DNA from: Sphingobacteriales bacterium
Lineage (GTDB): Bacteria; Bacteroidota; Bacteroidia; Sphingobacteriales; Sphingobacteriaceae
Direction of reading: 5' to 3'
Length of the DNA stretch: 64,000 bases
Assembly (NCBI GenBank): GCA_028288165.1
Contig: JAQBOG010000033.1
Span: 246,000-309,999, forward strand
Shown here: positions 1 through 64,000 of the stretch, piece by piece
Layout of the letters: the number at the start of each line of letters is the position of its first letter
Position numbering within the stretch: the stretch's first letter is position 1
The notes under the pieces: model-generated
What the model saw: only the letters and a program-made list of their open reading frames with translations
Told to the model about the DNA's origin: nothing
Databases searched by the model: none
Position numbers and translations under genes: made by a program

Positions 1-772
1 AAAAGAATATTGGCATCGCTGCAAATAGAAGTGGTATTAACACTCCGAAAATCCACACACCTAAGAACCGGATTAGCGGAACATATTTTTTGTGATCCCA
101 TCCGATGGTTTGAAATGCACTTCTAAAACCATGAATTAAGTGGAAAGATAGAGCAACCATTGATAATACATATAAAGCAACGTACCATGGTGTCGTAAAT
201 GCTTTTGCAACTACTTTATAAAGATCTTTAGAAACCACAATTTCCTTTCCTGCTTGCGTATCAACATAATCAGAATGGATTAGTCGTTTCGCATCCCATG
301 GTAATTCAGATACTTTAATATCCTGAGGATTATCCAAACTGATTTCATACTTAGCATAAGGCAACTCAGCATTATGATATTTCCACCAAAAATCACCCAT
401 GTGGATCACGATGAAAATTAATAGGATAGTTCCTAAGATACCCATGTTTCGGGATGTCCATGGGCTATTAGCATTTCCCGCCTGAACTGCATAGCCAACT
501 GGGCGAGCCTTTCTATTACCCATAGTTAATATCAGGGCATACAATGCATGCACTATAATTGATGTATACAACAAATAAGATACAACCTTAATTGGTGTAA
601 AGTGGGTCATTAGATAGGCATACGAATTAAATGCTTGCCCATTATCATCTTTAAATAGCTGAAAGTTTCCAACTAAATGTACAATTAGGAAAGTGCATAA
701 AAAAAGTCCCGTTAGAGACATGATCAGTTTTTTTCCTAGAGATGATGAGAAAGTTTGTGCGAAATTGCTCAT
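1..772 (-). CDS. sdhC: Succinate dehydrogenase cytochrome b subunit (partial, C-terminus beyond window)
   Basis: Membrane anchor that would bind heme b and pass electrons from the flavoprotein and iron-sulfur subunits of succinate dehydrogenase to menaquinone. The reading frame runs from an ATG at 772 to the left edge without a stop, showing 257 residues. It has five hydrophobic segments and His residues typical of the b558-type family (HLVGN near residue 27, a histidine near 57, IHMGD near 113 and SFHLIHGFR near 215). The SdhA and SdhB genes would be expected to the left, outside the window. A TAnnTTTG box lies 30 bases upstream of the start. Family call from remembered conservation; good confidence. 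Confidence 0.85.
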   Translation of the reverse strand, partial: MSNFAQTFSSSLGKKLIMSLTGLFLCTFLIVHLVGNFQLFKDDNGQAFNSYAYLMTHFTPIKVVSYLLYTSIIVHALYALILTMGNRKARPVGYAVQAGNANSPWTSRNMGILGTILLIFIVIHMGDFWWKYHNAELPYAKYEISLDNPQDIKVSELPWDAKRLIHSDYVDTQAGKEIVVSKDLYKVVAKAFTTPWYVALYVLSMVALSFHLIHGFRSAFQTIGWDHKKYVPLIRFLGVWIFGVLIPLLFAAMPIFF

Positions 773-801
773 TACCGTGTTTTTGTTTTTTATTTGAATT
801 G

Positions 802-809
802 CAAAAGTA
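802..809 (-). promoter_or_regulatory. Candidate -7 box for sdhC
   Basis: On the minus strand the sequence reads TACTTTTG, matching the Bacteroidota TAnnTTTG -7 element, 30 bases upstream of the sdhC ATG. No good TTG/TTTG -33 element is visible at the usual distance, so this is tentative. Confidence 0.4.
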
Positions 810-1332
810 TTTTATTTAATACTAAATATTGAACTAGAAAATATTTTTTAAGGTTAATTTGGTTATTTAGAAACAATCTAATTTAGATTTTAGACTGTTT
901 TATATTAAATCCATCATAAAATACCCTCTTATTCGTGGGAATTCATCTAAATAATCTGCAAAGAAGTTTATTTTTATCTCTTTTTGCACGAAGAAAGGAC
1001 GAAAATTGAATTAAACAAGTCCTAATCACCAAACTCTACTCGGTTTTACAAATCATTCGTTAAAAAAGCACCCGCTATTTGCATATCACTTGTAGAGTTT
1101 TTGAGTTAAGTACTCAAATTACGCAATAATAACCGGAATTTTCACTAAGTCCTGTAGTTTAATATCCATTTTCTTTGATTTCGTTATAAATTCTCTATTC
1201 GTTTTTTTTATAAGATATTTTGAAGAAAAAAACATCGAAATTATTGAAGATTTAAACTAGATAATTAATTTTATCTACTTGTAAAACAGGCGACTAGCGG
1301 TCAGTTATTAAAAACTCAAAATTTACGGCAAT
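810..1332. other. Gene-free intergenic region
   Basis: About 520 bases between the sdhC promoter and the pdeM-like stop codon. It is A/T-rich with stops in all frames. No hairpin terminator, tRNA-like fold or convincing coding remnant was found. Confidence 0.5.
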
Positions 1333-1995
1333 TTATAACGGAATTACTTTGTTTTGAAGCACTCCAAATATAAAATCGGTTTTTTCATGCATAATACACA
1401 CCTTACCAGTAAACCTTCCGAACGCTGGCAGAATCCCTTGCTTATCTCCGAAATAAAAACATGGTAATGTTTCCACCTGCTTCCCTTTGCCCCTTAACGA
1501 AACTCCCGGATGAATGTGGCCACTTAAAACATACCTATTTTCAAGGGTCAATTTAATGATTTTCAAAGGTTCATGCACTAGCAAGAACGGTTCTATAAAT
1601 AATTCTTGATACAGTTCGAAGTTTAGCTTGATATAAAAATCATCATGAATAATGTCGTGATTGCCACGTATTAGGATCATACGAATGCCTTTAAAAAGAT
1701 TTCTCCACAACACAAACCAATCCCAATCATTATTCATATCACTATGAAATAAATCTCCCAAAAAAATGATGGACCTGGGTTTAGTATCATGAATTATGTC
1801 AGAAAGTGCAGCCAAATCTTCTTGCTCCATGGATTTGGGAATAGCGATGCCAGCTTTTCGGAAATGACCCACCTTCCCTAAATGTACATCTGCAACAATC
1901 AACGCTTGTTCTTCTTCCCAAAAAATTGCTTTTTGAGGCATTAACCTTAACGATTGCTTTAATAGGATATGAGTAGTAACCAGAGTAGAAGCCAT
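1333..1995 (-). CDS. pdeM: Metallophosphoesterase, PdeM-like (ligase-associated DNA damage response endonuclease family)
   Basis: Calcineurin-like metallophosphoesterase of about 220 residues. The metal-binding motifs appear in order: DVHLGK (about residue 37), GDLFHS (about 80), RGNHD (about 109), HEP (about 140) and SGHIHPG (about 158). Length and motif spacing fit the PdeM family, which in many bacteria is encoded beside an ATP-dependent DNA ligase and Lhr-like helicase used in DNA repair. Those partners are not visible here, so the repair role is inference from the family. A GTG lies two codons upstream of the chosen ATG. The upstream neighbour is the HtrA gene, separated by a strong terminator. 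Confidence 0.8.
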   Translation of the reverse strand: MASTLVTTHILLKQSLRLMPQKAIFWEEEQALIVADVHLGKVGHFRKAGIAIPKSMEQEDLAALSDIIHDTKPRSIIFLGDLFHSDMNNDWDWFVLWRNLFKGIRMILIRGNHDIIHDDFYIKLNFELYQELFIEPFLLVHEPLKIIKLTLENRYVLSGHIHPGVSLRGKGKQVETLPCFYFGDKQGILPAFGRFTGKVCIMHEKTDFIFGVLQNKVIPL

Positions 1996-2009
1996 TGCCA
2001 CAAAAATAC

Positions 2010-2042
2010 AAAAGCCTTCACGGAAAATTCGTGAAGGCTTTT
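2010..2042 (-). terminator. Hairpin terminator of the htrA gene
   Basis: A perfect 13-bp stem (arm AAAAGCCTTCACG) with a 7-nt loop lies just downstream of the HtrA stop. On the minus strand it is followed by a T-rich stretch. Confidence 0.85.
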
Positions 2043-2072
2043 GTCAAAATATTAATGTTTTTATACTTGCGT

Positions 2073-3572
2073 TTACTTAATCTGGAATTGATATTTCATT
2101 TTTGATCCGTCAGGTGTAATTGCATTTATAGAAGCCAAATTATTTCTGCTCGCACTAAGCGCATCATTCACTTCTTGTCCGTTTTTAACCGGCTGACCAT
2201 TCACCGAAACGATTATAGTTCCGATTGGAAGCTCTAATTGATCAAAGAAACCACCAGGGCGAACATTGGTAACAACAACGCCTTGAGAAACATTATGCTT
2301 CTTCTTTTGATCAGCATTTAAAGGAGAAAAAGCTGCTCCTAAGTTTTTAACAGCCTCTGGTTTATTGTTACTTGCCAATTTTAAGCTACTTTCAGGTTTC
2401 AAGGTAACAGACACGGTATTCTCTTTACCATCACGCAAATAACTTAGTTTTAATTTATCGCCAGGGCGTAAACGGCCCACACGCTCTTGCAAGTCAGATG
2501 AAGAAAATATATTAGAACCTTCTACTTTTGTAAGAACATCACCTTTCTTCAAACCAGCAGCCGCAGCACCACCACCTTCAACTACACTATTAACATACAA
2601 GCCGTTTATTTCATTTACGCCTAATTCTTTTGATTGAGCGGCATCCAACTCAGTATAGTTTACTCCAATAAACCCTCTTTTAACAGCACCGAATTCTCTA
2701 AAATCATCTAACACTTTTTTAGCCAAATTAATAGGTATCGCAAAACCGTATCCTTCATAACTACCGCTTTGAGAAGCTATTGCAGCATTAATTCCAATAA
2801 GTTCACCTTTGGTATTCACTAAAGCTCCACCACTATTCCCCCTGTTTATAGCAGCATCCGTTTGAATAAACGATTCGATAGCCGTTCTAGGTTGCGGTTC
2901 GCCTGTTGGGCTTGGTTTTGTTTGACCTAAAATTCCAATACTTCGCCCTTTAGCACTTACAATTCCGGCGGTAACAGTGGTGTTAAGAGCAAATGGATAA
3001 CCAACTGCCAATACCCATTCGCCAATATGAACGTTATCTGAATTACCTAACCTAACAATCGGAAACCCTTTGCCTTCAATTTTAATTAAAGCCAAATCAG
3101 TGTTTGGATCGGTTCCGATAACTTTTGCTTGTAAAGATCGATTGTCTGTTAAGATAACATCTATTTTATCCGCGTTTTCTACCACGTGATTATTCGTAAC
3201 TATGTATCCATCATCGGAAATGATCACGCCAGACCCAGATGCCATAACCGGACCTTGTGATCTGCGACGATTACCAAAAAAATCTTCGAACATATCTCCA
3301 AATGGATCCTGACCGTCGGACTGAGCAGATTTACCACTATAGGTGGTTTTAATATGCACCACGCCCGGAGTAACCGCAGCTGCAGCTTGTGTAAAATCTA
3401 GCTCTCCAGCAGATGATATGATCTCAGGAGCAGGGTTATTGGTAAAATGAACTTTTTGCTGCTCTTCAAAAGTTAATCCATCATTGTATTTGTTCTCTAC
3501 CAACTTATAAGAGCCAATGGCAACTGCACCTCCTAAGCATGCAGTTAAAAATGTAATCCCTATTTTCTTCAT
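2073..3572 (-). CDS. degQ: Do/DegQ-type periplasmic serine protease (HtrA family)
   Basis: Periplasmic protease and chaperone for misfolded envelope proteins, 499 residues from the chosen ATG. The N-terminus (MKKIGITFLTACLGG) is a signal peptide or signal anchor. The trypsin-like domain holds the triad His129 (TNNHVV), Asp159 (NTDLAL) and Ser247 (RGNSGGA). Two PDZ domains follow, from about residue 290 and about 400, giving the usual Deg architecture. The frame is open 10 codons further upstream, but the internal ATG is preferred because it places the signal sequence at the N-terminus. The gene has its own terminator at 2010-2042 and is divergent from dapF. Confidence 0.93.
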   Translation of the reverse strand: MKKIGITFLTACLGGAVAIGSYKLVENKYNDGLTFEEQQKVHFTNNPAPEIISSAGELDFTQAAAAVTPGVVHIKTTYSGKSAQSDGQDPFGDMFEDFFGNRRRSQGPVMASGSGVIISDDGYIVTNNHVVENADKIDVILTDNRSLQAKVIGTDPNTDLALIKIEGKGFPIVRLGNSDNVHIGEWVLAVGYPFALNTTVTAGIVSAKGRSIGILGQTKPSPTGEPQPRTAIESFIQTDAAINRGNSGGALVNTKGELIGINAAIASQSGSYEGYGFAIPINLAKKVLDDFREFGAVKRGFIGVNYTELDAAQSKELGVNEINGLYVNSVVEGGGAAAAGLKKGDVLTKVEGSNIFSSSDLQERVGRLRPGDKLKLSYLRDGKENTVSVTLKPESSLKLASNNKPEAVKNLGAAFSPLNADQKKKHNVSQGVVVTNVRPGGFFDQLELPIGTIIVSVNGQPVKNGQEVNDALSASRNNLASINAITPDGSKMKYQFQIK

Positions 3573-3888
3573 TGTTATAAATTTAAAATTTAGTGTCATC
3601 AAGTGCGATATAGCAACCTGACATGTACGCTACTAGAACATGATACCAAGATATGCAGGTTCCGGATTCTCCTGACAAATTTTTATGATGATCTAGAACA
3701 AAATTGTTTAGTCAAAATTAATACCAGTTAAACGAATAAAAAATAGCTAAGGTGCCTTCATTCTGTTAAATAATGTTAAAGAGTATAGCTAGGGAGGAAG
3801 CGTTGATTCTTTACAATAGAACCACAGTTATAATTTACTTGATAATGGCTAATTATTAACTTTACCGGCTCAAAGATTTATCTGATCC
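3573..3888. other. Divergent intergenic region between htrA and dapF
   Basis: Carries the upstream regions of both genes. A weak match to a Bacteroidota promoter (TTG, 15 nt, TAACTTTA) sits just before dapF. No convincing -7 box was found for htrA, and there is no coding remnant. Confidence 0.4.
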
Positions 3889-4674
3889 ATGAACATCGAA
3901 TTTCTAAAATATCAAGGTACGGGCAATGACTTTATAATGATTGATAACCGTGATAACTCGCTGAATCATTATCAACCAGAACTTATTAAAAGCTTATGCG
4001 ACCGACGTTTTGGAATTGGTGCAGACGGATTGATACTGTTGCAGAACATGAATGGGTTTGATTTTGAGATGATTTACTATAATGCTGACGGACAGCCGAG
4101 TAGTATGTGTGGAAATGGCGGTCGATGCATCGTTGCATATGCTAAACATTTAAAAATTATAGATAACGAAACCAACTTTATGGCAGTTGATGGCGCACAT
4201 TATGCCAAAATTTCAGAAGATGGAAGTTGGGTTTCTCTACAAATGATTGACGTTCATGAAATCGTTTTAGACTTGGATGCATATACATTGAATACTGGTT
4301 CACCTCATTATGTAGTAAAAGCGTCCGATCTTTCGAATAAGAATGTTTTCGAGAACGGAAGAGCCATCCGCCACAGCGAAACCTATACTAAAGAAGGGAT
4401 CAATGTAAATTTTGTGGAGGATCTAGAAGGCGGTTATTTCGTTAGAACCTATGAACGTGGTGTGGAAGATGAAACCTTTGCATGCGGAACAGGTGTCACC
4501 GCGGTTGCTTTGGCAATGGCAAAACATGAAGGAAGAACAGGCAATATAAGTACTCCAATTAAAGTGTTAGGGGGCCATCTAAATATTCGCTTCCAGTACG
4601 ATGGCCAAACATTTACAAACATTTTTTTAGAAGGCCCGGCCACTTTTGTTTTTAAAGGCACAGTAAAGCTTTAA
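3889..4674 (+). CDS. dapF: Diaminopimelate epimerase
   Basis: Interconverts LL- and meso-diaminopimelate for lysine and peptidoglycan synthesis in the cytoplasm. The 261 residues match the family length. The two catalytic cysteines, which act as the acid/base pair, are visible as Cys74 in MCGNGGRC and Cys199 in FACGTG. The N-terminal KYQGTGNDF motif is also typical. It appears monocistronic: the next gene starts 209 bases downstream and the gap has no clear terminator. Confidence 0.95.
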   Translation: MNIEFLKYQGTGNDFIMIDNRDNSLNHYQPELIKSLCDRRFGIGADGLILLQNMNGFDFEMIYYNADGQPSSMCGNGGRCIVAYAKHLKIIDNETNFMAVDGAHYAKISEDGSWVSLQMIDVHEIVLDLDAYTLNTGSPHYVVKASDLSNKNVFENGRAIRHSETYTKEGINVNFVEDLEGGYFVRTYERGVEDETFACGTGVTAVALAMAKHEGRTGNISTPIKVLGGHLNIRFQYDGQTFTNIFLEGPATFVFKGTVKL

Positions 4675-4883
4675 CAATCAGTACCCACATTTAAGTTTCT
4701 TACCGATAGAATTACTGTAAATCTTAATATTTCTACGCTTTTTAATTTAGAGCATTAAAAGATTTCTACTGTTTTTTAGAAATATTCAATTTATTTATAC
4801 GATTCTTCTTGTTAAAAGTAAATTTTCTGATTACGTTTAACATTTGTATGGATCTAACTTGCTAAAATTTTCGTTTTCTACCT

Positions 4884-7784
4884 ATGTTACGAGTTGATAG
4901 TAGCAAGCCTTGCAAGATTGTTTATGCTTTATGTAAACATGAATTTCTTGGACATTTAATTGAGCCTCACATCGTTCAATTAAATGCAGATGGCGGCTTT
5001 TCACTTACTTATCAAAGATTATTTACCACTACTGCATCGGAGTTTTCGTCATGCCTGGATGAAACTGACTATAAGCTTATCAAATTACTTGAAGAAACCG
5101 AACAAGGAAACATCATAAAACGGGTTTACAAAAAACCTATCCGAACGGTGGAATTTTTCAGTACCATCTTTGATGATAAGATGTACGAGGTTTTTAGGCC
5201 AAGAATTGAAAGACGAAATATTGCTGCCTTAAAACTGCTTGTTAATAAAAACCTTTTTATAATGAGTAAAGAAGGCTGGCCGGTAGATAAACAAATACAA
5301 ATAGCTTCCGAACCAGCATCTGTTCTTTTTCATTTTAGGCGGAACGAAACAGAAACACGATACTTCCCTACCATTAAATACCAGGGATTGCGCATCGAAT
5401 TTATGTTTAAAGATGCACAAGTAATCTGTAATCAGCCTGCATGGCTTTTGTTAGATGATGTCCTTTATTATTTCGAAGATGATCTGGAAGGCAAAAAATT
5501 AATGCCTTTTCTAAATAAAAGATTCATTTCTATCCCTAAATCATCTGAGAAGGCTTATTTCGAAAAGTTTGTATCCCCGTTGATTGAAAAGCATTCGGTT
5601 TATGCTGAAGGTTTCGAAATAAAAACAGAAAAATTTGAAGCCACTCCCATTCTTAAGGTTTTATATATGGAGGATGGAGTATCTCAGTTAAAGCTTTATT
5701 TTAAATATGGCGATTATGTTTTCCCGGCAGGAAGTGAGAAAAAGGTATCCGTAAGAACTGAAAAAATAGGTGATAATTACATCTTTCATCGTGTTAGGCG
5801 CTCACGTTCGTGGGAAAAAGGAAAACTTTCTGAGCTTCAGACGCTAGGATTGAAACTCGTTGGATCCCTTTTTTATGATCTGGAAGTCGACAGTACTACA
5901 GGTGACATTCCGGGTAGTGCTGCGTTTAATATCATAAGTTGGTTAAACAGCAATCATGACGAATTACAGGAACGCGGGTTTGTTTTTGAGCAGCCCGACG
6001 GTGATAAACGTTTTGTTTTTGGCATTAGTAAAATTGATCTGGAGATTAAGGAAAACAACGACTGGTTTGATATTAATGCAATTGTTCATTTTGGACCTTA
6101 TCAAATTCCGTTTATTCAACTCAGAAACCACATACTGAATAAGATAAGGGAATTTAAATTACCTTCTGGAGAGATAGCAGTAATACCGGAAGAATGGTTT
6201 TCGAAATATAGTAATCTGATGCATTTCGCAGATGGTGGCCAACATCTGAAACTCAAAAAACATCACATAGGTGTAATTTACGATTTCACAAATAGCGAGT
6301 TGGCAACCGTAACTATGGATCGAAAACTTCAAAACTTAGCTGATTTTGAAAAAATTGATGACATAGAAATTCCTCTTGCTTTTAACGGAACTTTAAGGCC
6401 TTACCAAAAAGCCGGCTACAACTGGTTTTACTTTTTACAGAAATATAACTTCGGGGGCTGCTTGGCAGACGATATGGGTTTAGGCAAAACTATCCAAACC
6501 TTAGCCTTACTTCAAAAAGTTAAGGAAGATAATATCCGGAAAGGTCAACGAGTTACTTCTTTAATAATAATGCCTACATCGTTAATTTACAATTGGATAA
6601 ACGAGGCAAAAAAGTTTACACCCAACTTAAGTATTCTTGTACATACAGGTAGTTTTAGAAATAAAGATGTTGATCTTTTTGCAGATTATGATGTTGTTTT
6701 CACTACGTATGGAATTACCCGTGTAGATATTGAACTGATAAAAAATCAATATTTTGGTTATATTATTCTAGATGAAAGTCAGAATATAAAAAACCCGGCT
6801 TCAAAGTCATTTAGAGCGGTTAAAATGCTTAAATCAAAATTTAAATTGATATTGAGCGGCACCCCTGTAGAAAATTCAGTGAACGATCTTTGGACACAAA
6901 TGTCTTTTATAAATCCTGGTTTACTTGGAAATCAACATTTTTTTCAAAGTGACTTTGTGATCCCGATAGAGAAAAAGAAGGATGAAGATAGTGCCCGAAA
7001 ATTGCAGTCTTTAATAAAGCCTTTTGTACTAAGGCGAACCAAATCACAGGTTGCTACCGAATTACCACCAAAAACTGAGCACTTATTTTATTGTAAAATG
7101 AGCGAAGAGCAGGGAGAATATTACGAAAAGATAAAATCTGAATACCGTAATGAGCTACTAACAGGTTTGGAAGATGGCTCTTTTAGGAGATCTCCCGTTC
7201 AGGTATTGCAGGGACTTACCAAACTGCGTCAGATAGCCAATCATCCCATAATGGTAAATGAAGACTATGAAGGTGATTCTGGTAAATTCGAAAATGTAAT
7301 TCATACACTCGAAAACGTTTTATCTAGGGGACACAAAGTTTTGATATTCTCTCAATTTGTTAAGCAACTGGATATTTATAAAAGACATTTTGATAGCGAA
7401 AACATTTCCTTTGCTTATTTGGATGGTGCCACAAAAAACCGTGGGGAAGTTGTAAAGGAATTCCAAGAGAACAAAGACATTAAGCTTTTTTTAATTTCGA
7501 TTAAAGCTGGTGGTGTAGGTTTAAATTTAACAGAAGCCGATTATGTTTTTATTCTGGATCCTTGGTGGAATCCGGCTGTTGAGCAACAAGCAATAGACAG
7601 GACGCACCGTATCGGGCAAACAAAAAACGTGTTCATTTATAAGTTTATCACGAAAGACAGTGTAGAAGAAAAAATTCTGGCCTTGCAGAACCGCAAACGT
7701 CGGGTGGCCGAATCGCTCATTACTACCGAAGAAAGCTTTGTAAAATCATTAACTACACAAGATATTCAAGATCTTTTAAGCTAA
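4884..7784 (+). CDS. SNF2-family DEAD/DEAH helicase
   Basis: A 966-residue Swi2/Snf2-type ATPase, expected to translocate on double-stranded DNA and remodel nucleoprotein or RNA polymerase complexes. The first 490 residues are an N-terminal region of the type seen in bacterial SNF2 proteins. The helicase core follows: Walker A DMGLGKT (about 530-536), a DESQ box in place of DEAH (about 630-633), LSGTPVENS (about 659), and a C-terminal helicase domain ending in the motif VI string DRTHRIGQ (about 907-914). The cellular role of bacterial orthologues is not well defined. The stop lies 5 bases from the next gene, so the two are probably co-transcribed. Confidence 0.9.
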   Translation: MLRVDSSKPCKIVYALCKHEFLGHLIEPHIVQLNADGGFSLTYQRLFTTTASEFSSCLDETDYKLIKLLEETEQGNIIKRVYKKPIRTVEFFSTIFDDKMYEVFRPRIERRNIAALKLLVNKNLFIMSKEGWPVDKQIQIASEPASVLFHFRRNETETRYFPTIKYQGLRIEFMFKDAQVICNQPAWLLLDDVLYYFEDDLEGKKLMPFLNKRFISIPKSSEKAYFEKFVSPLIEKHSVYAEGFEIKTEKFEATPILKVLYMEDGVSQLKLYFKYGDYVFPAGSEKKVSVRTEKIGDNYIFHRVRRSRSWEKGKLSELQTLGLKLVGSLFYDLEVDSTTGDIPGSAAFNIISWLNSNHDELQERGFVFEQPDGDKRFVFGISKIDLEIKENNDWFDINAIVHFGPYQIPFIQLRNHILNKIREFKLPSGEIAVIPEEWFSKYSNLMHFADGGQHLKLKKHHIGVIYDFTNSELATVTMDRKLQNLADFEKIDDIEIPLAFNGTLRPYQKAGYNWFYFLQKYNFGGCLADDMGLGKTIQTLALLQKVKEDNIRKGQRVTSLIIMPTSLIYNWINEAKKFTPNLSILVHTGSFRNKDVDLFADYDVVFTTYGITRVDIELIKNQYFGYIILDESQNIKNPASKSFRAVKMLKSKFKLILSGTPVENSVNDLWTQMSFINPGLLGNQHFFQSDFVIPIEKKKDEDSARKLQSLIKPFVLRRTKSQVATELPPKTEHLFYCKMSEEQGEYYEKIKSEYRNELLTGLEDGSFRRSPVQVLQGLTKLRQIANHPIMVNEDYEGDSGKFENVIHTLENVLSRGHKVLIFSQFVKQLDIYKRHFDSENISFAYLDGATKNRGEVVKEFQENKDIKLFLISIKAGGVGLNLTEADYVFILDPWWNPAVEQQAIDRTHRIGQTKNVFIYKFITKDSVEEKILALQNRKRRVAESLITTEESFVKSLTTQDIQDLLS

Positions 7785-7789
7785 TAAAT

Positions 7790-8203
7790 ATGTGGTGGAT
7801 CTATGCCTTACTTTCTGCGTTATTTGCTGCCATTACTGCGATACTAGCAAAAATCGGCATCAAAGGTATTGATACTGATTTAGCCACAGCAATTAGAACA
7901 GTCGTAATTTTATTTCTGGCTTGGTCTATCGTTTTCATAAAATCAGGCTCTCCGGCATTAAGTCAACTTAGTAAACAGAACTGGACCTTTTTGATACTCT
8001 CAGGGTTAGCAACGGGTGCATCCTGGATATTTTATTTTAAAGCCTTGCAATTAGGAAAGGTTTCCCAGGTAGCGCCGATTGATAAAGCAAGTGTGGCGCT
8101 CACAATTCTACTTTCAGTTATTTTTTTGGGAGAAACACTAACTGTAAAAACAGCAATAGGTGCTCTATTAATAATCGCTGGCTCATTTGTTCTTATTTTT
8201 TAA
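7790..8203 (+). CDS. Half-size EamA/DMT-superfamily transporter
   Basis: A 137-residue integral membrane protein with four to five hydrophobic helices. It corresponds to a single EamA repeat instead of the usual two, so it would have to dimerise like SMR transporters. The C-terminal GETLTVKTAIGALLIIAG string is characteristic of the drug/metabolite transporter superfamily. The substrate is unknown. It follows the SNF2 helicase by 5 bases and its last 11 bases overlap the 3' end of the convergent aat gene. Confidence 0.8.
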   Translation: MWWIYALLSALFAAITAILAKIGIKGIDTDLATAIRTVVILFLAWSIVFIKSGSPALSQLSKQNWTFLILSGLATGASWIFYFKALQLGKVSQVAPIDKASVALTILLSVIFLGETLTVKTAIGALLIIAGSFVLIF

Positions 8204-8843
8204 TAAGATCCTTTGAATGAAGGATTTTGATATAGTTCTTCCTTGAAATAAACTCTCCACCCATACTTTCCAAATGATCATTATGGAGTTGACAATCAAT
8301 CAATTTAAAATTCCCGTTTGTACATAAATGTATTAGAGCCGCTTTAGATGCGTTACTTGCTTTACTGAACATACTTTCTCCGCAAAAAACTGAATTTATC
8401 ACTACGCCATACAGTCCGCCAACCAAGCTTTCGCCTTGCCAAACTTCCACAGAGTGAGCAAAGCCTGTGGTATGTAAATCTACATAGGCTTGTTTCATTT
8501 CAGCGGTAATCCAGGTACCAACCTCCTCATCACCCCGATTTATTGTTGCACAGTTTTCAATTACTTCTTTAAAATTTCGATTAAACGTAAATTGAAAGCC
8601 CCCACCTTTCATGACTTTAGCCATGCTTTTAGCAACTTTTACCTTTTCAGGAAAGATCACAAAGCGTTGATGTGGTGAGTACCATAAAATGGGCGTTTCA
8701 TCAGAATACCAAGGAAAAATACCGTTGTTATAGGCTAACAAAAGCCGTTCGATAGTTAAATCCCCACCAACTGCAAGTAAGCCATCTTCTTCAGCTAATT
8801 CTGGATTAGGAAACCACAATTCGTTGTCGAGCTGGTAAAACAT
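8193..8843 (-). CDS. aat: Leucyl/phenylalanyl-tRNA--protein transferase
   Basis: Transfers Leu or Phe from aminoacyl-tRNA to N-terminal Lys or Arg of proteins, creating N-degrons for the ClpAPS pathway. The 216 residues match the family, with the signatures FPWYSDETPILWYSPHQR (about 43-60) and GESMF (about 152). The start codon lies 2 bases from the stop of the upstream DUF3857 gene, so it probably belongs to that transcript. Its 3' end overlaps the convergent EamA gene by 11 bases. Confidence 0.93.
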   Translation of the reverse strand: MFYQLDNELWFPNPELAEEDGLLAVGGDLTIERLLLAYNNGIFPWYSDETPILWYSPHQRFVIFPEKVKVAKSMAKVMKGGGFQFTFNRNFKEVIENCATINRGDEEVGTWITAEMKQAYVDLHTTGFAHSVEVWQGESLVGGLYGVVINSVFCGESMFSKASNASKAALIHLCTNGNFKLIDCQLHNDHLESMGGEFISRKNYIKILHSKDLIKK

Positions 8844-8845
8844 TT

Positions 8846-10765
8846 TTAAACCTTTTTCTTGAGAATCAGTTTCTTTCCGTTGGCTTTAGCAATATTATCA
8901 AAATAGGTCTGCATTTCTGAATATTTTGCGGCAGGAATTACATGATTAACTAGATTAAATTTTGCTTCACTTATAACCTGATTTTTCACAGCATCATAAG
9001 AATATTTCACTTCATAGTTGCCATAAGTGAATTTTAAACTCACGTTCGAAGGCATGGACTCAACTACATAACCTTCGGGAAGATTTATAGTTGTTTTACC
9101 ATATTTCTTCATCGGATGCTCAAAGTAATAATCATTTACCCGTTTTTCTGCAGGAGGAAGCGTGATGTTGCAAATGTTAAATACAGCTGGTTTATAAAAT
9201 TGTTTATCTCCGGTCATTACGTCTGAGAATTTTTCATACTCAAGTTCCAGTTCCATTTCTTTAATTCCTTCTCGATCTTTTGTATGTTTTATCTCAAAAA
9301 AAGACGGTTGTTTTAATCCCAAACTTCCTATAAAAAATTGCTTTTGCTCATCAACTTTAATCCCTGAAACATAATCATACGTATCACGATATTCACCGGA
9401 GGCATTAATTTCAACTTTTGCGACAGCCGAACCATTGGGCATAATTGTTAAATTAACTTCACTTTGAATTTGATTATCCTCCATGTTACTTCTTGGGGTC
9501 TTGACTAATTTACCACCATCCTCTGAAATCAATAATGCATATCTGTTCTCTGTAAACGAACCTAGTTTACCAAATGCTTGAGTTTGGCTTGTACACTCTA
9601 ACCAAATTGTATCCTTTTCGAGCGGGACACACAGTACTATATGATCGAAAGGATCATTTACAAACTTTGGATCTGCAGGCTCCATATTAGCTTTAGCATT
9701 TATAATAGCATAATTAGAGCGAATGTTAACTGCCTTTAATAATGCATACATATAATTAGACAGCGCTTTACAATCGCCATACTTTTTTTGATCAACGAAG
9801 GTCGCAGGGAAAGGTTTCAATCCGCCAATGCCTAATTGAATACTCACATATCTGGTATTCTTTTGCATATATTCATATAGAAACTTTACTTTCGTTTTTT
9901 CAGTTTTGATAGTATCAGTCATTGCTTTTATCTCCGAAATTCGGTTAAGAGGTAGCGTACAAACCTCCTTATTTAAATTCCAGTACCAGTCACCGTAACT
10001 TTTCCATGATTCCAAGTTTCCTTCTAAACCGTCAAACTCAAAAGTATTACATGCAAAATCTATTCTAGATGCAAATCGCCACACAGGCACGCCTTCTTCC
10101 GGTTTATAAGATTTCGTATTTTTAATTTCCCACCTATAGCTTTCCAAATCACCTTCTTTACCTGTAACAGGAAGTATTGATGTATTTCTGTTTTTATATC
10201 TGAAACTTAAAGCTGGGTTAATTAAAACTTTATAGGTGGATTGTTGAACAGACCGTTCAGGGTCCATGAGCTCCCATGCTCCCAAATCAAGATAGCTACT
10301 TTGTGTCTTTTCATAAATAAGTTCAATAGTGATTGGATAGCTTGGAATATCGTGTTGCGCATAGATAAATCTGTAATCGGTTAAGCCCTCCAATGAACTA
10401 GCAGATCTGTCATACATTTCACTTTTCTTATACTTTTTAATCTGCTTCCCCTCACGGTTATAAACAACCATTTCAGCTTTGTTTATATCATCAAATTTTC
10501 TATTATAGAAGATCTGTAAAACGGCTTCATCATCTGCCTTCTCATTCAGAATGGTTATAATACTGTGATGCTTATGCGATATCTTACCTACAGCTTTGAC
10601 TATCAACTCATCAGAAGAATATCTTACCACAGAATTAGCGTCCAGCTTTAATGAATCGGGAATGTTTGCCGATTTGTAAATGTCCGGGGAAATGTCTTGG
10701 GCTAATACAGCATTAAACCTTCCAGTTGCTGTGAGCAAAAGGAAGGATATAATTAATTTTTTCAT
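8846..10765 (-). CDS. DUF3857 / transglutaminase-like secreted protein (paralogue 1)
   Basis: A 639-residue exported protein with an N-terminal signal peptide (MKKLIISFLLLTATG...LAQ). An N-terminal DUF3857 domain is followed by a transglutaminase-like core: YGDCKALSNYM (about 356-366) supplies the catalytic Cys, and NDPFDHIVLCVP the His. The C-terminal part is beta-rich. The frame stays open 25 codons upstream, but the internal ATG gives a proper signal peptide. The function of the family is not established. The upstream neighbour is a paralogue of similar size and layout, so this is a tandem duplication. Confidence 0.82.
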   Translation of the reverse strand: MKKLIISFLLLTATGRFNAVLAQDISPDIYKSANIPDSLKLDANSVVRYSSDELIVKAVGKISHKHHSIITILNEKADDEAVLQIFYNRKFDDINKAEMVVYNREGKQIKKYKKSEMYDRSASSLEGLTDYRFIYAQHDIPSYPITIELIYEKTQSSYLDLGAWELMDPERSVQQSTYKVLINPALSFRYKNRNTSILPVTGKEGDLESYRWEIKNTKSYKPEEGVPVWRFASRIDFACNTFEFDGLEGNLESWKSYGDWYWNLNKEVCTLPLNRISEIKAMTDTIKTEKTKVKFLYEYMQKNTRYVSIQLGIGGLKPFPATFVDQKKYGDCKALSNYMYALLKAVNIRSNYAIINAKANMEPADPKFVNDPFDHIVLCVPLEKDTIWLECTSQTQAFGKLGSFTENRYALLISEDGGKLVKTPRSNMEDNQIQSEVNLTIMPNGSAVAKVEINASGEYRDTYDYVSGIKVDEQKQFFIGSLGLKQPSFFEIKHTKDREGIKEMELELEYEKFSDVMTGDKQFYKPAVFNICNITLPPAEKRVNDYYFEHPMKKYGKTTINLPEGYVVESMPSNVSLKFTYGNYEVKYSYDAVKNQVISEAKFNLVNHVIPAAKYSEMQTYFDNIAKANGKKLILKKKV

Positions 10766-10854
10766 GGAAAATTTTTGTGATAAAAAAACAAGCGTTTCGT
10801 TAAGACCATTTTTGTTATAGCAATTAATCCTGCGGTTCAATTAAGCGCTTTTTA

Positions 10855-12819
10855 TTAGGATTTTTTGAGTACAATTGGCTCATTCAGCATTTCAAACATC
10901 TTTTTGTAGAACTCATGCAAAGCGGCATAATTATCTTTCAGATGCACCGTTTTTTTAAAATCGACATTATAACGTATAGAAATTACGCCGTCTTGCATCA
11001 GAGCGACACGTTTAAACACGATACTTTGATCTGGCGTAACCATCGAGATATTTTTAGGTAATGCATCTACCTTAAAACCAACTGGCACTTTGTATAAACC
11101 AGAGATTAAATACGTACTCATATAGCCAAAATCTATGGCTGTTGATCGATTCTCACCCACAAACGGATTACTTTTTAAACTAGAAAACAGGTTAGGATTC
11201 ACATAGATATAACTCTCATCAGAGCCTGCCAAATCCATTTTAAACTCTATTTTTTGCATCAATGGCAGGGTATCAATGTCTAAATTTTCAAGTTTTAAAG
11301 AACTAATCTTGATGTTGTTATCATTATCCCTTAAGTAATCCTTATACTTTTCTTCGCCATCCCTTTTATAAAATTCGGTGTATTTCAACTTTTTATAACT
11401 GTTACTATTGATAGTCACGGTACCTTCTAAATGGCCATCTGGCTTAATTTCTGCATTTACAAAACTTATATTTCTAACCGTATGAGGTTTGCGTATATAT
11501 GAAATCGAAAACACTTTATTGTCCTTGTCAACATATAAGCCATTTGAGTTAAGAAGATCTTCTGGAATTTCATTATAAGGTTGGTACTTATTTGTCGCAT
11601 CCAAATAATAAGCTAACGTACTATCAACGGGGATGTAAGTAATGGTTTTATTAAACTGCCTTAAACCTGGATAAGCTACGTTTATTTTGCCGTTATCTTT
11701 GGTACTTACAATCATTGGGTAAGCTTTCACACCCGATTCTTTTAATAGGCGGTATACTATTAGATTAATTTCTGTAGAGTTTCCAACTTTCTTTTCCCAT
11801 GCTTTAGCTGTTCCATCATTGGTATACCAGATATCAGATCCATTCCATTTCATTGTATTTCTTACCTCATTGAAGATGTAAGCAATTCTGTCCGCATTCG
11901 TTTTCATTGCCATCGCTTTCGCGATAATTACGTCTTCTCCAGACAATTTTTTTCTAAACTGCTTACCAAAATCCTCATCATCTGCTAAAGCGCCTCCTAC
12001 TTTTGGCCATGTATCGTTTAAACTTCTAACAAAGCCGCGTGGCGGGCGGATCGTGGTGAGCTGAAACTTAACACTTTCTAAATTATCAGCTCTTGATGTC
12101 ATATATGGTTCATCAATAAGTGAGGGAATGTTAGCTAATGCCCTGATATCTTTCTCTTCATTATAAAGCAAGGCATCAGTACCTCCACCTGAGCTCCTTG
12201 ATTCAGTTTTGTGCACATTTTTATCATACGCTTTCGAAGTATGAGTTTGGGTTTTGTAATAGAAATATTCTGGAATACTAGTGGTAAGTTGTGAATACTT
12301 AACTGGTATATTACTTTGAAAATACCAGTTAGGGAAATTACCAAGAGCAGGAGTACTTAATTTATATTTGTATTCAATGATAGAACCTGCCTGAACGTTA
12401 GGGAAAGAAAAAGAGATCGCTGACCTGCTTTTATCTATTACTTCATTAAAAATGGTTTTTTTATCGACTTTAAAAATTTGAGGTTTACCGTCAACTAAAT
12501 TAATTGTTTGAGCTTGTAAACCCGTAAGATCTTCTAGTTTATTACCACCCCAATATTCAAGGTGGATATTTGCCTCACCTTTCCCCTTTTCGTTAAGAAT
12601 CTTTATTCTTTTGTGAACTTCAAAAACAATATCAAAGTTTTGATCGAAATACGCTTCACCTTTATTAAAGAGATACATCGCATTTGCATCCTTCTCAAAA
12701 GCGCATTCTTTCATTTCGAGATCTCCTATCTCTACTTTGCCGAAAGATTGAATTTCATTTTGAGCCTCAGCCTGAAAAGTTGCCAAAAGGGCAAAAACAA
12801 TAGGGTAAAGTTTTTTCAT
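10855..12819 (-). CDS. DUF3857 / transglutaminase-like secreted protein (paralogue 2)
   Basis: A 654-residue exported protein: signal peptide (MKKLYPIVFALLATFQAEAQ), DUF3857 domain, a transglutaminase-like region around residues 300-400, and a beta-rich C-terminus ending EFYKKMFEMLNEPIVLKKS. The core here reads VGNSTEINLIVYRLLK where paralogue 1 has YGDCKALSNYM, so the catalytic Cys appears replaced by Ser or Thr. This suggests the domain is not a classical transglutaminase. A decayed third copy lies directly upstream at about 12957-13345. Confidence 0.8.
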   Translation of the reverse strand: MKKLYPIVFALLATFQAEAQNEIQSFGKVEIGDLEMKECAFEKDANAMYLFNKGEAYFDQNFDIVFEVHKRIKILNEKGKGEANIHLEYWGGNKLEDLTGLQAQTINLVDGKPQIFKVDKKTIFNEVIDKSRSAISFSFPNVQAGSIIEYKYKLSTPALGNFPNWYFQSNIPVKYSQLTTSIPEYFYYKTQTHTSKAYDKNVHKTESRSSGGGTDALLYNEEKDIRALANIPSLIDEPYMTSRADNLESVKFQLTTIRPPRGFVRSLNDTWPKVGGALADDEDFGKQFRKKLSGEDVIIAKAMAMKTNADRIAYIFNEVRNTMKWNGSDIWYTNDGTAKAWEKKVGNSTEINLIVYRLLKESGVKAYPMIVSTKDNGKINVAYPGLRQFNKTITYIPVDSTLAYYLDATNKYQPYNEIPEDLLNSNGLYVDKDNKVFSISYIRKPHTVRNISFVNAEIKPDGHLEGTVTINSNSYKKLKYTEFYKRDGEEKYKDYLRDNDNNIKISSLKLENLDIDTLPLMQKIEFKMDLAGSDESYIYVNPNLFSSLKSNPFVGENRSTAIDFGYMSTYLISGLYKVPVGFKVDALPKNISMVTPDQSIVFKRVALMQDGVISIRYNVDFKKTVHLKDNYAALHEFYKKMFEMLNEPIVLKKS

Positions 12820-12956
12820 TTACTTTAGATTTAAAAACAACCTTTAAATGTAACAAGAATATCGTCATTAAGATACTTTTTAATGTGAGAGGTATATATT
12901 AATGAGTAATCGGTTAGTTCATCGATTATTTTTAAAACACAATTAAGAATTAAAGT

Positions 12957-13345
12957 TTTTTAAGAACAATTTGCTCGCCTAATCGCTCAAACATCTTTTT
13001 ATAGAATTCTCTCAAATCACAGTAGTCTTCTTTGAAGAGAAAAGTCCTTTTTTTATTCTACTGTAATTTTTATGGAATGCTGTTATTAGATTCGGAGGGT
13101 ATTGTTTTAAAACTCATGTCTTTATCAGGAGTCACCAAAGAAATATCTCCAAGAAGCGCTTTGACTTTAAAACCCCTGGGAATTTTGTACAAACCTAGTG
13201 TGATAACATTACTTTTATATCCTAAATGGACATCATATTTCGGTTTTCACTTACAAAGGGGTTGCTTTCAGGATATAGATATTGGTCATCTAAACTGGCT
13301 TTCCCAGCGATGCCAATCATAGTCATATAAAAATGTTGTTTACTT
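12957..13345 (-). pseudogene. Decayed C-terminal remnant of a third DUF3857 paralogue
   Basis: Reading the minus strand in shifting frames gives segments that align with the last 120 or so residues of the neighbouring paralogue. ESNPFVSENR matches KSNPFVGENR; GLYKIPRGFKVKAL matches GLYKVPVGFKVDAL; SLVTPDK matches SMVTPDQ; and DYCDLREFYKKMFERLGEQI matches NYAALHEFYKKMFEMLNEPI. The segments are separated by in-frame stops and at least two frameshifts, and no upstream part of the gene remains. It cannot encode a functional protein. Confidence 0.88.
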
Positions 13346-13361
13346 AAAAAAGGAATAAAAA

Positions 13362-13400
13362 ACACGCAGGCCGCCATAAGGGGGGTTGGCACCTACGTGT
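13362..13400 (-). terminator. Strong minus-strand hairpin terminator, attenuator-like
   Basis: The RNA arm ACACGUAGGUGCC pairs with GGCGGCCUGCGUGU through 13 bp with two G-U pairs and one bulged G. The loop is C-rich, and a T-tract on the minus strand follows. The G-U pairs favour a minus-strand transcript. It lies 310 bases downstream of gnd and directly upstream of the DUF3857 remnant. It may end the gnd transcript, or it may be the relic of an amino-acid attenuator (see findings). Confidence 0.75.
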
Positions 13401-13713
13401 AATAAAATAGAATAAAACCGTTTACTAGACGCACTAATAAAAACGAACAAGAACTATTATTATTAGTATTCTATTACTTCTTTAGGGAAGAATATAAACC
13501 CATTGACACACAAATCATATGGGGTTCAGTTATCATTCAAAACCATATATTATTACAAAGCGTTACTGTTATAAAGTCCAGTTTACTGGATGAAGGTTAT
13601 TTCTTCTGCATTGAAGCATTTAATATTTATCCAATTTCTCATCTTGAATATTATCAGAAACTCCCTTCATCCATACCGTATCTTGGCCAATCAGTGCCTT
13701 TATAAACTATATT

Positions 13714-14670
13714 TTACTTTTTAATATCCGGGAAACCACCCACACGTCCATACCGTCTTTCGTACTCAATACCAGCATCTGGGCCGAACGGATGACCGCC
13801 AAATCCATTGCGCATCATCGCTATTGACTTTGCCCATGTATTTACAGAATCTCTCGATGCAATTAGCTGCATAACAGAAGTTGCAATAACCGGAATTGAA
13901 ACTTCCATTTGCATGGCATCATTTACTAACCAGTTTACTTCACCTGTGTCATCAATATATGACGGTACATTAAAACCTTGTTTTTCATCATACAATTGCT
14001 TCATTAGCTCAATTAACCATGATCTTACAACCGACCCATTATTCCAGGTTAACAGTATCTCGCTAATATTTAGAGGCTCGCGATATTTGGATAACAGATC
14101 CATTCCTTCTCCAATTGCCTGTAACATTCCAAACTCAATTCCATTATGCACTAATTTCACATAGTGTCCTGATCCTGAAGGACCAGTATGGGTGTAACCA
14201 TTTGCAACAGCCATTGTTTTGAAGAAATTTTCTAGTTGCTTAACCGCTACTTCTTCGCCTCCAACCATGAAGCACGCACCATTACGGGCTCCTGTAACGC
14301 CGCCGCTGGTTCCGCAATCAATTAGATAAATATCTTTTGATTTTAGTTTCTCAGCTCTTCTTATTGAATCGCCCCAATAAGAATTACCTCCATCAATTAT
14401 TATATCACCTTCGGATAAAACTGCCGTTAGCTCTTCAAGAACATTATCTATTGCTGCACCTGCCGGGATATAAACCATTACTTTTCTTGGTCTATCCAAC
14501 TTAGCCACTAGCTCTTGTAAACTGTTAACCAGTTCTAAATTTGGCTGTGCCAGATTTTCGGGTAAATATTTATCGTACCCAATAATTTTAAAGCCTTTTT
14601 CCGCAGCCTGTAATGCCAGGTTACTTCCCATTTTACCAAGGCCAACGATGCCAATTTTTTCTACACTCAT
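13714..14670 (-). CDS. gnd: 6-phosphogluconate dehydrogenase, decarboxylating (short form)
   Basis: Oxidises 6-phosphogluconate to ribulose-5-phosphate and CO2 with NAD(P). At 318 residues it is the short (GndA/YqeC-type) form rather than the 470-residue one. The N-terminal Rossmann motif is GLGKMGSNLA (residues 10-19). DGGNSYWGDS (about 93) and CGTSGGVTGARNG (about 119) are substrate-site motifs, and HYVKLVHNGIE (about 169) carries the catalytic Lys. Together with the divergent AraC regulator and the nearby gluconate permease it suggests a gluconate catabolic block, though no gluconokinase is seen here. Confidence 0.92.
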   Translation of the reverse strand: MSVEKIGIVGLGKMGSNLALQAAEKGFKIIGYDKYLPENLAQPNLELVNSLQELVAKLDRPRKVMVYIPAGAAIDNVLEELTAVLSEGDIIIDGGNSYWGDSIRRAEKLKSKDIYLIDCGTSGGVTGARNGACFMVGGEEVAVKQLENFFKTMAVANGYTHTGPSGSGHYVKLVHNGIEFGMLQAIGEGMDLLSKYREPLNISEILLTWNNGSVVRSWLIELMKQLYDEKQGFNVPSYIDDTGEVNWLVNDAMQMEVSIPVIATSVMQLIASRDSVNTWAKSIAMMRNGFGGHPFGPDAGIEYERRYGRVGGFPDIKK

Positions 14671-14957
14671 ATCAAATACAATTAAGATTTAAGGCTCATG
14701 TTAAGCAGGGTATAACCTTTATCTCATAAACCCACACAAATAAAATGAAGTTTTTTCACTCTGTTTGTATCTATAAAAAAATAGAATTTGTTTATTGGTT
14801 CAAATTTCGGATATGCAAATTAAAACACGATTTGTTGAATGATGTTTTATAATTTTTACAATATAGTGTGCTATATTAACATTTCCTTAAGTTATGATAT
14901 TGCTTGTTTCCATTAAACATATATTAGTTTAATAAACCGTTTAATCCTCCTCATTAA

Positions 14958-15833
14958 ATGAAAGCTACACTGAAGAAAGTAACTCCTAATCCTGAGCAAT
15001 CTTTCAGCATTCGTAAAGACATCGGACAAAATATGCTCAATGATTGGCATTATCATCCCGAGTGTGAATTGCTATATATTAAAAGAAGTTCTGGAACCTG
15101 TTTAATTGGTGATTTTATAGGTCACTTTCAAAGTGGCGATACCATTTTATTTGGCTCAAACCTTCCACATACGTTCAGGCATGAATATGAATACATTGAA
15201 AAGAGGGATGAAACTGCAGGAGAATCTGTTGTAATCTTGTTTATGCGTGAGACTTTTGGATCGGCTTTTTTAAACCTTCCGGAAATTAAAGAAATAGTTA
15301 AGCTACTGAATATCGCTAACTTAGGTTTGAAACTTCAGGGTGAAACCCGAAAGTTAGTTGCAGAAATTGCTGATAAGATGTTAAATGTATCTCCAAGTAA
15401 ACGACTTATTTATTTACTATCGGCACTAGAGATTATTGCAACAACCAAAGAGTATACTATTCTATCGTCAAACGGATTTACGAACGGATGTAATACATCA
15501 GATGGCGATCGAATGAAAGTTATATTCGATTATACGTTTAACAATTATCATAATAAAATAACACTTGAAGAAGTAGCGACTTTGCTAAAAATGGCCAAAC
15601 ATTCGTTCTGCAGGTATTTTAGAAGCAAAACGAAGAAAACGTATGTACAATTTTTAATGGAGGTAAGAATAGGGCATGCTTGCCGTTTATTAGTGGAAGA
15701 AGATTTAAATGTTGCGGAAGTTAGCTATTCTTGCGGATACAACAATATTTCACATTTGTATCACCAATTTAAAGCAATTACCTCTAAAAAGCCGCTAGAA
15801 TATAAAAACGATTACTTAAATAGTCGGGTTTAA
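14958..15833 (+). CDS. AraC-family transcriptional regulator with cupin sensor domain
   Basis: A 291-residue regulator. The N-terminal cupin region (WHYHPECELLYI at about 31-42, then LFGSNLPHTFRHE) probably binds a small ligand. The C-terminal part from about 185 has the two helix-turn-helix motifs of AraC proteins (LEEVATLLKMAKHSFCRYFR and VAEVSYSCGYNNISHLYHQF). It is divergent from gnd and convergent with the gluconate permease, so control of gluconate genes is a reasonable inference. Its stop is only 32 bases from the permease stop. Confidence 0.88.
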   Translation: MKATLKKVTPNPEQSFSIRKDIGQNMLNDWHYHPECELLYIKRSSGTCLIGDFIGHFQSGDTILFGSNLPHTFRHEYEYIEKRDETAGESVVILFMRETFGSAFLNLPEIKEIVKLLNIANLGLKLQGETRKLVAEIADKMLNVSPSKRLIYLLSALEIIATTKEYTILSSNGFTNGCNTSDGDRMKVIFDYTFNNYHNKITLEEVATLLKMAKHSFCRYFRSKTKKTYVQFLMEVRIGHACRLLVEEDLNVAEVSYSCGYNNISHLYHQFKAITSKKPLEYKNDYLNSRV

Positions 15834-15865
15834 ATTAGATAAAAGAAACACTAGCAAGGTTAATA

Positions 15866-17179
15866 TTACACAAAAAGATTCAACAAGAGAACACCGGCCA
15901 AACCGCAAACTGCAACGATAGATTCCATTGCAGACCATGATTTAAGTGTATCTTTTATACTAAGATTAAAGTATTCTTTAAACAGCCAAAATCCCGAATC
16001 GGTAACGTGAGAGAAAGCAAGACTCCCTGCACCGATTGATAGAACCATTAAGTTTGGATTGATATGGGTTTGTACCATTAGCGGAGCTATAATACCTGCC
16101 GTGGTTAAACCGGCAACGGTAGCCGATCCCAAACAGGCTCGGATTAAAGCAGCAATTAGCCACCCTAAAACTAAGGGATGCAAATTTATATGTTGCAGTT
16201 GTTGCCCTATTTCTGTGTTTACACCGCTATCTGTGAAAACTTGTTTAAAGGATCCTGCACCAGCAATAATCAACAATATAATCGAAATGTCTTTGACTGC
16301 ATCGCCATAAATAGACATGATATCTTTCATCTTTTTACCTTGCCCTATCCCTAAAGAAAATGTACCAACTGCCAATGCTATTATCATTACGATAGGCCCT
16401 TCACCTATAAATGAATTTGCTTTCAACAAGGTGGTTGCCGAGGGTAACAGATATGGAATGAGGGTAGTTAACATCAACAATATTACAGGCAAGAGTGCTG
16501 TAATAAAACTATTGAAGGCTCCAGGCAATTGTTCTGCAGGTAAATCTTCGGGCTGAAATGTTTTTAAAGGAACGGATTTTATTTTTTTTAGGGTTTGAGA
16601 AAATATCGGTCCAGCGATAATAATGGTTGGGATAGCGACGACCAAACCATATAACAGCGTTATGCCCATATTGCCTTTAAATTGAACCACAAGCGCTACA
16701 GGTGATGGATGCGGGGGCAAAAATCCGTGGGTAACAGATAAGGCAGCTAACATGGGTAAACCAATATAAACTGCAGGAAGTTTGTACTTATAAACCACCG
16801 AAAAAATCAGGGGCACCATTAATACAAAGCCAATTCCATAAAATAGAGGTATTCCGATAATAAATCCGGTTACAACCAAGGCCCATTGAATGTACCTCTC
16901 TCCAAAGGCATTCATCATAACCGTTGCAATTTTCTGGGCCGCTCCGCTGCTTGCCACTAGTTTACCTAACATTGCACCAAGGCAAATTATAATAACCAAC
17001 GAACCAAGGGTATCTCCGATTCCTTTTTGAACAGACGTGGTAATTTTTTCTATTGGAATGCCTAAAAATAATCCAGCTATGATGGAAACAATTAAAAAGG
17101 CTAAAAATGGATTAAGCTGACACCATGTTATCAGTAATATCAATAAAATGATACAGCTTAAAATTATAAGTAAGGTCAT
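15866..17179 (-). CDS. gntP: Gluconate:H+ symporter, GntP family
   Basis: A 437-residue inner-membrane permease with about twelve hydrophobic helices. GntP-family features include GLFLGIPIEKI near residue 36 and HGFLPPHPSPVALV near 150, the latter holding conserved family residues. It would import gluconate or a related aldonate. Context with gnd and an AraC regulator supports a sugar-acid substrate, but the exact one cannot be read from sequence. Repeated GTATACTA/TAGTATAC half-sites lie just upstream of the start. Confidence 0.88.
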   Translation of the reverse strand: MTLLIILSCIILLILLITWCQLNPFLAFLIVSIIAGLFLGIPIEKITTSVQKGIGDTLGSLVIIICLGAMLGKLVASSGAAQKIATVMMNAFGERYIQWALVVTGFIIGIPLFYGIGFVLMVPLIFSVVYKYKLPAVYIGLPMLAALSVTHGFLPPHPSPVALVVQFKGNMGITLLYGLVVAIPTIIIAGPIFSQTLKKIKSVPLKTFQPEDLPAEQLPGAFNSFITALLPVILLMLTTLIPYLLPSATTLLKANSFIGEGPIVMIIALAVGTFSLGIGQGKKMKDIMSIYGDAVKDISIILLIIAGAGSFKQVFTDSGVNTEIGQQLQHINLHPLVLGWLIAALIRACLGSATVAGLTTAGIIAPLMVQTHINPNLMVLSIGAGSLAFSHVTDSGFWLFKEYFNLSIKDTLKSWSAMESIVAVCGLAGVLLLNLFV

Positions 17180-17318
17180 GATGTGTATACTAAAAGCTCG
17201 GTTTACTTGATTAGGATTATGCTAGTATACAAATAAAGAAATGTTCTTACCAAAGTAATTTTAGTATAACAACAAAAGAATGCGGAATATTAACCTGGCA
17301 AGAAGATTTTTGAAGCTT

Positions 17319-17984
17319 TTAATGGCAATTTTCTTCAATAAACTTATCGGCTTTAGAGCTGCCCAATCTACGTATGGTAAGGTAGTCATCACATGCACTT
17401 TCCGGATCGCCTTGTTTCAATTTCCGGTTAGCTTGTTTAAGCAATTGATTTATGTACCTTTCATCATAGCCCAATTGTGATTTTAGCGCAATTATACGTC
17501 CCTCTTCCCAAGGATTATACTCGCCTTTAGCCTTTTTTTCGTAGAAGTTAAAAATAGCAAAACTTAAACTTTGCTGAGCTTTATAAGCTGCTATTGCCTT
17601 CTGGAAATTCTCAGGAGAATTCCTTTCGCACTCGACCATTTTTAGGGAAAAATTAACAGGAAGTACCAAATAATCGGTGGTGTCATGTGAAGATGGAACC
17701 ACCCACTTTCCACTTGTTAATCTTATTATTCTTAAAGCTTCGTCATCTAAATCGATACCAAAGCCTTTGGTTACATGAGAGTCAAAAACCTGACCCTTTC
17801 TATTTAGCTTAAAGCTGACATTGACAGTACCATGCAAACAATTTTGCCTGGAGTATTCCGGATAAATTAAGTTGTGAGATACAAATAAAGCTAACGCTCT
17901 TTCGCCACCCTTAAAACGAGGATGATCTGAGTTGAATAAGGTAAATATTTGTAATATGTAGATTAAGACAAGGTTAGTTATCAT
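17319..17984 (-). CDS. TonB C-terminal domain protein
   Basis: A 221-residue protein with an N-terminal hydrophobic segment (about residues 2-17). The central region FVSHNLIYPEYSRQNCLHGT and FKLNRKGQVFDSHVTKGFG is characteristic of a TonB C-terminal (TonB_C) fold. An 80-residue alpha-helical tail follows. It lacks the Pro-rich linker of true TonB, so it is probably a TonB_C-containing periplasmic protein rather than the main energy transducer. No partner receptor is adjacent. Confidence 0.72.
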   Translation of the reverse strand: MITNLVLIYILQIFTLFNSDHPRFKGGERALALFVSHNLIYPEYSRQNCLHGTVNVSFKLNRKGQVFDSHVTKGFGIDLDDEALRIIRLTSGKWVVPSSHDTTDYLVLPVNFSLKMVECERNSPENFQKAIAAYKAQQSLSFAIFNFYEKKAKGEYNPWEEGRIIALKSQLGYDERYINQLLKQANRKLKQGDPESACDDYLTIRRLGSSKADKFIEENCH

Positions 17985-18012
17985 GAATCTAATTTAGCGA
18001 ATTCCCTTCATA

Positions 18013-18702
18013 TTAATTAAAAGTATTCTTCAGAATTAATTGAGGATCAGGACAGTTTTCTAAATATTTTTCTCGTTCCGAAAAACGACATACACCTGGG
18101 AAATCGCCATCATAACCTTGCATATCAAATATTAGTTGGAAATGTAAATGCGGTGGCCAATGGCCGTTTTCCGGAATATCACCAAAATCTGCAAAACACT
18201 TTCCTTGCGGGATGATTTGGCCGATTTTTAAAGAGCCGAGGCTTGCCAAGCTTAAATGCCCGTATAAAGTATGAAGCGTTAGGTCACCAAGTTCGTGCTT
18301 CAATATAATTGTTGCACCATAATCGCCAAAATTGTCATTGTTGTTAAAGCTGTGAACTGTGGCATCCAAGGGGCAATAAATTGGGCAATGAGCATCTCCC
18401 CAAATATCTATACCTATGTGTAATCGTCTGGGTTCTTCACCCTTATCAAACAAAGTACTCCGTGCGTATATAACTCTGTGCTCATTATAGCCTCCAACAC
18501 CATATCTGCAATGATTTGAAGATAGCTGATCATTTATCCAATGGGTAAATTGGTCTGTGTCTTCAATAACATCAGCAGGAGGAAGCTTACCTTTAGCTGT
18601 AAAATCAAAATAAAATAACTTATCTATATCTTTTTGAAAATCTACAACTTTAGTTGCAGGGTTAGTAGCAAGATATTTTTTAAGTTCTACAAGGTTTCCC
18701 AT
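18013..18702 (-). CDS. M23-family (LytM-like) metallopeptidase domain protein
   Basis: A 229-residue protein with an M23 peptidase core. RRLHIGIDIWG (about 95) supplies the first His and Asp ligands, and LYGHLS (about 148) and PHLHFQLIF (about 186) the other conserved His residues. The family cleaves peptide cross-bridges in peptidoglycan. No signal peptide is obvious, which is odd for a wall hydrolase. The ATG overlaps the rbfA stop by one base (TAATG), so the two are translationally coupled. Confidence 0.82.
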   Translation of the reverse strand: MGNLVELKKYLATNPATKVVDFQKDIDKLFYFDFTAKGKLPPADVIEDTDQFTHWINDQLSSNHCRYGVGGYNEHRVIYARSTLFDKGEEPRRLHIGIDIWGDAHCPIYCPLDATVHSFNNNDNFGDYGATIILKHELGDLTLHTLYGHLSLASLGSLKIGQIIPQGKCFADFGDIPENGHWPPHLHFQLIFDMQGYDGDFPGVCRFSEREKYLENCPDPQLILKNTFN

Positions 18703-19085
18703 TATTCTTCTGTAGCGGGCTCGTCAGGTTGGCGGGGTTCTTTACTGATTTTATCGAATATTTTTTCCATATGTTGAACATATTCACTGGTATCATCCAG
18801 AAAAAAATCTAACTGCGGTACTATTCTGGCCTGGTCACGAATCTTTGCGCCGAGTTTATAACGAATCTCGCCTGCATGAGATTTCAACGTATTAATAGCC
18901 AAAGTGGGATTTGAGCTATTAAAAAAACTCAGGTAAACCCTTGCTATAGCCAAATCTGGTGTAATCCGCACTTTAGTAACAGTAACCATCGTATTAGGAA
19001 GGTAATTAGACCCTTCACGTTGAAAGATTTCGGCTAAATCTTTTTGAATTATACCAGCAAATTTTTGTTGACGCTTAGTTTCCAT
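18702..19085 (-). CDS. rbfA: Ribosome-binding factor A
   Basis: Assists late 30S subunit maturation and 16S rRNA 5'-end processing. The 127 residues show the KH-like fold signature: ETKRQQKFAGIIQKDLAEIF at the start, VTVTKVRITPDLAIARVYLS (about 34-53), and RYKLGAKIRDQARIVPQLDF (about 74-93). It is followed by the M23 peptidase with a one-base overlap and preceded by hflX 82 bases away. Confidence 0.93.
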   Translation of the reverse strand: METKRQQKFAGIIQKDLAEIFQREGSNYLPNTMVTVTKVRITPDLAIARVYLSFFNSSNPTLAINTLKSHAGEIRYKLGAKIRDQARIVPQLDFFLDDTSEYVQHMEKIFDKISKEPRQPDEPATEE

Positions 19086-19167
19086 CTTTTTAGGTTGTAA
19101 AATGTATCAGCATTCCCAATAATTCAAAATTAGTGGAATAACCTGATCAATGTGCCCTTTACTAGTT

Positions 19168-20355
19168 TTAATAAAGTAACTTATCATAAGGAAAACGGTT
19201 GACATGAATTGCTTTTACCTTTTCATAAAGCAATGAGCGAAATTCGTCAATATTTTCACGGTTTAATGCAGAAATAAAAATAGCAGGTTTATTAAATGTA
19301 CCCATCCAACTGCGTTTAAAGTCATCAAGTGTTAATATCTGTTGCTCTTCCTGCGGATCTGGTTCTTCACCCTTATATGCATCAATTTTATTAAAAACGG
19401 TAATCATTTCCTTATCAACTACTCCAAGTTCTTTTAAGGTTTCATTTACTGTAAAAATCTGATCTTCAAAACTTGGATGAGAAATATCAACCACATGAAT
19501 TAAAATATCAGCTTCACGAACTTCATCAAGGGTTGATTTAAAACACTCAACTAAATGGTGAGGTAGTTTGCGAATAAAACCAACAGTATCAGACAATAAG
19601 AACGGAAGGTTTTCTATCACTACTTTACGAACAGTGGTATCCAGCGTAGCGAATAATTTATTTTCAGCAAAAATATCCGACTTAGAGATCATATTCATAA
19701 TGGTAGATTTACCCACATTGGTATATCCCACCAAGGCAACCCTGATAAGTTGGTTACGATTTTTGCGTTGTGTTTCGTTTTGTTTATCAATCTCTTTTAA
19801 CCTTTCTTTTAAAAGCGATATTTTATTTAAAATTAAACGACGGTCGGTTTCAATTTGACTTTCACCCGGTCCACGCATTCCGATACCCCCTTTTTGACGT
19901 TCTAAGTGAGTCCATAAACGAGTTAATCGCGGTAGCAAATATTGAAGTTGAGCTAATTCTACTTGCGTTTTTGCTTGTGAAGTTTGAGCTCGGCCAGCAA
20001 AAATATCGAGGATTAAATTACTTCTGTCTAATATTTTAACCTGTAATTCGTTCTCTACGTTTCGAAGTTGAGATGGCGAAAGTTCATCATCAAAAACTAC
20101 AATATCAATTTCTTCAGCTTTTACGTAATCGCGAATTTCTTCCAATTTACCTGTGCCTACAAAAGTAGCACGATCAGGCTTTTGCATTCTTTGAGTAAAT
20201 GAATGAACAGTTTCTCCGCCTGCAGTATCTACTAAAAATTTAAGTTCATCCAGATATTCACGTGTTTGTTCTTCAGTTTCACCAGTTCTGATTATTCCTA
20301 CCAAAACCGCCCGTTCGGGTTTTATTGCAGTATCAAAAAATTTTTGTTTTCCCAT
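19168..20355 (-). CDS. hflX: GTPase HflX
   Basis: Ribosome-splitting GTPase active on stalled 70S or 50S particles under stress. The 395 residues show the HflX N-terminal domain (DELSPSQLRNVE, then the RAQTSQAKTQVELAQLQYLL stretch and GGIGMRGPGESQIETDRR), followed by the G domain: G1 GYTNVGKST (about 210), G3 DTVGF (about 256) and the NKID G4 motif (about 325). It sits 64 bases downstream of trpC on the same strand. Confidence 0.95.
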   Translation of the reverse strand: MGKQKFFDTAIKPERAVLVGIIRTGETEEQTREYLDELKFLVDTAGGETVHSFTQRMQKPDRATFVGTGKLEEIRDYVKAEEIDIVVFDDELSPSQLRNVENELQVKILDRSNLILDIFAGRAQTSQAKTQVELAQLQYLLPRLTRLWTHLERQKGGIGMRGPGESQIETDRRLILNKISLLKERLKEIDKQNETQRKNRNQLIRVALVGYTNVGKSTIMNMISKSDIFAENKLFATLDTTVRKVVIENLPFLLSDTVGFIRKLPHHLVECFKSTLDEVREADILIHVVDISHPSFEDQIFTVNETLKELGVVDKEMITVFNKIDAYKGEEPDPQEEQQILTLDDFKRSWMGTFNKPAIFISALNRENIDEFRSLLYEKVKAIHVNRFPYDKLLY

Positions 20356-20419
20356 TTATGACGTAAATAAATACGATTTTTAAAGCGTGGTCCTCAAATT
20401 AATTACAAGCATTCGAAAC

Positions 20420-21217
20420 TTATCCAGCAGACATCACTGATACAAATTCCATCATCGCCTTCCCGGGATCTCGTTCCTTCATAAAGTTTTCACCTATCAG
20501 AAAACCATCAAAACCAGCCTGCTTTAGTTCCAAAATAGTATTTGGATCACTAATGCCACTTTCTGAAATTTTAAGGAACTTATCAGGAATATGATTAATC
20601 AAATTATATGAATGTTGTGTTGTTACTGAAAAATTTCCCAGGTTTCTATTATTTACCCCAACCGCATTTAAATCGTCACACAAGCTCCGTTCCAATTCTT
20701 CGAGATTATGTACCTCTAATAGTACATTAAGCGTTAAACTTTTAGCAAGTTTTGCCAATGCTTTTATTCTTTCTGGAGATAATATAGCTGCAATTAACAA
20801 TATAATATCAGCACCCCAAGCTTTGGCTTCATAAACTTGATACTCATCAAGCATAAAATCCTTTCTGAGTAAAGGTATTTCATTTGCTTTTCTAGCTTCA
20901 ATTAAATCATTTTTATGCCCTCCGAAAAAACTGCCATCAGTTAAAACAGATAGCGCAGAGGCACCTGCAGAAACATAACCTTGAGTAACATCCGTCACTT
21001 TGGCAGTATGGTTTATCACTCCTTTCGAAGGAGATTGACGCTTAAACTCGGCGATAATACCAGTACGATCAGTTGCTGTTATAAACGCTGGTAAAGAGTA
21101 ACATTGCCTGGAAAAAAACTCACTCTCCTTCAATTCTTCCACAGAAACTTCCGCTTTTGCAGCTTCTATTTCCTGCAGTTTTTTAACAACTATTTTATCT
21201 AAAATATTATTCTCCAT
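20420..21217 (-). CDS. trpC: Indole-3-glycerol phosphate synthase
   Basis: Converts CdRP to indole-3-glycerol phosphate in tryptophan synthesis. 265 residues from the chosen ATG (MENNILDKIVVKKLQEIE). TIM-barrel motifs include EFKRQSPSKG (catalytic Lys region), LRKDFMLDEYQVYEA, LLEVHN, VGVNNRNL and SESGI near the C-terminus. The frame is open a further 27 codons upstream through a repeat-like sequence that overlaps the trpG end, so the internal start is preferred. The gene follows trpG directly; trpD, normally found between them, is absent. Confidence 0.95.
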   Translation of the reverse strand: MENNILDKIVVKKLQEIEAAKAEVSVEELKESEFFSRQCYSLPAFITATDRTGIIAEFKRQSPSKGVINHTAKVTDVTQGYVSAGASALSVLTDGSFFGGHKNDLIEARKANEIPLLRKDFMLDEYQVYEAKAWGADIILLIAAILSPERIKALAKLAKSLTLNVLLEVHNLEELERSLCDDLNAVGVNNRNLGNFSVTTQHSYNLINHIPDKFLKISESGISDPNTILELKQAGFDGFLIGENFMKERDPGKAMMEFVSVMSAG

Positions 21218-21262
21218 TCGTAAAGAGTTATTGATTACTCCATTTTTATTGTTGGTGCTATA

Positions 21263-21285
21263 CTCCCCTTCAGGGGGCTGAGGGG
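21263..21285. repeat. GC-rich palindromic intergenic element between trpG and trpC
   Basis: A run of C/G blocks with a CCCCT-tc-AGGGG palindrome begins right at the trpG stop codon. Similar C/G palindromes lie at 37275-37298 and twice between rpsB and tsf, so this is one member of a short interspersed class. Confidence 0.55.
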
Positions 21286-21858
21286 CTAGGCTAACCAATT
21301 AGCAATCATTTGTTTTCCGTTTTCTGTCAATATGGATTCCGGATGAAATTGTACCCCCTTCACATCATAATCAACATGTTTTAAGGCCATAATAACTCCA
21401 TCTAAATCTGTAGACGTAACCTTTAAATTTGCCGGAATATTATCGTTTTTAACAGCCCATGAATGATACCGCCCAACTTTAAACTCCGCAGGACAATTAT
21501 TAAACAGCGTTTCATTAGTATCTGTTACTTTTATAGAAGTAGCCCTTCCATGTACTGGCCTTGTTAAATTATATAATTCTCCGCCGAACACTTCGCCAAT
21601 AGCTTGCATGCCCAAACAAATACCTAAAATACTTTTGGTAGGCGCATAGGTTTTAATTACATCTAACAGCAACCCGGCTTCAGACGGAATGCCTGGGCCC
21701 GGAGATAATAATATTTTATCAAATGCTTCTACATCTTCTATTTTAAACTTATCATTCCGCCAAACAGTTGCTGTATGCCCGGTTTCATTTAATAAGTGCA
21801 CTAAATTAAAGGTAAATGAATCGTAATTATCTATTACCAATATTTTGGGATTTACCAT
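21286..21858 (-). CDS. trpG: Anthranilate synthase component II (glutamine amidotransferase)
   Basis: Supplies ammonia from glutamine to TrpE. 190 residues of class I glutamine amidotransferase: DNYDSFTFNLVH at the start, the oxyanion region LSPGPGIPSEAG (about 52-63), the nucleophile Cys in GICLGMQAIGE (about 79-89), GRYHSW, and the catalytic His-Glu in GVQFHPES (about 168-175). It lies 78 bases after trpE in the same transcription unit. Confidence 0.95.
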   Translation of the reverse strand: MVNPKILVIDNYDSFTFNLVHLLNETGHTATVWRNDKFKIEDVEAFDKILLSPGPGIPSEAGLLLDVIKTYAPTKSILGICLGMQAIGEVFGGELYNLTRPVHGRATSIKVTDTNETLFNNCPAEFKVGRYHSWAVKNDNIPANLKVTSTDLDGVIMALKHVDYDVKGVQFHPESILTENGKQMIANWLA

Positions 21859-21860
21859 CT

Positions 21861-21898
21861 TTTAAAGTTTAAGGTTGAAAGTTAAAAGTTGAAAGTTT
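21861..21898. repeat. A/T-rich heptad-like tract between trpE and trpG
   Basis: Degenerate repetition of units like AAGTTNA/GTTGAAA (for example TTTAAAGTTTAAGGTTGAAA). It is a low-complexity intergenic filler; a related G-richer tract occurs at 63732-63760. Confidence 0.5.
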
Positions 21899-21936
21899 GG
21901 ACGCTGATTTCAAAGCTCAAAACTCCGCACTCAAGA

Positions 21937-23346
21937 CTATATTCCTTCGGCCATTTCCAGGGCTTTTTTCAAAGCCATAATTTTATTATTTACTTCGTTT
22001 AATTCACTAAGCGGATCGGAATCAGCCACAATACCAGCACCAGCCTGATAATGTAAAACGTTATTCTTGCTCAAAAATGATCTGATCATAATTGCATGAT
22101 TAAAATCTCCATTAAAGCCCATAAATCCAATTGCACCGCTATAAAAACCTCGCTGGCGGTTTTCAACTCGATCAATTAACGTTAACGCCATGTATTTCGG
22201 AGCGCCGCTTAAGGTACCAGCCGGAAAAGTATCGCCAACAACGTCGAATGGATTTACTGCATCTTGCAATTGCCCGGTCACTTTTGAAACCAAGTGAATA
22301 AGGTGCGAGTAATACTGAACCTCTTTGAAAGATTTAACTTCCACTCGTTCGCAGTGTCTGCTAAGATCATTTCTGGCTAAGTCAACCAACATGACATGCT
22401 CTGCACTTTCTTTTGGATCATTTTCTAGTTTTTCGGCCAACTCCGCATCTAATAAATCATTGCCAGTTCGCTTAAATGTACCGGCAATTGGATATATCGT
22501 AGCTTCGTTTTTTTTAATAGTTAGTTGAGCTTCCGGCGATGATCCAAATAATTTAAAATCGCCATAATCATAATAAAACAAATACGGCGACGGATTAATA
22601 GATCTTAAAGCACGATAAACATTGAACTCGTCTCCTAAAAATGGTCTTGAAAATGCTCTTGATGGAACAATCTGAAAAACATCGCCACGATAAATATGCG
22701 TTTTCAGCTTTTCTACAACCGCAATAAATTCGTCATCTGTAAAATTGGATGACTCATCGCCATTTAATGAAAATTTGTATTCCGGAAAATTTTTGTTTTG
22801 TATTAAGTACGATATCTTCTCAATACCTTCTTCAGCATTATCGTCGGTACGATGTTCGAAAAGATATAACTCATTTTTGAAATGATCAATTGCTATTACA
22901 TAACGATAAACGTGATATTGCATAAGTGGAATTTCCTTGCCTTCCACCACTGGAGATTTCAGTTTAATATCTTCAAAATGCTCTATCGTTTCGAAAGTAA
23001 AGTAGCCAAATAGGCCATTTGAGATAAACTTAAAATTTTCTTCAAGAGATGATTTAAAGCTATTACGGAAGGTAGAAACCTCTTTCTTAAGATTTAAACC
23101 TTCAACAGGTAACTCTATATGTTCACCATCTGGGAAATACTTTACCAAACTATCTGCTGTGAGAGTAATGCCCGCTATCGGGTCACAACAGATATAACTC
23201 ATACTATTTTCCCTACTATGATAATCTGAACTTTCTAATAAAATACTATTAGGGAATACGTCGCGTAAACGTAAATAAATACTTACGGGAGTAGTAGTAT
23301 CAGCAAGTAAGCGTTTATAAGAAGTGTGTAAGGTATATGTTTTCAT
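21937..23346 (-). CDS. trpE: Anthranilate synthase component I
   Basis: Converts chorismate and ammonia to anthranilate. The 469 residues include LLESSD (about 34-39), the Trp feedback-binding motif, and chorismate-enzyme motifs: IVPSRAFSR (about 226), SPSPYLFY-type region at about 251, GSSPEAQL, PIAGTFKRTG, HVMLVDLARNDL (about 318) and GTLSGAPKYMAL (about 377). It heads the trpE-trpG-trpC operon and is preceded by a Trp-rich leader peptide with a terminator, so it is probably controlled by attenuation. Confidence 0.96.
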   Translation of the reverse strand: MKTYTLHTSYKRLLADTTTPVSIYLRLRDVFPNSILLESSDYHSRENSMSYICCDPIAGITLTADSLVKYFPDGEHIELPVEGLNLKKEVSTFRNSFKSSLEENFKFISNGLFGYFTFETIEHFEDIKLKSPVVEGKEIPLMQYHVYRYVIAIDHFKNELYLFEHRTDDNAEEGIEKISYLIQNKNFPEYKFSLNGDESSNFTDDEFIAVVEKLKTHIYRGDVFQIVPSRAFSRPFLGDEFNVYRALRSINPSPYLFYYDYGDFKLFGSSPEAQLTIKKNEATIYPIAGTFKRTGNDLLDAELAEKLENDPKESAEHVMLVDLARNDLSRHCERVEVKSFKEVQYYSHLIHLVSKVTGQLQDAVNPFDVVGDTFPAGTLSGAPKYMALTLIDRVENRQRGFYSGAIGFMGFNGDFNHAIMIRSFLSKNNVLHYQAGAGIVADSDPLSELNEVNNKIMALKKALEMAEGI

Positions 23347-23416
23347 TTATTGAGAAATAGATATCGGCGATTTGTTTTTCTTCGCCGGTTAAAAGGGTTG
23401 AGATTGGGCTACAAAA

Positions 23417-23444
23417 AAACCCGACGTGGTTAGGCGTCGGGTTT
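23417..23444 (-). terminator. trp attenuator terminator
   Basis: On the minus strand a 10-bp stem (arm AAACCCGACG) with an 8-nt loop is followed by seven Ts. It lies between the Trp-rich leader peptide and trpE, the position of an intrinsic terminator in a classical attenuator. Confidence 0.88.
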
Positions 23445-23476
23445 GCTTATATTAGGTTTTGGTTAAATATTCATAT

Positions 23477-23554
23477 TTAGCAAAATACCTGATTGCCCAG
23501 CGCTTGTTTTAAAGAAGGCCACCACCAACCACGTGTATTTATTTGTTTAATCAT
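23477..23554 (-). CDS. trpL: trp operon leader peptide
   Basis: A 25-codon open frame with three consecutive TGG codons at positions 10-12 (context TRGWWWPS), located 33 bases before the attenuator hairpin and about 130 bases before trpE. Ribosome stalling at the Trp codons when charged tRNA-Trp is scarce would favour an antiterminator and let trpE-trpG-trpC be transcribed. The ATG lies only 8 bases from the -7 box, so the mRNA may be almost leaderless. Confidence 0.88.
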   Translation of the reverse strand: MIKQINTRGWWWPSLKQALGNQVFC

Positions 23555-23561
23555 CAGACCA

Positions 23562-23591
23562 CAAAAATATAAATAAAATTGAATTCGCAAA
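23562..23591 (-). promoter_or_regulatory. trp operon promoter
   Basis: On the minus strand TTTG, an 18-base spacer and TATTTTTG match the Bacteroidota TTTG/TAnnTTTG consensus. The predicted start falls within a few bases of the leader peptide ATG at 23554. Confidence 0.75.
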
Positions 23592-23604
23592 TTTTTTGAA
23601 GAAA

Positions 23605-24048
23605 TTAAACCTGCCCAATTATCGGCCTTCCACTTTGATAAATGGCCGCCAGAATAACAATAATTGCTAAACCATAATACATGGCAATTGCCCTGTGCTT
23701 GTTAATCGCGTCAATCGCTTTTTTGGATTTCGAATGCCCAACAGTAATTAAGATAATAGCAAAAACCATCATCACCCAGTGCTCCACCGTCCAGTATCGC
23801 AAAACAGCATCTTTCATAGCTGCGCCCATATTGTTAAACTGAACCATAGGGCTCACAAAATACAAGATGATGCCAATCAGTAATTGGGTATGAGCTGATA
23901 TTAAGGCGAATAAATTTATTTTACGATTGGTTTCGGTATACGGCTTTTTACCAAAAAGCCTGGTTAACGCTTGTATTAAAGCTAAAATTAAAAGAATAAA
24001 TACGATATAGCGAAATCCGGAATGTAAGTGTTTTAGTATGTTATACAT
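23605..24048 (-). CDS. Small four-helix membrane protein, cytochrome b-like
   Basis: 147 residues with four hydrophobic segments (about 14-30, 45-65, 87-104, 121-140). Conserved-looking His residues in LKHLHSGFRY (about 6-15), ISAHTQ (about 50) and VEHWVM (about 88) could ligate heme, and such proteins are often annotated as cytochrome B in Bacteroidota. No enzymatic partner is adjacent, so a redox role is inference. It lies upstream of the trp promoter on the same strand. Confidence 0.6.
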   Translation of the reverse strand: MYNILKHLHSGFRYIVFILLILALIQALTRLFGKKPYTETNRKINLFALISAHTQLLIGIILYFVSPMVQFNNMGAAMKDAVLRYWTVEHWVMMVFAIILITVGHSKSKKAIDAINKHRAIAMYYGLAIIVILAAIYQSGRPIIGQV

Positions 24049-24439
24049 ATATAAATGTTTATAATTTCCAAAGTAACATAAAATCGAAACACATTAAAAG
24101 ATAATCTAACTTATTTAGAATTGAACACAAATAAAGTAGTGTTCTATTGCAAAATTGACTAATCATCAACAGTGTGAAAACTTCACAGTTAATAGGTGGG
24201 TATAAAACGTTATTCATCATACATATAAGGTGAGAAATATCAAAAGGTTGTTGATAAAAGTGCTTACAAACTCTTTAAACCCAGTTATGTGTAGAACAGA
24301 CGTGCACTACACAAATTTTTCACAAAAATTTCACAAAGTGTAAAACAATTGCATACATCTTTTTGTCTCTATCATAAGGCTTAAGCATTTTAAAGTTGAG
24401 ACTTAAACATTCTATTCTTAATTATTTACCTGATTTACC
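24049..24439. other. Divergent intergenic region with repeated TTCACA motifs upstream of the sigma factor
   Basis: Holds no coding remnant. It contains TGTGAA-aac-TTCACA (24173-24187), an inverted repeat TGTGTAG/CTACACA (24288-24313) and two TTTCACAAA copies spaced 11 bases apart (24318-24337). These may be regulator sites for the downstream sigma gene. Confidence 0.45.
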
Positions 24440-24979
24440 ATGACAAAAGCAGAATTTAACAAATTAGTAATGGCTCAAGGGAAGCCTTTGAAAATGTATG
24501 CCCTTCACTTTACACGTGACACAGATGATGCGAACGATTTAGTGCAGGATACAATGCTTAAAGCAATCACATCCTACCATAACTTTAAAGAGGGAACAAA
24601 CTTAAAGGGTTGGTTATACACTATTATGAAAAACACCTTCATTAATAATTATAAAAGGATGGTAAAAAAGAATCAGCTAGTTACACAATCAGATGAAATT
24701 ACCTCAGGTCATTTACTTTATAGTTCTACTAAAAATAGTGGAGAATCAAAATTTATGATGGATGATTTGAATTGGGCATTAAATAAACTACCTCAAGAGT
24801 ATGGGCATCCGTTTACGATGTATTTTGAAGGTTATAAATATCATGAAATTGCCGAAGAATTGGTGATTCCAATAGGAACAGTAAAAACGCGAATATTTGT
24901 TGCAAGAAAAATTTTAAGAAAGAACCTTAAACCTTATGACGACGGTGTAAAAAATCGTTTATATGCTGAATGCGCTTAA
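24440..24979 (+). CDS. RNA polymerase sigma factor, sigma-70 (ECF-like)
   Basis: A 179-residue sigma factor. Region 2 is visible in [21 protein letters not shown] and [20 protein letters not shown] (about 28-75), and region 4 in [20 protein letters not shown] and [12 protein letters not shown] (about 128-160). No anti-sigma gene is adjacent, unlike most ECF factors, so control is probably transcriptional; repeated TTCACA motifs lie upstream. Its targets cannot be inferred. Confidence 0.88.
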
Positions 24980-25102
24980 AGAATCTGCCGAAAAGCCTTA
25001 CCTGTGACAATTATTAAAACCTTGAATTTTGCTGATTCAAGGTTTTTTAATATATGGAATAACGAGAGTCAGATAAGCGATATTTTTCTGAAAATTGTAT
25101 GT

Positions 25103-25193
25103 GGGCGTTCAGGCGGGCTTTACGTGTCAATCTTTTTGCCCTGGAGAAGGGCAAAAAGGATTTTCACTGCAATCCTAACGCAAAACCTAGCAA
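25103..25193 (+). repeat. Interspersed intergenic repeat, copy 1
   Basis: About 91 bases sharing a conserved core with three other loci in the window: a GGGCGTTC/GGCGGGCTT head, a TTTTTGCCC...GGGCAAAAA hairpin with 9-bp arms, GGATTTTCACT, and a tail TAACGCAAAACCTAGCAA. It lies between the 3' ends of the sigma factor and fasciclin genes. Confidence 0.9.
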
Positions 25194-25317
25194 ATTACAT
25201 AACCTTCTTCGATGAAATTTCTAATCATACATTAATACCGAGCTCAGTCATTAAGTTATGGACTTTTCTTTGTCTTAGCATTCAGGACAATGATCCAAGA
25301 GATTAAGCGACAATAAA

Positions 25318-25343
25318 AAAGGCTCCCCGATTAGGAAGCCTTT
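25318..25343 (-). terminator. Terminator of the fasciclin gene
   Basis: The stem AAAGGCTCCC/GGAAGCCTTT with one mismatch and a short loop sits 20 bases after the fasciclin stop. On the minus strand T-runs follow. Confidence 0.78.
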
Positions 25344-25363
25344 GACGTAACTGAAATTATTTG

Positions 25364-25963
25364 TTATTTACTAGTTAAAGCTTTGTCTATCTGATGTACA
25401 ATACCTTTAGTACTTGGCTTGTCGAAGCCAATGGCCACGGCAGTATTTCCGTTTGCATCAGCAACTTCTAAATTTTTGCTTTCATTTATTTTTACAGTGA
25501 TTTTTTCACCACCAATGGTATTTAGTGTGCTAGATCCTTTACCCTTTGCAATCGCTTTAGCCAAATCTTTAGAAGTTAGCTTCCCCTTAACAATATGATT
25601 GCTTAATAACGCAGTCACCTGAGCTTTACCTTCTGCCGTAGAATCAACACCTGCCGGGAAAGCCTTTGCCAATGAAACATCAGAGGGGGCAAAAAAAGTA
25701 TATTCACCTTGAAGGGTTTCATTAAGCCCAGAGGTTTCTAATAAACTTTCAAAGGTAACTTTAGAGGCACTTACAGTAGAGGATGTTGCTGCAGTTGTTG
25801 TCGTAGCCGTTGTTGTACTACTTGAACTTGGTGTAGTACTTGGCGAAGTAGCGGTAGTTGTTCCGGTTGTTTTAGTGGTATCTGTTTTACTTACTTGGGC
25901 AAATGCATTCATTGAAATAGTTGCTGATAATGTTGCAGCAACAATAAAAATTGACTTTTTCAT
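25364..25963 (-). CDS. Secreted fasciclin (FAS1) domain protein
   Basis: 199 residues: a signal peptide (MKKSIFIVAATLSATISMNAFA), a low-complexity Ser/Thr-rich linker (about 28-66), and one FAS1 domain with the motifs YTFFAPSDVSLAKAFP (about 87-102) and NHIVKGKLTSKDL (about 126-138). FAS1 domains generally mediate adhesion or surface interactions. The long Thr/Ser linker would hold the domain away from the membrane. Its own terminator follows. Confidence 0.88.
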   Translation of the reverse strand: MKKSIFIVAATLSATISMNAFAQVSKTDTTKTTGTTTATSPSTTPSSSSTTTATTTTAATSSTVSASKVTFESLLETSGLNETLQGEYTFFAPSDVSLAKAFPAGVDSTAEGKAQVTALLSNHIVKGKLTSKDLAKAIAKGKGSSTLNTIGGEKITVKINESKNLEVADANGNTAVAIGFDKPSTKGIVHQIDKALTSK

Positions 25964-26182
25964 ACTTACTTTTTAAGGTTAATAAACTATTTTTCTTAAT
26001 GTAGCGTATGGAGTTTTTCGATAGGCATTATAGTTTTTGATTCTGTTATTAAACCATTGAATCACAATTTTATTGCCAGAAGAGGCATATATTTTCAATA
26101 AATTGTAAAAAAAGGGTTGGTAGTAGATAGCTTTTATAACATTTATAAAACTCGGTCCTACCTATCTATTAAGAGAGAAAAT

Positions 26183-26608
26183 TCAATTATTGGGTGCGCC
26201 AGCTTTCACCCAGGAGTCAATTTTTTTGATTAAGCTATCGTTTAAAGGTGCTTTTTTGAAAGGCATACCAGGAACCTCAATAAAACGAAGCCGAGCCTGA
26301 AGCTTTGTATAGGAAGGATTTACGGTGCTAGGCTTTAAAGCATAGTCTTTTAATTCGATAAAGTTATCGAGCATGGCATATCCCGGGCTTTCTGGATCTG
26401 AAGCGTTTGCAGAATGACAAGAATAACAATGATTAGCCATGATGGGTTTAATATCCGTTTTGTAACTAATTACAACACCAGTATCTATTGGAGTTTGCTC
26501 GTTGCCACTTTTCTTACAACCGATAATTGAGATAAGGAAAGTGAAAACAAACGCCATCAAAGTTTTGTATTTAAAAACTCTTAAATAAGTGGTCACTTGT
26601 ATATTCAT
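26183..26608 (-). CDS. Cytochrome c-like lipoprotein
   Basis: 141 residues from the chosen start. The N-terminus has a hydrophobic segment ending in a lipobox-like ISIIGC, so it is probably lipid-anchored. A heme c motif CYSCH follows in ANHCYSCHS, and KIDSWVKAGAP near the C-terminus fits the class of small cytochrome c or planctomycete-type cytochrome C domains. Only one CxxCH is present. Alternative starts exist at 26656 and 26557. It lies 53 bases downstream of the CHRD gene on the same strand and is probably co-transcribed. Confidence 0.75.
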   Translation of the reverse strand: MNIQVTTYLRVFKYKTLMAFVFTFLISIIGCKKSGNEQTPIDTGVVISYKTDIKPIMANHCYSCHSANASDPESPGYAMLDNFIELKDYALKPSTVNPSYTKLQARLRFIEVPGMPFKKAPLNDSLIKKIDSWVKAGAPNN

Positions 26609-26709
26609 TGTTAGCGAATTACGAGTATTAGAGATGCAAGGAAAACGGAAAGGCATTGGTACTAGTTAACGCGATTATAGATAATTATTTCCTTGCATCT
26701 CTATTACTT

Positions 26710-27855
26710 TTACTTGGTTAATTGAGCTCTTATTTCACCGCCGGGATAGGTTAAGCTGTGGACATTCACATACCACATACCACCAAATAAGTCTGCTTCT
26801 TGTGCAGCGGTTAAAACAACAGAGCCTTTCATGCCTGATGAATACGGGCCAACAATTTCAATTTGAACTGCGCCATTAACACCAACCATTGCTTTGTGGA
26901 AATGCATAGCAGTGGGCACAATGCCAGCGTAGTTAAGTGTGTAACTTAGCTTTTTTAAGTTAATATCATAAACACTATAAAATGAGCCAGAAGCGATCGA
27001 CACATTAGCTGGAACTTCATTGGCAGAACTTAAGGCGCCTGCAAAAACAACTTGATTCGATGTAGCTAATTGCCCTCTTATTTCGCCACCTGGATTAGCC
27101 GCCGTAAGCACGTTTACATAATAATTGCCTGCTAACAAATCAGTTTCTTGTTCAGCTGTTAAAGCAGCGGTAGTTCCTCCATTTGCATCTAATTCTACAA
27201 TTACGGGCCCAGATACTCCAACCTCGCCCTTATGAATATGCATGGCAGAAGCAGTTAAATTTGTTAGCATAATACTGTAAGTAACTTTTTTGGTAGTCTT
27301 ATCATATACACCGTTAAATATTGCCGATGCATCGGTTCCTTTTTGTGGAACTTCTTCTTTGGTATTTAACTTCACATTACTCATTACAACCATATTATCA
27401 GTTAGTACCTGAGCTCTAATTTCACCGCCAGGATTTGCGACAGTATGAATATTTAGATACCATAATCCGGCAAGCAGATCCACTTCCTGTTCGTCAGTTA
27501 ATTTCATGGCAGACATCATTCCGGAAGTATAAGGGCCTACAATTTCTTGTTGCACAGGGCCAGAAACTCCCACCGGTCCTTTATGAAAATGCATCGCAGT
27601 TGGTGTAATGCCAGAAAAATTAATAGTATAAGAGAGCGTATTTGAATTCTTGTCGTACTTCGCACTTAATGTACCTGTAGCTAGGGAACTGTTTGACGGT
27701 GTTTCTTGTGTAGAATTTAAACTAACAGCATAATTCACAAAGTCATCAGGCAACTTACCACTGTCCTTATTTTTTTTGCAGCTTACTGCAAAGACCGACA
27801 TTACAACTAATAAATAGCAATAACGTATGGTTGCTTTTAATCTGTTTGTTTTCAT
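26710..27855 (-). CDS. Lipoprotein with three CHRD domains
   Basis: 381 residues: lipoprotein signal (YCYLLVVMSVFAVSCKK, Cys about 26), then three tandem CHRD (chordin-like) domains at about 43-150, 155-262 and 268-380. Each has the signature AMHFHKGPVGVSGPV or AMHIHKGEVGVSGPV and ends NPGGEIRAQ or NPGGEIRGQ. CHRD domains are beta-rich and of unclear bacterial function; the conserved paired His residues suggest metal binding. It is cotranscribed with the cytochrome c-like gene. Confidence 0.88.
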   Translation of the reverse strand: MKTNRLKATIRYCYLLVVMSVFAVSCKKNKDSGKLPDDFVNYAVSLNSTQETPSNSSLATGTLSAKYDKNSNTLSYTINFSGITPTAMHFHKGPVGVSGPVQQEIVGPYTSGMMSAMKLTDEQEVDLLAGLWYLNIHTVANPGGEIRAQVLTDNMVVMSNVKLNTKEEVPQKGTDASAIFNGVYDKTTKKVTYSIMLTNLTASAMHIHKGEVGVSGPVIVELDANGGTTAALTAEQETDLLAGNYYVNVLTAANPGGEIRGQLATSNQVVFAGALSSANEVPANVSIASGSFYSVYDINLKKLSYTLNYAGIVPTAMHFHKAMVGVNGAVQIEIVGPYSSGMKGSVVLTAAQEADLFGGMWYVNVHSLTYPGGEIRAQLTK

Positions 27856-28102
27856 ATCAATTTTATTTGGTACACAGATGAGAAAGGTTTAAAACAAACT
27901 AATAGTCTGTTCATACTAATAACACGGCCAGCAAGTGTAAAGGGTTGCTTGGCAATGACCTTTCTTTTTATTGTATAAGGATCCTTTCGTATTCTCTTAA
28001 ATGAGCCGCCAAACATCGATTGGTGGTTATTAAAATAGGTTTTAAGCGTTTAAGTACTGTATTTGTTACTCCAGCCTTCACATCAAGTAATAAGTAATGA
28101 TT

Positions 28103-28110
28103 TATATTTG
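28103..28110 (+). promoter_or_regulatory. Candidate -7 box for the His/Cys-rich protein and TonB receptor
   Basis: TATATTTG is an exact TAnnTTTG match ending 11 bases before the ATG at 28122, implying a very short leader. No clear -33 element is seen at the usual spacing. Confidence 0.45.
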
Positions 28111-28121
28111 CTCACATATTG

Positions 28122-28472
28122 ATGAAAGGCCATAAAAAACATATCGCCCTAAGCATATCTGCATTACTGTTACTTTGTTTTTCGGTAACAATTTTGCCGT
28201 TAGACTTATTTCATAATCATGCTACAGAAACTGTTGTGAGCTGCCAGGATTCTCTAACAGCCAACCGGTGTAAGCACAAATATCATATTTCGCAAAAAGT
28301 CCGTCCGTGTTGGTTGTGTGCTATTCACTACGATAAAACGTTCATTCATCCCACCGAAATTGATAGCACATCTGTTTCGCCAACTCTTGCTTCATTTTAC
28401 CAGAATGAAGTAACGGCTTATTTCACTAAGCTAATTTTTTCGAGTTTAAGAGGACCCCCAACAACCGAGTAA
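28122..28472 (+). CDS. Small His/Cys-rich membrane or periplasmic protein
   Basis: 116 residues with one N-terminal hydrophobic segment (about 8-26). It is rich in potential metal ligands: LFHNHAT (about 30), a Cys near 40, NRCKHKYHI (about 50), and CWLCAIHYD (about 64-72). The C-terminus is SLRGPPTTE. The function is not known. Its position 85 bases upstream of a TonB receptor on the same strand and its ligand content suggest a role in metal uptake or sensing, which is inference. Confidence 0.6.
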   Translation: MKGHKKHIALSISALLLLCFSVTILPLDLFHNHATETVVSCQDSLTANRCKHKYHISQKVRPCWLCAIHYDKTFIHPTEIDSTSVSPTLASFYQNEVTAYFTKLIFSSLRGPPTTE

Positions 28473-28556
28473 TTTAAACTACTCTTCATTATTATTTTAT
28501 TATTAATCTTAACGCCATTTTTAAAAATGGTGCGATCTCTTTATAGCCCCAAACTC

Positions 28557-30872
28557 ATGAAATTTCATTTTCTGCTCCTATCCATTTTTCTTTCATTCTC
28601 CTCTGTTCAGGCCTCAGCCATATTATTAACACTTAATGGTAAAGTTACAGATGCTGTAACAAAAGAGCCTTTAATTGGTGCAACAATAACACTTCCCGAC
28701 CTTAGAATTAATGTTTCAACGGATGTAAACGGTTTATACACTTTTAAGAATTTGCCATCCAAAGGACGTTTCTTAGTAGAAGTGAAGTATGTAGGCTATA
28801 AAACATTCACCTCTGTAATAGATTTATCAGTCAATCAAAAATTCGATTTTGCACTTCAGCCATCCATGATTGAGGCTCGTGAGGTCGTGGTAACAGGTTT
28901 CGCTATCAGCTCTGATAATCGTAAAAATAGTACTTCAGTAACATCAATAAATAAAGATCATTTAATTAACCGTGCTTCAGGAAATCTGGTAGACGCTATA
29001 TCAAAGGTTCCAGGAGTGTCGCAAATATCTACCGGAGGCGGAATTTCTAAACCCGTAATTAGAGGGTTGAGCTACAATCGGGTGGTAACATTAGTTGATG
29101 GCGCAAAGCAGGAAGGCCAGCAATGGGGCGATGAACACGGTATTGAGGTAGATCAATTTGGAGCAGACCGAGTGGAGGTTTTACGTGGAGCTGCAAGCTT
29201 GATGTATGGCTCTGATGCCTTAGGCGGGGTAATTAATATTCTTGATCCGCTACCGTCCCCAGAAGGGCAGATGAGGGGAGAGGTTGTAAGCAATTATCAA
29301 ACAAATAATGGCCTTACGGGAAGTAGTGCAATGCTTCAAGGAAATCAAAACGGATTTGTTTGGCGTGCCAGAACATCTTACAAAAATGCTTATAGCTATA
29401 ATGCGCCTGGCGGCAGAATCGCAAATACTGGCTACAACGAAACGGATTTTAGTACCCAGTTGGGATTAAACAAGCGTTGGGGATATACAAACTTAAATTT
29501 ATCAAGTTTTAAAAATAATGTTGGTTTGCCAGACTTTCAACGCAATGAAAATGGTTATTTCGAAGACAATAATGGTAATATATTAACGAATTCGGATTTA
29601 AAGAGCCGAACCTTATTTATGCCATTTCAGGATATTAGGCATTACAAAGCAGCTATAAATAGCAATATCTTATTTGGAGATAGCAAATTAAGATTTACGT
29701 TGGCCTATCAAAATAATCAACGCCGTGAATTAGCAAACAGTCGGGTAACACCTTCTTTGTTTTTCGACCTTAAAACCTACAGTGGCGATTTTAAATTCCA
29801 CTTTAGTGAAAACAAGGGATGGGAACCTGTAATTGGCCTATCAGGATCCTATCAAAAAAATGAGAATCGAGCTAATGAGTTCTTGATTCCAGATTATAAT
29901 TCTAAGGACTTTGGTGTATTTGTTTATACCAAAAAGAGCTGGACAAATAGCACATTTAATATAGGAGCTCGGTTTGACGCTCGCTCGGTCACAGGCAAAA
30001 AAATGACAGAAGCAGATGACGTAAGGTTTAATGATTTCAAAACCAACTTCTCTAACTTTACCGGCGCTTTAGGTTTTACACACGAGTTTAATGAGCAATT
30101 TAGTTTTAAAGCAAACCTGGCTAGCGCATTCAGGGCCCCAAATATTGCAGAGCTTAGTGCAAATGGTGTTCATGAAGGAACATTTAGATATGAAATAGGA
30201 GACAATAACTTAAAACCAGAAAATAGTTTTTCGACTGATTTAGGATTTGAATACAATTCGGATAAGGTGCATGCTGGTTTAGGGGTCTTTAATAATTACA
30301 TAGACCATTATATTTACAGCAGACAGTTAAATAACGAAATTATAACTGTAGGAGCAGATGATTTGCCTGTATTTAGATTTGTGCAGGATAACGCAAACTT
30401 AGCTGGGCTAGAGGCAAGTTTGACGCTACATCCCGTAGAACTTATACACTTTGAAAATAGTTTTTCATTTACAAGGGGAGTTAATCGTGCAACTGATAAA
30501 CCACTTCCTTTTATTCCTGCAGGTGTTTTAAGAAATGAGCTGAGGTTAGAGCCGAAATTCAAAGGAAACATTAAAAACACCTATCTGTCTGTCGGCTTAG
30601 ATAATGTATTCAAACAAAACCGCATTGATAATTTCGAAACGGAAACTAACGGTTACACACTGGTAAATGCAGCAGTTGGTACAACGTTTATGCTTAAAAA
30701 ACAACCGTTACGGTTAAATGTGTCGGCTAACAATTTGTTAGATAAGGCATATTACGACCACTTAAGCAGATTTAAGCCAGGTCGTTTGGATGAAACCAAT
30801 CCAACCGTTGGATATTATAATCAAGGAAGAAATATATCAATTGGCTTTTATCTGCCTTTTGTGGTGAAATAA
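28557..30872 (+). CDS. TonB-dependent outer-membrane receptor
   Basis: 771 residues from the chosen ATG: signal peptide (MKFHFLLLSIFLSFSSVQAS), a CarboxypepD-regulatory-like domain (NGKVTDAVTKEPLIGATITL), the plug (KNSTSVTSINKDHL, then GVSQISTGGGISKPVIRGLS and GAASLMYGSDALGGVINI), and a C-terminal beta-barrel. No SusD partner gene follows, so this is more likely a siderophore or metal-type receptor than a glycan one. The frame is open for 10 more codons upstream. It follows a small His/Cys-rich gene with which it is probably co-transcribed. Confidence 0.92.
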   Translation: MKFHFLLLSIFLSFSSVQASAILLTLNGKVTDAVTKEPLIGATITLPDLRINVSTDVNGLYTFKNLPSKGRFLVEVKYVGYKTFTSVIDLSVNQKFDFALQPSMIEAREVVVTGFAISSDNRKNSTSVTSINKDHLINRASGNLVDAISKVPGVSQISTGGGISKPVIRGLSYNRVVTLVDGAKQEGQQWGDEHGIEVDQFGADRVEVLRGAASLMYGSDALGGVINILDPLPSPEGQMRGEVVSNYQTNNGLTGSSAMLQGNQNGFVWRARTSYKNAYSYNAPGGRIANTGYNETDFSTQLGLNKRWGYTNLNLSSFKNNVGLPDFQRNENGYFEDNNGNILTNSDLKSRTLFMPFQDIRHYKAAINSNILFGDSKLRFTLAYQNNQRRELANSRVTPSLFFDLKTYSGDFKFHFSENKGWEPVIGLSGSYQKNENRANEFLIPDYNSKDFGVFVYTKKSWTNSTFNIGARFDARSVTGKKMTEADDVRFNDFKTNFSNFTGALGFTHEFNEQFSFKANLASAFRAPNIAELSANGVHEGTFRYEIGDNNLKPENSFSTDLGFEYNSDKVHAGLGVFNNYIDHYIYSRQLNNEIITVGADDLPVFRFVQDNANLAGLEASLTLHPVELIHFENSFSFTRGVNRATDKPLPFIPAGVLRNELRLEPKFKGNIKNTYLSVGLDNVFKQNRIDNFETETNGYTLVNAAVGTTFMLKKQPLRLNVSANNLLDKAYYDHLSRFKPGRLDETNPTVGYYNQGRNISIGFYLPFVVK

Positions 30873-30923
30873 AAAGATTAATCACAACTTATTGACTATC
30901 AATTTTTCAGCCGCTTATCTTAT

Positions 30924-31606
30924 TTAAAATCGATACGAGACTCCCAGTTTTACCGTGTAAAACTTGGGAGTTTTGGAAAATTGTTTTTCTGGATCTTTAA
31001 AAGAGCTAATGAAACTTTGCTCATAAGCTGTGTATATTTCAAACTTCTTAATATCAAATCCTACACCTACATGTCCAGAGATGTCAAATTCGTTGATGCC
31101 TTTTTTCACTTCTTCTTTTGTATGTGAAACATCCTGTTTAATCTCAGAATCGCTTGAAAAGCCCACAGAAGAAACAGAACTATTCACTTTCCTAGAAAGG
31201 ATATAGCCAATGCCCGGGCCTATATATAAATTAAAATTCTTTGCCGCGGCTATCTTGGCGAGCACAGGCAATTGTATATAATTTAGCTTGTAATCATAAT
31301 TAACGGAAAAAGTTTCGGACGATTGCCCATCGTTTCAGAAACAAGACCACTTCTGTTTGCACTCTTTCCCATAATGTTTAATTCCAATCTCGCAGAAACA
31401 ACATTATTTATTTTTTTCTCCAAAAATAATCCTGGCGATACATACACACTGCCAACAAATGGCAGTTGATTTTTTTCACCATTAAAGTATGTGCCTTTTG
31501 TGTAATTAGCTCCATAATAGAAGATGGAAACTCCAAACTGAACTGACTGAGATTTGGCGGTGATTACGAAAGTTAAAATTGCGAATGTAAGTAAAAGTTT
31601 CTTCAT
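30924..31606 (-). pseudogene. Outer-membrane beta-barrel protein broken by a frameshift
   Basis: Two consecutive frames make up one porin-like protein of the PorT or outer-membrane beta-barrel type. The first (from 31606, MKKLLLTFAILTFVITAKSQ) runs to SETMGN and then out of frame to a stop at 31283. The continuation in the next frame reads SETFSVNYDYKLNYIQLPVL and goes on to the typical C-terminal FYTVKLGVSYRF. The combined length, 683 bases, is one short of a multiple of three, which points to a single-base deletion near 31318-31324. It could be a real mutation or a sequencing error. Confidence 0.8.
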
Positions 31607-31645
31607 ATATATTTTACTCAATTATAAGTAAAATAATTAAGTAAC

Positions 31646-32215
31646 CTACTTAGTCACCAAGCTTTCGGCACTAACACTAAGTAGTACCTTAGAACTTATC
31701 TTAATTTTTTCGGCTACTTTATTGAATACTATTTCTGGAATATCAATTTTATGATCTGCTAAGAGCACATCAAATTGAGTTTCTATGGATATACTTGAAT
31801 TGGTAATAATTAAATTTCCGTGAATAGTTCGAATGCGTTCAACACCGTGTAGTTCAAATTCTCCCGTGGCACTTACGTGATAAACTCCCGGCTTTTTAAA
31901 ATCGATGTTTTCGTAAATTTTGCCTTTGAAAGTGGCTTCTGGATATTTTTTGCTATCCATGAAATTTTCATTAAAGTGTTGTTGCATCAGCTTGTTTTTA
32001 AATTCAAACTGATTAATCAGCATTTTAATTTCGATAATTTTTTTCCCCGTATTTAAAAGGCTAATTACCTGGGAGTTGGTGGCCTCGATGTCTTCTAAGG
32101 GAGCAGATGAGTAAAAATTAACTAGTCCATTATTGCCTGTAAATATGATTGGCTGCGCTTTTGAAGCTTGTAAGTTTATCAAAAAGATAATTATACATGC
32201 TAGCTTCCTTTTCAT
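31646..32215 (-). CDS. YceI-family periplasmic protein
   Basis: 189 residues with a signal peptide (MKRKLACIIIFLINLQASKAQ). Family motifs include NFYSSAPLEDIEATNSQV (about 32-49), MQQHFNENFMDSKKYPEATF (about 76-95), HGVERIRTIHGNL and LLADHKIDIP. The YceI fold is a lipocalin-like barrel binding isoprenoid-type lipids, but the role in Bacteroidota is not settled. It is upstream of the frameshifted beta-barrel gene and on the same strand, possibly one transcript. Confidence 0.82.
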   Translation of the reverse strand: MKRKLACIIIFLINLQASKAQPIIFTGNNGLVNFYSSAPLEDIEATNSQVISLLNTGKKIIEIKMLINQFEFKNKLMQQHFNENFMDSKKYPEATFKGKIYENIDFKKPGVYHVSATGEFELHGVERIRTIHGNLIITNSSISIETQFDVLLADHKIDIPEIVFNKVAEKIKISSKVLLSVSAESLVTK

Positions 32216-32437
32216 CACATTTGGTTTTACTATATATATTTAAGCATTTTACTGAAAAAATGTTTTGTATTTATATATATATTGAATACGAAATTAAGAT
32301 GTAAAAAGTTAGTCAATACATACTTATAATGAAAGAATTCTTAAGATTTTATTTATCGTAAAAAGCGGAAAGTAATTAAAACGTTTGTAAAAATTGATCG
32401 CTTTTTTTAAAAAAATATTAGTCCCCCTACAGGTAAG

Positions 32438-33829
32438 TCAATTTAATCTCGAGACAATCTCATCTATTGAAAGTTTATCCTGCTCGCCAGATTGCATGTT
32501 CTTAAGAGTTAGTTTGCCAGATTCCATTTCGTCACTCCCAATAAGAATAACAAATGGTATTTTTTTGTCATCAGCATAGCTCATCTGCTTTTTTAGTTTT
32601 GCGGATGAAGGATATAATTCAGCGGCAATTCCTGCTTTACGGATTTGTTGTAATATTGGCAATGCGTACTCTTCTGCCTCTTTATCGAAATTGCTTATAA
32701 GCACAGTGGTTGATTGCACGGCACTTTCCGGGAACAAATTAAGTTCTTCTAACACATCATAAATCCGATCTGCACCAAAAGAAATTCCCACTCCGGTTAA
32801 ATTCTTTAAACCAAACATGCCCGTAAGATCATCATATCGGCCGCCACCGCCAATACTTCCCATCGCTACTTCGTTGGTTTTCACTTCGAAAATAGCCCCT
32901 GTATAATAATTTAAGCCGCGGGCAAGAGTGATATCAAGCTCTAATGTATTGGATATTGAGTTTGGACTATTAAGATCGAGTTTGCTTAGATATTTGAAAA
33001 TGGTTTCTAACTCTTCTATTCCTTTAAGTCCAATTTCCGATGAAGCCAAAACATTTCGCAGGCTATCAAGCTTTTCAGCACTCGTGCCTTGTAATAATAT
33101 GATTGGTTTTAGCTTTTCAATGTCATCCTCCGTAAAGCCACGTTCTACCAATTCTTTAGAAACACCATCTAAGCCAATTTTATCAAGCTTATCGATGGCT
33201 ACGGTCATATCCACAATTAAATCAGGTTTACCAATAATTTCGGCGATGCCTGATAAAATTTTGCGGTTATTAATTTTGATTGTAAAATCCCTAAGTCCCA
33301 GATTGGTCAGTGCTTCCTTATAAATCAAAACAAACTCTGCTTCATTCAATAAGCTGTCTGATCCTACCACATCGGCATCACATTGATAAAATTCTCTATA
33401 ACGACCACGTTGAGGCCTGTCGGCACGCCATACAGGTTGTATTTGAAAACGTTTAAATGGAAAAGAAATATCATTTTGATGCATCACTACATACCTGGCA
33501 AAAGGAACGGTTAAATCATAACGTAATGCTTTTTCGGAAATCAATGGCAATAAACTCTTGGCTTCCCAGCTATTTGCGTCTGGATGCTTTTTTTTTGCAT
33601 CACTCAGGTAATCCCCACTATCTAATACCTTAAAAATCAGTTTGTCTCCTTCATCACCATACTTGCCCGTTAAAGTTGACAGGTTCTCCATTGTTGGAGT
33701 TTGAATTTCCTGATAACCATATGTCTTAAATACTGACTTTATTGTATCGAAAATGTAATTACGTTTCACCATTTCTGAAGGTGAAAAGTCGCGGGTACCT
33801 CTAGGAATGCCTGGTTTAATGTTCGCCAT
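32438..33829 (-). CDS. hisS: Histidyl-tRNA synthetase
   Basis: 463 residues of a class II synthetase. Motif 2 is visible in [20 protein letters not shown] (about 130-150), and the histidine-specific motif in [15 protein letters not shown] (about 300). The C-terminal anticodon-binding domain starts about residue 380. A TACCTTTG box on the minus strand at 33835-33842 lies only 5 bases upstream of the ATG. Confidence 0.96.
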
Positions 33830-33834
33830 GGCCG

Positions 33835-33842
33835 CAAAGGTA
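33835..33842 (-). promoter_or_regulatory. Candidate -7 box for hisS
   Basis: The minus strand reads TACCTTTG, an exact TAnnTTTG match, 5 bases upstream of the hisS start codon. This would give an essentially leaderless mRNA. No clear -33 element is seen. Confidence 0.45.
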
Positions 33843-33977
33843 GCAAACCTGAGTAAAAATTGAAGTAGTGCTGTTGTCTATGTTAATATATCATTAAACT
33901 TTAAAAATACACTAAGTGCGGTATGAAGATTGTGGCAATATACGAAGTTGTTAATCGTTTGTTAAAACATTTAGGGC

Positions 33978-34331
33978 ATGAAAACAGGTAAATTTCTCAT
34001 TTCAAACCGCCGGAACGGCGAATTCCAGTTTAGTTTAAAAGATCAGAATGATCAGGAAATACTAGCAAGCGAAGGCTACAATTCCAAGACTAGTTGTGTA
34101 GCAATAATACACTTAATAAAAAATAGAGCTGCTAACGATTGCGTATTTGATTGCCACATCACCGATAAGGGAGAGTTTTATTTCGAATTATTAACCGCAA
34201 ATGGATATATAATTTGCCGTAGCAGCAACTACAATACCCGCGAACAAAGAGATGCTGCAATTGAAAAAATAAGATTGCTTGCTTCAGATGCCATTATTGA
34301 TGATCGGGTAAAAGTGTCTGAATATTATTGA
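33978..34331 (+). CDS. DUF1508 (YegP-like) domain protein
   Basis: 117 residues consisting of two DUF1508 repeats: KFLISNRRNGEFQFSLKDQN with GYNSKTSCVAIIHLIKNR, and KGEFYFELLTANGYIICRSS with YNTREQRDAAIEKI. The family is small, cytoplasmic and of unknown function, although it is widespread in Bacteroidota and Proteobacteria. It is convergent with the tyrosine phosphatase, and the two share a hairpin at 34361-34405. Confidence 0.83.
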   Translation: MKTGKFLISNRRNGEFQFSLKDQNDQEILASEGYNSKTSCVAIIHLIKNRAANDCVFDCHITDKGEFYFELLTANGYIICRSSNYNTREQRDAAIEKIRLLASDAIIDDRVKVSEYY

Positions 34332-34360
34332 TTGTTCTGTTCATAAACAGAGTATTGCCT

Positions 34361-34405
34361 AATAAATACGGATTCTGCCAAAAACAAACAGAGTCCTTAT
34401 TTATT
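34361..34405. terminator. Bidirectional hairpin between DUF1508 and the phosphatase gene
   Basis: A 17-nt arm AATAAATACGGATTCTG pairs with CAGAGTCCTTATTTATT with two mismatches. It is flanked by T-rich sequence on both strands and adjoins the stop of the phosphatase gene. Confidence 0.72.
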
Positions 34406-34846
34406 TTATGACCTCATTTCTTCTCTTACAATTTCAAGGCACCTTTTATAAATCATATTGTAAACCACTTCAAATTGCTCATCATTATAATATGGATCAG
34501 GTACAATTCCCTCAAGGAGTAAAAGCTTTACCTTTTTTCGATCTTCGTTATCTCTCGCCAATTCAATAACATCATTAAGATTTTTATAATCCATAACATA
34601 AATCCGATCATAAATATCAAAATCTTCAACTTGAATCTGCCGGCAAACTTGTGTCGAAATATCAATTCCGTTTTGTCTTGCAATCGATATCGATCTACTA
34701 TCCGGAAGCTCCCCCGAAAACCAATTTCCTGTACCGGCAGAATCGATCTCCCAATCCAAATTGTTTTTTTTAGCCAAGTGTTCCATAATACCGTGCGCTA
34801 AAGGCGAGCGACAAATATTCCCCAAGCAAACCATTAAAATTTTCAT
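34406..34846 (-). CDS. Low-molecular-weight protein-tyrosine phosphatase
   Basis: 146 residues of the arsenate-reductase/LMW-PTP fold. The catalytic P-loop is Cys7-x5-Arg13 in CLGNICRSP, and the acid Asp117 lies in VPDPYYND. It dephosphorylates phosphotyrosine proteins, often linked to surface polysaccharide regulation, but no kinase gene is adjacent. The gene is convergent with the DUF1508 gene. Confidence 0.92.
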   Translation of the reverse strand: MKILMVCLGNICRSPLAHGIMEHLAKKNNLDWEIDSAGTGNWFSGELPDSRSISIARQNGIDISTQVCRQIQVEDFDIYDRIYVMDYKNLNDVIELARDNEDRKKVKLLLLEGIVPDPYYNDEQFEVVYNMIYKRCLEIVREEMRS

Positions 34847-35037
34847 GTATCAAATTTGGATCAGACTTGTTCATTAATGACGTTCAAATACTATCATTGA
34901 ATCATACGCATTAATTATGTCACTTGCTAAATTAACACATTCACCCAATGTACCGTGAGGTTTTTTTATTTATAAACATTCGAAAACACATCCTGTTATT
35001 AATTGTTTAATAGTATTTACAAGTAACTTTTTTAAAT

Positions 35038-35066
35038 TTTGAAATGTGATTCAGTAATTAAGTTTG
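35038..35066 (+). promoter_or_regulatory. Candidate promoter of the secreted-protein pair
   Basis: TTTG, a 17-base spacer and TAAGTTTG resemble the Bacteroidota consensus, ending 22 bases before the first gene of the pair. The spacing is slightly short. Confidence 0.45.
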
Positions 35067-35088
35067 GCGTATAATTAATATTCATCAA

Positions 35089-35892
35089 ATGAAAACCTTC
35101 ATTAAATCGGGCCTCATCTGTGCCGTAATATGCGGATTATCAGTATCTGCTAGTGCACAAGGCTTATTAAAAAAAATCAAACAAAGTGCAGAAAGCGCTG
35201 CCGAGAAAAGAATTAGTAAAGAGATTAATAAGAAGCTAGGAAATGAGCCGAGTGCCGATAATCCAAGCCAGCAAAATGCATCAGACGTTCCTGGAAGTAA
35301 AAATAACCCAAACAATAAAGGCGGAGCTGGATTAATTACCACTCCTCCAGATGTTAAAGCTAATATTACTATCGCTGAAACTGCCTTTAAAGCCAATCAA
35401 TATGGGGAAACTCGTTATGCCATACAGCAAGCCATGCTGGGCGTTGAAATGGAAATTGGGAAGAAAATATTAACTAACATGCCGGGTAGCATAGTTGGTT
35501 TAGCAGCAAAAAAGGATGAAGACAAAGTAACAAGCACTGGTTGGGGTTGGGCTGGTTTAACTATTTACAGAGAATATTTAGAAGGCGACAAGCAATTAAG
35601 GGCAACTATTGCCAATAATTCTGTTTGGATGAACGCAGTTAATATGTTTTTAGTGAACGGCGCTTACGGCCAAACAACAAACAATCAGCAAAAGTGGAAA
35701 CAAACAAAGGTGAAAGGTTATAAAGCGGTAATCGAGTATGATGAGAGCTCGGGATATAAGTTGTCTGTACCTATTGGTCAAACATCATTACTCATGCTTG
35801 AGGGGGTAAATTTTGCCAATGAGAATGACCTTATGGCTGCGGCAAATTCCTTTGATATTGATGGCATTAAAAAAACTCTTGGAGAAAAGTAA
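35089..35892 (+). CDS. Hypothetical secreted protein, first of a related pair
   Basis: 267 residues: a signal peptide (MKTFIKSGLICAVICGLSVSASA), a charged helical stretch (LLKKIKQSAESAAEKRISKE), and a low-complexity Asn/Pro/Ser linker (about 55-86). The remaining domain resembles the next gene: AETAFKANQYGETRYAIQQ with MEIGKKILTNMP. No named family is recognised. The two genes are 20 bases apart and probably co-transcribed. Confidence 0.7.
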   Translation: MKTFIKSGLICAVICGLSVSASAQGLLKKIKQSAESAAEKRISKEINKKLGNEPSADNPSQQNASDVPGSKNNPNNKGGAGLITTPPDVKANITIAETAFKANQYGETRYAIQQAMLGVEMEIGKKILTNMPGSIVGLAAKKDEDKVTSTGWGWAGLTIYREYLEGDKQLRATIANNSVWMNAVNMFLVNGAYGQTTNNQQKWKQTKVKGYKAVIEYDESSGYKLSVPIGQTSLLMLEGVNFANENDLMAAANSFDIDGIKKTLGEK

Positions 35893-35912
35893 AATCTGCA
35901 AAAACTAAGATT

Positions 35913-36509
35913 ATGAAAACTTTAAGTTTAATGATATTCACAGCTTTATTGTCATTAGGGGCCTTCGCACAAAATTTTGACAAACAAGCTAATGTTGCAA
36001 AAACAGCTTATGCATCCGGAAAGCTAGAAGACTCTAGATTTGCATTACAACAAATGCTTAATGAAGTGGATATAGTTGTAGGTAAAGAGGTGCTTAAGCT
36101 TTTACCCGCAAAGATTGAAACTTCTGCATCAAACGCTGCTCACGACAACGTTTCTGGAGCTACCGGTTTTATTGGAGTTTTAATCCATCGGGATTATGGT
36201 AGCGCTGATAAAACAATAAACGTTGATTTGATTAACAATTCGCCGTTAATTACCTCACTAAATGCTATTTTATCTCTCCCGCTAATCGGTGCTGCCTCAG
36301 ATGGAAATCAAAAAAGAATCAAAGTGAATGGCTACAAAGGCTTGTTACAAAAGCAAATTAATTCAGACACTAATAAAACGTCGTATGAACTTCAGTTACC
36401 TTTTGGCTCAACATTACTAACCGTCAAGGCGGATAACACTACCGAGGCACAAATTCTAGCCTATGCTAACGCGATTCCGGTAACAGAAATAGCAAAAATG
36501 CTTCAATAA
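35913..36509 (+). CDS. Hypothetical secreted protein, second of a related pair
   Basis: 198 residues with a signal peptide (MKTLSLMIFTALLSLGAFAQ). The mature part is the same domain as the upstream gene without its linker: AKTAYASGKLEDSRFALQQM and VVGKEVLKLLP match AETAFKANQYGETRYAIQQA and EIGKKILTNMP, and the closing TTEAQILAYANAIPVTEIAK aligns with the first gene's NDLMAAANSFDIDGIKK. The function is not known. An interspersed repeat lies just downstream. Confidence 0.7.
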   Translation: MKTLSLMIFTALLSLGAFAQNFDKQANVAKTAYASGKLEDSRFALQQMLNEVDIVVGKEVLKLLPAKIETSASNAAHDNVSGATGFIGVLIHRDYGSADKTINVDLINNSPLITSLNAILSLPLIGAASDGNQKRIKVNGYKGLLQKQINSDTNKTSYELQLPFGSTLLTVKADNTTEAQILAYANAIPVTEIAKMLQ

Positions 36510-36550
36510 TAACCTGAACACGATTACGGGTATTTGAAAATTAAGTATTT

Positions 36551-36646
36551 GGGCGTTCGGGCGGGCTTTCCGTTACAATCTTTTTGCCCTGAAGAAAGAA
36601 GGGCAAAAAGGATTTTCACTTCAATCCCTAACGCAAAACCTAGCAA
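36551..36646 (+). repeat. Interspersed intergenic repeat, copy 2
   Basis: About 96 bases with the family core, including GGGCGTTCGGGCGGGC, TTTTTGCCCTG and AGGGCAAAAAGGATTTTCA. The hairpin loop is longer (TGAAGAAAGA) than in copy 1. It lies 40 bases after the second secreted protein and before the convergent lipoprotein. Confidence 0.9.
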
Positions 36647-36753
36647 ACTTCATAAGCGCATTCATAAATTGGCTTCTGAATCCAGGCTAATAAATAAGAT
36701 AGAAAGCAAAATATAATGTGACGCCAGAATAAACAAATAGAATTTGAAACGCC

Positions 36754-37251
36754 TTAATCTATTGGCTTTGGAATGCAGATAATCTTTTCTTTTCTCACCA
36801 AAATTATGGGAAGATGCTGCATTTTATTTTCTAACAACAGCGTGTCTTTACCTTTTGGTTTAATTATAAATGACGTTAAGTATTCGCCAACTCGATAGCA
36901 GCCTGAAATTTTTTGCTTGAAGTTTGATTTTGTAAACGTCCCGCTAAAAAAAATAGAATCCTTTTTGGTAGCATATAACCCTTTAGCATATTCTGTAAAA
37001 TGCCCATTGTTAAAGCAACTATCCGTAAAAGTGTTTGTTTTGGCATACGTATCCATCATTACATAAAATGAGTCGCAGGTAATTTTAAACCGATGTTTGG
37101 TATATTGTAATAATTGATTCTGGTAAACAACGCTGTCTTCAACCCAAACACCCTGCATAAAATCTGCGCCTTGTTCTTGCAAATTTGGGTTCCTTTTACA
37201 AGATATAAGCAATACCGACGAGAAGAGGAAAATTAAAACAATAGATCGCAT
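36754..37251 (-). CDS. Hypothetical lipoprotein downstream of fumC
   Basis: 165 residues with a lipoprotein signal (MRSIVLIFLFSSVLLISCKR, Cys about 18). The mature part is beta-rich (GVWVEDSVVYQNQLLQYTKH, then FSGTFTKSNFKQKISGCYRV) and no family is recognised. It lies 60 bases downstream of fumC on the same strand and probably shares its transcript, separated by a C/G palindrome that could terminate part of the transcription. Confidence 0.65.
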   Translation of the reverse strand: MRSIVLIFLFSSVLLISCKRNPNLQEQGADFMQGVWVEDSVVYQNQLLQYTKHRFKITCDSFYVMMDTYAKTNTFTDSCFNNGHFTEYAKGLYATKKDSIFFSGTFTKSNFKQKISGCYRVGEYLTSFIIKPKGKDTLLLENKMQHLPIILVRKEKIICIPKPID

Positions 37252-37274
37252 ATAAGGATACTGATGAAGCTAAA

Positions 37275-37298
37275 ATCCCCCTCCGAATGGAGAGGGAT
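37275..37298. repeat. GC-rich palindrome between fumC and a lipoprotein gene
   Basis: ATCCCCCTCC-gaat-GGAGAGGGAT forms a 10-bp stem with one mismatch. It resembles the C/G palindromes at 21263 and 61833-61900. On the minus strand it is followed by TTTT, so it might also act as a terminator for fumC. Confidence 0.5.
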
Positions 37299-37311
37299 TG
37301 GAATAAGTCTT

Positions 37312-38709
37312 TTATTTCAATCCGCCAATCATATCTTCTGGGCGCACCCATTGATCAAATTGTTCATTAGTTAACAAACCCAAATCAAGGGCGGCTTCGC
37401 GGAGAGATTTATTTTCTTTTAATGCTTTCTTTGCAATTTTTGCCGCATTCTCATAGCCTATGTGTGGGTTTAAGGCCGTTACAAGCATTAAAGAATTTTC
37501 GAGATGCTTTTTAATTCCGGCGTAGTTCGGCTCAATCCCAACTGCACAATTATCATTGAATGAAACGCATGCATCGCCAATTAAACGGGCAGATTGAATG
37601 AAGTTTGCAGCCATTAATGGTTTGAAAACATTCAGTTCATAGTGTCCGTTAGATCCACCTATTGAAAGTGCCACATCATTTCCCATTACCTGAGCCGCCA
37701 CCATTGTTACTGCCTCATTTTGAGTTGGATTTACCTTACCAGGCATAATAGATGAACCTGGTTCGTTATCAGGAATGTGAATTTCACCTATACCCGAACG
37801 CGGACCAGAAGCTAACATCCTGATATCATTTGCAATTTTCATTAAAGAAACCGCAATCTGTTTTAGTGCTCCATGAGTTTCAACCAAGGCATCATGTGCA
37901 GCTAGCGCTTCAAATTTATTTTCTGCAGTTCTAAAAGGCAAGCCAGTAAATTGTGCAATGTAGTCAGCAACTTTAACATCATAACCCTTTGGTGTATTGA
38001 TGCCTGTACCAACGGCCGTACCGCCTAATGCAAGTTCAGAAAGGTGATCAAGCGTGTTACGTAAAGCTTTTAAACCATGATCCAACTGTGAAACATAACC
38101 AGAAAATTCCTGTCCCAGAGTAAGTGGGGTTGCATCCATCAAATGCGTACGACCAATTTTTACCACATCTTTAAAAGCCTCAACCTTGGCTTTCAACGTA
38201 TCTCTTAATTTTTCAACGCCAGGTATAGTAGTATTGATCACTAATTTATAAGCCGCAATATGCATGGCAGTAGGAAATGTATCATTGGAAGATTGAGATT
38301 TATTTACATCATCATTTGGATGAATATAGGTAGTTCCTTCTCCTAAGCTATTACCTTGTAAAACGTGTGAGCGATTTGCGACAACCTCATTTACGTTCAT
38401 ATTAGATTGTGTTCCGGAACCAGTTTGCCAAATAACCAATGGAAATTCATCTGCTAATTTACCTTCCAAAATTTCATCACAAACTTGGGCTATCAGGTCA
38501 CGTTTTTCGGCCACTAAAATTCCGCAATCTGTATTGGTATAAGCTGCAGCCTTTTTCAAATAAGCAAAGGCTTCAATTATTTCTTTTGGCATAGAAGCCT
38601 CAGGCCCGATTTTGAAATTATTACGTGAACGTTCGGTTTGTGCACCCCAATATTTATCTTCGGGCACATTTACCTCACCCATAGTATCCTTTTCAATTCT
38701 GTACGACAT
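37312..38709 (-). CDS. fumC: Class II fumarate hydratase
   Basis: Reversible hydration of fumarate to malate in the TCA cycle. The 465 residues show the superfamily motifs: [17 protein letters not shown] (about 96-112), [20 protein letters not shown] (about 184-203), and the signature [15 protein letters not shown] (about 316-330) with the catalytic flexible loop. A TAAATTTG box lies 23 bases upstream of the ATG. Confidence 0.96.
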
Positions 38710-38732
38710 TCTTTTTGGTATTTAGTTGGCTG

Positions 38733-38740
38733 CAAATTTA
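38733..38740 (-). promoter_or_regulatory. Candidate -7 box for fumC
   Basis: The minus strand reads TAAATTTG, matching TAnnTTTG, 23 bases upstream of the start codon. No good -33 element is seen at a normal spacing. Confidence 0.4.
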
Positions 38741-38958
38741 GATTTTTTAAATAAAAATACATTTAAGCAATTTGCAATTTCTTGTTAAAGTAATTATTTA
38801 AATTTGCACCTTTTGAAACGGAGCGCAACTGGCTCGTAAATTGTAATCAGGTTCATAATTCGTTTTTTCAATAGGTACGACAGTCCATTAATAAATTTAT
38901 TTTAAACAGATGGTAATAAAATTCATCTGCTTAAGTTTTATCATACATATTTTAATAC

Positions 38959-40191
38959 ATGTTTAATACTTTACGAAGCTTACAGCTTTTACTAATTACC
39001 CCTCTCATATTAAATTCTTGTTCTTCAACCCCAAAACCTTCGGCGAATAAATTAGAGCATACTAAAGATGATAGCCGGGCTGATAGCATAACCCTTTCTT
39101 ACGATCCTAAAAATGAAGACAAACGCATTGACGAGTTCATGCAAATGCTCCATAAAAAGTATGCGTTTAACGGAAACGTATTGGTAGCAAAAAAAGGGAG
39201 AATAGTATACGAAAAAGCAATTGGATGGGCGGATTATTTGCATCGTGATAGTCTACAAATTGATTCCAAGTTCGAGCTTGCATCGGTATCCAAGCCATTC
39301 ACCGCAACAGCAATTATGATGCTTGTTGAAGAAGGAAAATTGAAACTCGATCAGGATGTAAAGGAGTTCTATCCGAATTTTCCATATGATGGAATAACCG
39401 TTAAGCTTTTGTTAACCCATCGTTCCGGAATGATGAACTACGTTTATTTCGTTGATGGAATTTGGAAAGCAAATCATACCAATGAACGCAAGGGCATCAC
39501 AAATAAAAATGTGATGGATTTAATTGCGCAATATAAACCTGCCAGGTACACATCTCCTAACAAACGCTTTCATTATAATAATTCCAATTTCATGGTTTTA
39601 GCGGCTATCATTGAGAAAGTCACGGGCAAACCATATGCTGATTTCATGAAAGAACGTGTTTTTAAACCTTGCGGGATGAAAAATACAGCTGTTTATTCTA
39701 AGGCCGTTTATGACAAAATTCCGGTGGATGTGGTAGGACATGATCGGATTTGGAGACGATCTGTGGCGCAAAACTTTTTAGATGGGCCGGTTGGAGATAA
39801 GGGAATTTACAGCACCGTACACGATTTGTTACTATTTGATAGAGCGATGCGTAAAGGAAAATTGCTTAAAAAAGCTACAATGGATTCATCATACGCTGCA
39901 CATAATGAAGTCGAAAAGGGCCATTTCAACTATGGTTACGGATGGCGAACTTTTTCAGCGCCAAACCAACAAGTTGTTTATCATACCGGTTGGTGGCATG
40001 GGTTTAGGCATATCTATTTGCGTGACCTGAAACATGATGTAACCATTGTTTTACTGAGTAACCTTACGAATGGAAGTTTGTTAAAGCTTGATGAGCTCTA
40101 TAGAATAGTAGGAATGCCCGTTGTTAGAAGAAGCGCCTATTCTGGCAGCGGAACCCCGGAGATGGGTGTCGGAGATACTCCTGAAGATTAA
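38959..40191 (+). CDS. Lipid-anchored class C beta-lactamase-like serine hydrolase
   Basis: 410 residues. A lipobox-like SCSS (Cys21) suggests membrane anchoring. Active-site motifs of the class C/PBP4-like family are present: SVSK (Ser109-x-x-Lys112), YNN (Tyr206-x-Asn208) and HTG (342-344). It may be a D-amino-acid peptidase, esterase or penicillin-binding protein; resistance cannot be inferred. It is monocistronic, divergent from fumC. Confidence 0.86.
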   Translation: MFNTLRSLQLLLITPLILNSCSSTPKPSANKLEHTKDDSRADSITLSYDPKNEDKRIDEFMQMLHKKYAFNGNVLVAKKGRIVYEKAIGWADYLHRDSLQIDSKFELASVSKPFTATAIMMLVEEGKLKLDQDVKEFYPNFPYDGITVKLLLTHRSGMMNYVYFVDGIWKANHTNERKGITNKNVMDLIAQYKPARYTSPNKRFHYNNSNFMVLAAIIEKVTGKPYADFMKERVFKPCGMKNTAVYSKAVYDKIPVDVVGHDRIWRRSVAQNFLDGPVGDKGIYSTVHDLLLFDRAMRKGKLLKKATMDSSYAAHNEVEKGHFNYGYGWRTFSAPNQQVVYHTGWWHGFRHIYLRDLKHDVTIVLLSNLTNGSLLKLDELYRIVGMPVVRRSAYSGSGTPEMGVGDTPED

Positions 40192-40508
40192 TTTAAAACA
40201 AAATTCAACCTAATTGTTTAAAATTAGTATACATATGTGTCAGTATGAATTTTAACAATTAATCTCGATCAAAAAATAGTTCTTAAATGTTATTTAATTA
40301 ACTGCTTAGATAAAATTGGTAAAAGATAACTTCGAAAAATAATCGAAGTAAAATAGAGTCTTCTTTTCTTTTTATTAATTTAAGTCTATGTTTGTGATAT
40401 TTACATCACAAATGTAATTCCGGACAATCTTAAAACGTAAGTTTTAAGATAATACATTTAGCAAACTCTAAGGTAGTTTTGCAATAACTTTTAACATTAA
40501 GTATTAAG
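40192..40508. promoter_or_regulatory. Upstream region of the response regulator with two inverted repeats
   Basis: No coding remnant. TTTGTGAT-6-ATCACAAA lies at 40391-40412, and a perfect ATCTTAAAAC-gtaa-GTTTTAAGAT at 40427-40450. A TAGTTTTG box is at 40474-40481, 28 bases before the ATG. The two repeats are placed like operators just upstream of the promoter. Confidence 0.55.
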
Positions 40509-40892
40509 ATGAGCAATGTATTTATAATTGATGACGATTCTATACATCAGCGAATAGCGCAGATTATGATAGAAAAGCATCAACTTTTTGAAAAATATAC
40601 AAGCTATACAGATGCCGAAAAAGCATATAATTTTTTAAAAGAAAACGTTCAAAATCCTGATTCATTGCCAGATATCATACTTTTAGATTTAAATATGCCT
40701 GTAACAGACGGGTGGGACTTTTTAGATCTGTACGAGAATATCAAAAACGATTTAGAGAAACATATCCGAATTTTCATTGTTACATCCTCTGTAGATGATA
40801 AAGACAAGTTAAAGGCTAAAACTTACTCATCTGTTGTTGGCTTTATTTCTAAACCGCTTTCACCAGATATATTAAGAAGCACCTACCCATAA
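40509..40892 (+). CDS. Single-domain response regulator
   Basis: 127 residues forming only a receiver domain. The acidic pocket is Asp8-Asp10 (IDDDS), the phosphoacceptor Asp60 in LLDLNMP, the switch Thr/Ser at 92-93 (VTSS) and the conserved Lys115 in SKPLS. No output domain is present, so it presumably acts through protein contacts with a histidine kinase or phosphorelay. No kinase is adjacent. Confidence 0.88.
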   Translation: MSNVFIIDDDSIHQRIAQIMIEKHQLFEKYTSYTDAEKAYNFLKENVQNPDSLPDIILLDLNMPVTDGWDFLDLYENIKNDLEKHIRIFIVTSSVDDKDKLKAKTYSSVVGFISKPLSPDILRSTYP

Positions 40893-40988
40893 ACAATCAG
40901 AGTAAAGAAAAGAAGCAATTTTAGATTAATCTATTAAACTTCATAGCCTTAAAATTGATCAAAAAATAAAATACATAATACTACCGGT

Positions 40989-41294
40989 ATGTTTGATAAA
41001 TTATTTGCTGCACAACAAAAAGCAGAGGAAGTAAAAAAAAGGTTAGATACCATCAGTGTTACTGGTATCGCTGAAGGCGGAAAAATTACTGTTTCTGCAA
41101 CTGCAAACAAGCTTATACAAAGTGTTACCATTGACGAGGAGTTTTTGAAATCAGCCGACAAAGAGGAGCTGGAAGAACTTATTGCATTAGCGGTAAATAA
41201 AGCCCTGGAACAAGCTGAACAAATAAGCCAAACGGAAATGCAAGCTGCAACCCGCGATATGATGGGTGGTCTTGGCGATTTTCTAGGTAAATAA
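40989..41294 (+). CDS. YbaB/EbfC-family nucleoid-associated protein
   Basis: 101 residues with the family pattern: helical N-terminus (LFAAQQKAEEVKKRL), EGGKITVSATANKLIQSVTI, DKEELEELIALAVNKALEQA and a Met/Gly-rich tail (DMMGGLGDF). The protein binds DNA as a dimer. It lies 96 bases after the response regulator on the same strand. Confidence 0.88.
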   Translation: MFDKLFAAQQKAEEVKKRLDTISVTGIAEGGKITVSATANKLIQSVTIDEEFLKSADKEELEELIALAVNKALEQAEQISQTEMQAATRDMMGGLGDFLGK

Positions 41295-41300
41295 ATTTCA

Positions 41301-41329
41301 TTGATCAATTCAAGATCTAGCTATATTTG
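41301..41329 (+). promoter_or_regulatory. Candidate promoter of the propeller lipoprotein gene
   Basis: TTG, an 18-base spacer and TATATTTG match the Bacteroidota promoter pattern, ending 33 bases before the ATG. Confidence 0.6.
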
Positions 41330-41362
41330 CTTATTCACGATCGAAGTGAATCGTCTTGACTT

Positions 41363-42367
41363 ATGACAAAACAACTTTTTCACGTTTGCATCCTTTTCAT
41401 TGCTGGTGTATGGCCCTTCGCGGGATGTAAAAAAGGCGATGACAAGAATCTTCCCAAAATAACAGTTTCCAGGCTTTATGTTTCAACTTCAGCTGTAGGC
41501 TCCAAGCCGTTGTCCAATATATTGGTATTCGATCCTGCGGATTTGGCTCCTCTTAAATTTCGTACCTATTTATCCGACACTTTAGGGTATGGAGGTATCG
41601 CTTTGAATGATTCAACTTTTAGGGGATATCAATTTAGTACAAAGTTACGAGGAGTTAGAGGATTTTCTGTGGATGTAGCCGGTGCGCTAAGCCAAGGCTC
41701 GGGGTTTGTCGATTCAAGCCTTGTAAGTCCAAAAGAAATTGCTTACAGACGAAAGGATTCGTTGTTAGTTATATCTCACAATAGTGATAGCACAATTAGA
41801 GTATATTCAAAGCCCGACACCTTATCTGGAAGAAAGAATAAGCCAACCAATAAATTAAAGCTCGATGGAAAACCTCAAGGAATTTGCTTTGATCAAACTG
41901 ATTTATATGTCGTATTAGAGGGAGATAGGAAAGAAATTCAAAAAGCTACCATTAATAAAACAACTTCTTTGATATTTCCTGTTAAAAATAAGATAACCGT
42001 AACAGGCGCTACAAATCTGCGTGGCATATTTTATTATTCTAAGCAGGATATTTTATTTATAACCGACATAGGCTTAGAAACTGATTTGAGTGATGGGAAG
42101 GTGTTCATCATTGAAGGCGCCACTGCAAAATTCCTTACAAACAGCATTGTAGAACCAACGCGTGTAATTTCTGGGGTAAGCACCTTACTTGGAAATCCGG
42201 TAGATATTGATTTTGATCAGAGGGAAGATAAAAATCTTATTTACGTTGCAGAAAATGGCAATAAAAAGATCCTAGTCTTTAAGCTTTCTGACTCAGGAGA
42301 TATCGCTCCCTTTATAAATCAAGATCTCGCATCTCCCCCCGAAGCTATATATTTGGACGCTCGATAA
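41363..42367 (+). CDS. Hypothetical lipoprotein, probably a beta-propeller
   Basis: 334 residues with a lipoprotein signal (IAGVWPFAGCKKG, Cys about 22). The body has several repeats of about 45 residues with patterns such as SNILVFDPADL, STIRVYSKPDTL and KKILVFKLSDSGDIAP, plus VYVAENG-type endings, as in NHL or SMP-30-type propellers. The ligand is unknown. It has its own predicted promoter and is convergent with the next gene. Confidence 0.68.
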   Translation: MTKQLFHVCILFIAGVWPFAGCKKGDDKNLPKITVSRLYVSTSAVGSKPLSNILVFDPADLAPLKFRTYLSDTLGYGGIALNDSTFRGYQFSTKLRGVRGFSVDVAGALSQGSGFVDSSLVSPKEIAYRRKDSLLVISHNSDSTIRVYSKPDTLSGRKNKPTNKLKLDGKPQGICFDQTDLYVVLEGDRKEIQKATINKTTSLIFPVKNKITVTGATNLRGIFYYSKQDILFITDIGLETDLSDGKVFIIEGATAKFLTNSIVEPTRVISGVSTLLGNPVDIDFDQREDKNLIYVAENGNKKILVFKLSDSGDIAPFINQDLASPPEAIYLDAR

Positions 42368-42374
42368 GCATTTA

Positions 42375-42653
42375 TCATTCACGGGCTACAAACTTATGGA
42401 ATGTACTTTCTTCCCCATCTGCCTTTTTATCCTGGTATAGAAAATCCAGTTTATTCTTGTCAAAATCGATAAAGAAATCATCCCAGCTGATTTCTTCAAA
42501 ATTATCACTCTTACTATGTTCAGGGAAATGAATTCTCAAAACACCTTCTTCATCACTTTTACCAGTTCCTTTTATTTTAGCTGGAATTCCCTTCCTTTTT
42601 TCAGTCCATTTCCTGATTAATTCATGATCATGGGTTTGGTGAGATGTACTCAT
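42375..42653 (-). CDS. Small conserved hypothetical protein
   Basis: 92 residues, charged, without signal peptide or membrane segment. Motifs are IRKWTEKRKGIPAKIKGTGK, VLRIHFPEHS and LEEISWDDFF-like EEISWDDFFIDFDKNKLDFL followed by LYQD. Proteins of this type are widespread in Bacteroidota but have no characterised function. Its stop is 7 bases from the convergent lipoprotein stop. Confidence 0.72.
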   Translation of the reverse strand: MSTSHQTHDHELIRKWTEKRKGIPAKIKGTGKSDEEGVLRIHFPEHSKSDNFEEISWDDFFIDFDKNKLDFLYQDKKADGEESTFHKFVARE

Positions 42654-42795
42654 GTTGTTAGTTTTTAATATGATTAATATTTCAAGCGTAACAAAACACT
42701 TGTTTAGCTAACAAATTTTGTAACAAGTTTTGAACCAGATATACTAGCAGAAAACTAAAAATCTAGGTTCGATAATAATTTTTTTAAGTGTTCCT

Positions 42796-42889
42796 TGCCG
42801 TTCGAGCGGGCGTTCCGTTCCAATCTTTTCGCCCTAGAGAAGGGCAAGAAGGATTTTCACTACAATCCCTAACGCAAAAAACCTAGCAA
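42796..42889 (+). repeat. Interspersed intergenic repeat, copy 3
   Basis: About 94 bases, the most diverged copy: GCCGTTCGAGCGGGCGTTCC head, TCGCCCTAGAGAAGGGC hairpin core, AAGGATTTTCACTAC and the ending ACCTAGCAA. It lies between a hypothetical gene and the tRNA-like RNA terminator. Confidence 0.88.
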
Positions 42890-43010
42890 TTGCAATAATC
42901 TGATTCTATGGATCCTTTTCTACGTTTATAGTTAGGCATTTTGAATCGAACTTAAGTTATGAATGTCAACTGATTGGAGTTTGATATTTTTTTCAGAAAT
43001 TCCCTAAAAT

Positions 43011-43041
43011 AAATAAGCTCCTGATGGGCAGAAGCTTATTT
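43011..43041 (-). terminator. Terminator of the tRNA-like RNA
   Basis: AAATAAGCTCCTG pairs with its partner arm (CAGAAGCTTATTT) with one mismatch around a short loop. On the minus strand the right arm runs into TTATTTTA. It is 37 bases beyond the tRNA-like 3' end. Confidence 0.75.
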
Positions 43042-43077
43042 AAACTAACCAATTATAAACCTAAACTAACCGAGGTG

Positions 43078-43198
43078 CTGTAGGGGAAGGAGTCGAACCT
43101 TCACGAAGTAGTTATTTCTCTTTCCTTGCGGTCAGATATTTCCCAAACCTTCGCCACCGAGACAAGGAGGTGTGTCTGCCAAATTTCACCACCCTACA
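43078..43198 (-). ncRNA. Unusual tRNA-like RNA with a very long variable arm
   Basis: The minus strand folds as a tRNA of 121 nt. The acceptor stem TGTAGGG/CCCTACA has 7 bp and discriminator G (one further C-G pair is possible). D-arm GTG...CAC has A14, GG and A21 in place; the T-arm is GAAGG-TTCGACT-CCTTC with a perfect T-loop. The anticodon arm is odd: CCTCC-TTGTCTC-GGTGG has a central U-U mismatch; U33 is present, the nominal anticodon is GUC and position 37 is U. Between the anticodon and T-arms lie about 51 nt with a CGAAG/CTTCG base stem and a GCAA tetraloop. Ordinary class II tRNAs have 10-24 nt there. It could be a divergent tRNA, a decayed tRNA, or a tRNA-like regulatory RNA. Confidence 0.72.
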
Positions 43199-43232
43199 GT
43201 ATAAAAGCCAGCGTTTTACCGATTGCTTAATA

Positions 43233-43264
43233 CAAATGTAAGACCTTCAACTATTCCTTGCAAA
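43233..43264 (-). promoter_or_regulatory. Promoter of the tRNA-like RNA
   Basis: On the minus strand TTTG, a 20-base spacer and TACATTTG form a textbook Bacteroidota promoter. The predicted start leaves a 5' leader of about 30 nt before the acceptor stem. Confidence 0.75.
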
Positions 43265-43304
43265 TATTTCAATAAAAATATTTTATTATTATTTTTTTAA
43301 TAAT

Positions 43305-43312
43305 TATATTTG
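43305..43312 (+). promoter_or_regulatory. Candidate -7 box for the Lrp/AsnC gene
   Basis: TATATTTG matches TAnnTTTG exactly, 22 bases before the ATG at 43335. The surrounding sequence is very A/T-rich and no clear -33 element is visible. Confidence 0.5.
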
Positions 43313-43334
43313 CTTATCATTGAAAATATTAGAA

Positions 43335-43814
43335 ATGTTTATGGAAAATCAATCAAATAATTTCGAACTTGACAATTTGGATATACAAATTTTATCCATT
43401 TTAATGGAAGATGCAACAATACCATATACAGAAATCGCTAAAAAGCTGATCGTTTCAGGAGGCACAATACATGTCAGAATGAAGAAAATGCAGGATTTGG
43501 GCATAATTAAAGGTGCAAATCTCATCATCGATCCGCAAAAAATTGGCTATGACGTTTGTGCATTTCTTGGTATTTTCTTAGAGAAAGGATCGCAATATAA
43601 AGATGCTGTTGATAGCTTAAAGAAGGTTAAAGAAATTGTGGAATTGCATTATTGTACAGGCGCCTACAGCATGTTTGCTAAAATCATCTGCCGAGACACT
43701 AACCACTTAAGGCATGTATTAAATGAAGATATACAAGCAGTTAAAGGAATTCAACGTACTGAGACCTTCATCTCATTAGAAGAAAGCATCCGTAGACAAA
43801 TAAAATTAGAATAA
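43335..43814 (+). CDS. Lrp/AsnC-family transcriptional regulator
   Basis: 159 residues from the chosen ATG (another ATG follows two codons later; a TTG start upstream is less likely). N-terminal winged helix-turn-helix: LDIQILSILMEDATIPYTEI and AKKLIVSGGTIHVRMKKMQD. The C-terminal AsnC ligand-binding domain contains KEIVELHYCTGAYSMFAKII. Family members respond to amino acids or related effectors. It is divergent from the tRNA-like RNA across a 136-base gap. Confidence 0.9.
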   Translation: MFMENQSNNFELDNLDIQILSILMEDATIPYTEIAKKLIVSGGTIHVRMKKMQDLGIIKGANLIIDPQKIGYDVCAFLGIFLEKGSQYKDAVDSLKKVKEIVELHYCTGAYSMFAKIICRDTNHLRHVLNEDIQAVKGIQRTETFISLEESIRRQIKLE

Positions 43815-43818
43815 AAAA

Positions 43819-43840
43819 GGATGCTGTTTTCGCAGCATCC
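43819..43840 (-). terminator. Terminator of the envelope beta-barrel gene
   Basis: An 8-bp stem GGATGCTG/CAGCATCC with a 6-nt loop, followed on the minus strand by six Ts. It lies immediately after the stop of the convergent Lrp/AsnC gene. Confidence 0.85.
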
Positions 43841-43871
43841 CAAGGTCTAATATATTGACTTTACAACCAAT

Positions 43872-44762
43872 CTATTTGGTGATCTTCTTTTTATTTATCA
43901 GGAGTCCTATTTTAAATCCGGCTGTTAATCCTACACCACTTTCTCCGATAACGTTGAGAGCAAAGTGATTACCACCATAACCATTAAATATATTACTATT
44001 GTCCTGATTATCGATAGCATAGCCTAGACCTCCATACAGGTCAATTAGAAACGAGTCGCCAAGTACCCATTGCTTACCTAGATTTATTATAAAAGCCCCT
44101 ACTACCACCGTTTCTTTGTCAGCAGAAGAATTGCTGCTAGAAGAGTAGAAATACTTATTTTGGCTGTAAGCCCCTATAATCACCTCAGGCTTTGCGTAAA
44201 TACCTTGCATAACATGGCTATATTTATCCCCGCTTCTTATAAAGTTTGGAAGTTTAACAAATTTATAGCCAGCGCCTAAAAAGGCGCCACCCGCCGCCCT
44301 TTTGTGTACCTCGGTTACACCTACCCCAGTACTCCCATTATAAGTATATTCTTCTGATTTTTGCTGTTTCCCTAACCCTATAATCCCTAATGAAACTTCG
44401 TAGCTACGCCCTGGCTTTATATTATGCTCATAGTTAAGTTGGGTAAATCCTAACAAGGGAGAAAGGAAATTTATTTTAATTGCATTCTTGGACTGATCTT
44501 CATACAGTGTTTCATCTTTCAAACTACTTTTAAATGTTTCTTCACGGCCACTTTGATAAATAATTTTAGTTAAACGGTCTTTATCTACCGAATACGTGGG
44601 CCCCTCTTGATCAGTAAAAATTTTATACTTTATTTCCGATTCTCCAATTTCTATAACCTTGGCTTCTACAACATCACCGTTCTTTTTATAAATTTTGTCT
44701 TGAGCAAAACATCGCAGAGAAAATAAAGTAACAACTAACACTAAGTAAAGATTCCTTTTCAT
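43872..44762 (-). CDS. Secreted or outer-membrane protein, probably beta-barrel
   Basis: 296 residues with a signal peptide (MKRNLYLVLVVTLFSLRCFA). Residues 22-75 (QDKIYKKNGDVVEAKVIEIG, then YSVDKDRLTKIIYQSGREET) resemble a small SH3-like or beta-sandwich unit seen at the start of Bacteroidota envelope proteins. The rest alternates polar and hydrophobic residues (INFLSPLLGFTQLNYEHNIK and GAGYKFVKLPNF), typical of a barrel. The function is unknown. Confidence 0.66.
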   Translation of the reverse strand: MKRNLYLVLVVTLFSLRCFAQDKIYKKNGDVVEAKVIEIGESEIKYKIFTDQEGPTYSVDKDRLTKIIYQSGREETFKSSLKDETLYEDQSKNAIKINFLSPLLGFTQLNYEHNIKPGRSYEVSLGIIGLGKQQKSEEYTYNGSTGVGVTEVHKRAAGGAFLGAGYKFVKLPNFIRSGDKYSHVMQGIYAKPEVIIGAYSQNKYFYSSSSNSSADKETVVVGAFIINLGKQWVLGDSFLIDLYGGLGYAIDNQDNSNIFNGYGGNHFALNVIGESGVGLTAGFKIGLLINKKKITK

Positions 44763-44868
44763 ATAATTTGATTAAAAATTTAAGATGAAGTTAAAACATT
44801 TTATGTATCATTTATAATACCGGGCAGCTTTCTTTAAGCTCCGAAGAAGGAAGAACCTCTAACAAAAA

Positions 44869-44895
44869 AAGCCATCAGGAATATCCCAATGGCTT
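44869..44895 (-). terminator. Terminator of pdhB
   Basis: A 7-bp outer stem AAGCCAT/ATGGCTT with extra inner GG/CC pairs, followed on the minus strand by seven Ts. It is 20 bases after the pdhB stop. Confidence 0.82.
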
Positions 44896-44915
44896 CAAAA
44901 AATGTTTTTACAGTT

Positions 44916-45902
44916 TTATTTTGTTACGTAAAGCACTGATTTTACCGCAGCAATAACTTTTTCCGCACTTGGTAATGCTTCCTTAATTAAAGTTGGAGCA
45001 TAAGGCAATGGAACATCTGCACAGGTAACTCTCAATACAGGTGCATCAAGAAAATCAAACGCATCTTTTTGAACTTTAAAAGCAACTTCCGTAGCAATCG
45101 ATCCTAGTGGCCACGCTTCTTCAACAAACACCATCCTGTTTGTTTTTTTAACAGAACTAATTACTGTATCGTAATCAATTGGTCTCACGGTACGTAAATC
45201 AATTACCTCGGCATTGATCCCTTCTTTTGTAAGTTCTTCTACAGCAGGCATTACAACACGCGTAAGCATTTTACCAAAAGTAACGATGGTTACATCTGTG
45301 CCTTCTTTTACAATGTTTGCTTTACCTAACGGGATATAATATTCTTCTTCTGGAACTTCACCTTTATCGCCGTACATTACTTCTGATTCCATAAAAATAA
45401 CAGGATCAGGATCAATGATTGACTGTTTTAATAATCCTTTAGCTTCATACGGAGTTGATGGAATAACAACTTTTAAACCGGGGCAGTTAGCATACCAGTT
45501 TTCAAAGTTTTGAGAGTGTTGAGCTCCTAATTGACCAGCATTACCAGTTGGCCCACGAAACACAATCGGCACAGAGAATTGGCCGCCACTCATCGATAGC
45601 ACTTTCGCAGCAGCATTGATAACTTGATCAATCGCAACCAAAGAGAAATTGAAAGTCATAAACTCCACAATGGGAGATAAACCATTCATAGCAGCACCTG
45701 TAGCTATACCAGCAAAGCCTAACTCTGCAATGGGAGTATCAATAACGCGTTTGGCTCCAAACTCATCCAACATTCCCTGGCTCACTTTGTAAGCACCGTT
45801 ATATTCGGCAACTTCCTCGCCCATTAAAAAGATTTTTTCGTCTTTGCGCATTTCTTCGTTTAATGCTTCACGAAGTGCTTCTCTGAACTGTATTTCTCTC
45901 AT
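44916..45902 (-). CDS. pdhB: Pyruvate dehydrogenase E1 component, beta subunit
   Basis: Forms the E1 heterotetramer with PdhA and, with TPP, oxidatively decarboxylates pyruvate for acetyl-CoA. 328 residues. Visible motifs are MREIQFREALREALNEEMRK at the N-terminus, DTPIAELGFAGIATGAAMNG (about 55-74), EFMTFNFSLVAIDQVINAAA (about 79-98) and the C-terminal VPLPYAP. The alpha and E2 genes are not adjacent, so the complex is split in this genome. A TATATTTG box on the minus strand at 45928-45935 is 25 bases upstream. Confidence 0.94.
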   Translation of the reverse strand: MREIQFREALREALNEEMRKDEKIFLMGEEVAEYNGAYKVSQGMLDEFGAKRVIDTPIAELGFAGIATGAAMNGLSPIVEFMTFNFSLVAIDQVINAAAKVLSMSGGQFSVPIVFRGPTGNAGQLGAQHSQNFENWYANCPGLKVVIPSTPYEAKGLLKQSIIDPDPVIFMESEVMYGDKGEVPEEEYYIPLGKANIVKEGTDVTIVTFGKMLTRVVMPAVEELTKEGINAEVIDLRTVRPIDYDTVISSVKKTNRMVFVEEAWPLGSIATEVAFKVQKDAFDFLDAPVLRVTCADVPLPYAPTLIKEALPSAEKVIAAVKSVLYVTK

Positions 45903-46169
45903 GTTATAATAAAATCAATTTTGGTCGCAAATATAAAGTTTAATGTTTAAAATTGGTTTGGATTTGCAAACACAATTGAACCATTTTTCATTTTAAATGC
46001 AATTAACCTGCTTTTGAAACACATTTAGTTACAGGGTTAACGTAAAGGTGGTGTTACGTACAGAAAATTATACAAATTTGATGACTGTCTTGATACCTTT
46101 AACCTAAGTTCGACTTTAAAATGCCTGGTTATGAATCAGAAAAAGTGTTATAAAACGTGTTTTTTGAAC

Positions 46170-46263
46170 TTGCTAGGTTTTGCGTTAGGGATTGAAGTGA
46201 AAATCCTTTTTGCCCTCTTTCTTCGGGCAAAAAGATTGTAACGAAAAGCCCGCCCGAACGCCC
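46170..46263 (-). repeat. Interspersed intergenic repeat, copy 4 (inverted)
   Basis: About 94 bases on the minus strand, closest to copy 2: GGGCGTTCGGGCGGGC, TTTTTGCCC, a loop (GAAGAAA), GGGCAAAAAGGATTTTCACT and CTAACGCAAAACCTAGCAA. It lies between the pdhB promoter and the addB-like stop. Confidence 0.9.
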
Positions 46264-46344
46264 CAAACACTTATTTCTTGAAATAATTACATTAGAACAG
46301 GTTCTTAGCTTCAATCAGAGATCGAATGTGTAGAATGAATAAAA

Positions 46345-46366
46345 TTCTCTTTATTTCGAAAGAGAA
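46345..46366 (-). terminator. Terminator downstream of the addB-like gene
   Basis: An 8-bp stem TTCTCTTT/AAAGAGAA with a 6-nt loop, with four Ts following on the minus strand, 107 bases after the stop codon. Confidence 0.65.
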
Positions 46367-46472
46367 CTCCAGCTATCACATTTCAAAATCTTGAACTTAA
46401 TTAATCGACAGCAATGCCATATGCACAAATGTTCTAACGTCAAGCTCTCAATTAAGTATTTGTATCAGCCAT

Positions 46473-49355
46473 TTATTTCTTACACATTCCCTCATACGGG
46501 CAAAAAGCACAATTATCTTTATTAGTGGTATGTGAAAATGGAATATTTCTATCAAATAATTCCTCAAGCAATGTTCTGAGTTTATCTTCAAAACCAGCTT
46601 TCATATCCTCTAAATGCTCAGCTTGTAAATAAACCCTTGGGCGGCTTCCGGTAAAGAAAAGCGTGCCATCATTTTTCATCTTTCGGATGATATACAAATT
46701 GGGTTCTACCTGTTTTTTACCGCTAACCTGCTCATATATATAGGTGTAAAACAACGTTTGCAGCATCGCCTTATTTGGTTTCTTCCCGTCGCGTTCAAAC
46801 AAATCATCCAGGCAACTGAACCGAACATCATCACGACCACCAGTTTTATAGTCTACAATTCGTGTATGTCCATTTTCTTCATCCACACGGTCGATAATCC
46901 CATATAAAGAAACTTCATGGGCACTATTATTTATTTCAATTGGGAAACGGTATTTATAGTCCTTCTTATTCTCTAATTCCACTATATGGAATGGGGCAGT
47001 CTTTTCGTCATGATCTAAAACCACATTTACATACTCTTCAACAATACGCAGAATAATCTGTTGCATACTGTTAGGATTCTTTAATTGATCACGTTTTTTA
47101 AATAGTAATTCTGATAAAGCCTGACGACATAAAAATGGAAGATCCTCCCGTTTTTCCTTAATTCTTTTAGCTGTAATTTCTTTATCAGTTGCGGCCAGAT
47201 CTTGATAAAACCATTCCAAAACTTGGTGAAGAATAGTTCCAACTTGGTTCGCTTCCAGGTTTTCTGCAACCTCTTCCGGCTCTTTAATTTCTGCAACATA
47301 TCTGAAAAAGAACTGCAAAGAACAATTTAAATAAGTTGTTAAGGCTGTTGCGGATATTTTCTTATCATCCCATTTACCAGTCGATTGCAAGAAACGCTGC
47401 AGTGCTTTCCAAACAGCTCCTTCTTTTGGGACAATGATATCTGTTGCTGGTTCTATCTGTACGGTTTGTTGCTGGCGGTGATAGATGAACTTATAATTAC
47501 TCTCAAACTCCAGCTGACTTAAAAATCGTGTCGGCTCCCCGGAGTTACTCTCGTCAATTAAACTATTATAAACCAAATAGACATCTGAAGATCGGTGCAA
47601 CAAACGGTAAAATAAATATGCCGAGATCGCATTTTGATTCTCCAATACAGGCAGATCATAAGCCCTTCGAATACTATCTGGAATAAAACTTGGAGATGTG
47701 CTAACTTTCGGTAAAACGCCTTCGTTAGCTCCTAGTACCAGCACTTTTTCAAAGTCTAATACCCGGCTTTCCAATAAACCCATCACTTGAATACCTCTCA
47801 AAGGCTCACCTTCTAAAGGCACAGACAAGCCCGTAAGCGCTTTTCGAATAAGTGAAAAAACAAAAGGAAGGAATAACGTAGAAGCATAAGTTAATAAACC
47901 ATCATGTAGTTGATTTAATTTTTTGATTACCTCTAAAATCAAGCTGGCTTCTAGCTGTTGCAGTTGATGATTTTTTTGTCGCTGTTCTAATACGTGTCGT
48001 AGCAAGCTTGTTAATGCATCAATACACTGAGCCCCTTCGTGCTTAACCGTAAAAAATCCTGGCGTTAAAACAGATGCAAAAAGCAATTCGGTTAACGGTA
48101 TCTCAACCCATTGCTTTTCAATAATTCTTTGCAGGATAAGATCCCGTTCCTTACTATTAATGCCGGAAAGTGGATGTGACAAAAATGCCTGCACATCACG
48201 ATAGTAAATAGTGTCCTTTCCTTCTTTAAATACCTGCTCTTGTATTGTTAACCATAAATCAATAAAGCCAAATACGGTTGACTGCGCCAATGGATATCCC
48301 ATGGTAACATTTACTTTCCCGGCATTTTCAGGAATAGTTTGCAGAACTGGTATCAATAAGCTTTCGTCTACAATGATGATTGCTGTCTTTTCAGGATCAT
48401 CCGCATTGCTTGCTAAATTTTCGGCATTTAAAAATTCGTTTAAGGCCTTTGCTTGAGCGGCATGCCCTTGAGCTTGTATTACCTGGATTTGCTTCGGTTT
48501 AGCCATATTGGCTGGCAACTTTTCAAAGACATTGATCAGTCCTGTTTTTTGTAAGTTTTTGCGAAGAAACAATCCTGCTTCCTGTAAAGTGTCATTCACA
48601 TAATAGCTATCGGCATCAAAATAGAAGATAGCCCTTTCTTGTTCCTGGTAAGTTTTGAAAAGTGTTGCTTCAGCTTTGTTCAAGGCATTAAAACCTACGA
48701 ATATTAGTTTTTTATAGTCATTTAAAAATTCTGGTTTTTGAATGTTACCGTTTGCTAGGCTGCGGTATAAATTTGCGGTAGTTGTTAAATTTTCATGAAT
48801 CAGACTTTCATGAAACTGCCTATAAAGTTTAGGCATTCGTCTCCATAAATCGATAAACTTTTGCTGAAAATTTTGTTGCCTTTCGGCGGAAAAGGTTGCC
48901 CAGAATTGCTCCAGGAACTTTTGCTGATCTTCACTAAAATGCGGAAACTGATGCTGAATCACGGCTATATCTTCTAAAGCCGAAAACACTTGGTCGGGAT
49001 TAATTAGATCATAATCTATTTGGGAAAAATCGCCCAGAATGATCTCGGCCATTGGGTAAAACTGATCTGGTGTAAATTCGGGCTTTCCCTCTTCCTTTAA
49101 AAGCTTATTAAACTCTTGATGCAGAACGAAAAACTGTTTAATATGATCAGCAGAAATTAAATCAGTTGCTAAACTGAAAAACTCGCCGATAGTAAAAAAT
49201 GAGGGGCTCCAAAACGCTTTACCCGAAAGTTCGCCTAAATGCTTTTTTAAGAATGTTACTGGTCGCTTATTATTGAAAATAATTGCCACGTCTTTCAAAT
49301 CAGCACCAAAACGACTGATTAAATCTGTTGCAACTTCTCTTAGGAATGAATTCAT
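46473..49355 (-). CDS. AddB-like PD-(D/E)XK nuclease-helicase subunit
   Basis: 960 residues. The first two-thirds resemble an inactivated UvrD-like helicase (SFFTIGEFFSLATDLISADH, GVLPKVSTSPSFIPDSIR). The C-terminal PD-(D/E)XK nuclease is seen in ISATALTTYLNCSLQFFFRY, RIVDYKTGGRDDV, and the C-terminal CAFCPYEGMC, which with the earlier Cys could hold an iron-sulfur cluster as in AddB. It pairs with the AddA-like gene upstream on the same strand, so together they would process double-strand ends and may recognise Chi-like sites. Confidence 0.85.
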   Translation of the reverse strand: MNSFLREVATDLISRFGADLKDVAIIFNNKRPVTFLKKHLGELSGKAFWSPSFFTIGEFFSLATDLISADHIKQFFVLHQEFNKLLKEEGKPEFTPDQFYPMAEIILGDFSQIDYDLINPDQVFSALEDIAVIQHQFPHFSEDQQKFLEQFWATFSAERQQNFQQKFIDLWRRMPKLYRQFHESLIHENLTTTANLYRSLANGNIQKPEFLNDYKKLIFVGFNALNKAEATLFKTYQEQERAIFYFDADSYYVNDTLQEAGLFLRKNLQKTGLINVFEKLPANMAKPKQIQVIQAQGHAAQAKALNEFLNAENLASNADDPEKTAIIIVDESLLIPVLQTIPENAGKVNVTMGYPLAQSTVFGFIDLWLTIQEQVFKEGKDTIYYRDVQAFLSHPLSGINSKERDLILQRIIEKQWVEIPLTELLFASVLTPGFFTVKHEGAQCIDALTSLLRHVLEQRQKNHQLQQLEASLILEVIKKLNQLHDGLLTYASTLFLPFVFSLIRKALTGLSVPLEGEPLRGIQVMGLLESRVLDFEKVLVLGANEGVLPKVSTSPSFIPDSIRRAYDLPVLENQNAISAYLFYRLLHRSSDVYLVYNSLIDESNSGEPTRFLSQLEFESNYKFIYHRQQQTVQIEPATDIIVPKEGAVWKALQRFLQSTGKWDDKKISATALTTYLNCSLQFFFRYVAEIKEPEEVAENLEANQVGTILHQVLEWFYQDLAATDKEITAKRIKEKREDLPFLCRQALSELLFKKRDQLKNPNSMQQIILRIVEEYVNVVLDHDEKTAPFHIVELENKKDYKYRFPIEINNSAHEVSLYGIIDRVDEENGHTRIVDYKTGGRDDVRFSCLDDLFERDGKKPNKAMLQTLFYTYIYEQVSGKKQVEPNLYIIRKMKNDGTLFFTGSRPRVYLQAEHLEDMKAGFEDKLRTLLEELFDRNIPFSHTTNKDNCAFCPYEGMCKK

Positions 49356-49410
49356 TGTGTGTTAATTGACAGCGTTTATTGAACTATCGGTATCACTTAT
49401 ACCTATGTGT

Positions 49411-49441
49411 GTAATTGTGTCCTCGCTGCGGGCACAATTAC
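49411..49441. repeat. Palindrome 1 between the addA- and addB-like genes
   Basis: A 9-bp arm GTAATTGTG pairs with CACAATTAC around a GC-rich centre. It shares its arms with the longer palindrome at 49466, so the two are copies of one element. Confidence 0.75.
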
Positions 49442-49465
49442 ATTGCACTGATTATCAAATCCTTA

Positions 49466-49494
49466 TAATTGTGTCATCAGTGATGACACAATTA
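49466..49494. repeat. Palindrome 2 between the addA- and addB-like genes
   Basis: A perfect palindrome with 14-nt arms TAATTGTGTCATCA around a single base. The addA stop and addB start flank it. No T-tract follows, so a terminator is unlikely. Confidence 0.85.
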
Positions 49495-49530
49495 GCCTTC
49501 ACCTTGTTATGCACAGTCCAAACCTACCCC

Positions 49531-52500
49531 TTACACCACTTTCAATTCTTTTAAATATCCGTAATACAAATAAGCTTTTATGTTTTCATAACCGATTTCA
49601 CTTAACAAATCCTTATACCGCTCAACTTGCTCATAATGCGACTTTTTAGGCTGGCCTGTAAATTTAAAATCAATGATAATCACTTCATCACCCCCAATTA
49701 AAACCTTATCCGGACGATAGCTATCGCCTTCTTTTGTAATAATAGTACGCTCATTAAATGTGGTGTAATCTTTTTTCAGGATGCTATTTAATTCTGGCTG
49801 GGATAATACACTGGTAGCTAGTTTTAAGATTTCTTCATACTCATTCTCTTTAAACCAGCCATCTTGCTGCATTTGTTTAATCTCCAGTTCCAAATCACTA
49901 ATCTCATTCACCTTTGCCAGTATCTCATGCAAAATAATTCCTCGCTGTTGAGATTTATCGGTACTAAAAAGATCTTCCTGTTCTTTTACTTTTCTATCAG
50001 TAAGGGCATCATTTATTCTACTCGATAATGGATAACTACTAAATGACCAAATATCTTCCTTGAAACGACTTTCAATGTCAACTTCTACTATTGGTTTCTC
50101 TTTGACAGGAACAGGTTCATCCAAAATAAATTTTCCGTCCTCAAACTCGACTTTAAACTCCTCGTCAATGTTTTTTAATGCTTGATAAATCACATCGCCA
50201 GCAATACCTAGTTGTTCATCCTTTCCATCGGCCTGTCCAGGAGCGGTGATGTACAAATGCTTCCGGGTACGGGTTAGGGCTACATAAAGCATATTTAGCG
50301 CATCCATATAATTGAAAAGCAGTTCTTCAAAGTAAGCTTTTGCGAAGGCGGATTGCCCTAAACTCTTTTTATAGTGAACAGGCAAACTGTTCATCATCGC
50401 GTACGACGTTTCTGCAGTATCGACCCAAAAAATACTATTTGCCATTCCATCTAAATTCCACGAACAAAAAGGCATCATGACCACATCAAAAGCCAATCCT
50501 TTAGATTTATGCACCGTCATTACTTGAACGGCATTGCTTTGTTCGCCAGATGGCAATGCTTTCCTCTGACCTTCCTCATCCCACCATTCTAAAAAGCGTG
50601 TAATTCCACGATCTCCGTGACCTGCAAACTGACTGATCATATCACGAAAAGCAATTAAATAAGGTAAGTGAATGGCCGATTTATCAAGACTATAAGCACC
50701 AATTAATTGCTCTATTAATTCGGTGAGCGGCAAAGTTTGCCATGGCAGCCAATTATCGCAAAGTGAATTTGGAAGTATGCCCCTTAATTGCGGAATGCTG
50801 CTACTTTTCAATTTCATCCATGTATCTACAGAAACTGGTTTGTTAAGTTGGCTAGTGTATAACTGAACGCAAATAGATTTATACAACGTATTGTCGTTGG
50901 TTTTGCTAACCATGGCGTAAAGCGTATTGATTAGCAACTTCACACTCGAATTATTCGCAATTAGCAACGCTTCGCCGGATAATACTTCAAACGCCTTCCA
51001 CGAATTCTGTTGATCAAAGTCACTAACACTTTTAGCCTGCCTTACTTGCTGATCACGCATTAAATGTTCAATCACATCTCTGGCCTCCCCGTTTTTTCTT
51101 ACCAGGATGCAAACTTGTCCCGCCTTATATCTTCCTGAGCTAATCCACTCATTGAGCGTGATAGCCAATCGATCCAAAATTTCTTCTTTGCTTTGTGAAA
51201 CACGGGTGCGATTATCAGTAGAAGGAATGAAACCAATCTCGACAGATCCACCTGATGGCGTTGATTTCGCTTTCAGCTGATGGCTCTGTTCGTATGCTTT
51301 AATAATGATATCGTCGTATTTGCTTTCTTTCCACCAAGTATTGAAAAATTCTTCACCACCATCTGCAATCACTTTTTCATTGATATGATTTTGAAGTATT
51401 TGGGGTGATTGCTTGAAGAGGAAATTATTAAAATCAATGATATTGGCTGCGCTACGGTAGTTTTCAGACAATGAATCTTCCAAAACCTTGATATCTCCAA
51501 TGTTGGCTTTCGCCTGATGCAAAAGAATGCGCCAATCACCATTTCGCCAGCGATAAATGGATTGTTTCACATCGCCCACAATTAAATGATCAATCAGTTT
51601 TCCATTTGCTTCCGCGATAGCATTTTGCACCAAAGGCAGGAAATTATCCCATTGATAAGAGGAAGTATCTTGAAATTCATCAAACAAGAAATGTTTGAAC
51701 CGATTGCCAGTTTTTTCCCAGATAAAAGAAGTATTATCGTTCAAATCAGCTGTAATTCCCTTTAGCAAATTTTGAGCATCGCTAATTAATAACGTTCCAT
51801 TCTCTTGTCGGTATTCTTTTAGTAAACCTGCCATTTCCTGCATTAAGCGTAGATAATACAGATTAGCATCAATGGCCTTCGCCATTCCATACCTTGGAAG
51901 TTCTTCGACGTGAAACTGATTTAATCCTTTAAGAATGGGGTTGAGCTGATCATATAAAGCAGAAACTCCAGCGCTCAATTTGCCCTTTTGCCATTCTTCT
52001 GGCTCATCAATTAGTTTACTAAGGCTCTTAATTTTATCGTAATCGCCATCTAAAACTTTAGTTAAGCACGATAATGGTGATCTGGATTTACCTTTCAACT
52101 CATCAATCAGTACTCCTGATTTTTGAAAAGTATCAGTTGCTTTTTTTATTAAATCAGAGATTCCTCCTTCGAAGTATTCAATGATCGCTTTATTTAGCTC
52201 TTGCAGATCTTTAAAAACTTCGTTCGGATTTAATTTTTTTAGCGCATTTTCGAATGGCTGATAACGTTCCTTAAAAATCTCGCCAGCTAAATCAAGCAAC
52301 GTGTCATGATAGTTCCAGCTTTTATCATTTCGGATACGATCTAATGCCAGATCAATAATCCATTGTAGCAGTTCGGGTTTTTTATCTAATTGTTCGTTCA
52401 GTTTTTGGGCAAGCTCCTGTTTTACTTTATCGATATTCATCTCCAAACGGAAACCTGCATCTAAGCCAAGCTCAAATGAAAAACTGCGGATAACCTTTTG

Positions 52501-52851
52501 AACAAAGCCATCAATGGTGTTTACAGCAAAACGACTGTAATCATGTATAATATTTCGATAAATGAGATGCGCTTTCTCTTGTAATGTATCCGGATTAAGA
52601 TTTGGATGAGATTGTAAGATGATATCCCGAAAGCCTTCTGCATCGGCATGACCCAAAGCCAGGCTTTTCAAAACCTCCAGAATACGGCTCTTCATTTCAG
52701 CAGTAGCCTTATTGGTGAAAGTAACGGCTAAAATTTCCCGGTATTTCGTTTCTCCATCGAAAAGCAATGTAAGGTAATGTGCTGTAAGGCTGTAGGTTTT
52801 ACCAGATCCGGCGGAAGCCTGAAGAATTTTGAGCGGTTTTACTGATTGCAT
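49531..52851 (-). CDS. AddA-like UvrD-family helicase-nuclease
   Basis: 1106 residues. Walker A ASAGSGKT is at residues 12-19; the DExQ-type motif is in LFDEFQDTSS; ENYRSAANIIDFNN and VMTVHKSKGLAFDVVMMPF are late helicase motifs; NMLYVALTRTRKHLYI is motif VI. The C-terminus has a RecB-like nuclease motif (VLIGGDEVIIIDFKFTGQ). Paired with the AddB-like gene 175 bases downstream, it would resect double-strand breaks for RecA. mazEF lies 71 bases upstream on the same strand. Confidence 0.88.
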   Translation of the reverse strand: MQSVKPLKILQASAGSGKTYSLTAHYLTLLFDGETKYREILAVTFTNKATAEMKSRILEVLKSLALGHADAEGFRDIILQSHPNLNPDTLQEKAHLIYRNIIHDYSRFAVNTIDGFVQKVIRSFSFELGLDAGFRLEMNIDKVKQELAQKLNEQLDKKPELLQWIIDLALDRIRNDKSWNYHDTLLDLAGEIFKERYQPFENALKKLNPNEVFKDLQELNKAIIEYFEGGISDLIKKATDTFQKSGVLIDELKGKSRSPLSCLTKVLDGDYDKIKSLSKLIDEPEEWQKGKLSAGVSALYDQLNPILKGLNQFHVEELPRYGMAKAIDANLYYLRLMQEMAGLLKEYRQENGTLLISDAQNLLKGITADLNDNTSFIWEKTGNRFKHFLFDEFQDTSSYQWDNFLPLVQNAIAEANGKLIDHLIVGDVKQSIYRWRNGDWRILLHQAKANIGDIKVLEDSLSENYRSAANIIDFNNFLFKQSPQILQNHINEKVIADGGEEFFNTWWKESKYDDIIIKAYEQSHQLKAKSTPSGGSVEIGFIPSTDNRTRVSQSKEEILDRLAITLNEWISSGRYKAGQVCILVRKNGEARDVIEHLMRDQQVRQAKSVSDFDQQNSWKAFEVLSGEALLIANNSSVKLLINTLYAMVSKTNDNTLYKSICVQLYTSQLNKPVSVDTWMKLKSSSIPQLRGILPNSLCDNWLPWQTLPLTELIEQLIGAYSLDKSAIHLPYLIAFRDMISQFAGHGDRGITRFLEWWDEEGQRKALPSGEQSNAVQVMTVHKSKGLAFDVVMMPFCSWNLDGMANSIFWVDTAETSYAMMNSLPVHYKKSLGQSAFAKAYFEELLFNYMDALNMLYVALTRTRKHLYITAPGQADGKDEQLGIAGDVIYQALKNIDEEFKVEFEDGKFILDEPVPVKEKPIVEVDIESRFKEDIWSFSSYPLSSRINDALTDRKVKEQEDLFSTDKSQQRGIILHEILAKVNEISDLELEIKQMQQDGWFKENEYEEILKLATSVLSQPELNSILKKDYTTFNERTIITKEGDSYRPDKVLIGGDEVIIIDFKFTGQPKKSHYEQVERYKDLLSEIGYENIKAYLYYGYLKELKVV

Positions 52852-52922
52852 AGGGCTTGAATTTACGGCATTTGGGCGAATTCAAACCTAATTGTTGAAA
52901 ATAATGAATGGAGGAAATTGTA

Positions 52923-53243
52923 TTAGCAAAGCATTTCATTGATGACAAACTTAATATTTCCACTTTCTGTAGTATTTAACTTGCCAAAGAGCTTTCCTAC
53001 TCTAGACTTATCTACAGTACGGATTTGATCCAGCATGATAGAACCAACGTCGCCATTCACTTCGCATTGAACTCTTGAAGGATAAGGCTTCAATGAATGA
53101 GTTAAGGGAGCAATAATTACCGTTTTAATGAAGTTGTTCATCTCATCTGGAGAAAGGATCACACAAGGTCGAGTTTTGTTCACTTCACTCTCAATTGTCG
53201 GATCAAGGTTAATCCAGTGAATGGAATACTGTTTTATTCCCAT
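52923..53243 (-). CDS. mazF: PemK/MazF-type toxin
   Basis: 106 residues from the ATG. The mRNA-interferase fold shows INLDPTIESEVNKTRPCVIL (residues 9-28), VIIAPLTHSLKPYPSRVQCE and GSIMLDQIRTVDKSRVGKLF. Family members cut mRNA sequence-specifically. The start overlaps the end of the antitoxin by 10 bases, so they are translationally coupled. A TTG two codons upstream is the only longer start. Confidence 0.88.
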   Translation of the reverse strand: MGIKQYSIHWINLDPTIESEVNKTRPCVILSPDEMNNFIKTVIIAPLTHSLKPYPSRVQCEVNGDVGSIMLDQIRTVDKSRVGKLFGKLNTTESGNIKFVINEMLC

Positions 53244-53488
53244 GTCCAATCTTTAAGCTCTTCGTCTTCAAAAACATCTGGAATGATTAATTCGTCATCG
53301 CCATTTTTGGCCATTTCCTGAAACGCTTTTGCCCACCCAATTCTTTTTTGTTCTTTTACCGGGCTAATAACTATCGTATTATCCTTAACCTCAATAACTA
53401 CCTCATTCTCAATAAAGCATTGTTTGAGAAAGTTTTGCGGTATGATAATACCTTTAGAATTTCCAATATTTCTAATTGTTGATTGCAT
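53234..53488 (-). CDS. mazE: MazE/AbrB-type antitoxin
   Basis: 84 residues. The N-terminal swapped-hairpin DNA-binding motif is STIRNIGNSKGIIIPQNFL; the C-terminal acidic tail (DDELIIPDVFEDEELKDWTW) would bind and neutralise the toxin. It overlaps the toxin start by 10 bases. Two direct TTATAACAA repeats one helical turn apart lie just upstream and could be the autoregulatory operator. Confidence 0.87.
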   Translation of the reverse strand: MQSTIRNIGNSKGIIIPQNFLKQCFIENEVVIEVKDNTIVISPVKEQKRIGWAKAFQEMAKNGDDELIIPDVFEDEELKDWTWE

Positions 53489-53496
53489 AGTTAAAG

Positions 53497-53515
53497 TTAT
53501 AACAAATTATAACAA
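53497..53515. promoter_or_regulatory. Candidate mazEF operator
   Basis: Two TTATAACAA copies (53497-53505 and 53507-53515), repeating every 10 bases, lie 9-27 bases upstream of the antitoxin start. They could bind the MazE DNA-binding domain. Confidence 0.5.
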
Positions 53516-53531
53516 TTCCCAAGCTTTAATC

Positions 53532-55247
53532 CTACTTCTGCGTCACTCCATCCCCATTCTTAAAAAATGAATTAATTGTAACGGGTAACTTCCCATTAGC
53601 TTTTATTTGTCCAGTTATAACTTTCACTGATGCTCGTTGCAAGTCGTCATTTTGCTGATAATTTACAATAAGTGATTTGCTGATTTCGATTCCTGGCAAA
53701 CCGGCAATAGTATACGGATTTGCAAATAGTACCGATATGGTATTTAGTTTAGCAATATCAGCAATCAAAAGTTTTAAATTAGTGGTATAATCCAGTACAC
53801 TTTGCGGCCGTTTACGTGTATCATGAATGGTCAAAATTACTTGCTCAAATTTCCTTAGCTCATTACTTATCGCTTGAATATCGCTATTAGCTGCCTTTTT
53901 AGAAACCACAAAATTTAAAACGTCAGTGAATCGTGGCGTTAATTCCCGTTGAACCAAACTCAAATCATCAACCCCTATACTTACAATCGCTGTTTTCTTG
54001 GTGTAGTCGATATTCTTAATCAAACTATCGCTCTTTAAAATAGTTACCGCTGCATCAGCCAATTTTTGATTTAGTTCAATAGATTCTGAACGGTGAATAT
54101 CCTGATAAACTCCGTCGACGTTTACTGGTTGATAATTATTTAAACCTGCCCAATATTTAGCAGTCAATATTTTCTTGACAGTCACTTTCAACTGCTTCCT
54201 TCGAATTCGCTTTTCTTTTATTGCTTTACGGATAAGATTTATTCCACGTTCGCTATTCTCTGACAGCTCCAAAATATCATTACCCGCAATGAATGCCATT
54301 ACATCCGCTTCTCCATTTGGAAAATATTTAACAACTCCTTTCATTTCCATCGCATCGGAAAAAACCAGGCCTTTAAAATTCATTTCCTTTTTAAGAATAT
54401 CAGTTACAATCTTTTTTGATAATGTAGCCGGTAAATGTGGCGTATTATCTAAAATAGGGATACTCATATGAGCGATCATCACACCGGATGCACCTTGTTT
54501 TACCAACTCCCGAAAGGGGTACAATTCCAAAGAATCTAAGCGTTCTCGACTGAATTTTAGCTGAGGTAAATCATAATGCGAATCTACATCCGTATCTCCA
54601 TGACCAGGAAAATGCTTTAAACTTACCAGGATACCTTCATCTTGTAAGCCCTTCATATAAGCACCAACTTTTGCAGTCACATTGTATTTGTTATCTCCAA
54701 AGGAACGATAGCCGATAACTGGATTATTCGGATTGTTATTTATATCAGCGTCAGGAGCAAAATTTACATGTAAACCTAAACGCTTAAAATCCAGCGCAAC
54801 TTGCTTACCCATTTGATAGATCAAATTGTTATCCTGAATGGCTCCAAGCGTCATCTGGTAAGGATAAGATATGGCACTATCTAATCGCATTCCCAATCCC
54901 CATTCTGCATCGGTTGCAACTAAAAGCGGAACTTTACTTTGTGACTGATACTGATTTGTTAATGCAGCCTGCCTGCCAGGGCCGCCCTGAAAAAATACTA
55001 CACCCCCTAAATGTTGTGAGCTAATTACCTTTGCTACTGAATCTTCATATCTCTTCCCTTTATCGGTATGAGCCCGAACCATAAATAATTGAGCTATTCG
55101 CTCTTTTCTGCTTAAGTTTTTGTAAACTGAATCAACCCAACCATTTTTACTTTCAATTGACTCGATAAAGGAGGTTTTGGATTGTGCGAAATTTAATAGA
55201 GGAAAGAGAATAAGTGCTAAAACACCCAGTTTGAAAGGTCTGGTCAT
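53532..55247 (-). CDS. GH3-family beta-N-acetylhexosaminidase
   Basis: 571 residues with a signal peptide (GVLALILFPLLNFAQSK). The GH3 N-terminal domain contains the NagZ-type motif KHFPGHGDTDVDSH (about 214-227) and the putative nucleophile Asp in FSDAMEMKG (about 300). It would remove N-acetylglucosamine from muropeptides or other glycans in the periplasm. Many Bacteroidota homologues are fused to a C-terminal beta-lactamase-like domain, which is absent here. Confidence 0.87.
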   Translation of the reverse strand: MTRPFKLGVLALILFPLLNFAQSKTSFIESIESKNGWVDSVYKNLSRKERIAQLFMVRAHTDKGKRYEDSVAKVISSQHLGGVVFFQGGPGRQAALTNQYQSQSKVPLLVATDAEWGLGMRLDSAISYPYQMTLGAIQDNNLIYQMGKQVALDFKRLGLHVNFAPDADINNNPNNPVIGYRSFGDNKYNVTAKVGAYMKGLQDEGILVSLKHFPGHGDTDVDSHYDLPQLKFSRERLDSLELYPFRELVKQGASGVMIAHMSIPILDNTPHLPATLSKKIVTDILKKEMNFKGLVFSDAMEMKGVVKYFPNGEADVMAFIAGNDILELSENSERGINLIRKAIKEKRIRRKQLKVTVKKILTAKYWAGLNNYQPVNVDGVYQDIHRSESIELNQKLADAAVTILKSDSLIKNIDYTKKTAIVSIGVDDLSLVQRELTPRFTDVLNFVVSKKAANSDIQAISNELRKFEQVILTIHDTRKRPQSVLDYTTNLKLLIADIAKLNTISVLFANPYTIAGLPGIEISKSLIVNYQQNDDLQRASVKVITGQIKANGKLPVTINSFFKNGDGVTQK

Positions 55248-55272
55248 GAAATGTATCTAAATGAAATTTTTA

Positions 55273-55464
55273 TTAATGTGATTTTGTTAGAAACAAACTT
55301 ACAACCAAAAGAACTATCAGGAAACTTAATCCCAAGCTTAAAGATATGCTGAAAAGCCAAACAAGTAATTGATTATTCATTCGTGATCTGAAAACTTTAC
55401 TTAAAGCATTGATGCTCCATAAATTTATCAGAATGTAAATAATGTAGAATAACCAAATATACAT
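55273..55464 (-). CDS. Small two-helix membrane protein (tentative)
   Basis: 63 residues with two hydrophobic segments (about 3-20 and 33-57) separated by a charged turn (SKVFRSRMNNQ). It lies 25 bases upstream of the GH3 gene on the same strand. The composition is plausible for a real small membrane protein, but no family is recognised. Confidence 0.45.
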   Translation of the reverse strand: MYIWLFYIIYILINLWSINALSKVFRSRMNNQLLVWLFSISLSLGLSFLIVLLVVSLFLTKSH

Positions 55465-55769
55465 CTGGTAAAGTACGCCATTTTAAAGATTCTTTCCAAT
55501 CATATTAATAATTGTATAGCAATGTATACAGTTTTAAAACTTAGTGTTTAGGTTCTCTACGGGGTTGCTAGCTCCTATACTGTTTCTTAAAACAGTTCAT
55601 AAATACCTCACACATTTACATTTAACACTTTTTTGACTTTGAATATAGTATCAAGCACAACCATTGGCATAGTTATTTCAAGCTGTGAATATCAATTAAG
55701 ATAGAAACAAGTTGAAGTCAATATAAAACTTGACAAACAATTGGCTTCACATTACTTAAAATTAAAATT
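55465..55769. other. Divergent intergenic region before the porin-like gene
   Basis: About 305 A/T-rich bases with no coding remnant, no clear promoter box of the TAnnTTTG type and no repeat of the families described here. Confidence 0.4.
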
Positions 55770-56420
55770 ATGAAAAAAGCGTTTATACTAGCTATCAGCC
55801 TACTAACTGCAGGGGTAGCAAATAGTCAAACAACTACTACATCATCGACAGCAAGTTCTGGAGCCGTAAAATTCGGAATTAAAGCAGGTGCTAACTTTGC
55901 TAACATTGTTAAAACAGGAGATGATAATTTCAAAACCGAATTTAAACCAGGTTTTCATGCAGGTATTTTTGTTGATATACCTGTAGTGGATAGATTATCA
56001 TTCGCTCCTGAACTTTTATATTCTCAAAAAGGATACAAAACTAGCGGAACAAGCCTTTTAGGAGGGCCATATGATTATTCTGTAACAACCAATTTTATCG
56101 ACGTGCCCATTTTAGCGAAAATTAATGCTACTCCGGCTTTTCATATTACATTGGGGCCACAGGTGTCTTTTTTAACCTCAACAACCACAAAATTCAAGTC
56201 TGCGAATAGCCAATATCAAGAAACAATTGACGAAGAAAACAAGAACTTAAAGAAAAGTTTGGTTGGTGGTGTAATTGGCTTAGGATTTGATATTACTAAC
56301 AAAGTAAGCATCAACGGCAGGTATGCTCTTGACTTACAAAAAAATAACGAAAACGGAACTTCAGAAACTCCACAATATAGAAATCAAGTTATCCAGGCAG
56401 GTCTGGCAATTTCTTTCTAA
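55770..56420 (+). CDS. PorT-like outer-membrane beta-barrel protein
   Basis: 216 residues: signal peptide (MKKAFILAISLLTAGVANSQ), short Thr/Ser-rich stretch, then the family pattern KFGIKAGANFANIV, FKPGFHAGIFVDIPVVDRLS, FAPELLYSQKGYKT, FIDVPILAKINATPAFHITLG and the final VIQAGLAISF. It is probably a small outer-membrane barrel; substrate unknown. It is monocistronic, ending in a strong terminator. Confidence 0.85.
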   Translation: MKKAFILAISLLTAGVANSQTTTTSSTASSGAVKFGIKAGANFANIVKTGDDNFKTEFKPGFHAGIFVDIPVVDRLSFAPELLYSQKGYKTSGTSLLGGPYDYSVTTNFIDVPILAKINATPAFHITLGPQVSFLTSTTTKFKSANSQYQETIDEENKNLKKSLVGGVIGLGFDITNKVSINGRYALDLQKNNENGTSETPQYRNQVIQAGLAISF

Positions 56421-56439
56421 TAAGATAGTTTAGTTTGGT

Positions 56440-56469
56440 AATCCCGCTTACAGTTTCTGTAGCGGGATT
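56440..56469 (+). terminator. Terminator of the porin-like gene
   Basis: A 9-bp stem AATCCCGCT/AGCGGGATT with a 12-nt loop, followed by five Ts, 19 bases after the stop codon. Confidence 0.87.
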
Positions 56470-56497
56470 TTTTGTTTCTATTAATTTGGGGCTAATC

Positions 56498-58252
56498 TTA
56501 AACTTCAATACTCATCTTCTCACCGATCTGTTGACGCCACATAGCATAATACAAACCTTTTTCCATTATCAATTCTTCATGCTTACCAGATTCAATAATC
56601 TGGCCTTTTTCAAGAACAAAGATCTTGTCAGCATGCATAATGGTGGATAAGCGATGTGCAATTAAAATGGTGATATGATCTTGAATTACAGATACATCAC
56701 GAATCGTTTCGGTAATTTCTTCTTCGGTAATAGAATCCAAAGAAGAGGTTGCTTCATCGAAAACCAAAATATTTGGCTGTCTTAACAAAGCTCTGGCGAT
56801 AGATAAACGTTGTTTCTCACCACCGGAAACCTTGACACCACCTTCACCTATTACCGTATCCAAACCTTTATCGGCTCGGGCTAGCAACGTTTGGCAAGCT
56901 GCCTTTTCAAGTACCCGGATACATTCTTTGTCACTTGCATCAGGACGAACAAACAATAAATTCTCTCTAATTGTTCCTGAAAACAGCTGAGTATCCTGAG
57001 TTACAAAACCAATTTTTTCCCGCAGCTCATCTAAATTTATCGACTGGCTAGATACTCCATTATAAAGTATTTCGCCTTCTTTAGGTTGATACAATCCAAC
57101 TAATAGCTTAACTAAAGTTGTTTTCCCAGATCCAGATGGGCCAACGAACGCAATGGTTTGTCCATTATTAGTCTCAAAGTCAATATGATTTAAGGCATTT
57201 CGGTTTGCAGATTGATGTTTAAAACTAACGTCGCTAAATTTCAAATTCGTTATTCGACTTAATCTCGTCGGATTTTCAGGCATCTTTTCCTTTGGAATAG
57301 CTAAAATACTTTGAAAATTATCTAACGAAACTTCTGTTTCTCGGTAAATATTGATGATGTTCCCTAGTTCCTGGAGCGGCCCAAAGATGAAGAATGAGTA
57401 AATAAACAATGAGAAAAATTCACCCACAGAAATCTTACCCGCATAGATAAGGTAAAGCATCAACAGCAAAATGCCGTTCCTTAATAAATTGACTAACGTT
57501 CCCTGAACAAAACTTAAACTTCTTACATACTTAACCTTCTGGAGCTCCAATGCTAAAATTTTCCCGGTAGTAGTGTTTAAACGATTAATTTCTTGCTTTG
57601 ACAGACCTAAACTTTTTACAAGTTCTATGTTTCTAAGTGATTCGGTGGTTGAACCTGCCAAGCTGGTAGTTTCTGTTACAATTTTCTTTTGTACAACTTT
57701 GATCTTTTTACTTAACACAGAACTTATCGTACCAAGTATTGGAATCACAGACATATACACCACTGCTATTGCCCAATGAATATTAATGGCATAAATAAAA
57801 ACGAATGTTATCCCGATCAGGGAGGTGAAAAGTATGTTTATAAAAGCCGTAATTAGTTTTTCAGTATCAATACGGACTTTTTGAAGAATTCCTAAAGTTT
57901 CGCCGCTGCGTTGATCTTCGAAAACCGAATATGGTAATTCAAGAGAGTGTGCAAGTCCATCCGAATAAATTTTTGCGCCTAAACGTTGGGTGATAACATT
58001 AACAAAATAGTCCTGAAAGTTTTTAGCTATCCGTGAAACCATGGCTACCCCCATGGCAGCTAATATTAGCAATCCCGCTCCTTTAAAGAACTCATTAGTA
58101 GAATAATCTTTATAGTGAGTTACATATTTATCAATGATTTTTCTGAAGATCCAAGGATCAAGCAAAGAAAAAACCTGGTTAATGGTTGCCAAAACCAGTG
58201 CTAGAACTATAAGACCCTTATAGTTTTTTAAGTAGGTGTATAATAACTTCAT
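56498..58252 (-). CDS. ABC exporter (fused membrane and ATPase domains)
   Basis: 584 residues. Six transmembrane helices lie in residues 15-320. The ATPase domain follows with Walker A GPSGSGKTTL (about 375), the signature VSGGEKQRLSIARALL (about 477), Walker B NILVFDEATSSLDS (about 498) and the H-loop AHRLSTI (about 530). It resembles MsbA/MdlB-type lipid or drug exporters, and would act as a homodimer. The substrate is not deducible. Confidence 0.9.
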   Translation of the reverse strand: MKLLYTYLKNYKGLIVLALVLATINQVFSLLDPWIFRKIIDKYVTHYKDYSTNEFFKGAGLLILAAMGVAMVSRIAKNFQDYFVNVITQRLGAKIYSDGLAHSLELPYSVFEDQRSGETLGILQKVRIDTEKLITAFINILFTSLIGITFVFIYAINIHWAIAVVYMSVIPILGTISSVLSKKIKVVQKKIVTETTSLAGSTTESLRNIELVKSLGLSKQEINRLNTTTGKILALELQKVKYVRSLSFVQGTLVNLLRNGILLLMLYLIYAGKISVGEFFSLFIYSFFIFGPLQELGNIINIYRETEVSLDNFQSILAIPKEKMPENPTRLSRITNLKFSDVSFKHQSANRNALNHIDFETNNGQTIAFVGPSGSGKTTLVKLLVGLYQPKEGEILYNGVSSQSINLDELREKIGFVTQDTQLFSGTIRENLLFVRPDASDKECIRVLEKAACQTLLARADKGLDTVIGEGGVKVSGGEKQRLSIARALLRQPNILVFDEATSSLDSITEEEITETIRDVSVIQDHITILIAHRLSTIMHADKIFVLEKGQIIESGKHEELIMEKGLYYAMWRQQIGEKMSIEV

Positions 58253-58270
58253 GTATGTAGTAAAATTAAA

Positions 58271-58302
58271 AAAGGGAATGATGCAAGTGCCTCATTCCCT
58301 TT
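58271..58302 (-). terminator. Terminator of frr
   Basis: An 11-bp perfect stem with arm AAAGGGAATGA and a 10-nt loop, followed on the minus strand by TTTAATTTTA. It is 23 bases after the frr stop and before the ABC exporter. Confidence 0.85.
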
Positions 58303-58325
58303 ACTTTTTACAATCGTATTACTAA

Positions 58326-58889
58326 TTATACGGTCATAATATCTTTTTCTTTCAGCTCTGCTAACTTATCTACTTTGATAATATAAGCATCGGTAAGTTT
58401 TTGAACATCGGCTTCTCCAACTTTTATCTCATCGTCAGATACAGCCTCAGACTTTGTGCGTTTAATTTTTTCATTCGCATCTTTGCGGATATTCCGAATA
58501 GCAATTCGGCCTTTTTCTGCTTCTTCTTTTACTCTTTTAACTAAATCTCTTCTTCTTTCTTCGGTTAAAGGAGGTACGTTTAAGCGTATAACGATGCCAT
58601 CATTTTGTGGATTTAACCCAACATTCGAGTTAATGATCGCTTTTTCAATAGGCACTAATAACGATTTCTCCCAAGGCTGAACAACCAATGTACGAGCATC
58701 AGGCGTATTTATAGTAGCTACAGAACTTAGCGGAGTAGGGTTGCCATAATATTCAACTACAACGCCGTCAAGCATAGTAGGCATTGCTTTCCCTGCTCTA
58801 ATTTTAATTAATTCACTATCACAAAATTCAATACTCTTGTCCATAGATGATCTTGCATCATCCAATTGTTTCTTTATGAGGTCGTTCAT
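58326..58889 (-). CDS. frr: Ribosome recycling factor
   Basis: Splits post-termination ribosomes with EF-G. The 187 residues show IRAGKAMPTMLDGVVVEYYG (about 31-50), VQPWEKSLLVPIEKAI (about 71-86), IRLNVPPLTEERRRDLVKRV (about 101-120) and AIRNIRKDANEKIKR (about 131-145). It follows pyrH by 76 bases on the same strand, the usual pairing. Confidence 0.96.
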   Translation of the reverse strand: MNDLIKKQLDDARSSMDKSIEFCDSELIKIRAGKAMPTMLDGVVVEYYGNPTPLSSVATINTPDARTLVVQPWEKSLLVPIEKAIINSNVGLNPQNDGIVIRLNVPPLTEERRRDLVKRVKEEAEKGRIAIRNIRKDANEKIKRTKSEAVSDDEIKVGEADVQKLTDAYIIKVDKLAELKEKDIMTV

Positions 58890-58965
58890 TATTTAATCAA
58901 TTTCTGATTGTAAAAATAATTAAAAAGTATAAAGTCGATAATTGTATTAATAAATAGGTTAAAAT

Positions 58966-59673
58966 TTAACCAATTACTAAAGTTCCAATTTGTTCGCCAT
59001 TGGTAATTTTCATAAAGTTACCCGGCTTATTCATATCAAAAACTATAATTGGAAGTTTATTTTCATCACATAAAGTGAAAGCAGTCATATCCATTACGTT
59101 TAAATTATTTTGATAAACCTCTTTAAATGTAAGCTGCTCATAACGAGTTGCATCTGGGTTTTTTAGCGGATCAGATGTATAAATTCCATCCACACGAGTA
59201 CCTTTCAAAACAACATCGGCGTTGATCTCAATGGCTCTTAATGAAGCTGCTGTATCCGTAGTAAAATAAGGGTTTCCGGTTCCGGCACCAAAAATTACGA
59301 TGCGGCTTTTTTCTAAATGTCTTACGGCTCTGCGTCTTATAAACGGCTCACAAATCTGCTCCATTTTAATGGCAGTTAATAATCGTGTTTTACAACCTAC
59401 TTTTTCTAAAGCATCTTGTAAAGCCATACTGTTTATCACCGTTGCCAGCATTCCCATATAATCTGCCTGAACCCGATCCATACCAGACTTTTCTGCACTT
59501 AAACCTCGATAAATATTTCCACCGCCAATCACAATTGCAATCTCAATTCCGGTGTCATGAACCGCTTTTATATCTTTAGCATATTGGGCAACACGGTCTA
59601 TATCAATACCGTATTGCTTTTCGCCCATCAAAGCTTCCCCACTTAATTTTAACAGAATTCTTTTATATTTCAT
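58966..59673 (-). CDS. pyrH: UMP kinase
   Basis: Phosphorylates UMP to UDP with ATP. 235 residues with [10 protein letters not shown] (about 8), [11 protein letters not shown] (about 47), [15 protein letters not shown] string [15 protein letters not shown] and [20 protein letters not shown] near the C-terminus. It precedes frr in the same orientation. No TAnnTTTG box was found upstream. Confidence 0.96.
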
Positions 59674-59797
59674 TTGTTTCTTATTATCAGGGCTTAATGA
59701 GATATCATTAAACTAGTGTGTTTGTGTTGAAAATATGAGGTATTTGCTACTGCTAATGTTGAGGCAAAAATATCAATAATTATCAGTGTAAAAATTA

Positions 59798-60919
59798 TTA
59801 AGCTATTTTATGTAGCACTCCGCATAAAAACACACTTAATACGTTGAAATCTTTGTTGAATAGAATCAGATTAGCACTATAACCAGCTTTAATCTTTCCT
59901 ATCAAATGATCTTTTTTAATTAATTGAGCGGGGTAGAATGAAGCCATTCTAAGTGCTTCCTCCAAGCTAATCCCAACTTGCTCTACACAATTTTGCACGG
60001 CTTTTAGCATACTTAAACACGAACCAGAAAGCGTACCATCCGGCATTGTGTATTTATCTCCAGTAAAAACATGTGGGTAAGTGCCTTCGGATGTTTCTGT
60101 AACCGCATCTGTAATTAGAAATAATTTCTCCTCAAGCTCTCTTTTCGCAAGCTTTACCATTGGAAAACTTACATGGATGCCATCAGCAACAATACTTGTA
60201 AAGGGCTTTTGTTCAAAAATCGCAGGTATTAAACCGGGATTCCGATGATGCATCTGGGGCATCGCATTAAAAAGATGAGTAGCGGCATGAACTCCTTTAT
60301 TGAAAAAGCCAGAAGCTTCTTCAAAAGTAGCATCACTATGTCCATTGGAAATGATAATTCCTTGGTCATTTAAGTAATCTATAACCTCTTGATTTTGCAA
60401 TTCAGCGGCAATAGTGATGATCTTAATTTCACCTTCGGCCTGCTCAACCCAACTTTTAATTTCAGATAAGGTTGCCTTTTTAATATACTTTTCAGGATGA
60501 GCTCCCTTACGCTTCGCATTTAGATATGGGCCTTCCAGATGAAGACCTAAAAAATTACCTTTTGCCTTTTTTCTATAAGCTTTCGCAGATTCAATTGCTT
60601 GTTCAACTACATCATTACTATTTGTAGCAACAGTAGCCATAAATCCAGTACAACCTTCAGCTAATAAAGAAATCTCCATTTGCTCTAGGGCGTCTACAGT
60701 TGGCACACCTCCAAATAATTTGCCGCCAGCTCCGTAAATTTGGAGATCTATCAAACCAGCAGCTAAATTTTGGCCTTCACAATCAATGATAACCGCATTA
60801 GCAGGAATATTATCAGGATTAATTATTGCATTGATTTTTCCATCCTTCAAAAGCAAAACCTTATCGGTAAGCTTTTCTTCTCCAGTATAAATGGTGGCAT
60901 TAGTTAGTGCAGTCATCAT
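59798..60919 (-). CDS. nagA: N-acetylglucosamine-6-phosphate deacetylase
   Basis: Converts GlcNAc-6-P to glucosamine-6-P in amino-sugar catabolism or cell-wall recycling. 373 residues with metal and substrate motifs: HLEGPYLNAKRKGAHP (about 126-141), SNGHSDATFEEA (about 190), HLFNAMPQMHHRNPGLI (about 214-230), ITDAV (about 271) and LSGSCLSM (about 294). NagB and NagK genes are not in the window. Confidence 0.94.
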   Translation of the reverse strand: MMTALTNATIYTGEEKLTDKVLLLKDGKINAIINPDNIPANAVIIDCEGQNLAAGLIDLQIYGAGGKLFGGVPTVDALEQMEISLLAEGCTGFMATVATNSNDVVEQAIESAKAYRKKAKGNFLGLHLEGPYLNAKRKGAHPEKYIKKATLSEIKSWVEQAEGEIKIITIAAELQNQEVIDYLNDQGIIISNGHSDATFEEASGFFNKGVHAATHLFNAMPQMHHRNPGLIPAIFEQKPFTSIVADGIHVSFPMVKLAKRELEEKLFLITDAVTETSEGTYPHVFTGDKYTMPDGTLSGSCLSMLKAVQNCVEQVGISLEEALRMASFYPAQLIKKDHLIGKIKAGYSANLILFNKDFNVLSVFLCGVLHKIA

Positions 60920-60943
60920 CTCGAAAAAATTAAGGCAAAAAAA

Positions 60944-60965
60944 ATCCCGATGTTTCCATCGGGAT
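60944..60965 (-). terminator. Terminator of tsf and the ribosomal operon
   Basis: A perfect 9-bp stem ATCCCGATG/CATCGGGAT with a 4-nt loop, followed on the minus strand by an eight-base T-run. It lies 6 bases after the tsf stop. Confidence 0.9.
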
Positions 60966-60971
60966 ATAAAA

Positions 60972-61811
60972 TTAAGCTCCTAGTTGAACCCGCTTAAATG
61001 CGGTAACCGTAAGATCTTTTTCAACACTATTTAAAAACTGTGCAACAGTTTTAGAAGAGTCTTTTACAAACTCTTGGTTTAATAAAGTTGAATCTTTGTA
61101 GAATTTATTCAATTTACCCGCTGCAATTTTTTCAACCATTTCTTCTGGTTTACCTTCTGCACGGATTTGCTCTTTTGCAATTTCTAATTCACGCTCAATT
61201 GTTTTAGAGTCAACATCACCTTTATCCAAAGCAACCGGATTCATTGCAGCAATTTGCATGGCAACATCTTTCCCTGCTTCAGCAGCTTGAGCAGCATTAG
61301 CACTTAAAGCTACTAAAACACCTAAACGGTAATTGCCATGAATATAAGCGATAACTTTTTCTCCATTAACAATTTCAAATTTAGAAACACCAACTTTCTC
61401 ACCGATTTTGCCAGTTTGATCAAGTATGGCATCAGAAACTTTTACTCCGTTTAAATCCAGAGCCAATAATTCTTCAACTGAAGATGCATTGTTTTCAATT
61501 GCTAAATCTAATAAGCTTGTAGCAAATGCAATATAATCCGCATTTTTTGCAACGAAATCAGTTTCGCAATTAACTTCTATAATAAAACCACGCTTTCCGT
61601 CAGTAGAAGTTTTAGCAATAACAACACCTTCGTTAGATTCACGATCTTGACGGCTTGCTGCTACTTTAGCTCCTTTTTTACGTAAATAGTCGATTGCTGC
61701 TTCAAAATCACCATTTGATTCTGTTAAAGCCTTTTTGCAATCCATCATTCCGGCTCCGGTTTGCTGGCGTAACTTGTTTACGTCTGCAGCAGAAATTTGT
61801 AATGTAGACAT
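60972..61811 (-). CDS. tsf: Elongation factor Ts
   Basis: Guanine nucleotide exchange factor for EF-Tu. The 279 residues show the N-terminal UBA-like domain (VNKLRQQTGAGMMDCKKALT), the core region GFIIEVNCETDFVAKN (about 75-90) and the later conserved MQIAAMNPVALDKGDV. It is the last gene of the rplM-rpsI-rpsB-tsf operon and ends in a terminator. Confidence 0.96.
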   Translation of the reverse strand: MSTLQISAADVNKLRQQTGAGMMDCKKALTESNGDFEAAIDYLRKKGAKVAASRQDRESNEGVVIAKTSTDGKRGFIIEVNCETDFVAKNADYIAFATSLLDLAIENNASSVEELLALDLNGVKVSDAILDQTGKIGEKVGVSKFEIVNGEKVIAYIHGNYRLGVLVALSANAAQAAEAGKDVAMQIAAMNPVALDKGDVDSKTIERELEIAKEQIRAEGKPEEMVEKIAAGKLNKFYKDSTLLNQEFVKDSSKTVAQFLNSVEKDLTVTAFKRVQLGA

Positions 61812-61832
61812 TCTCTTTATTTTTGCCCCCTT

Positions 61833-61846
61833 CCCCCTAAAGGGGG
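61833..61846. repeat. GC palindrome A between rpsB and tsf
   Basis: CCCCCTAAAGGGGG, a perfect short palindrome, follows a GCCCCC block. A second, inverted one lies 42 bases to the right (61889-61900). Confidence 0.7.
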
Positions 61847-61888
61847 TTGAGACGGTTTAATAATATTTTAATAAATCGAAATAGTCCT

Positions 61889-61900
61889 CCCCTTTAGGGG
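61889..61900. repeat. GC palindrome B between rpsB and tsf
   Basis: CCCCTTTAGGGG, followed by TTTGGGGGC, next to the rpsB stop codon. Read in reverse it resembles palindrome A, including the outer CCCCC block. Confidence 0.7.
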
Positions 61901-61908
61901 TTTGGGGG

Positions 61909-62763
61909 CTATTCTTCAGTTTTAGCAGCTGGAGCTTCTGTTTCAGAAGGAGCAGCAGTTGCTTCTGCAGTTACCTTACGAGTACGTTTAGGAGCATCTT
62001 CTTCTTTAGCGCCTTCAGTATCAGCTTTCGCCTTTGCTGTAGCAGCTTCTTTATCAGCTTCTGCATCTTTCTCGTGTTTGCGTTCTTCTAAACCTTCGTT
62101 AATTGCTTTGATAATGATATCAGTAATTAACGTGATTGATTTAGTTGCATCATCATTCGCTGGAATAGGGAAATCGATGTTTGAAGGATCTGAGTTAGTA
62201 TCCACCATTGCAAAAGTCGGGATGTTTAATTTCATTGCCTCAGCAACTGCAATGTGTTCTTTCTTTACATCAATAATGAATAAAGCTGCAGGTAAACGGT
62301 TTAAATCAGCAATACCACCTAAAAGGCTTTCTAATTTAATACGCTCACGTTGTATCATCAATTTTTCTTTTTTCGATAATACATCATAAGTTCCGTCTTT
62401 AGTCATCTTATCGATGTTAGACATCTTTTTGATAGACTTACGTACCGTTGCAAAGTTGGTTAACATACCACCTAACCAACGTTCTGTAACGAAAGGCATA
62501 TTTACAGCCTTAGCTTGTTCTGCAACAATGTCTTTAGCTTGTTTTTTAGTTGCAACGAATAATATTTTGCGGCCAGATTTTACAATCTGTTTAATTGCTG
62601 CAGCAGCTTCTTCTGTTTTAACTAATGTTTTATTTAAATCTATAATGTGGATGCCATTACGCTCCATGAAAATGTACGGAGCCATTTTCGGATCCCATTT
62701 ACGGGTAAGGTGACCAAAATGTACACCTGCATCCAATAAGTCCTGATATGTTGTTCTTGCCAT
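61909..62763 (-). CDS. rpsB: 30S ribosomal protein S2
   Basis: 284 residues. The core is clear: DLLDAGVHFGHLTRKWDPKM (about 8-27), RWLGGMLTNFATVRKSIKK (about 92-110), and PTFAMVDTNSDPSNIDFPIP (about 178-197). After about residue 230 there is a charged Ala/Glu/Lys-rich tail (KHEKDAEADKEAATAKAKA and ATAAPSETEAPAAKTEE), a common Bacteroidota extension. Confidence 0.97.
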   Translation of the reverse strand: MARTTYQDLLDAGVHFGHLTRKWDPKMAPYIFMERNGIHIIDLNKTLVKTEEAAAAIKQIVKSGRKILFVATKKQAKDIVAEQAKAVNMPFVTERWLGGMLTNFATVRKSIKKMSNIDKMTKDGTYDVLSKKEKLMIQRERIKLESLLGGIADLNRLPAALFIIDVKKEHIAVAEAMKLNIPTFAMVDTNSDPSNIDFPIPANDDATKSITLITDIIIKAINEGLEERKHEKDAEADKEAATAKAKADTEGAKEEDAPKRTRKVTAEATAAPSETEAPAAKTEE

Positions 62764-62781
62764 TGTCTGATCCTCCTGAGA

Positions 62782-63168
62782 TTAACGTTTACTAAATTGA
62801 AATTTCTTACGGGCTTTCTTACGACCTGGTTTTTTACGCTCAACCATACGGTCATCACGGGTCATAATACCTTTAGCTCTCAATGAAGGCTTTTTCTCAG
62901 CGTCCAATTCAACGATCGCTTTAGCGATAGCTAAACGTACAGCACCAGCTTGTCCGTTTACGCCACCACCTGCTACGTTTACAGTTACGTCAAATAAGCC
63001 TGTAGAACCAGATACTTCTAATGATTGTGTAACCACGTATTGCAATGGCAATGTTGGAAAATACTCTTTGTAATCTTTACCGTTTACGATAATTGCACCA
63101 CTGCCTTCTTTTAAATAAATACGGGCAACAGCAGTTTTTCTTCTACCTGAAGTGTTAGTAACTGACAT
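62782..63168 (-). CDS. rpsI: 30S ribosomal protein S9
   Basis: 128 residues. Motifs are GRRKTAVARIYLKEGSGAII (about 8-27), NVAGGGVNGQAGAVRLAIAK (about 63-82) and the basic end KKARKKFQFSKR, whose C-terminal Lys-Arg contacts P-site tRNA. It follows rplM by 16 bases. Confidence 0.97.
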   Translation of the reverse strand: MSVTNTSGRRKTAVARIYLKEGSGAIIVNGKDYKEYFPTLPLQYVVTQSLEVSGSTGLFDVTVNVAGGGVNGQAGAVRLAIAKAIVELDAEKKPSLRAKGIMTRDDRMVERKKPGRKKARKKFQFSKR

Positions 63169-63184
63169 TTCTTTTCTCCTTTAA

Positions 63185-63628
63185 TTAAAGTTTAATGGTT
63201 TTTGGTGATTGAGCCGCATGAGGATGCTCTGTACCTGCATAAACAAACAGATTTTTGTACAAAGCTCTACCCAATATGCCTTTTGGCAACATACCACGAA
63301 CAGCTTTTTCAACTACACGTGTTGGATGTTTTGCCATCAACTCTTTTGGAGAAATGAACTTCTGACCACCTGGGTAACCGGTATAAGAAACATATTCCTT
63401 TTCAGAAAATTTGTTTCCGGTCAATTTGATTTTGTCTGCGTTAATGACAATTACATTATCACCGCAGTCTACGTTCGGGGTGAACGATGGCTTATTCTTC
63501 CCTCTAATGATCATTGCGATCTTGGAAGACAAGCGCCCCAAAATCTCGCCTTCCGCATCAACAACTACCCACTCTTTGTTGACAGTCGCTTTGTTGGCAG
63601 AGACAGTTTTGTAACTTAACGTATTCAC
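63185..63628 (-). CDS. rplM: 50S ribosomal protein L13
   Basis: 147 residues. Motifs are WVVVDAEGEILGRLSSKIAM (about 21-40), RGKNKPSFTPNVDCGDNVIV (about 43-62), and VRGMLPKGILGRALYKNLFV (about 113-132). It is the first gene of the operon with rpsI, rpsB and tsf, and has a good promoter with a short hairpin leader. Confidence 0.97.
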   Translation of the reverse strand: MNTLSYKTVSANKATVNKEWVVVDAEGEILGRLSSKIAMIIRGKNKPSFTPNVDCGDNVIVINADKIKLTGNKFSEKEYVSYTGYPGGQKFISPKELMAKHPTRVVEKAVRGMLPKGILGRALYKNLFVYAGTEHPHAAQSPKTIKL

Positions 63629-63665
63629 TTGCTTGAATTTAAATTAGTTTAACAATATCTATTTT

Positions 63666-63680
63666 CCCTAATTTTTAGGG
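63666..63680 (-). promoter_or_regulatory. Leader hairpin upstream of rplM
   Basis: CCCTAA-3-TTAGGG forms a small perfect hairpin located just downstream of the predicted transcription start and about 38 bases before rplM. Ribosomal protein leaders often carry autoregulatory structures, so this is a candidate. Confidence 0.45.
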
Positions 63681-63684
63681 ACTG

Positions 63685-63714
63685 CAAAGATAGGTTTTTA
63701 TTATTCAATGTCAA
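63685..63714 (-). promoter_or_regulatory. Promoter of the rplM-rpsI-rpsB-tsf operon
   Basis: On the minus strand TTG (in CTTGACA), a 19-base spacer and TATCTTTG match the Bacteroidota promoter consensus. The -7 box begins about 57 bases upstream of the rplM ATG. Confidence 0.75.
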
Positions 63715-63731
63715 GTAGTTGAGTCAAAAAT

Positions 63732-63760
63732 AGTTTGGAGTTTGAAGTTCGGAGTTTGGA
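63732..63760. repeat. Heptad-like tract between inverted TTGAGTC ends
   Basis: Repeats of the form GTTTGGA/GTTTGAA/GTTCGGA, flanked by TTGAGTC (63719-63725) and GACTCAA (63764-63770). It is a low-complexity intergenic element related to the tract at 21861-21898. Confidence 0.5.
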
Positions 63761-63904
63761 AGGGACTCAAATAATACACATTTCTCTATTCTTTTTTTGA
63801 AAATCACTGTTTGTAGTTCTTCGGTTGGTTCAGTCCTGCCATCCGTTCATACTGCTCAAGGCCTTAATCACAGGGCCGGTATCCCAATGTCATTAAGTTA
63901 AGGA

Positions 63905-64000
63905 TTACATCGCTCTTTTATAATTAGTTAAGGCTTGATACTTACCTGCTCTGCGCTTTAGTTTCTTTATCCGTGGAACTTTTCTGTTTGGTCGAACTGG
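63905..64000 (-). CDS. C-terminal fragment of a basic protein at the window edge, possibly a transposase
   Basis: The minus strand is open from the edge to a stop at 63905. The 31 visible residues are strongly basic (PVRPNRKVPRIKKLKRRAGK then YQALTNYKRAM), resembling the tails of some insertion-sequence transposases. The identity cannot be settled from this fragment. Confidence 0.4.
   Translation of the reverse strand, partial: PVRPNRKVPRIKKLKRRAGKYQALTNYKRAM

Follow-up and report, generated by a model that had tools for sequence, protein, structure and literature searches.

On the minus strand of the window, by which we mean the whole 64,000-nucleotide stretch of Sphingobacteriaceae DNA analysed here, lies the gene of a tRNA-like RNA, divergent from a gene for an AsnC-type regulator (Table 1). 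The assembly it belongs to comprises 3.69 Mb in 42 contigs and is 68.6% complete. The original prediction had described the landmarks of a tRNA combined with a flawed anticodon stem and a very long insert, and rereading the sequence bears this out. There is a 7-bp acceptor stem, U8, a 3-bp D-stem with A14, GG and A21, and a perfect T-arm. The anticodon arm reads CCUCC-UUGUCUC-GGUGG, with the central U·U mismatch, the anticodon GUC and U37. The insert measures 51 nt and has the predicted CGAAG/CUUCG base stem and GCAA loop, and the expected hairpin terminator stands downstream. With its 7/5 acceptor/T stems, U8, G18G19 and TTC, the cloverleaf is that of a canonical tRNA.

Table 1. Features of the RNA gene and its divergent neighbour in the window.
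Feature	Position	Strand	Remarks
tRNA-like RNA, 121 nt	43078..43198	minus	nt 1 = 43198, G73 = 43078, C74 encoded at 43077; covariance-model family, 128 bits with model R1
5′ acceptor strand UGUAGGG	43192..43198	minus	partner strand 43085-43079; U1-A72 and G2-C71 in 97/97 distinct rows; pairs 3-7 covary
Anticodon arm	43154..43170	minus	anticodon GUC at 43163-43161, U37, C38; central U·U mismatch
Variable domain, 51 nt	43103..43153	minus	base stem CGAAG/CUUCG, conserved internal loop GGGAAA/UAAC, GCAA-capped inner hairpin, then U48
T arm	43086..43102	minus	100% of cells paired, covarying
Conserved 3′ trailer module GGTTTATAATTGGTTAGTTTAA	43040..43061	minus	in most Sphingobacteriaceae copies among the matches listed
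Intrinsic terminator hairpin, loop GCCCATC	43011..43042	minus	read from the sequence; similar hairpins in relatives
-7 promoter element TACATTTG	43233..43240	minus	TAnnTTTG type
Operator-like site TTGAAATATTTGCAA	43258..43272	minus	exact in the window; overlaps the -33 TTTG at 43261-43264
AsnC-type transcriptional regulator	43341..43814	plus	divergent from the RNA; Pfam AsnC_trans_reg and HTH_AsnC

A search with tRNA models had been proposed together with the prediction. ARAGORN called nothing in the window, and the Rfam tRNA model (RF00005) gave the RNA 31.7 bits against a gathering score of 29, a pass that is obtained only if the short stretch is searched alone. No Rfam family other than tRNA rose above its gathering score over the window RNA, and no Rfam matches were found over the family copies in six loci. 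Free folding of the single window sequence did not recover the cloverleaf: the minimum free energy is -32.2 (z -0.17) and the best fold that contains the cloverleaf lies at -28.8 kcal/mol. An intron or ribozyme in the insert, prompted by the motifs GGAUAAAC...GCUAAC and GGGUUGACCAC, was considered and rejected, as no Rfam match supports it.

The RNA is one member of a family. BLAST found matches in 44 of 100 genomes, including the window's own, commonly in tandem and with up to five copies at 150-nt spacing (locus L068). A covariance model built from 36 sequences (R1) separates family members from tRNA-Leu; applied to 395 Bacteroidia genomes at E ≤ 1e-12 plus stricter filters, it returned members in 64 of them, across 19 GTDB families. 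With a broader model (R2) on a sample of the phylum, members score at least 97.6 bits and tRNA-Leu-sized matches at most 60.3. Four matches fall between: two long members (genomes G952 and G545), a 76-nt form (G379) and an ordinary tRNA-Leu (G1012). Copies also occur in three genomes (f114) of a second Bacteroidota class, at least two of which have them in tandem, with a divergent AsnC gene adjoining. A plasmid search with the window RNA gave no match, and no earlier description of the family was found among open-licence PMC papers. The 67 rows of one family alignment exclude four ordinary tRNAs, and three regex-selected copies with ends that could not be set were left out.

The variable region of a canonical tRNA measures up to about 24 nt. 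This is exceeded in the 113 copies selected by covariance model (CM), whose inserts span 38-106 nt. Two kinds of insert occur: in the short kind there is a small hairpin, in the long kind a GGGTTGACCAC segment. Some genomes (L063, L066, L075) have both in tandem. Family f49 departs from both the long arm and the anticodon, neither of which is therefore absolute: its anticodons include CUC and AUC, and the arm is missing from one copy. That copy, the 76-nt relative of genome G379 (L410), has the anticodon AUC, keeps U1-A72, G73 and C38, and is a natural arm-less version of the family.

Phages carry the RNA as well. The family pattern occurs in 29 IMG/VR stretches, 14 of which contain ordinary tRNA genes according to ARAGORN, up to 21 of them plus a possible tmRNA. 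The 28 complete viral members score 91-113 bits with R2, and a 636-kb uncultured phage record carries one copy. The spacing between the RNA and adjacent tRNAs in phage arrays can be as short as 4 nt, and three phage pieces (L319, L330, L341) also encode an ordinary tRNA-Asp. No AsnC gene was found beside viral copies in the viral stretches examined. A phage might gain from the RNA either by the making of asparagine or by translation. By eye, the long arm of viral copies L313-L340 often includes a phage-specific palindrome of 8-12 nt (GTGCAC, TGCATGCA and GCCGGCCGGC types), which could serve dimerisation or match a dimeric partner. Five phage arrays, L317 (5130-8251, minus), L319, L337, L338 and L340, additionally hold a second series of odd tRNA-like RNAs of about 78-148 nt, seven of them in L317, which share the acceptor and T arm (AGTCAGG...CCTGACTA) and have very different interiors.

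One option left by the original prediction, that of a decaying tRNA, is excluded, because all cloverleaf helices covary and the family is widely conserved. In a MAFFT alignment of 36 relatives, eight pairs have changes on both sides, amounting to 32 double-change cells (9.4 in shuffles). Covariation is seen here in the acceptor, T and arm-base stems, and the D and anticodon stems are invariant. In a larger alignment of 101 sequences (97 distinct), 261 cells show double changes, where shuffles give 71.6 and slid controls no more than 46, and every cloverleaf helix contributes. This alignment was fitted to a covariance model and therefore leans towards structure; the MAFFT alignment is independent of it. 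Substitutions in the stems are thus not random. The compensatory changes that had been proposed as a check are present in relatives, in the CGAAG/CUUCG base stem (two adjacent pairs have 36 and 46 double-change cells in the 101-sequence alignment) and, outside the window's family, in the anticodon arm. Here the U·U mismatch is invariant across the 36 close relatives, and other families have fully paired stems such as CCCUC/GGGGG, CCCGC/GCGGG and CCGCC/GGCGG. The anticodon arm of the close relatives, CACCUCCU, presumably resembles the 16S 3′ tail. A mimic of the anti-Shine-Dalgarno sequence was nevertheless rejected, because other families keep the anticodon loop while the stem covaries.

Which amino acid might such an RNA carry? 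Excerpts of PMC9976931 list G73, G34, U35, C36 and C38 as bacterial aspartate determinants, with the 2-71 pair as a minor one. The window copy has the AspRS set G34, U35, C36, C38 and G73 along with G2-C71. Among the 113 distinct CM-selected copies U35, C36 and G73 are each found in all 113, C38 in 110 and G34 in 108, and G2-C71 occupies 97 of the 97 distinct rows of the 101-sequence alignment. The family has no G1-C72, a pair that reportedly assists in placing the 3′ end in the AspRS of E. coli (PMC9976931, in excerpt), and G10 is present in the window copy and unconserved in the family. The first pair is U1-A72 in 97/97 distinct rows, 113/113 CM-selected copies and 23/23 distinct viral copies. 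In bacteria U1-A72 directs the amidotransferase GatCAB to Asp-tRNA-Asn and Glu-tRNA-Gln, and G1-C72, with U20a, is a GatCAB antideterminant (PMC9976931 and PMC4206432, both in excerpt). The few canonical tRNAs compared have G1-C72 in 4/4 tRNA-Asp and 3/3 tRNA-Asn.

Anticodons were counted in the 113 CM-selected copies, because the regex pattern used for the wider collection fixes the anticodon and D-arm. GUC is found in 108 of them; the five other cases are CUC in two f49 genomes, UUC in L128, an odd loop in L170 and a parsing error on a degenerate copy (L015:923). A decoding tRNA has U33 and a purine at position 37. The family does not follow this rule: position 33 is U in 82 copies, C in 19 and G in 12, with A33 in f114 of the second class, and position 37 is U in 98, G in 8, C in 6 and A in one, that is, a pyrimidine in 104/113 and a purine in 9/113. 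The window copy has U33 but U37. Since canonical tRNA-Asp has the anticodon loop CUGUCAC (4/4 in the fetched loci), the common loop of the family, CUGUCUC, differs from it only at position 37. All 113 copies, like all 111 canonical tRNAs of the fetched loci, have C74 in the genomic sequence, which fits a tRNA-type 3′ maturation.

The body, on the other hand, is that of a leucine-like class II tRNA. The D-arm is almost identical to that of the tRNA-Leu (GAG) of the same genome, and the two share the 3-bp D-stem, A15 and mostly U48; unlike tRNA-Leu, the family has G73, GUC, U1-A72 and a much longer arm. G73 argues against a leucine identity. In tRNA-Ser it acts as an antideterminant against LeuRS, and serine identity in bacteria depends on C72 and C11-G24 (PMC9976931, in excerpt). 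The family has U11-A24 in 86/97 rows and C11-G24 in 11/97.

As U1-A72 is invariant and is a GatCAB signal, gatB should track the RNA, a linkage that was predicted before testing. We chose 80 genomes for spread from larger sets before results were known, 40 with the RNA (RNA+) and 40 without (RNA-). A lenient search with R2 was repeated on 31 of the RNA- genomes, where, among the matches listed, none exceeded 59.5 bits and all were of tRNA size; for the other nine, absence rests on the earlier R1-stage search. gatB is present in 40/40 RNA+ genomes, a set that covers three of the window's genus and not the window's own genome, vs 11/40 RNA- genomes. Within Sphingobacteriaceae the figures are 10/10 vs 0/16, the latter including two species of the window's own genus. 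AsnRS was over the cut-off in 80/80 genomes and GlnRS in 56/80. Where both are present, translation should not need GatCAB, and in these genomes gatB accompanies the RNA in 26/26 cases vs 1/30 without it (Fisher p 4e-15, phylogeny ignored).

All 29 genomes without RNA and without gatB have GlnRS. Ten of the 11 RNA- genomes with gatB have no GlnRS and so would need GatCAB for tRNA-Gln. Against the link, 14 of the 40 RNA+ genomes are also without GlnRS and would need GatCAB anyway. The exception, G071, has an amidase-family (GatA-like) gene (L409, 407-1804) and, after it, the gene of a 1106-residue protein in which GatB and AspRS-type parts are fused (L409, 1804-5124). The fusion comprises the Pfam domains GatB_N and GatB_Yqey, an OB fold, the class II synthetase domain tRNA-synt_2 and GAD, the last being that of bacterial AspRS. 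This is apparently a one-chain transamidosome, and it may be taken as a sign that GatCAB in Bacteroidota is tied to aspartate. The co-occurrence with gatB is a linkage and does not by itself establish the RNA as a GatCAB substrate. We also considered that the RNA replaces asparagine synthetase A, and rejected this: asnA does not alternate with the RNA, being found in 2/40 RNA+ vs 7/40 RNA- genomes (six over the cut-off; p 0.15), with six of the seven in one genus.

The gene neighbourhood provides another link to asparagine. The divergent Lrp/AsnC partner of the original prediction is in place, and its sequence puts it closest to AsnC proper among characterised regulators: the best NCBIfam match is NF008384 AsnC (E 2.1e-53, below the curated cut-off) and the best PDB match is AsnC 2cg4 (E 3.9e-37). 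Homologues of the RNA beside AsnC were sought in relatives and are present. Outside Sphingobacteriaceae, 36 of 67 copies have an AsnC match in the fetched locus (35 divergent, one convergent) and 31 have none there. At least 153 regex-selected copies were collected from 119 genome stretches; among the matches listed, AsnC accompanies 103, divergent in 103/103 and within 600 nt in 99, and the other 50 of 153 have none in the fetched stretch (38, plus 12 with little upstream sequence). The dedicated RNA gene beside Lrp/AsnC thus holds across at least 15 families, with AsnC divergent from the RNA, though not for every member. Apart from AsnC, no neighbouring gene recurs in more than 6/59 loci.

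The promoter proposed ahead of the RNA also finds support. TAnnTTTG, which we take to be a Bacteroidota-type promoter element, occurs within 150 nt upstream in 163/261 copies vs 22-38 in ten shuffles. The operator-like site is likely to be bound by AsnC, judging from its distribution. With up to two mismatches it is found in 80/133 copies with a divergent AsnC gene within 300 nt, in 7/32 with AsnC at 300 nt or more, in 28/74 without AsnC in the locus (seven of these 74 had little upstream sequence) and in 0/22 viral copies, compared with about 1% or less in shuffles; these counts were made in the very sequences that yielded the consensus. The occurrence of the site in copies without a local AsnC gene suggests that control is also exerted in trans. 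The E. coli regulator AsnC activates asnA, an effect that asparagine abolishes, and its gene is divergent from asnA (PMC4482635 and PMC8707732, both in excerpt). The arrangement here is alike in that an AsnC-type regulator is divergent from a function proposed to make asparagine, and unlike in that an RNA gene stands in place of the asnA protein gene. No AsnC match was seen near asnA in nine fetched asnA loci; an operator-like site with two mismatches lies upstream of asnA in 2/6 loci of one genus, where the DNA is AT-rich.

From these sequence comparisons we consider the RNA to be probably a dedicated and non-decoding carrier under AsnC control, onto which AspRS loads aspartate for conversion to asparagine by GatCAB. 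It would be transcribed and matured in tRNA fashion, by RNase P, 3′ trimming and CCA addition. AspRS would then charge it with aspartate, and GatCAB, guided by U1-A72, would amidate the bound aspartate to asparagine, which would be released for metabolism, unless the Asn-RNA is itself used as a donor. The RNA's large arm, together with the changes at positions 33 and 37, may prevent it from entering the ribosome once charged, or may anchor it within a complex of AspRS and GatCAB. When asparagine is scarce AsnC would raise expression of the RNA gene, as E. coli AsnC does for asnA. The rare YUC anticodon variants, if charged with glutamate, would again yield a GatCAB substrate and lead to glutamine, and phages would carry the RNA as an auxiliary metabolic RNA. 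The complete scheme, a non-translating tRNA as RNA cofactor of biosynthesis on which AspRS and GatCAB make asparagine that is released, with feedback through AsnC, phage-borne auxiliary metabolic RNAs and YUC variants for glutamine from glutamate, is put forward tentatively, at somewhat less than an even chance. The original prediction had included a non-decoding tRNA-like RNA or amino-acid donor among its options. This part stands in that a carrier fits best; the aspartate identity, the GatCAB signal and the gatB link come from the present tests.

Among the closest known systems is the tRNA-dependent asparagine synthesis of Deinococcus, Thermus and Bdellovibrio. There, as proposed here, RNA-bound aspartate is amidated by GatCAB through U1-A72, and this too occurs in cells with both AsnRS and GlnRS (PMC4206432, in excerpt). 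Its carrier, however, is the decoding tRNA-Asn, charged by a non-discriminating AspRS, whereas the family is a separate RNA that has the aspartate anticodon and a giant arm, shows weakened decoding features and is encoded beside AsnC. The staphylococcal cell-wall tRNA-Gly is a tRNA dedicated to non-ribosomal chemistry. It resembles the proposed carrier in this respect and differs in its normal size, amino acid and pathway. What GatCAB does in bacteria equipped with both AsnRS and GlnRS is a puzzle posed in PMC4206432 (in excerpt), and a carrier of this kind would be a likely answer. It would also suggest that metabolic use alone can be enough for a tRNA to be retained, beside an asparagine-type regulator and carried by phages, and it adds a large structured RNA family that ARAGORN missed in the window.

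How well do other readings account for these observations? The AsnC neighbourhood and the operator-like site would equally suit a regulatory RNA of the asparagine system, controlled by AsnC, which binds or titrates AspRS and/or GatCAB or reports aminoacylation and makes no asparagine. Proteins or other RNAs could bind to its large conserved arm, and the gatB linkage fits a GatCAB ligand as well as a substrate. A mere decoy, however, need not retain G73, C74 and the whole acceptor/T architecture, and phages place the RNA in tRNA arrays as if it matured like a tRNA, so we regard this as unlikely.

A little less likely again is that GatCAB acts on ordinary tRNA-Asn, through a non-discriminating AspRS as in Bdellovibrio, with the RNA as an accessory lost alongside it. 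Excerpts of PMC4206432 report genera, Bacteroidetes among them, that have GlnRS, AsnRS and GatCAB, no asparagine synthetase and, in all cases, a U1-A72 tRNA-Asn, and for this reason ordinary tRNA-Asn could be the substrate in some genomes. Yet the one chromosomal tRNA-Asn gene taken from an RNA+ record (L289) has G1-C72, and 26/26 vs 1/30 is tighter than expected of an optional accessory.

Aspartate identity combined with impaired decoding would also be found in a donor of aspartate, rather than asparagine, to a non-ribosomal transferase, comparable to the staphylococcal tRNA-Gly. As this leaves the invariant U1-A72 and the co-occurrence with gatB without a role, and no candidate gene besides AsnC exceeds 6/59 loci, it appears improbable. 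We are just as doubtful about a specialised decoding tRNA that reads GAY codons as Asp or Asn in starvation or phage infection: the GUC anticodon, U33 in 82/113 copies and the presence in phage tRNA arrays agree with it, but a pyrimidine at 37 in 104/113, a residue other than U33 in 31/113, A33 in f114, an insert of 38-106 nt above class II size and the ordinary tRNA-Asp already carried by phage pieces L319, L330 and L341 argue against it.

A serine-charged allo-tRNA, suggested by the class II body with its long arm and G73, is highly improbable, as GUC and C38 are conserved though SerRS does not read the anticodon, C72 is replaced by A72 in 97/97 rows, C11-G24 is confined to 11/97 with U11-A24 in 86/97, and the acceptor/T format is 7/5 instead of 8/4 or 9/3. 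Allo-tRNAs are likewise class II tRNA-like genes whose anticodon is at odds with the body, GUC being among those reported (PMC7609411, in excerpt); the family differs from them in its 7/5 stems, much larger arm, AsnC linkage, lack of serine-type C72 and scarcity of C11-G24.

Beyond the RNA itself, further small elements were noted. The trailer module (GGTTTATAATTGGTTAG plus terminator hairpin) also stands free in the same genome, in stretches L002 and L003 around 1501-1530, with a promoter-like sequence and a C-rich hairpin loop. Allowing up to two mismatches, it occurs at 10 places in the genome vs 3 for a reversed control, and the free-standing module may be a separate small RNA. A hairpin region with AATTGGTTAGTT at 1620-1661 of L002 lies on the opposite strand to the nearby trailer-type small RNA and is possibly its antisense partner. 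Finally, Rfam places four Flavo-1 RNAs in the window, at 36555-36639, 46177-46259, 25107-25184 and 42800-42880, one of them beyond the terminator of the tRNA-like RNA.
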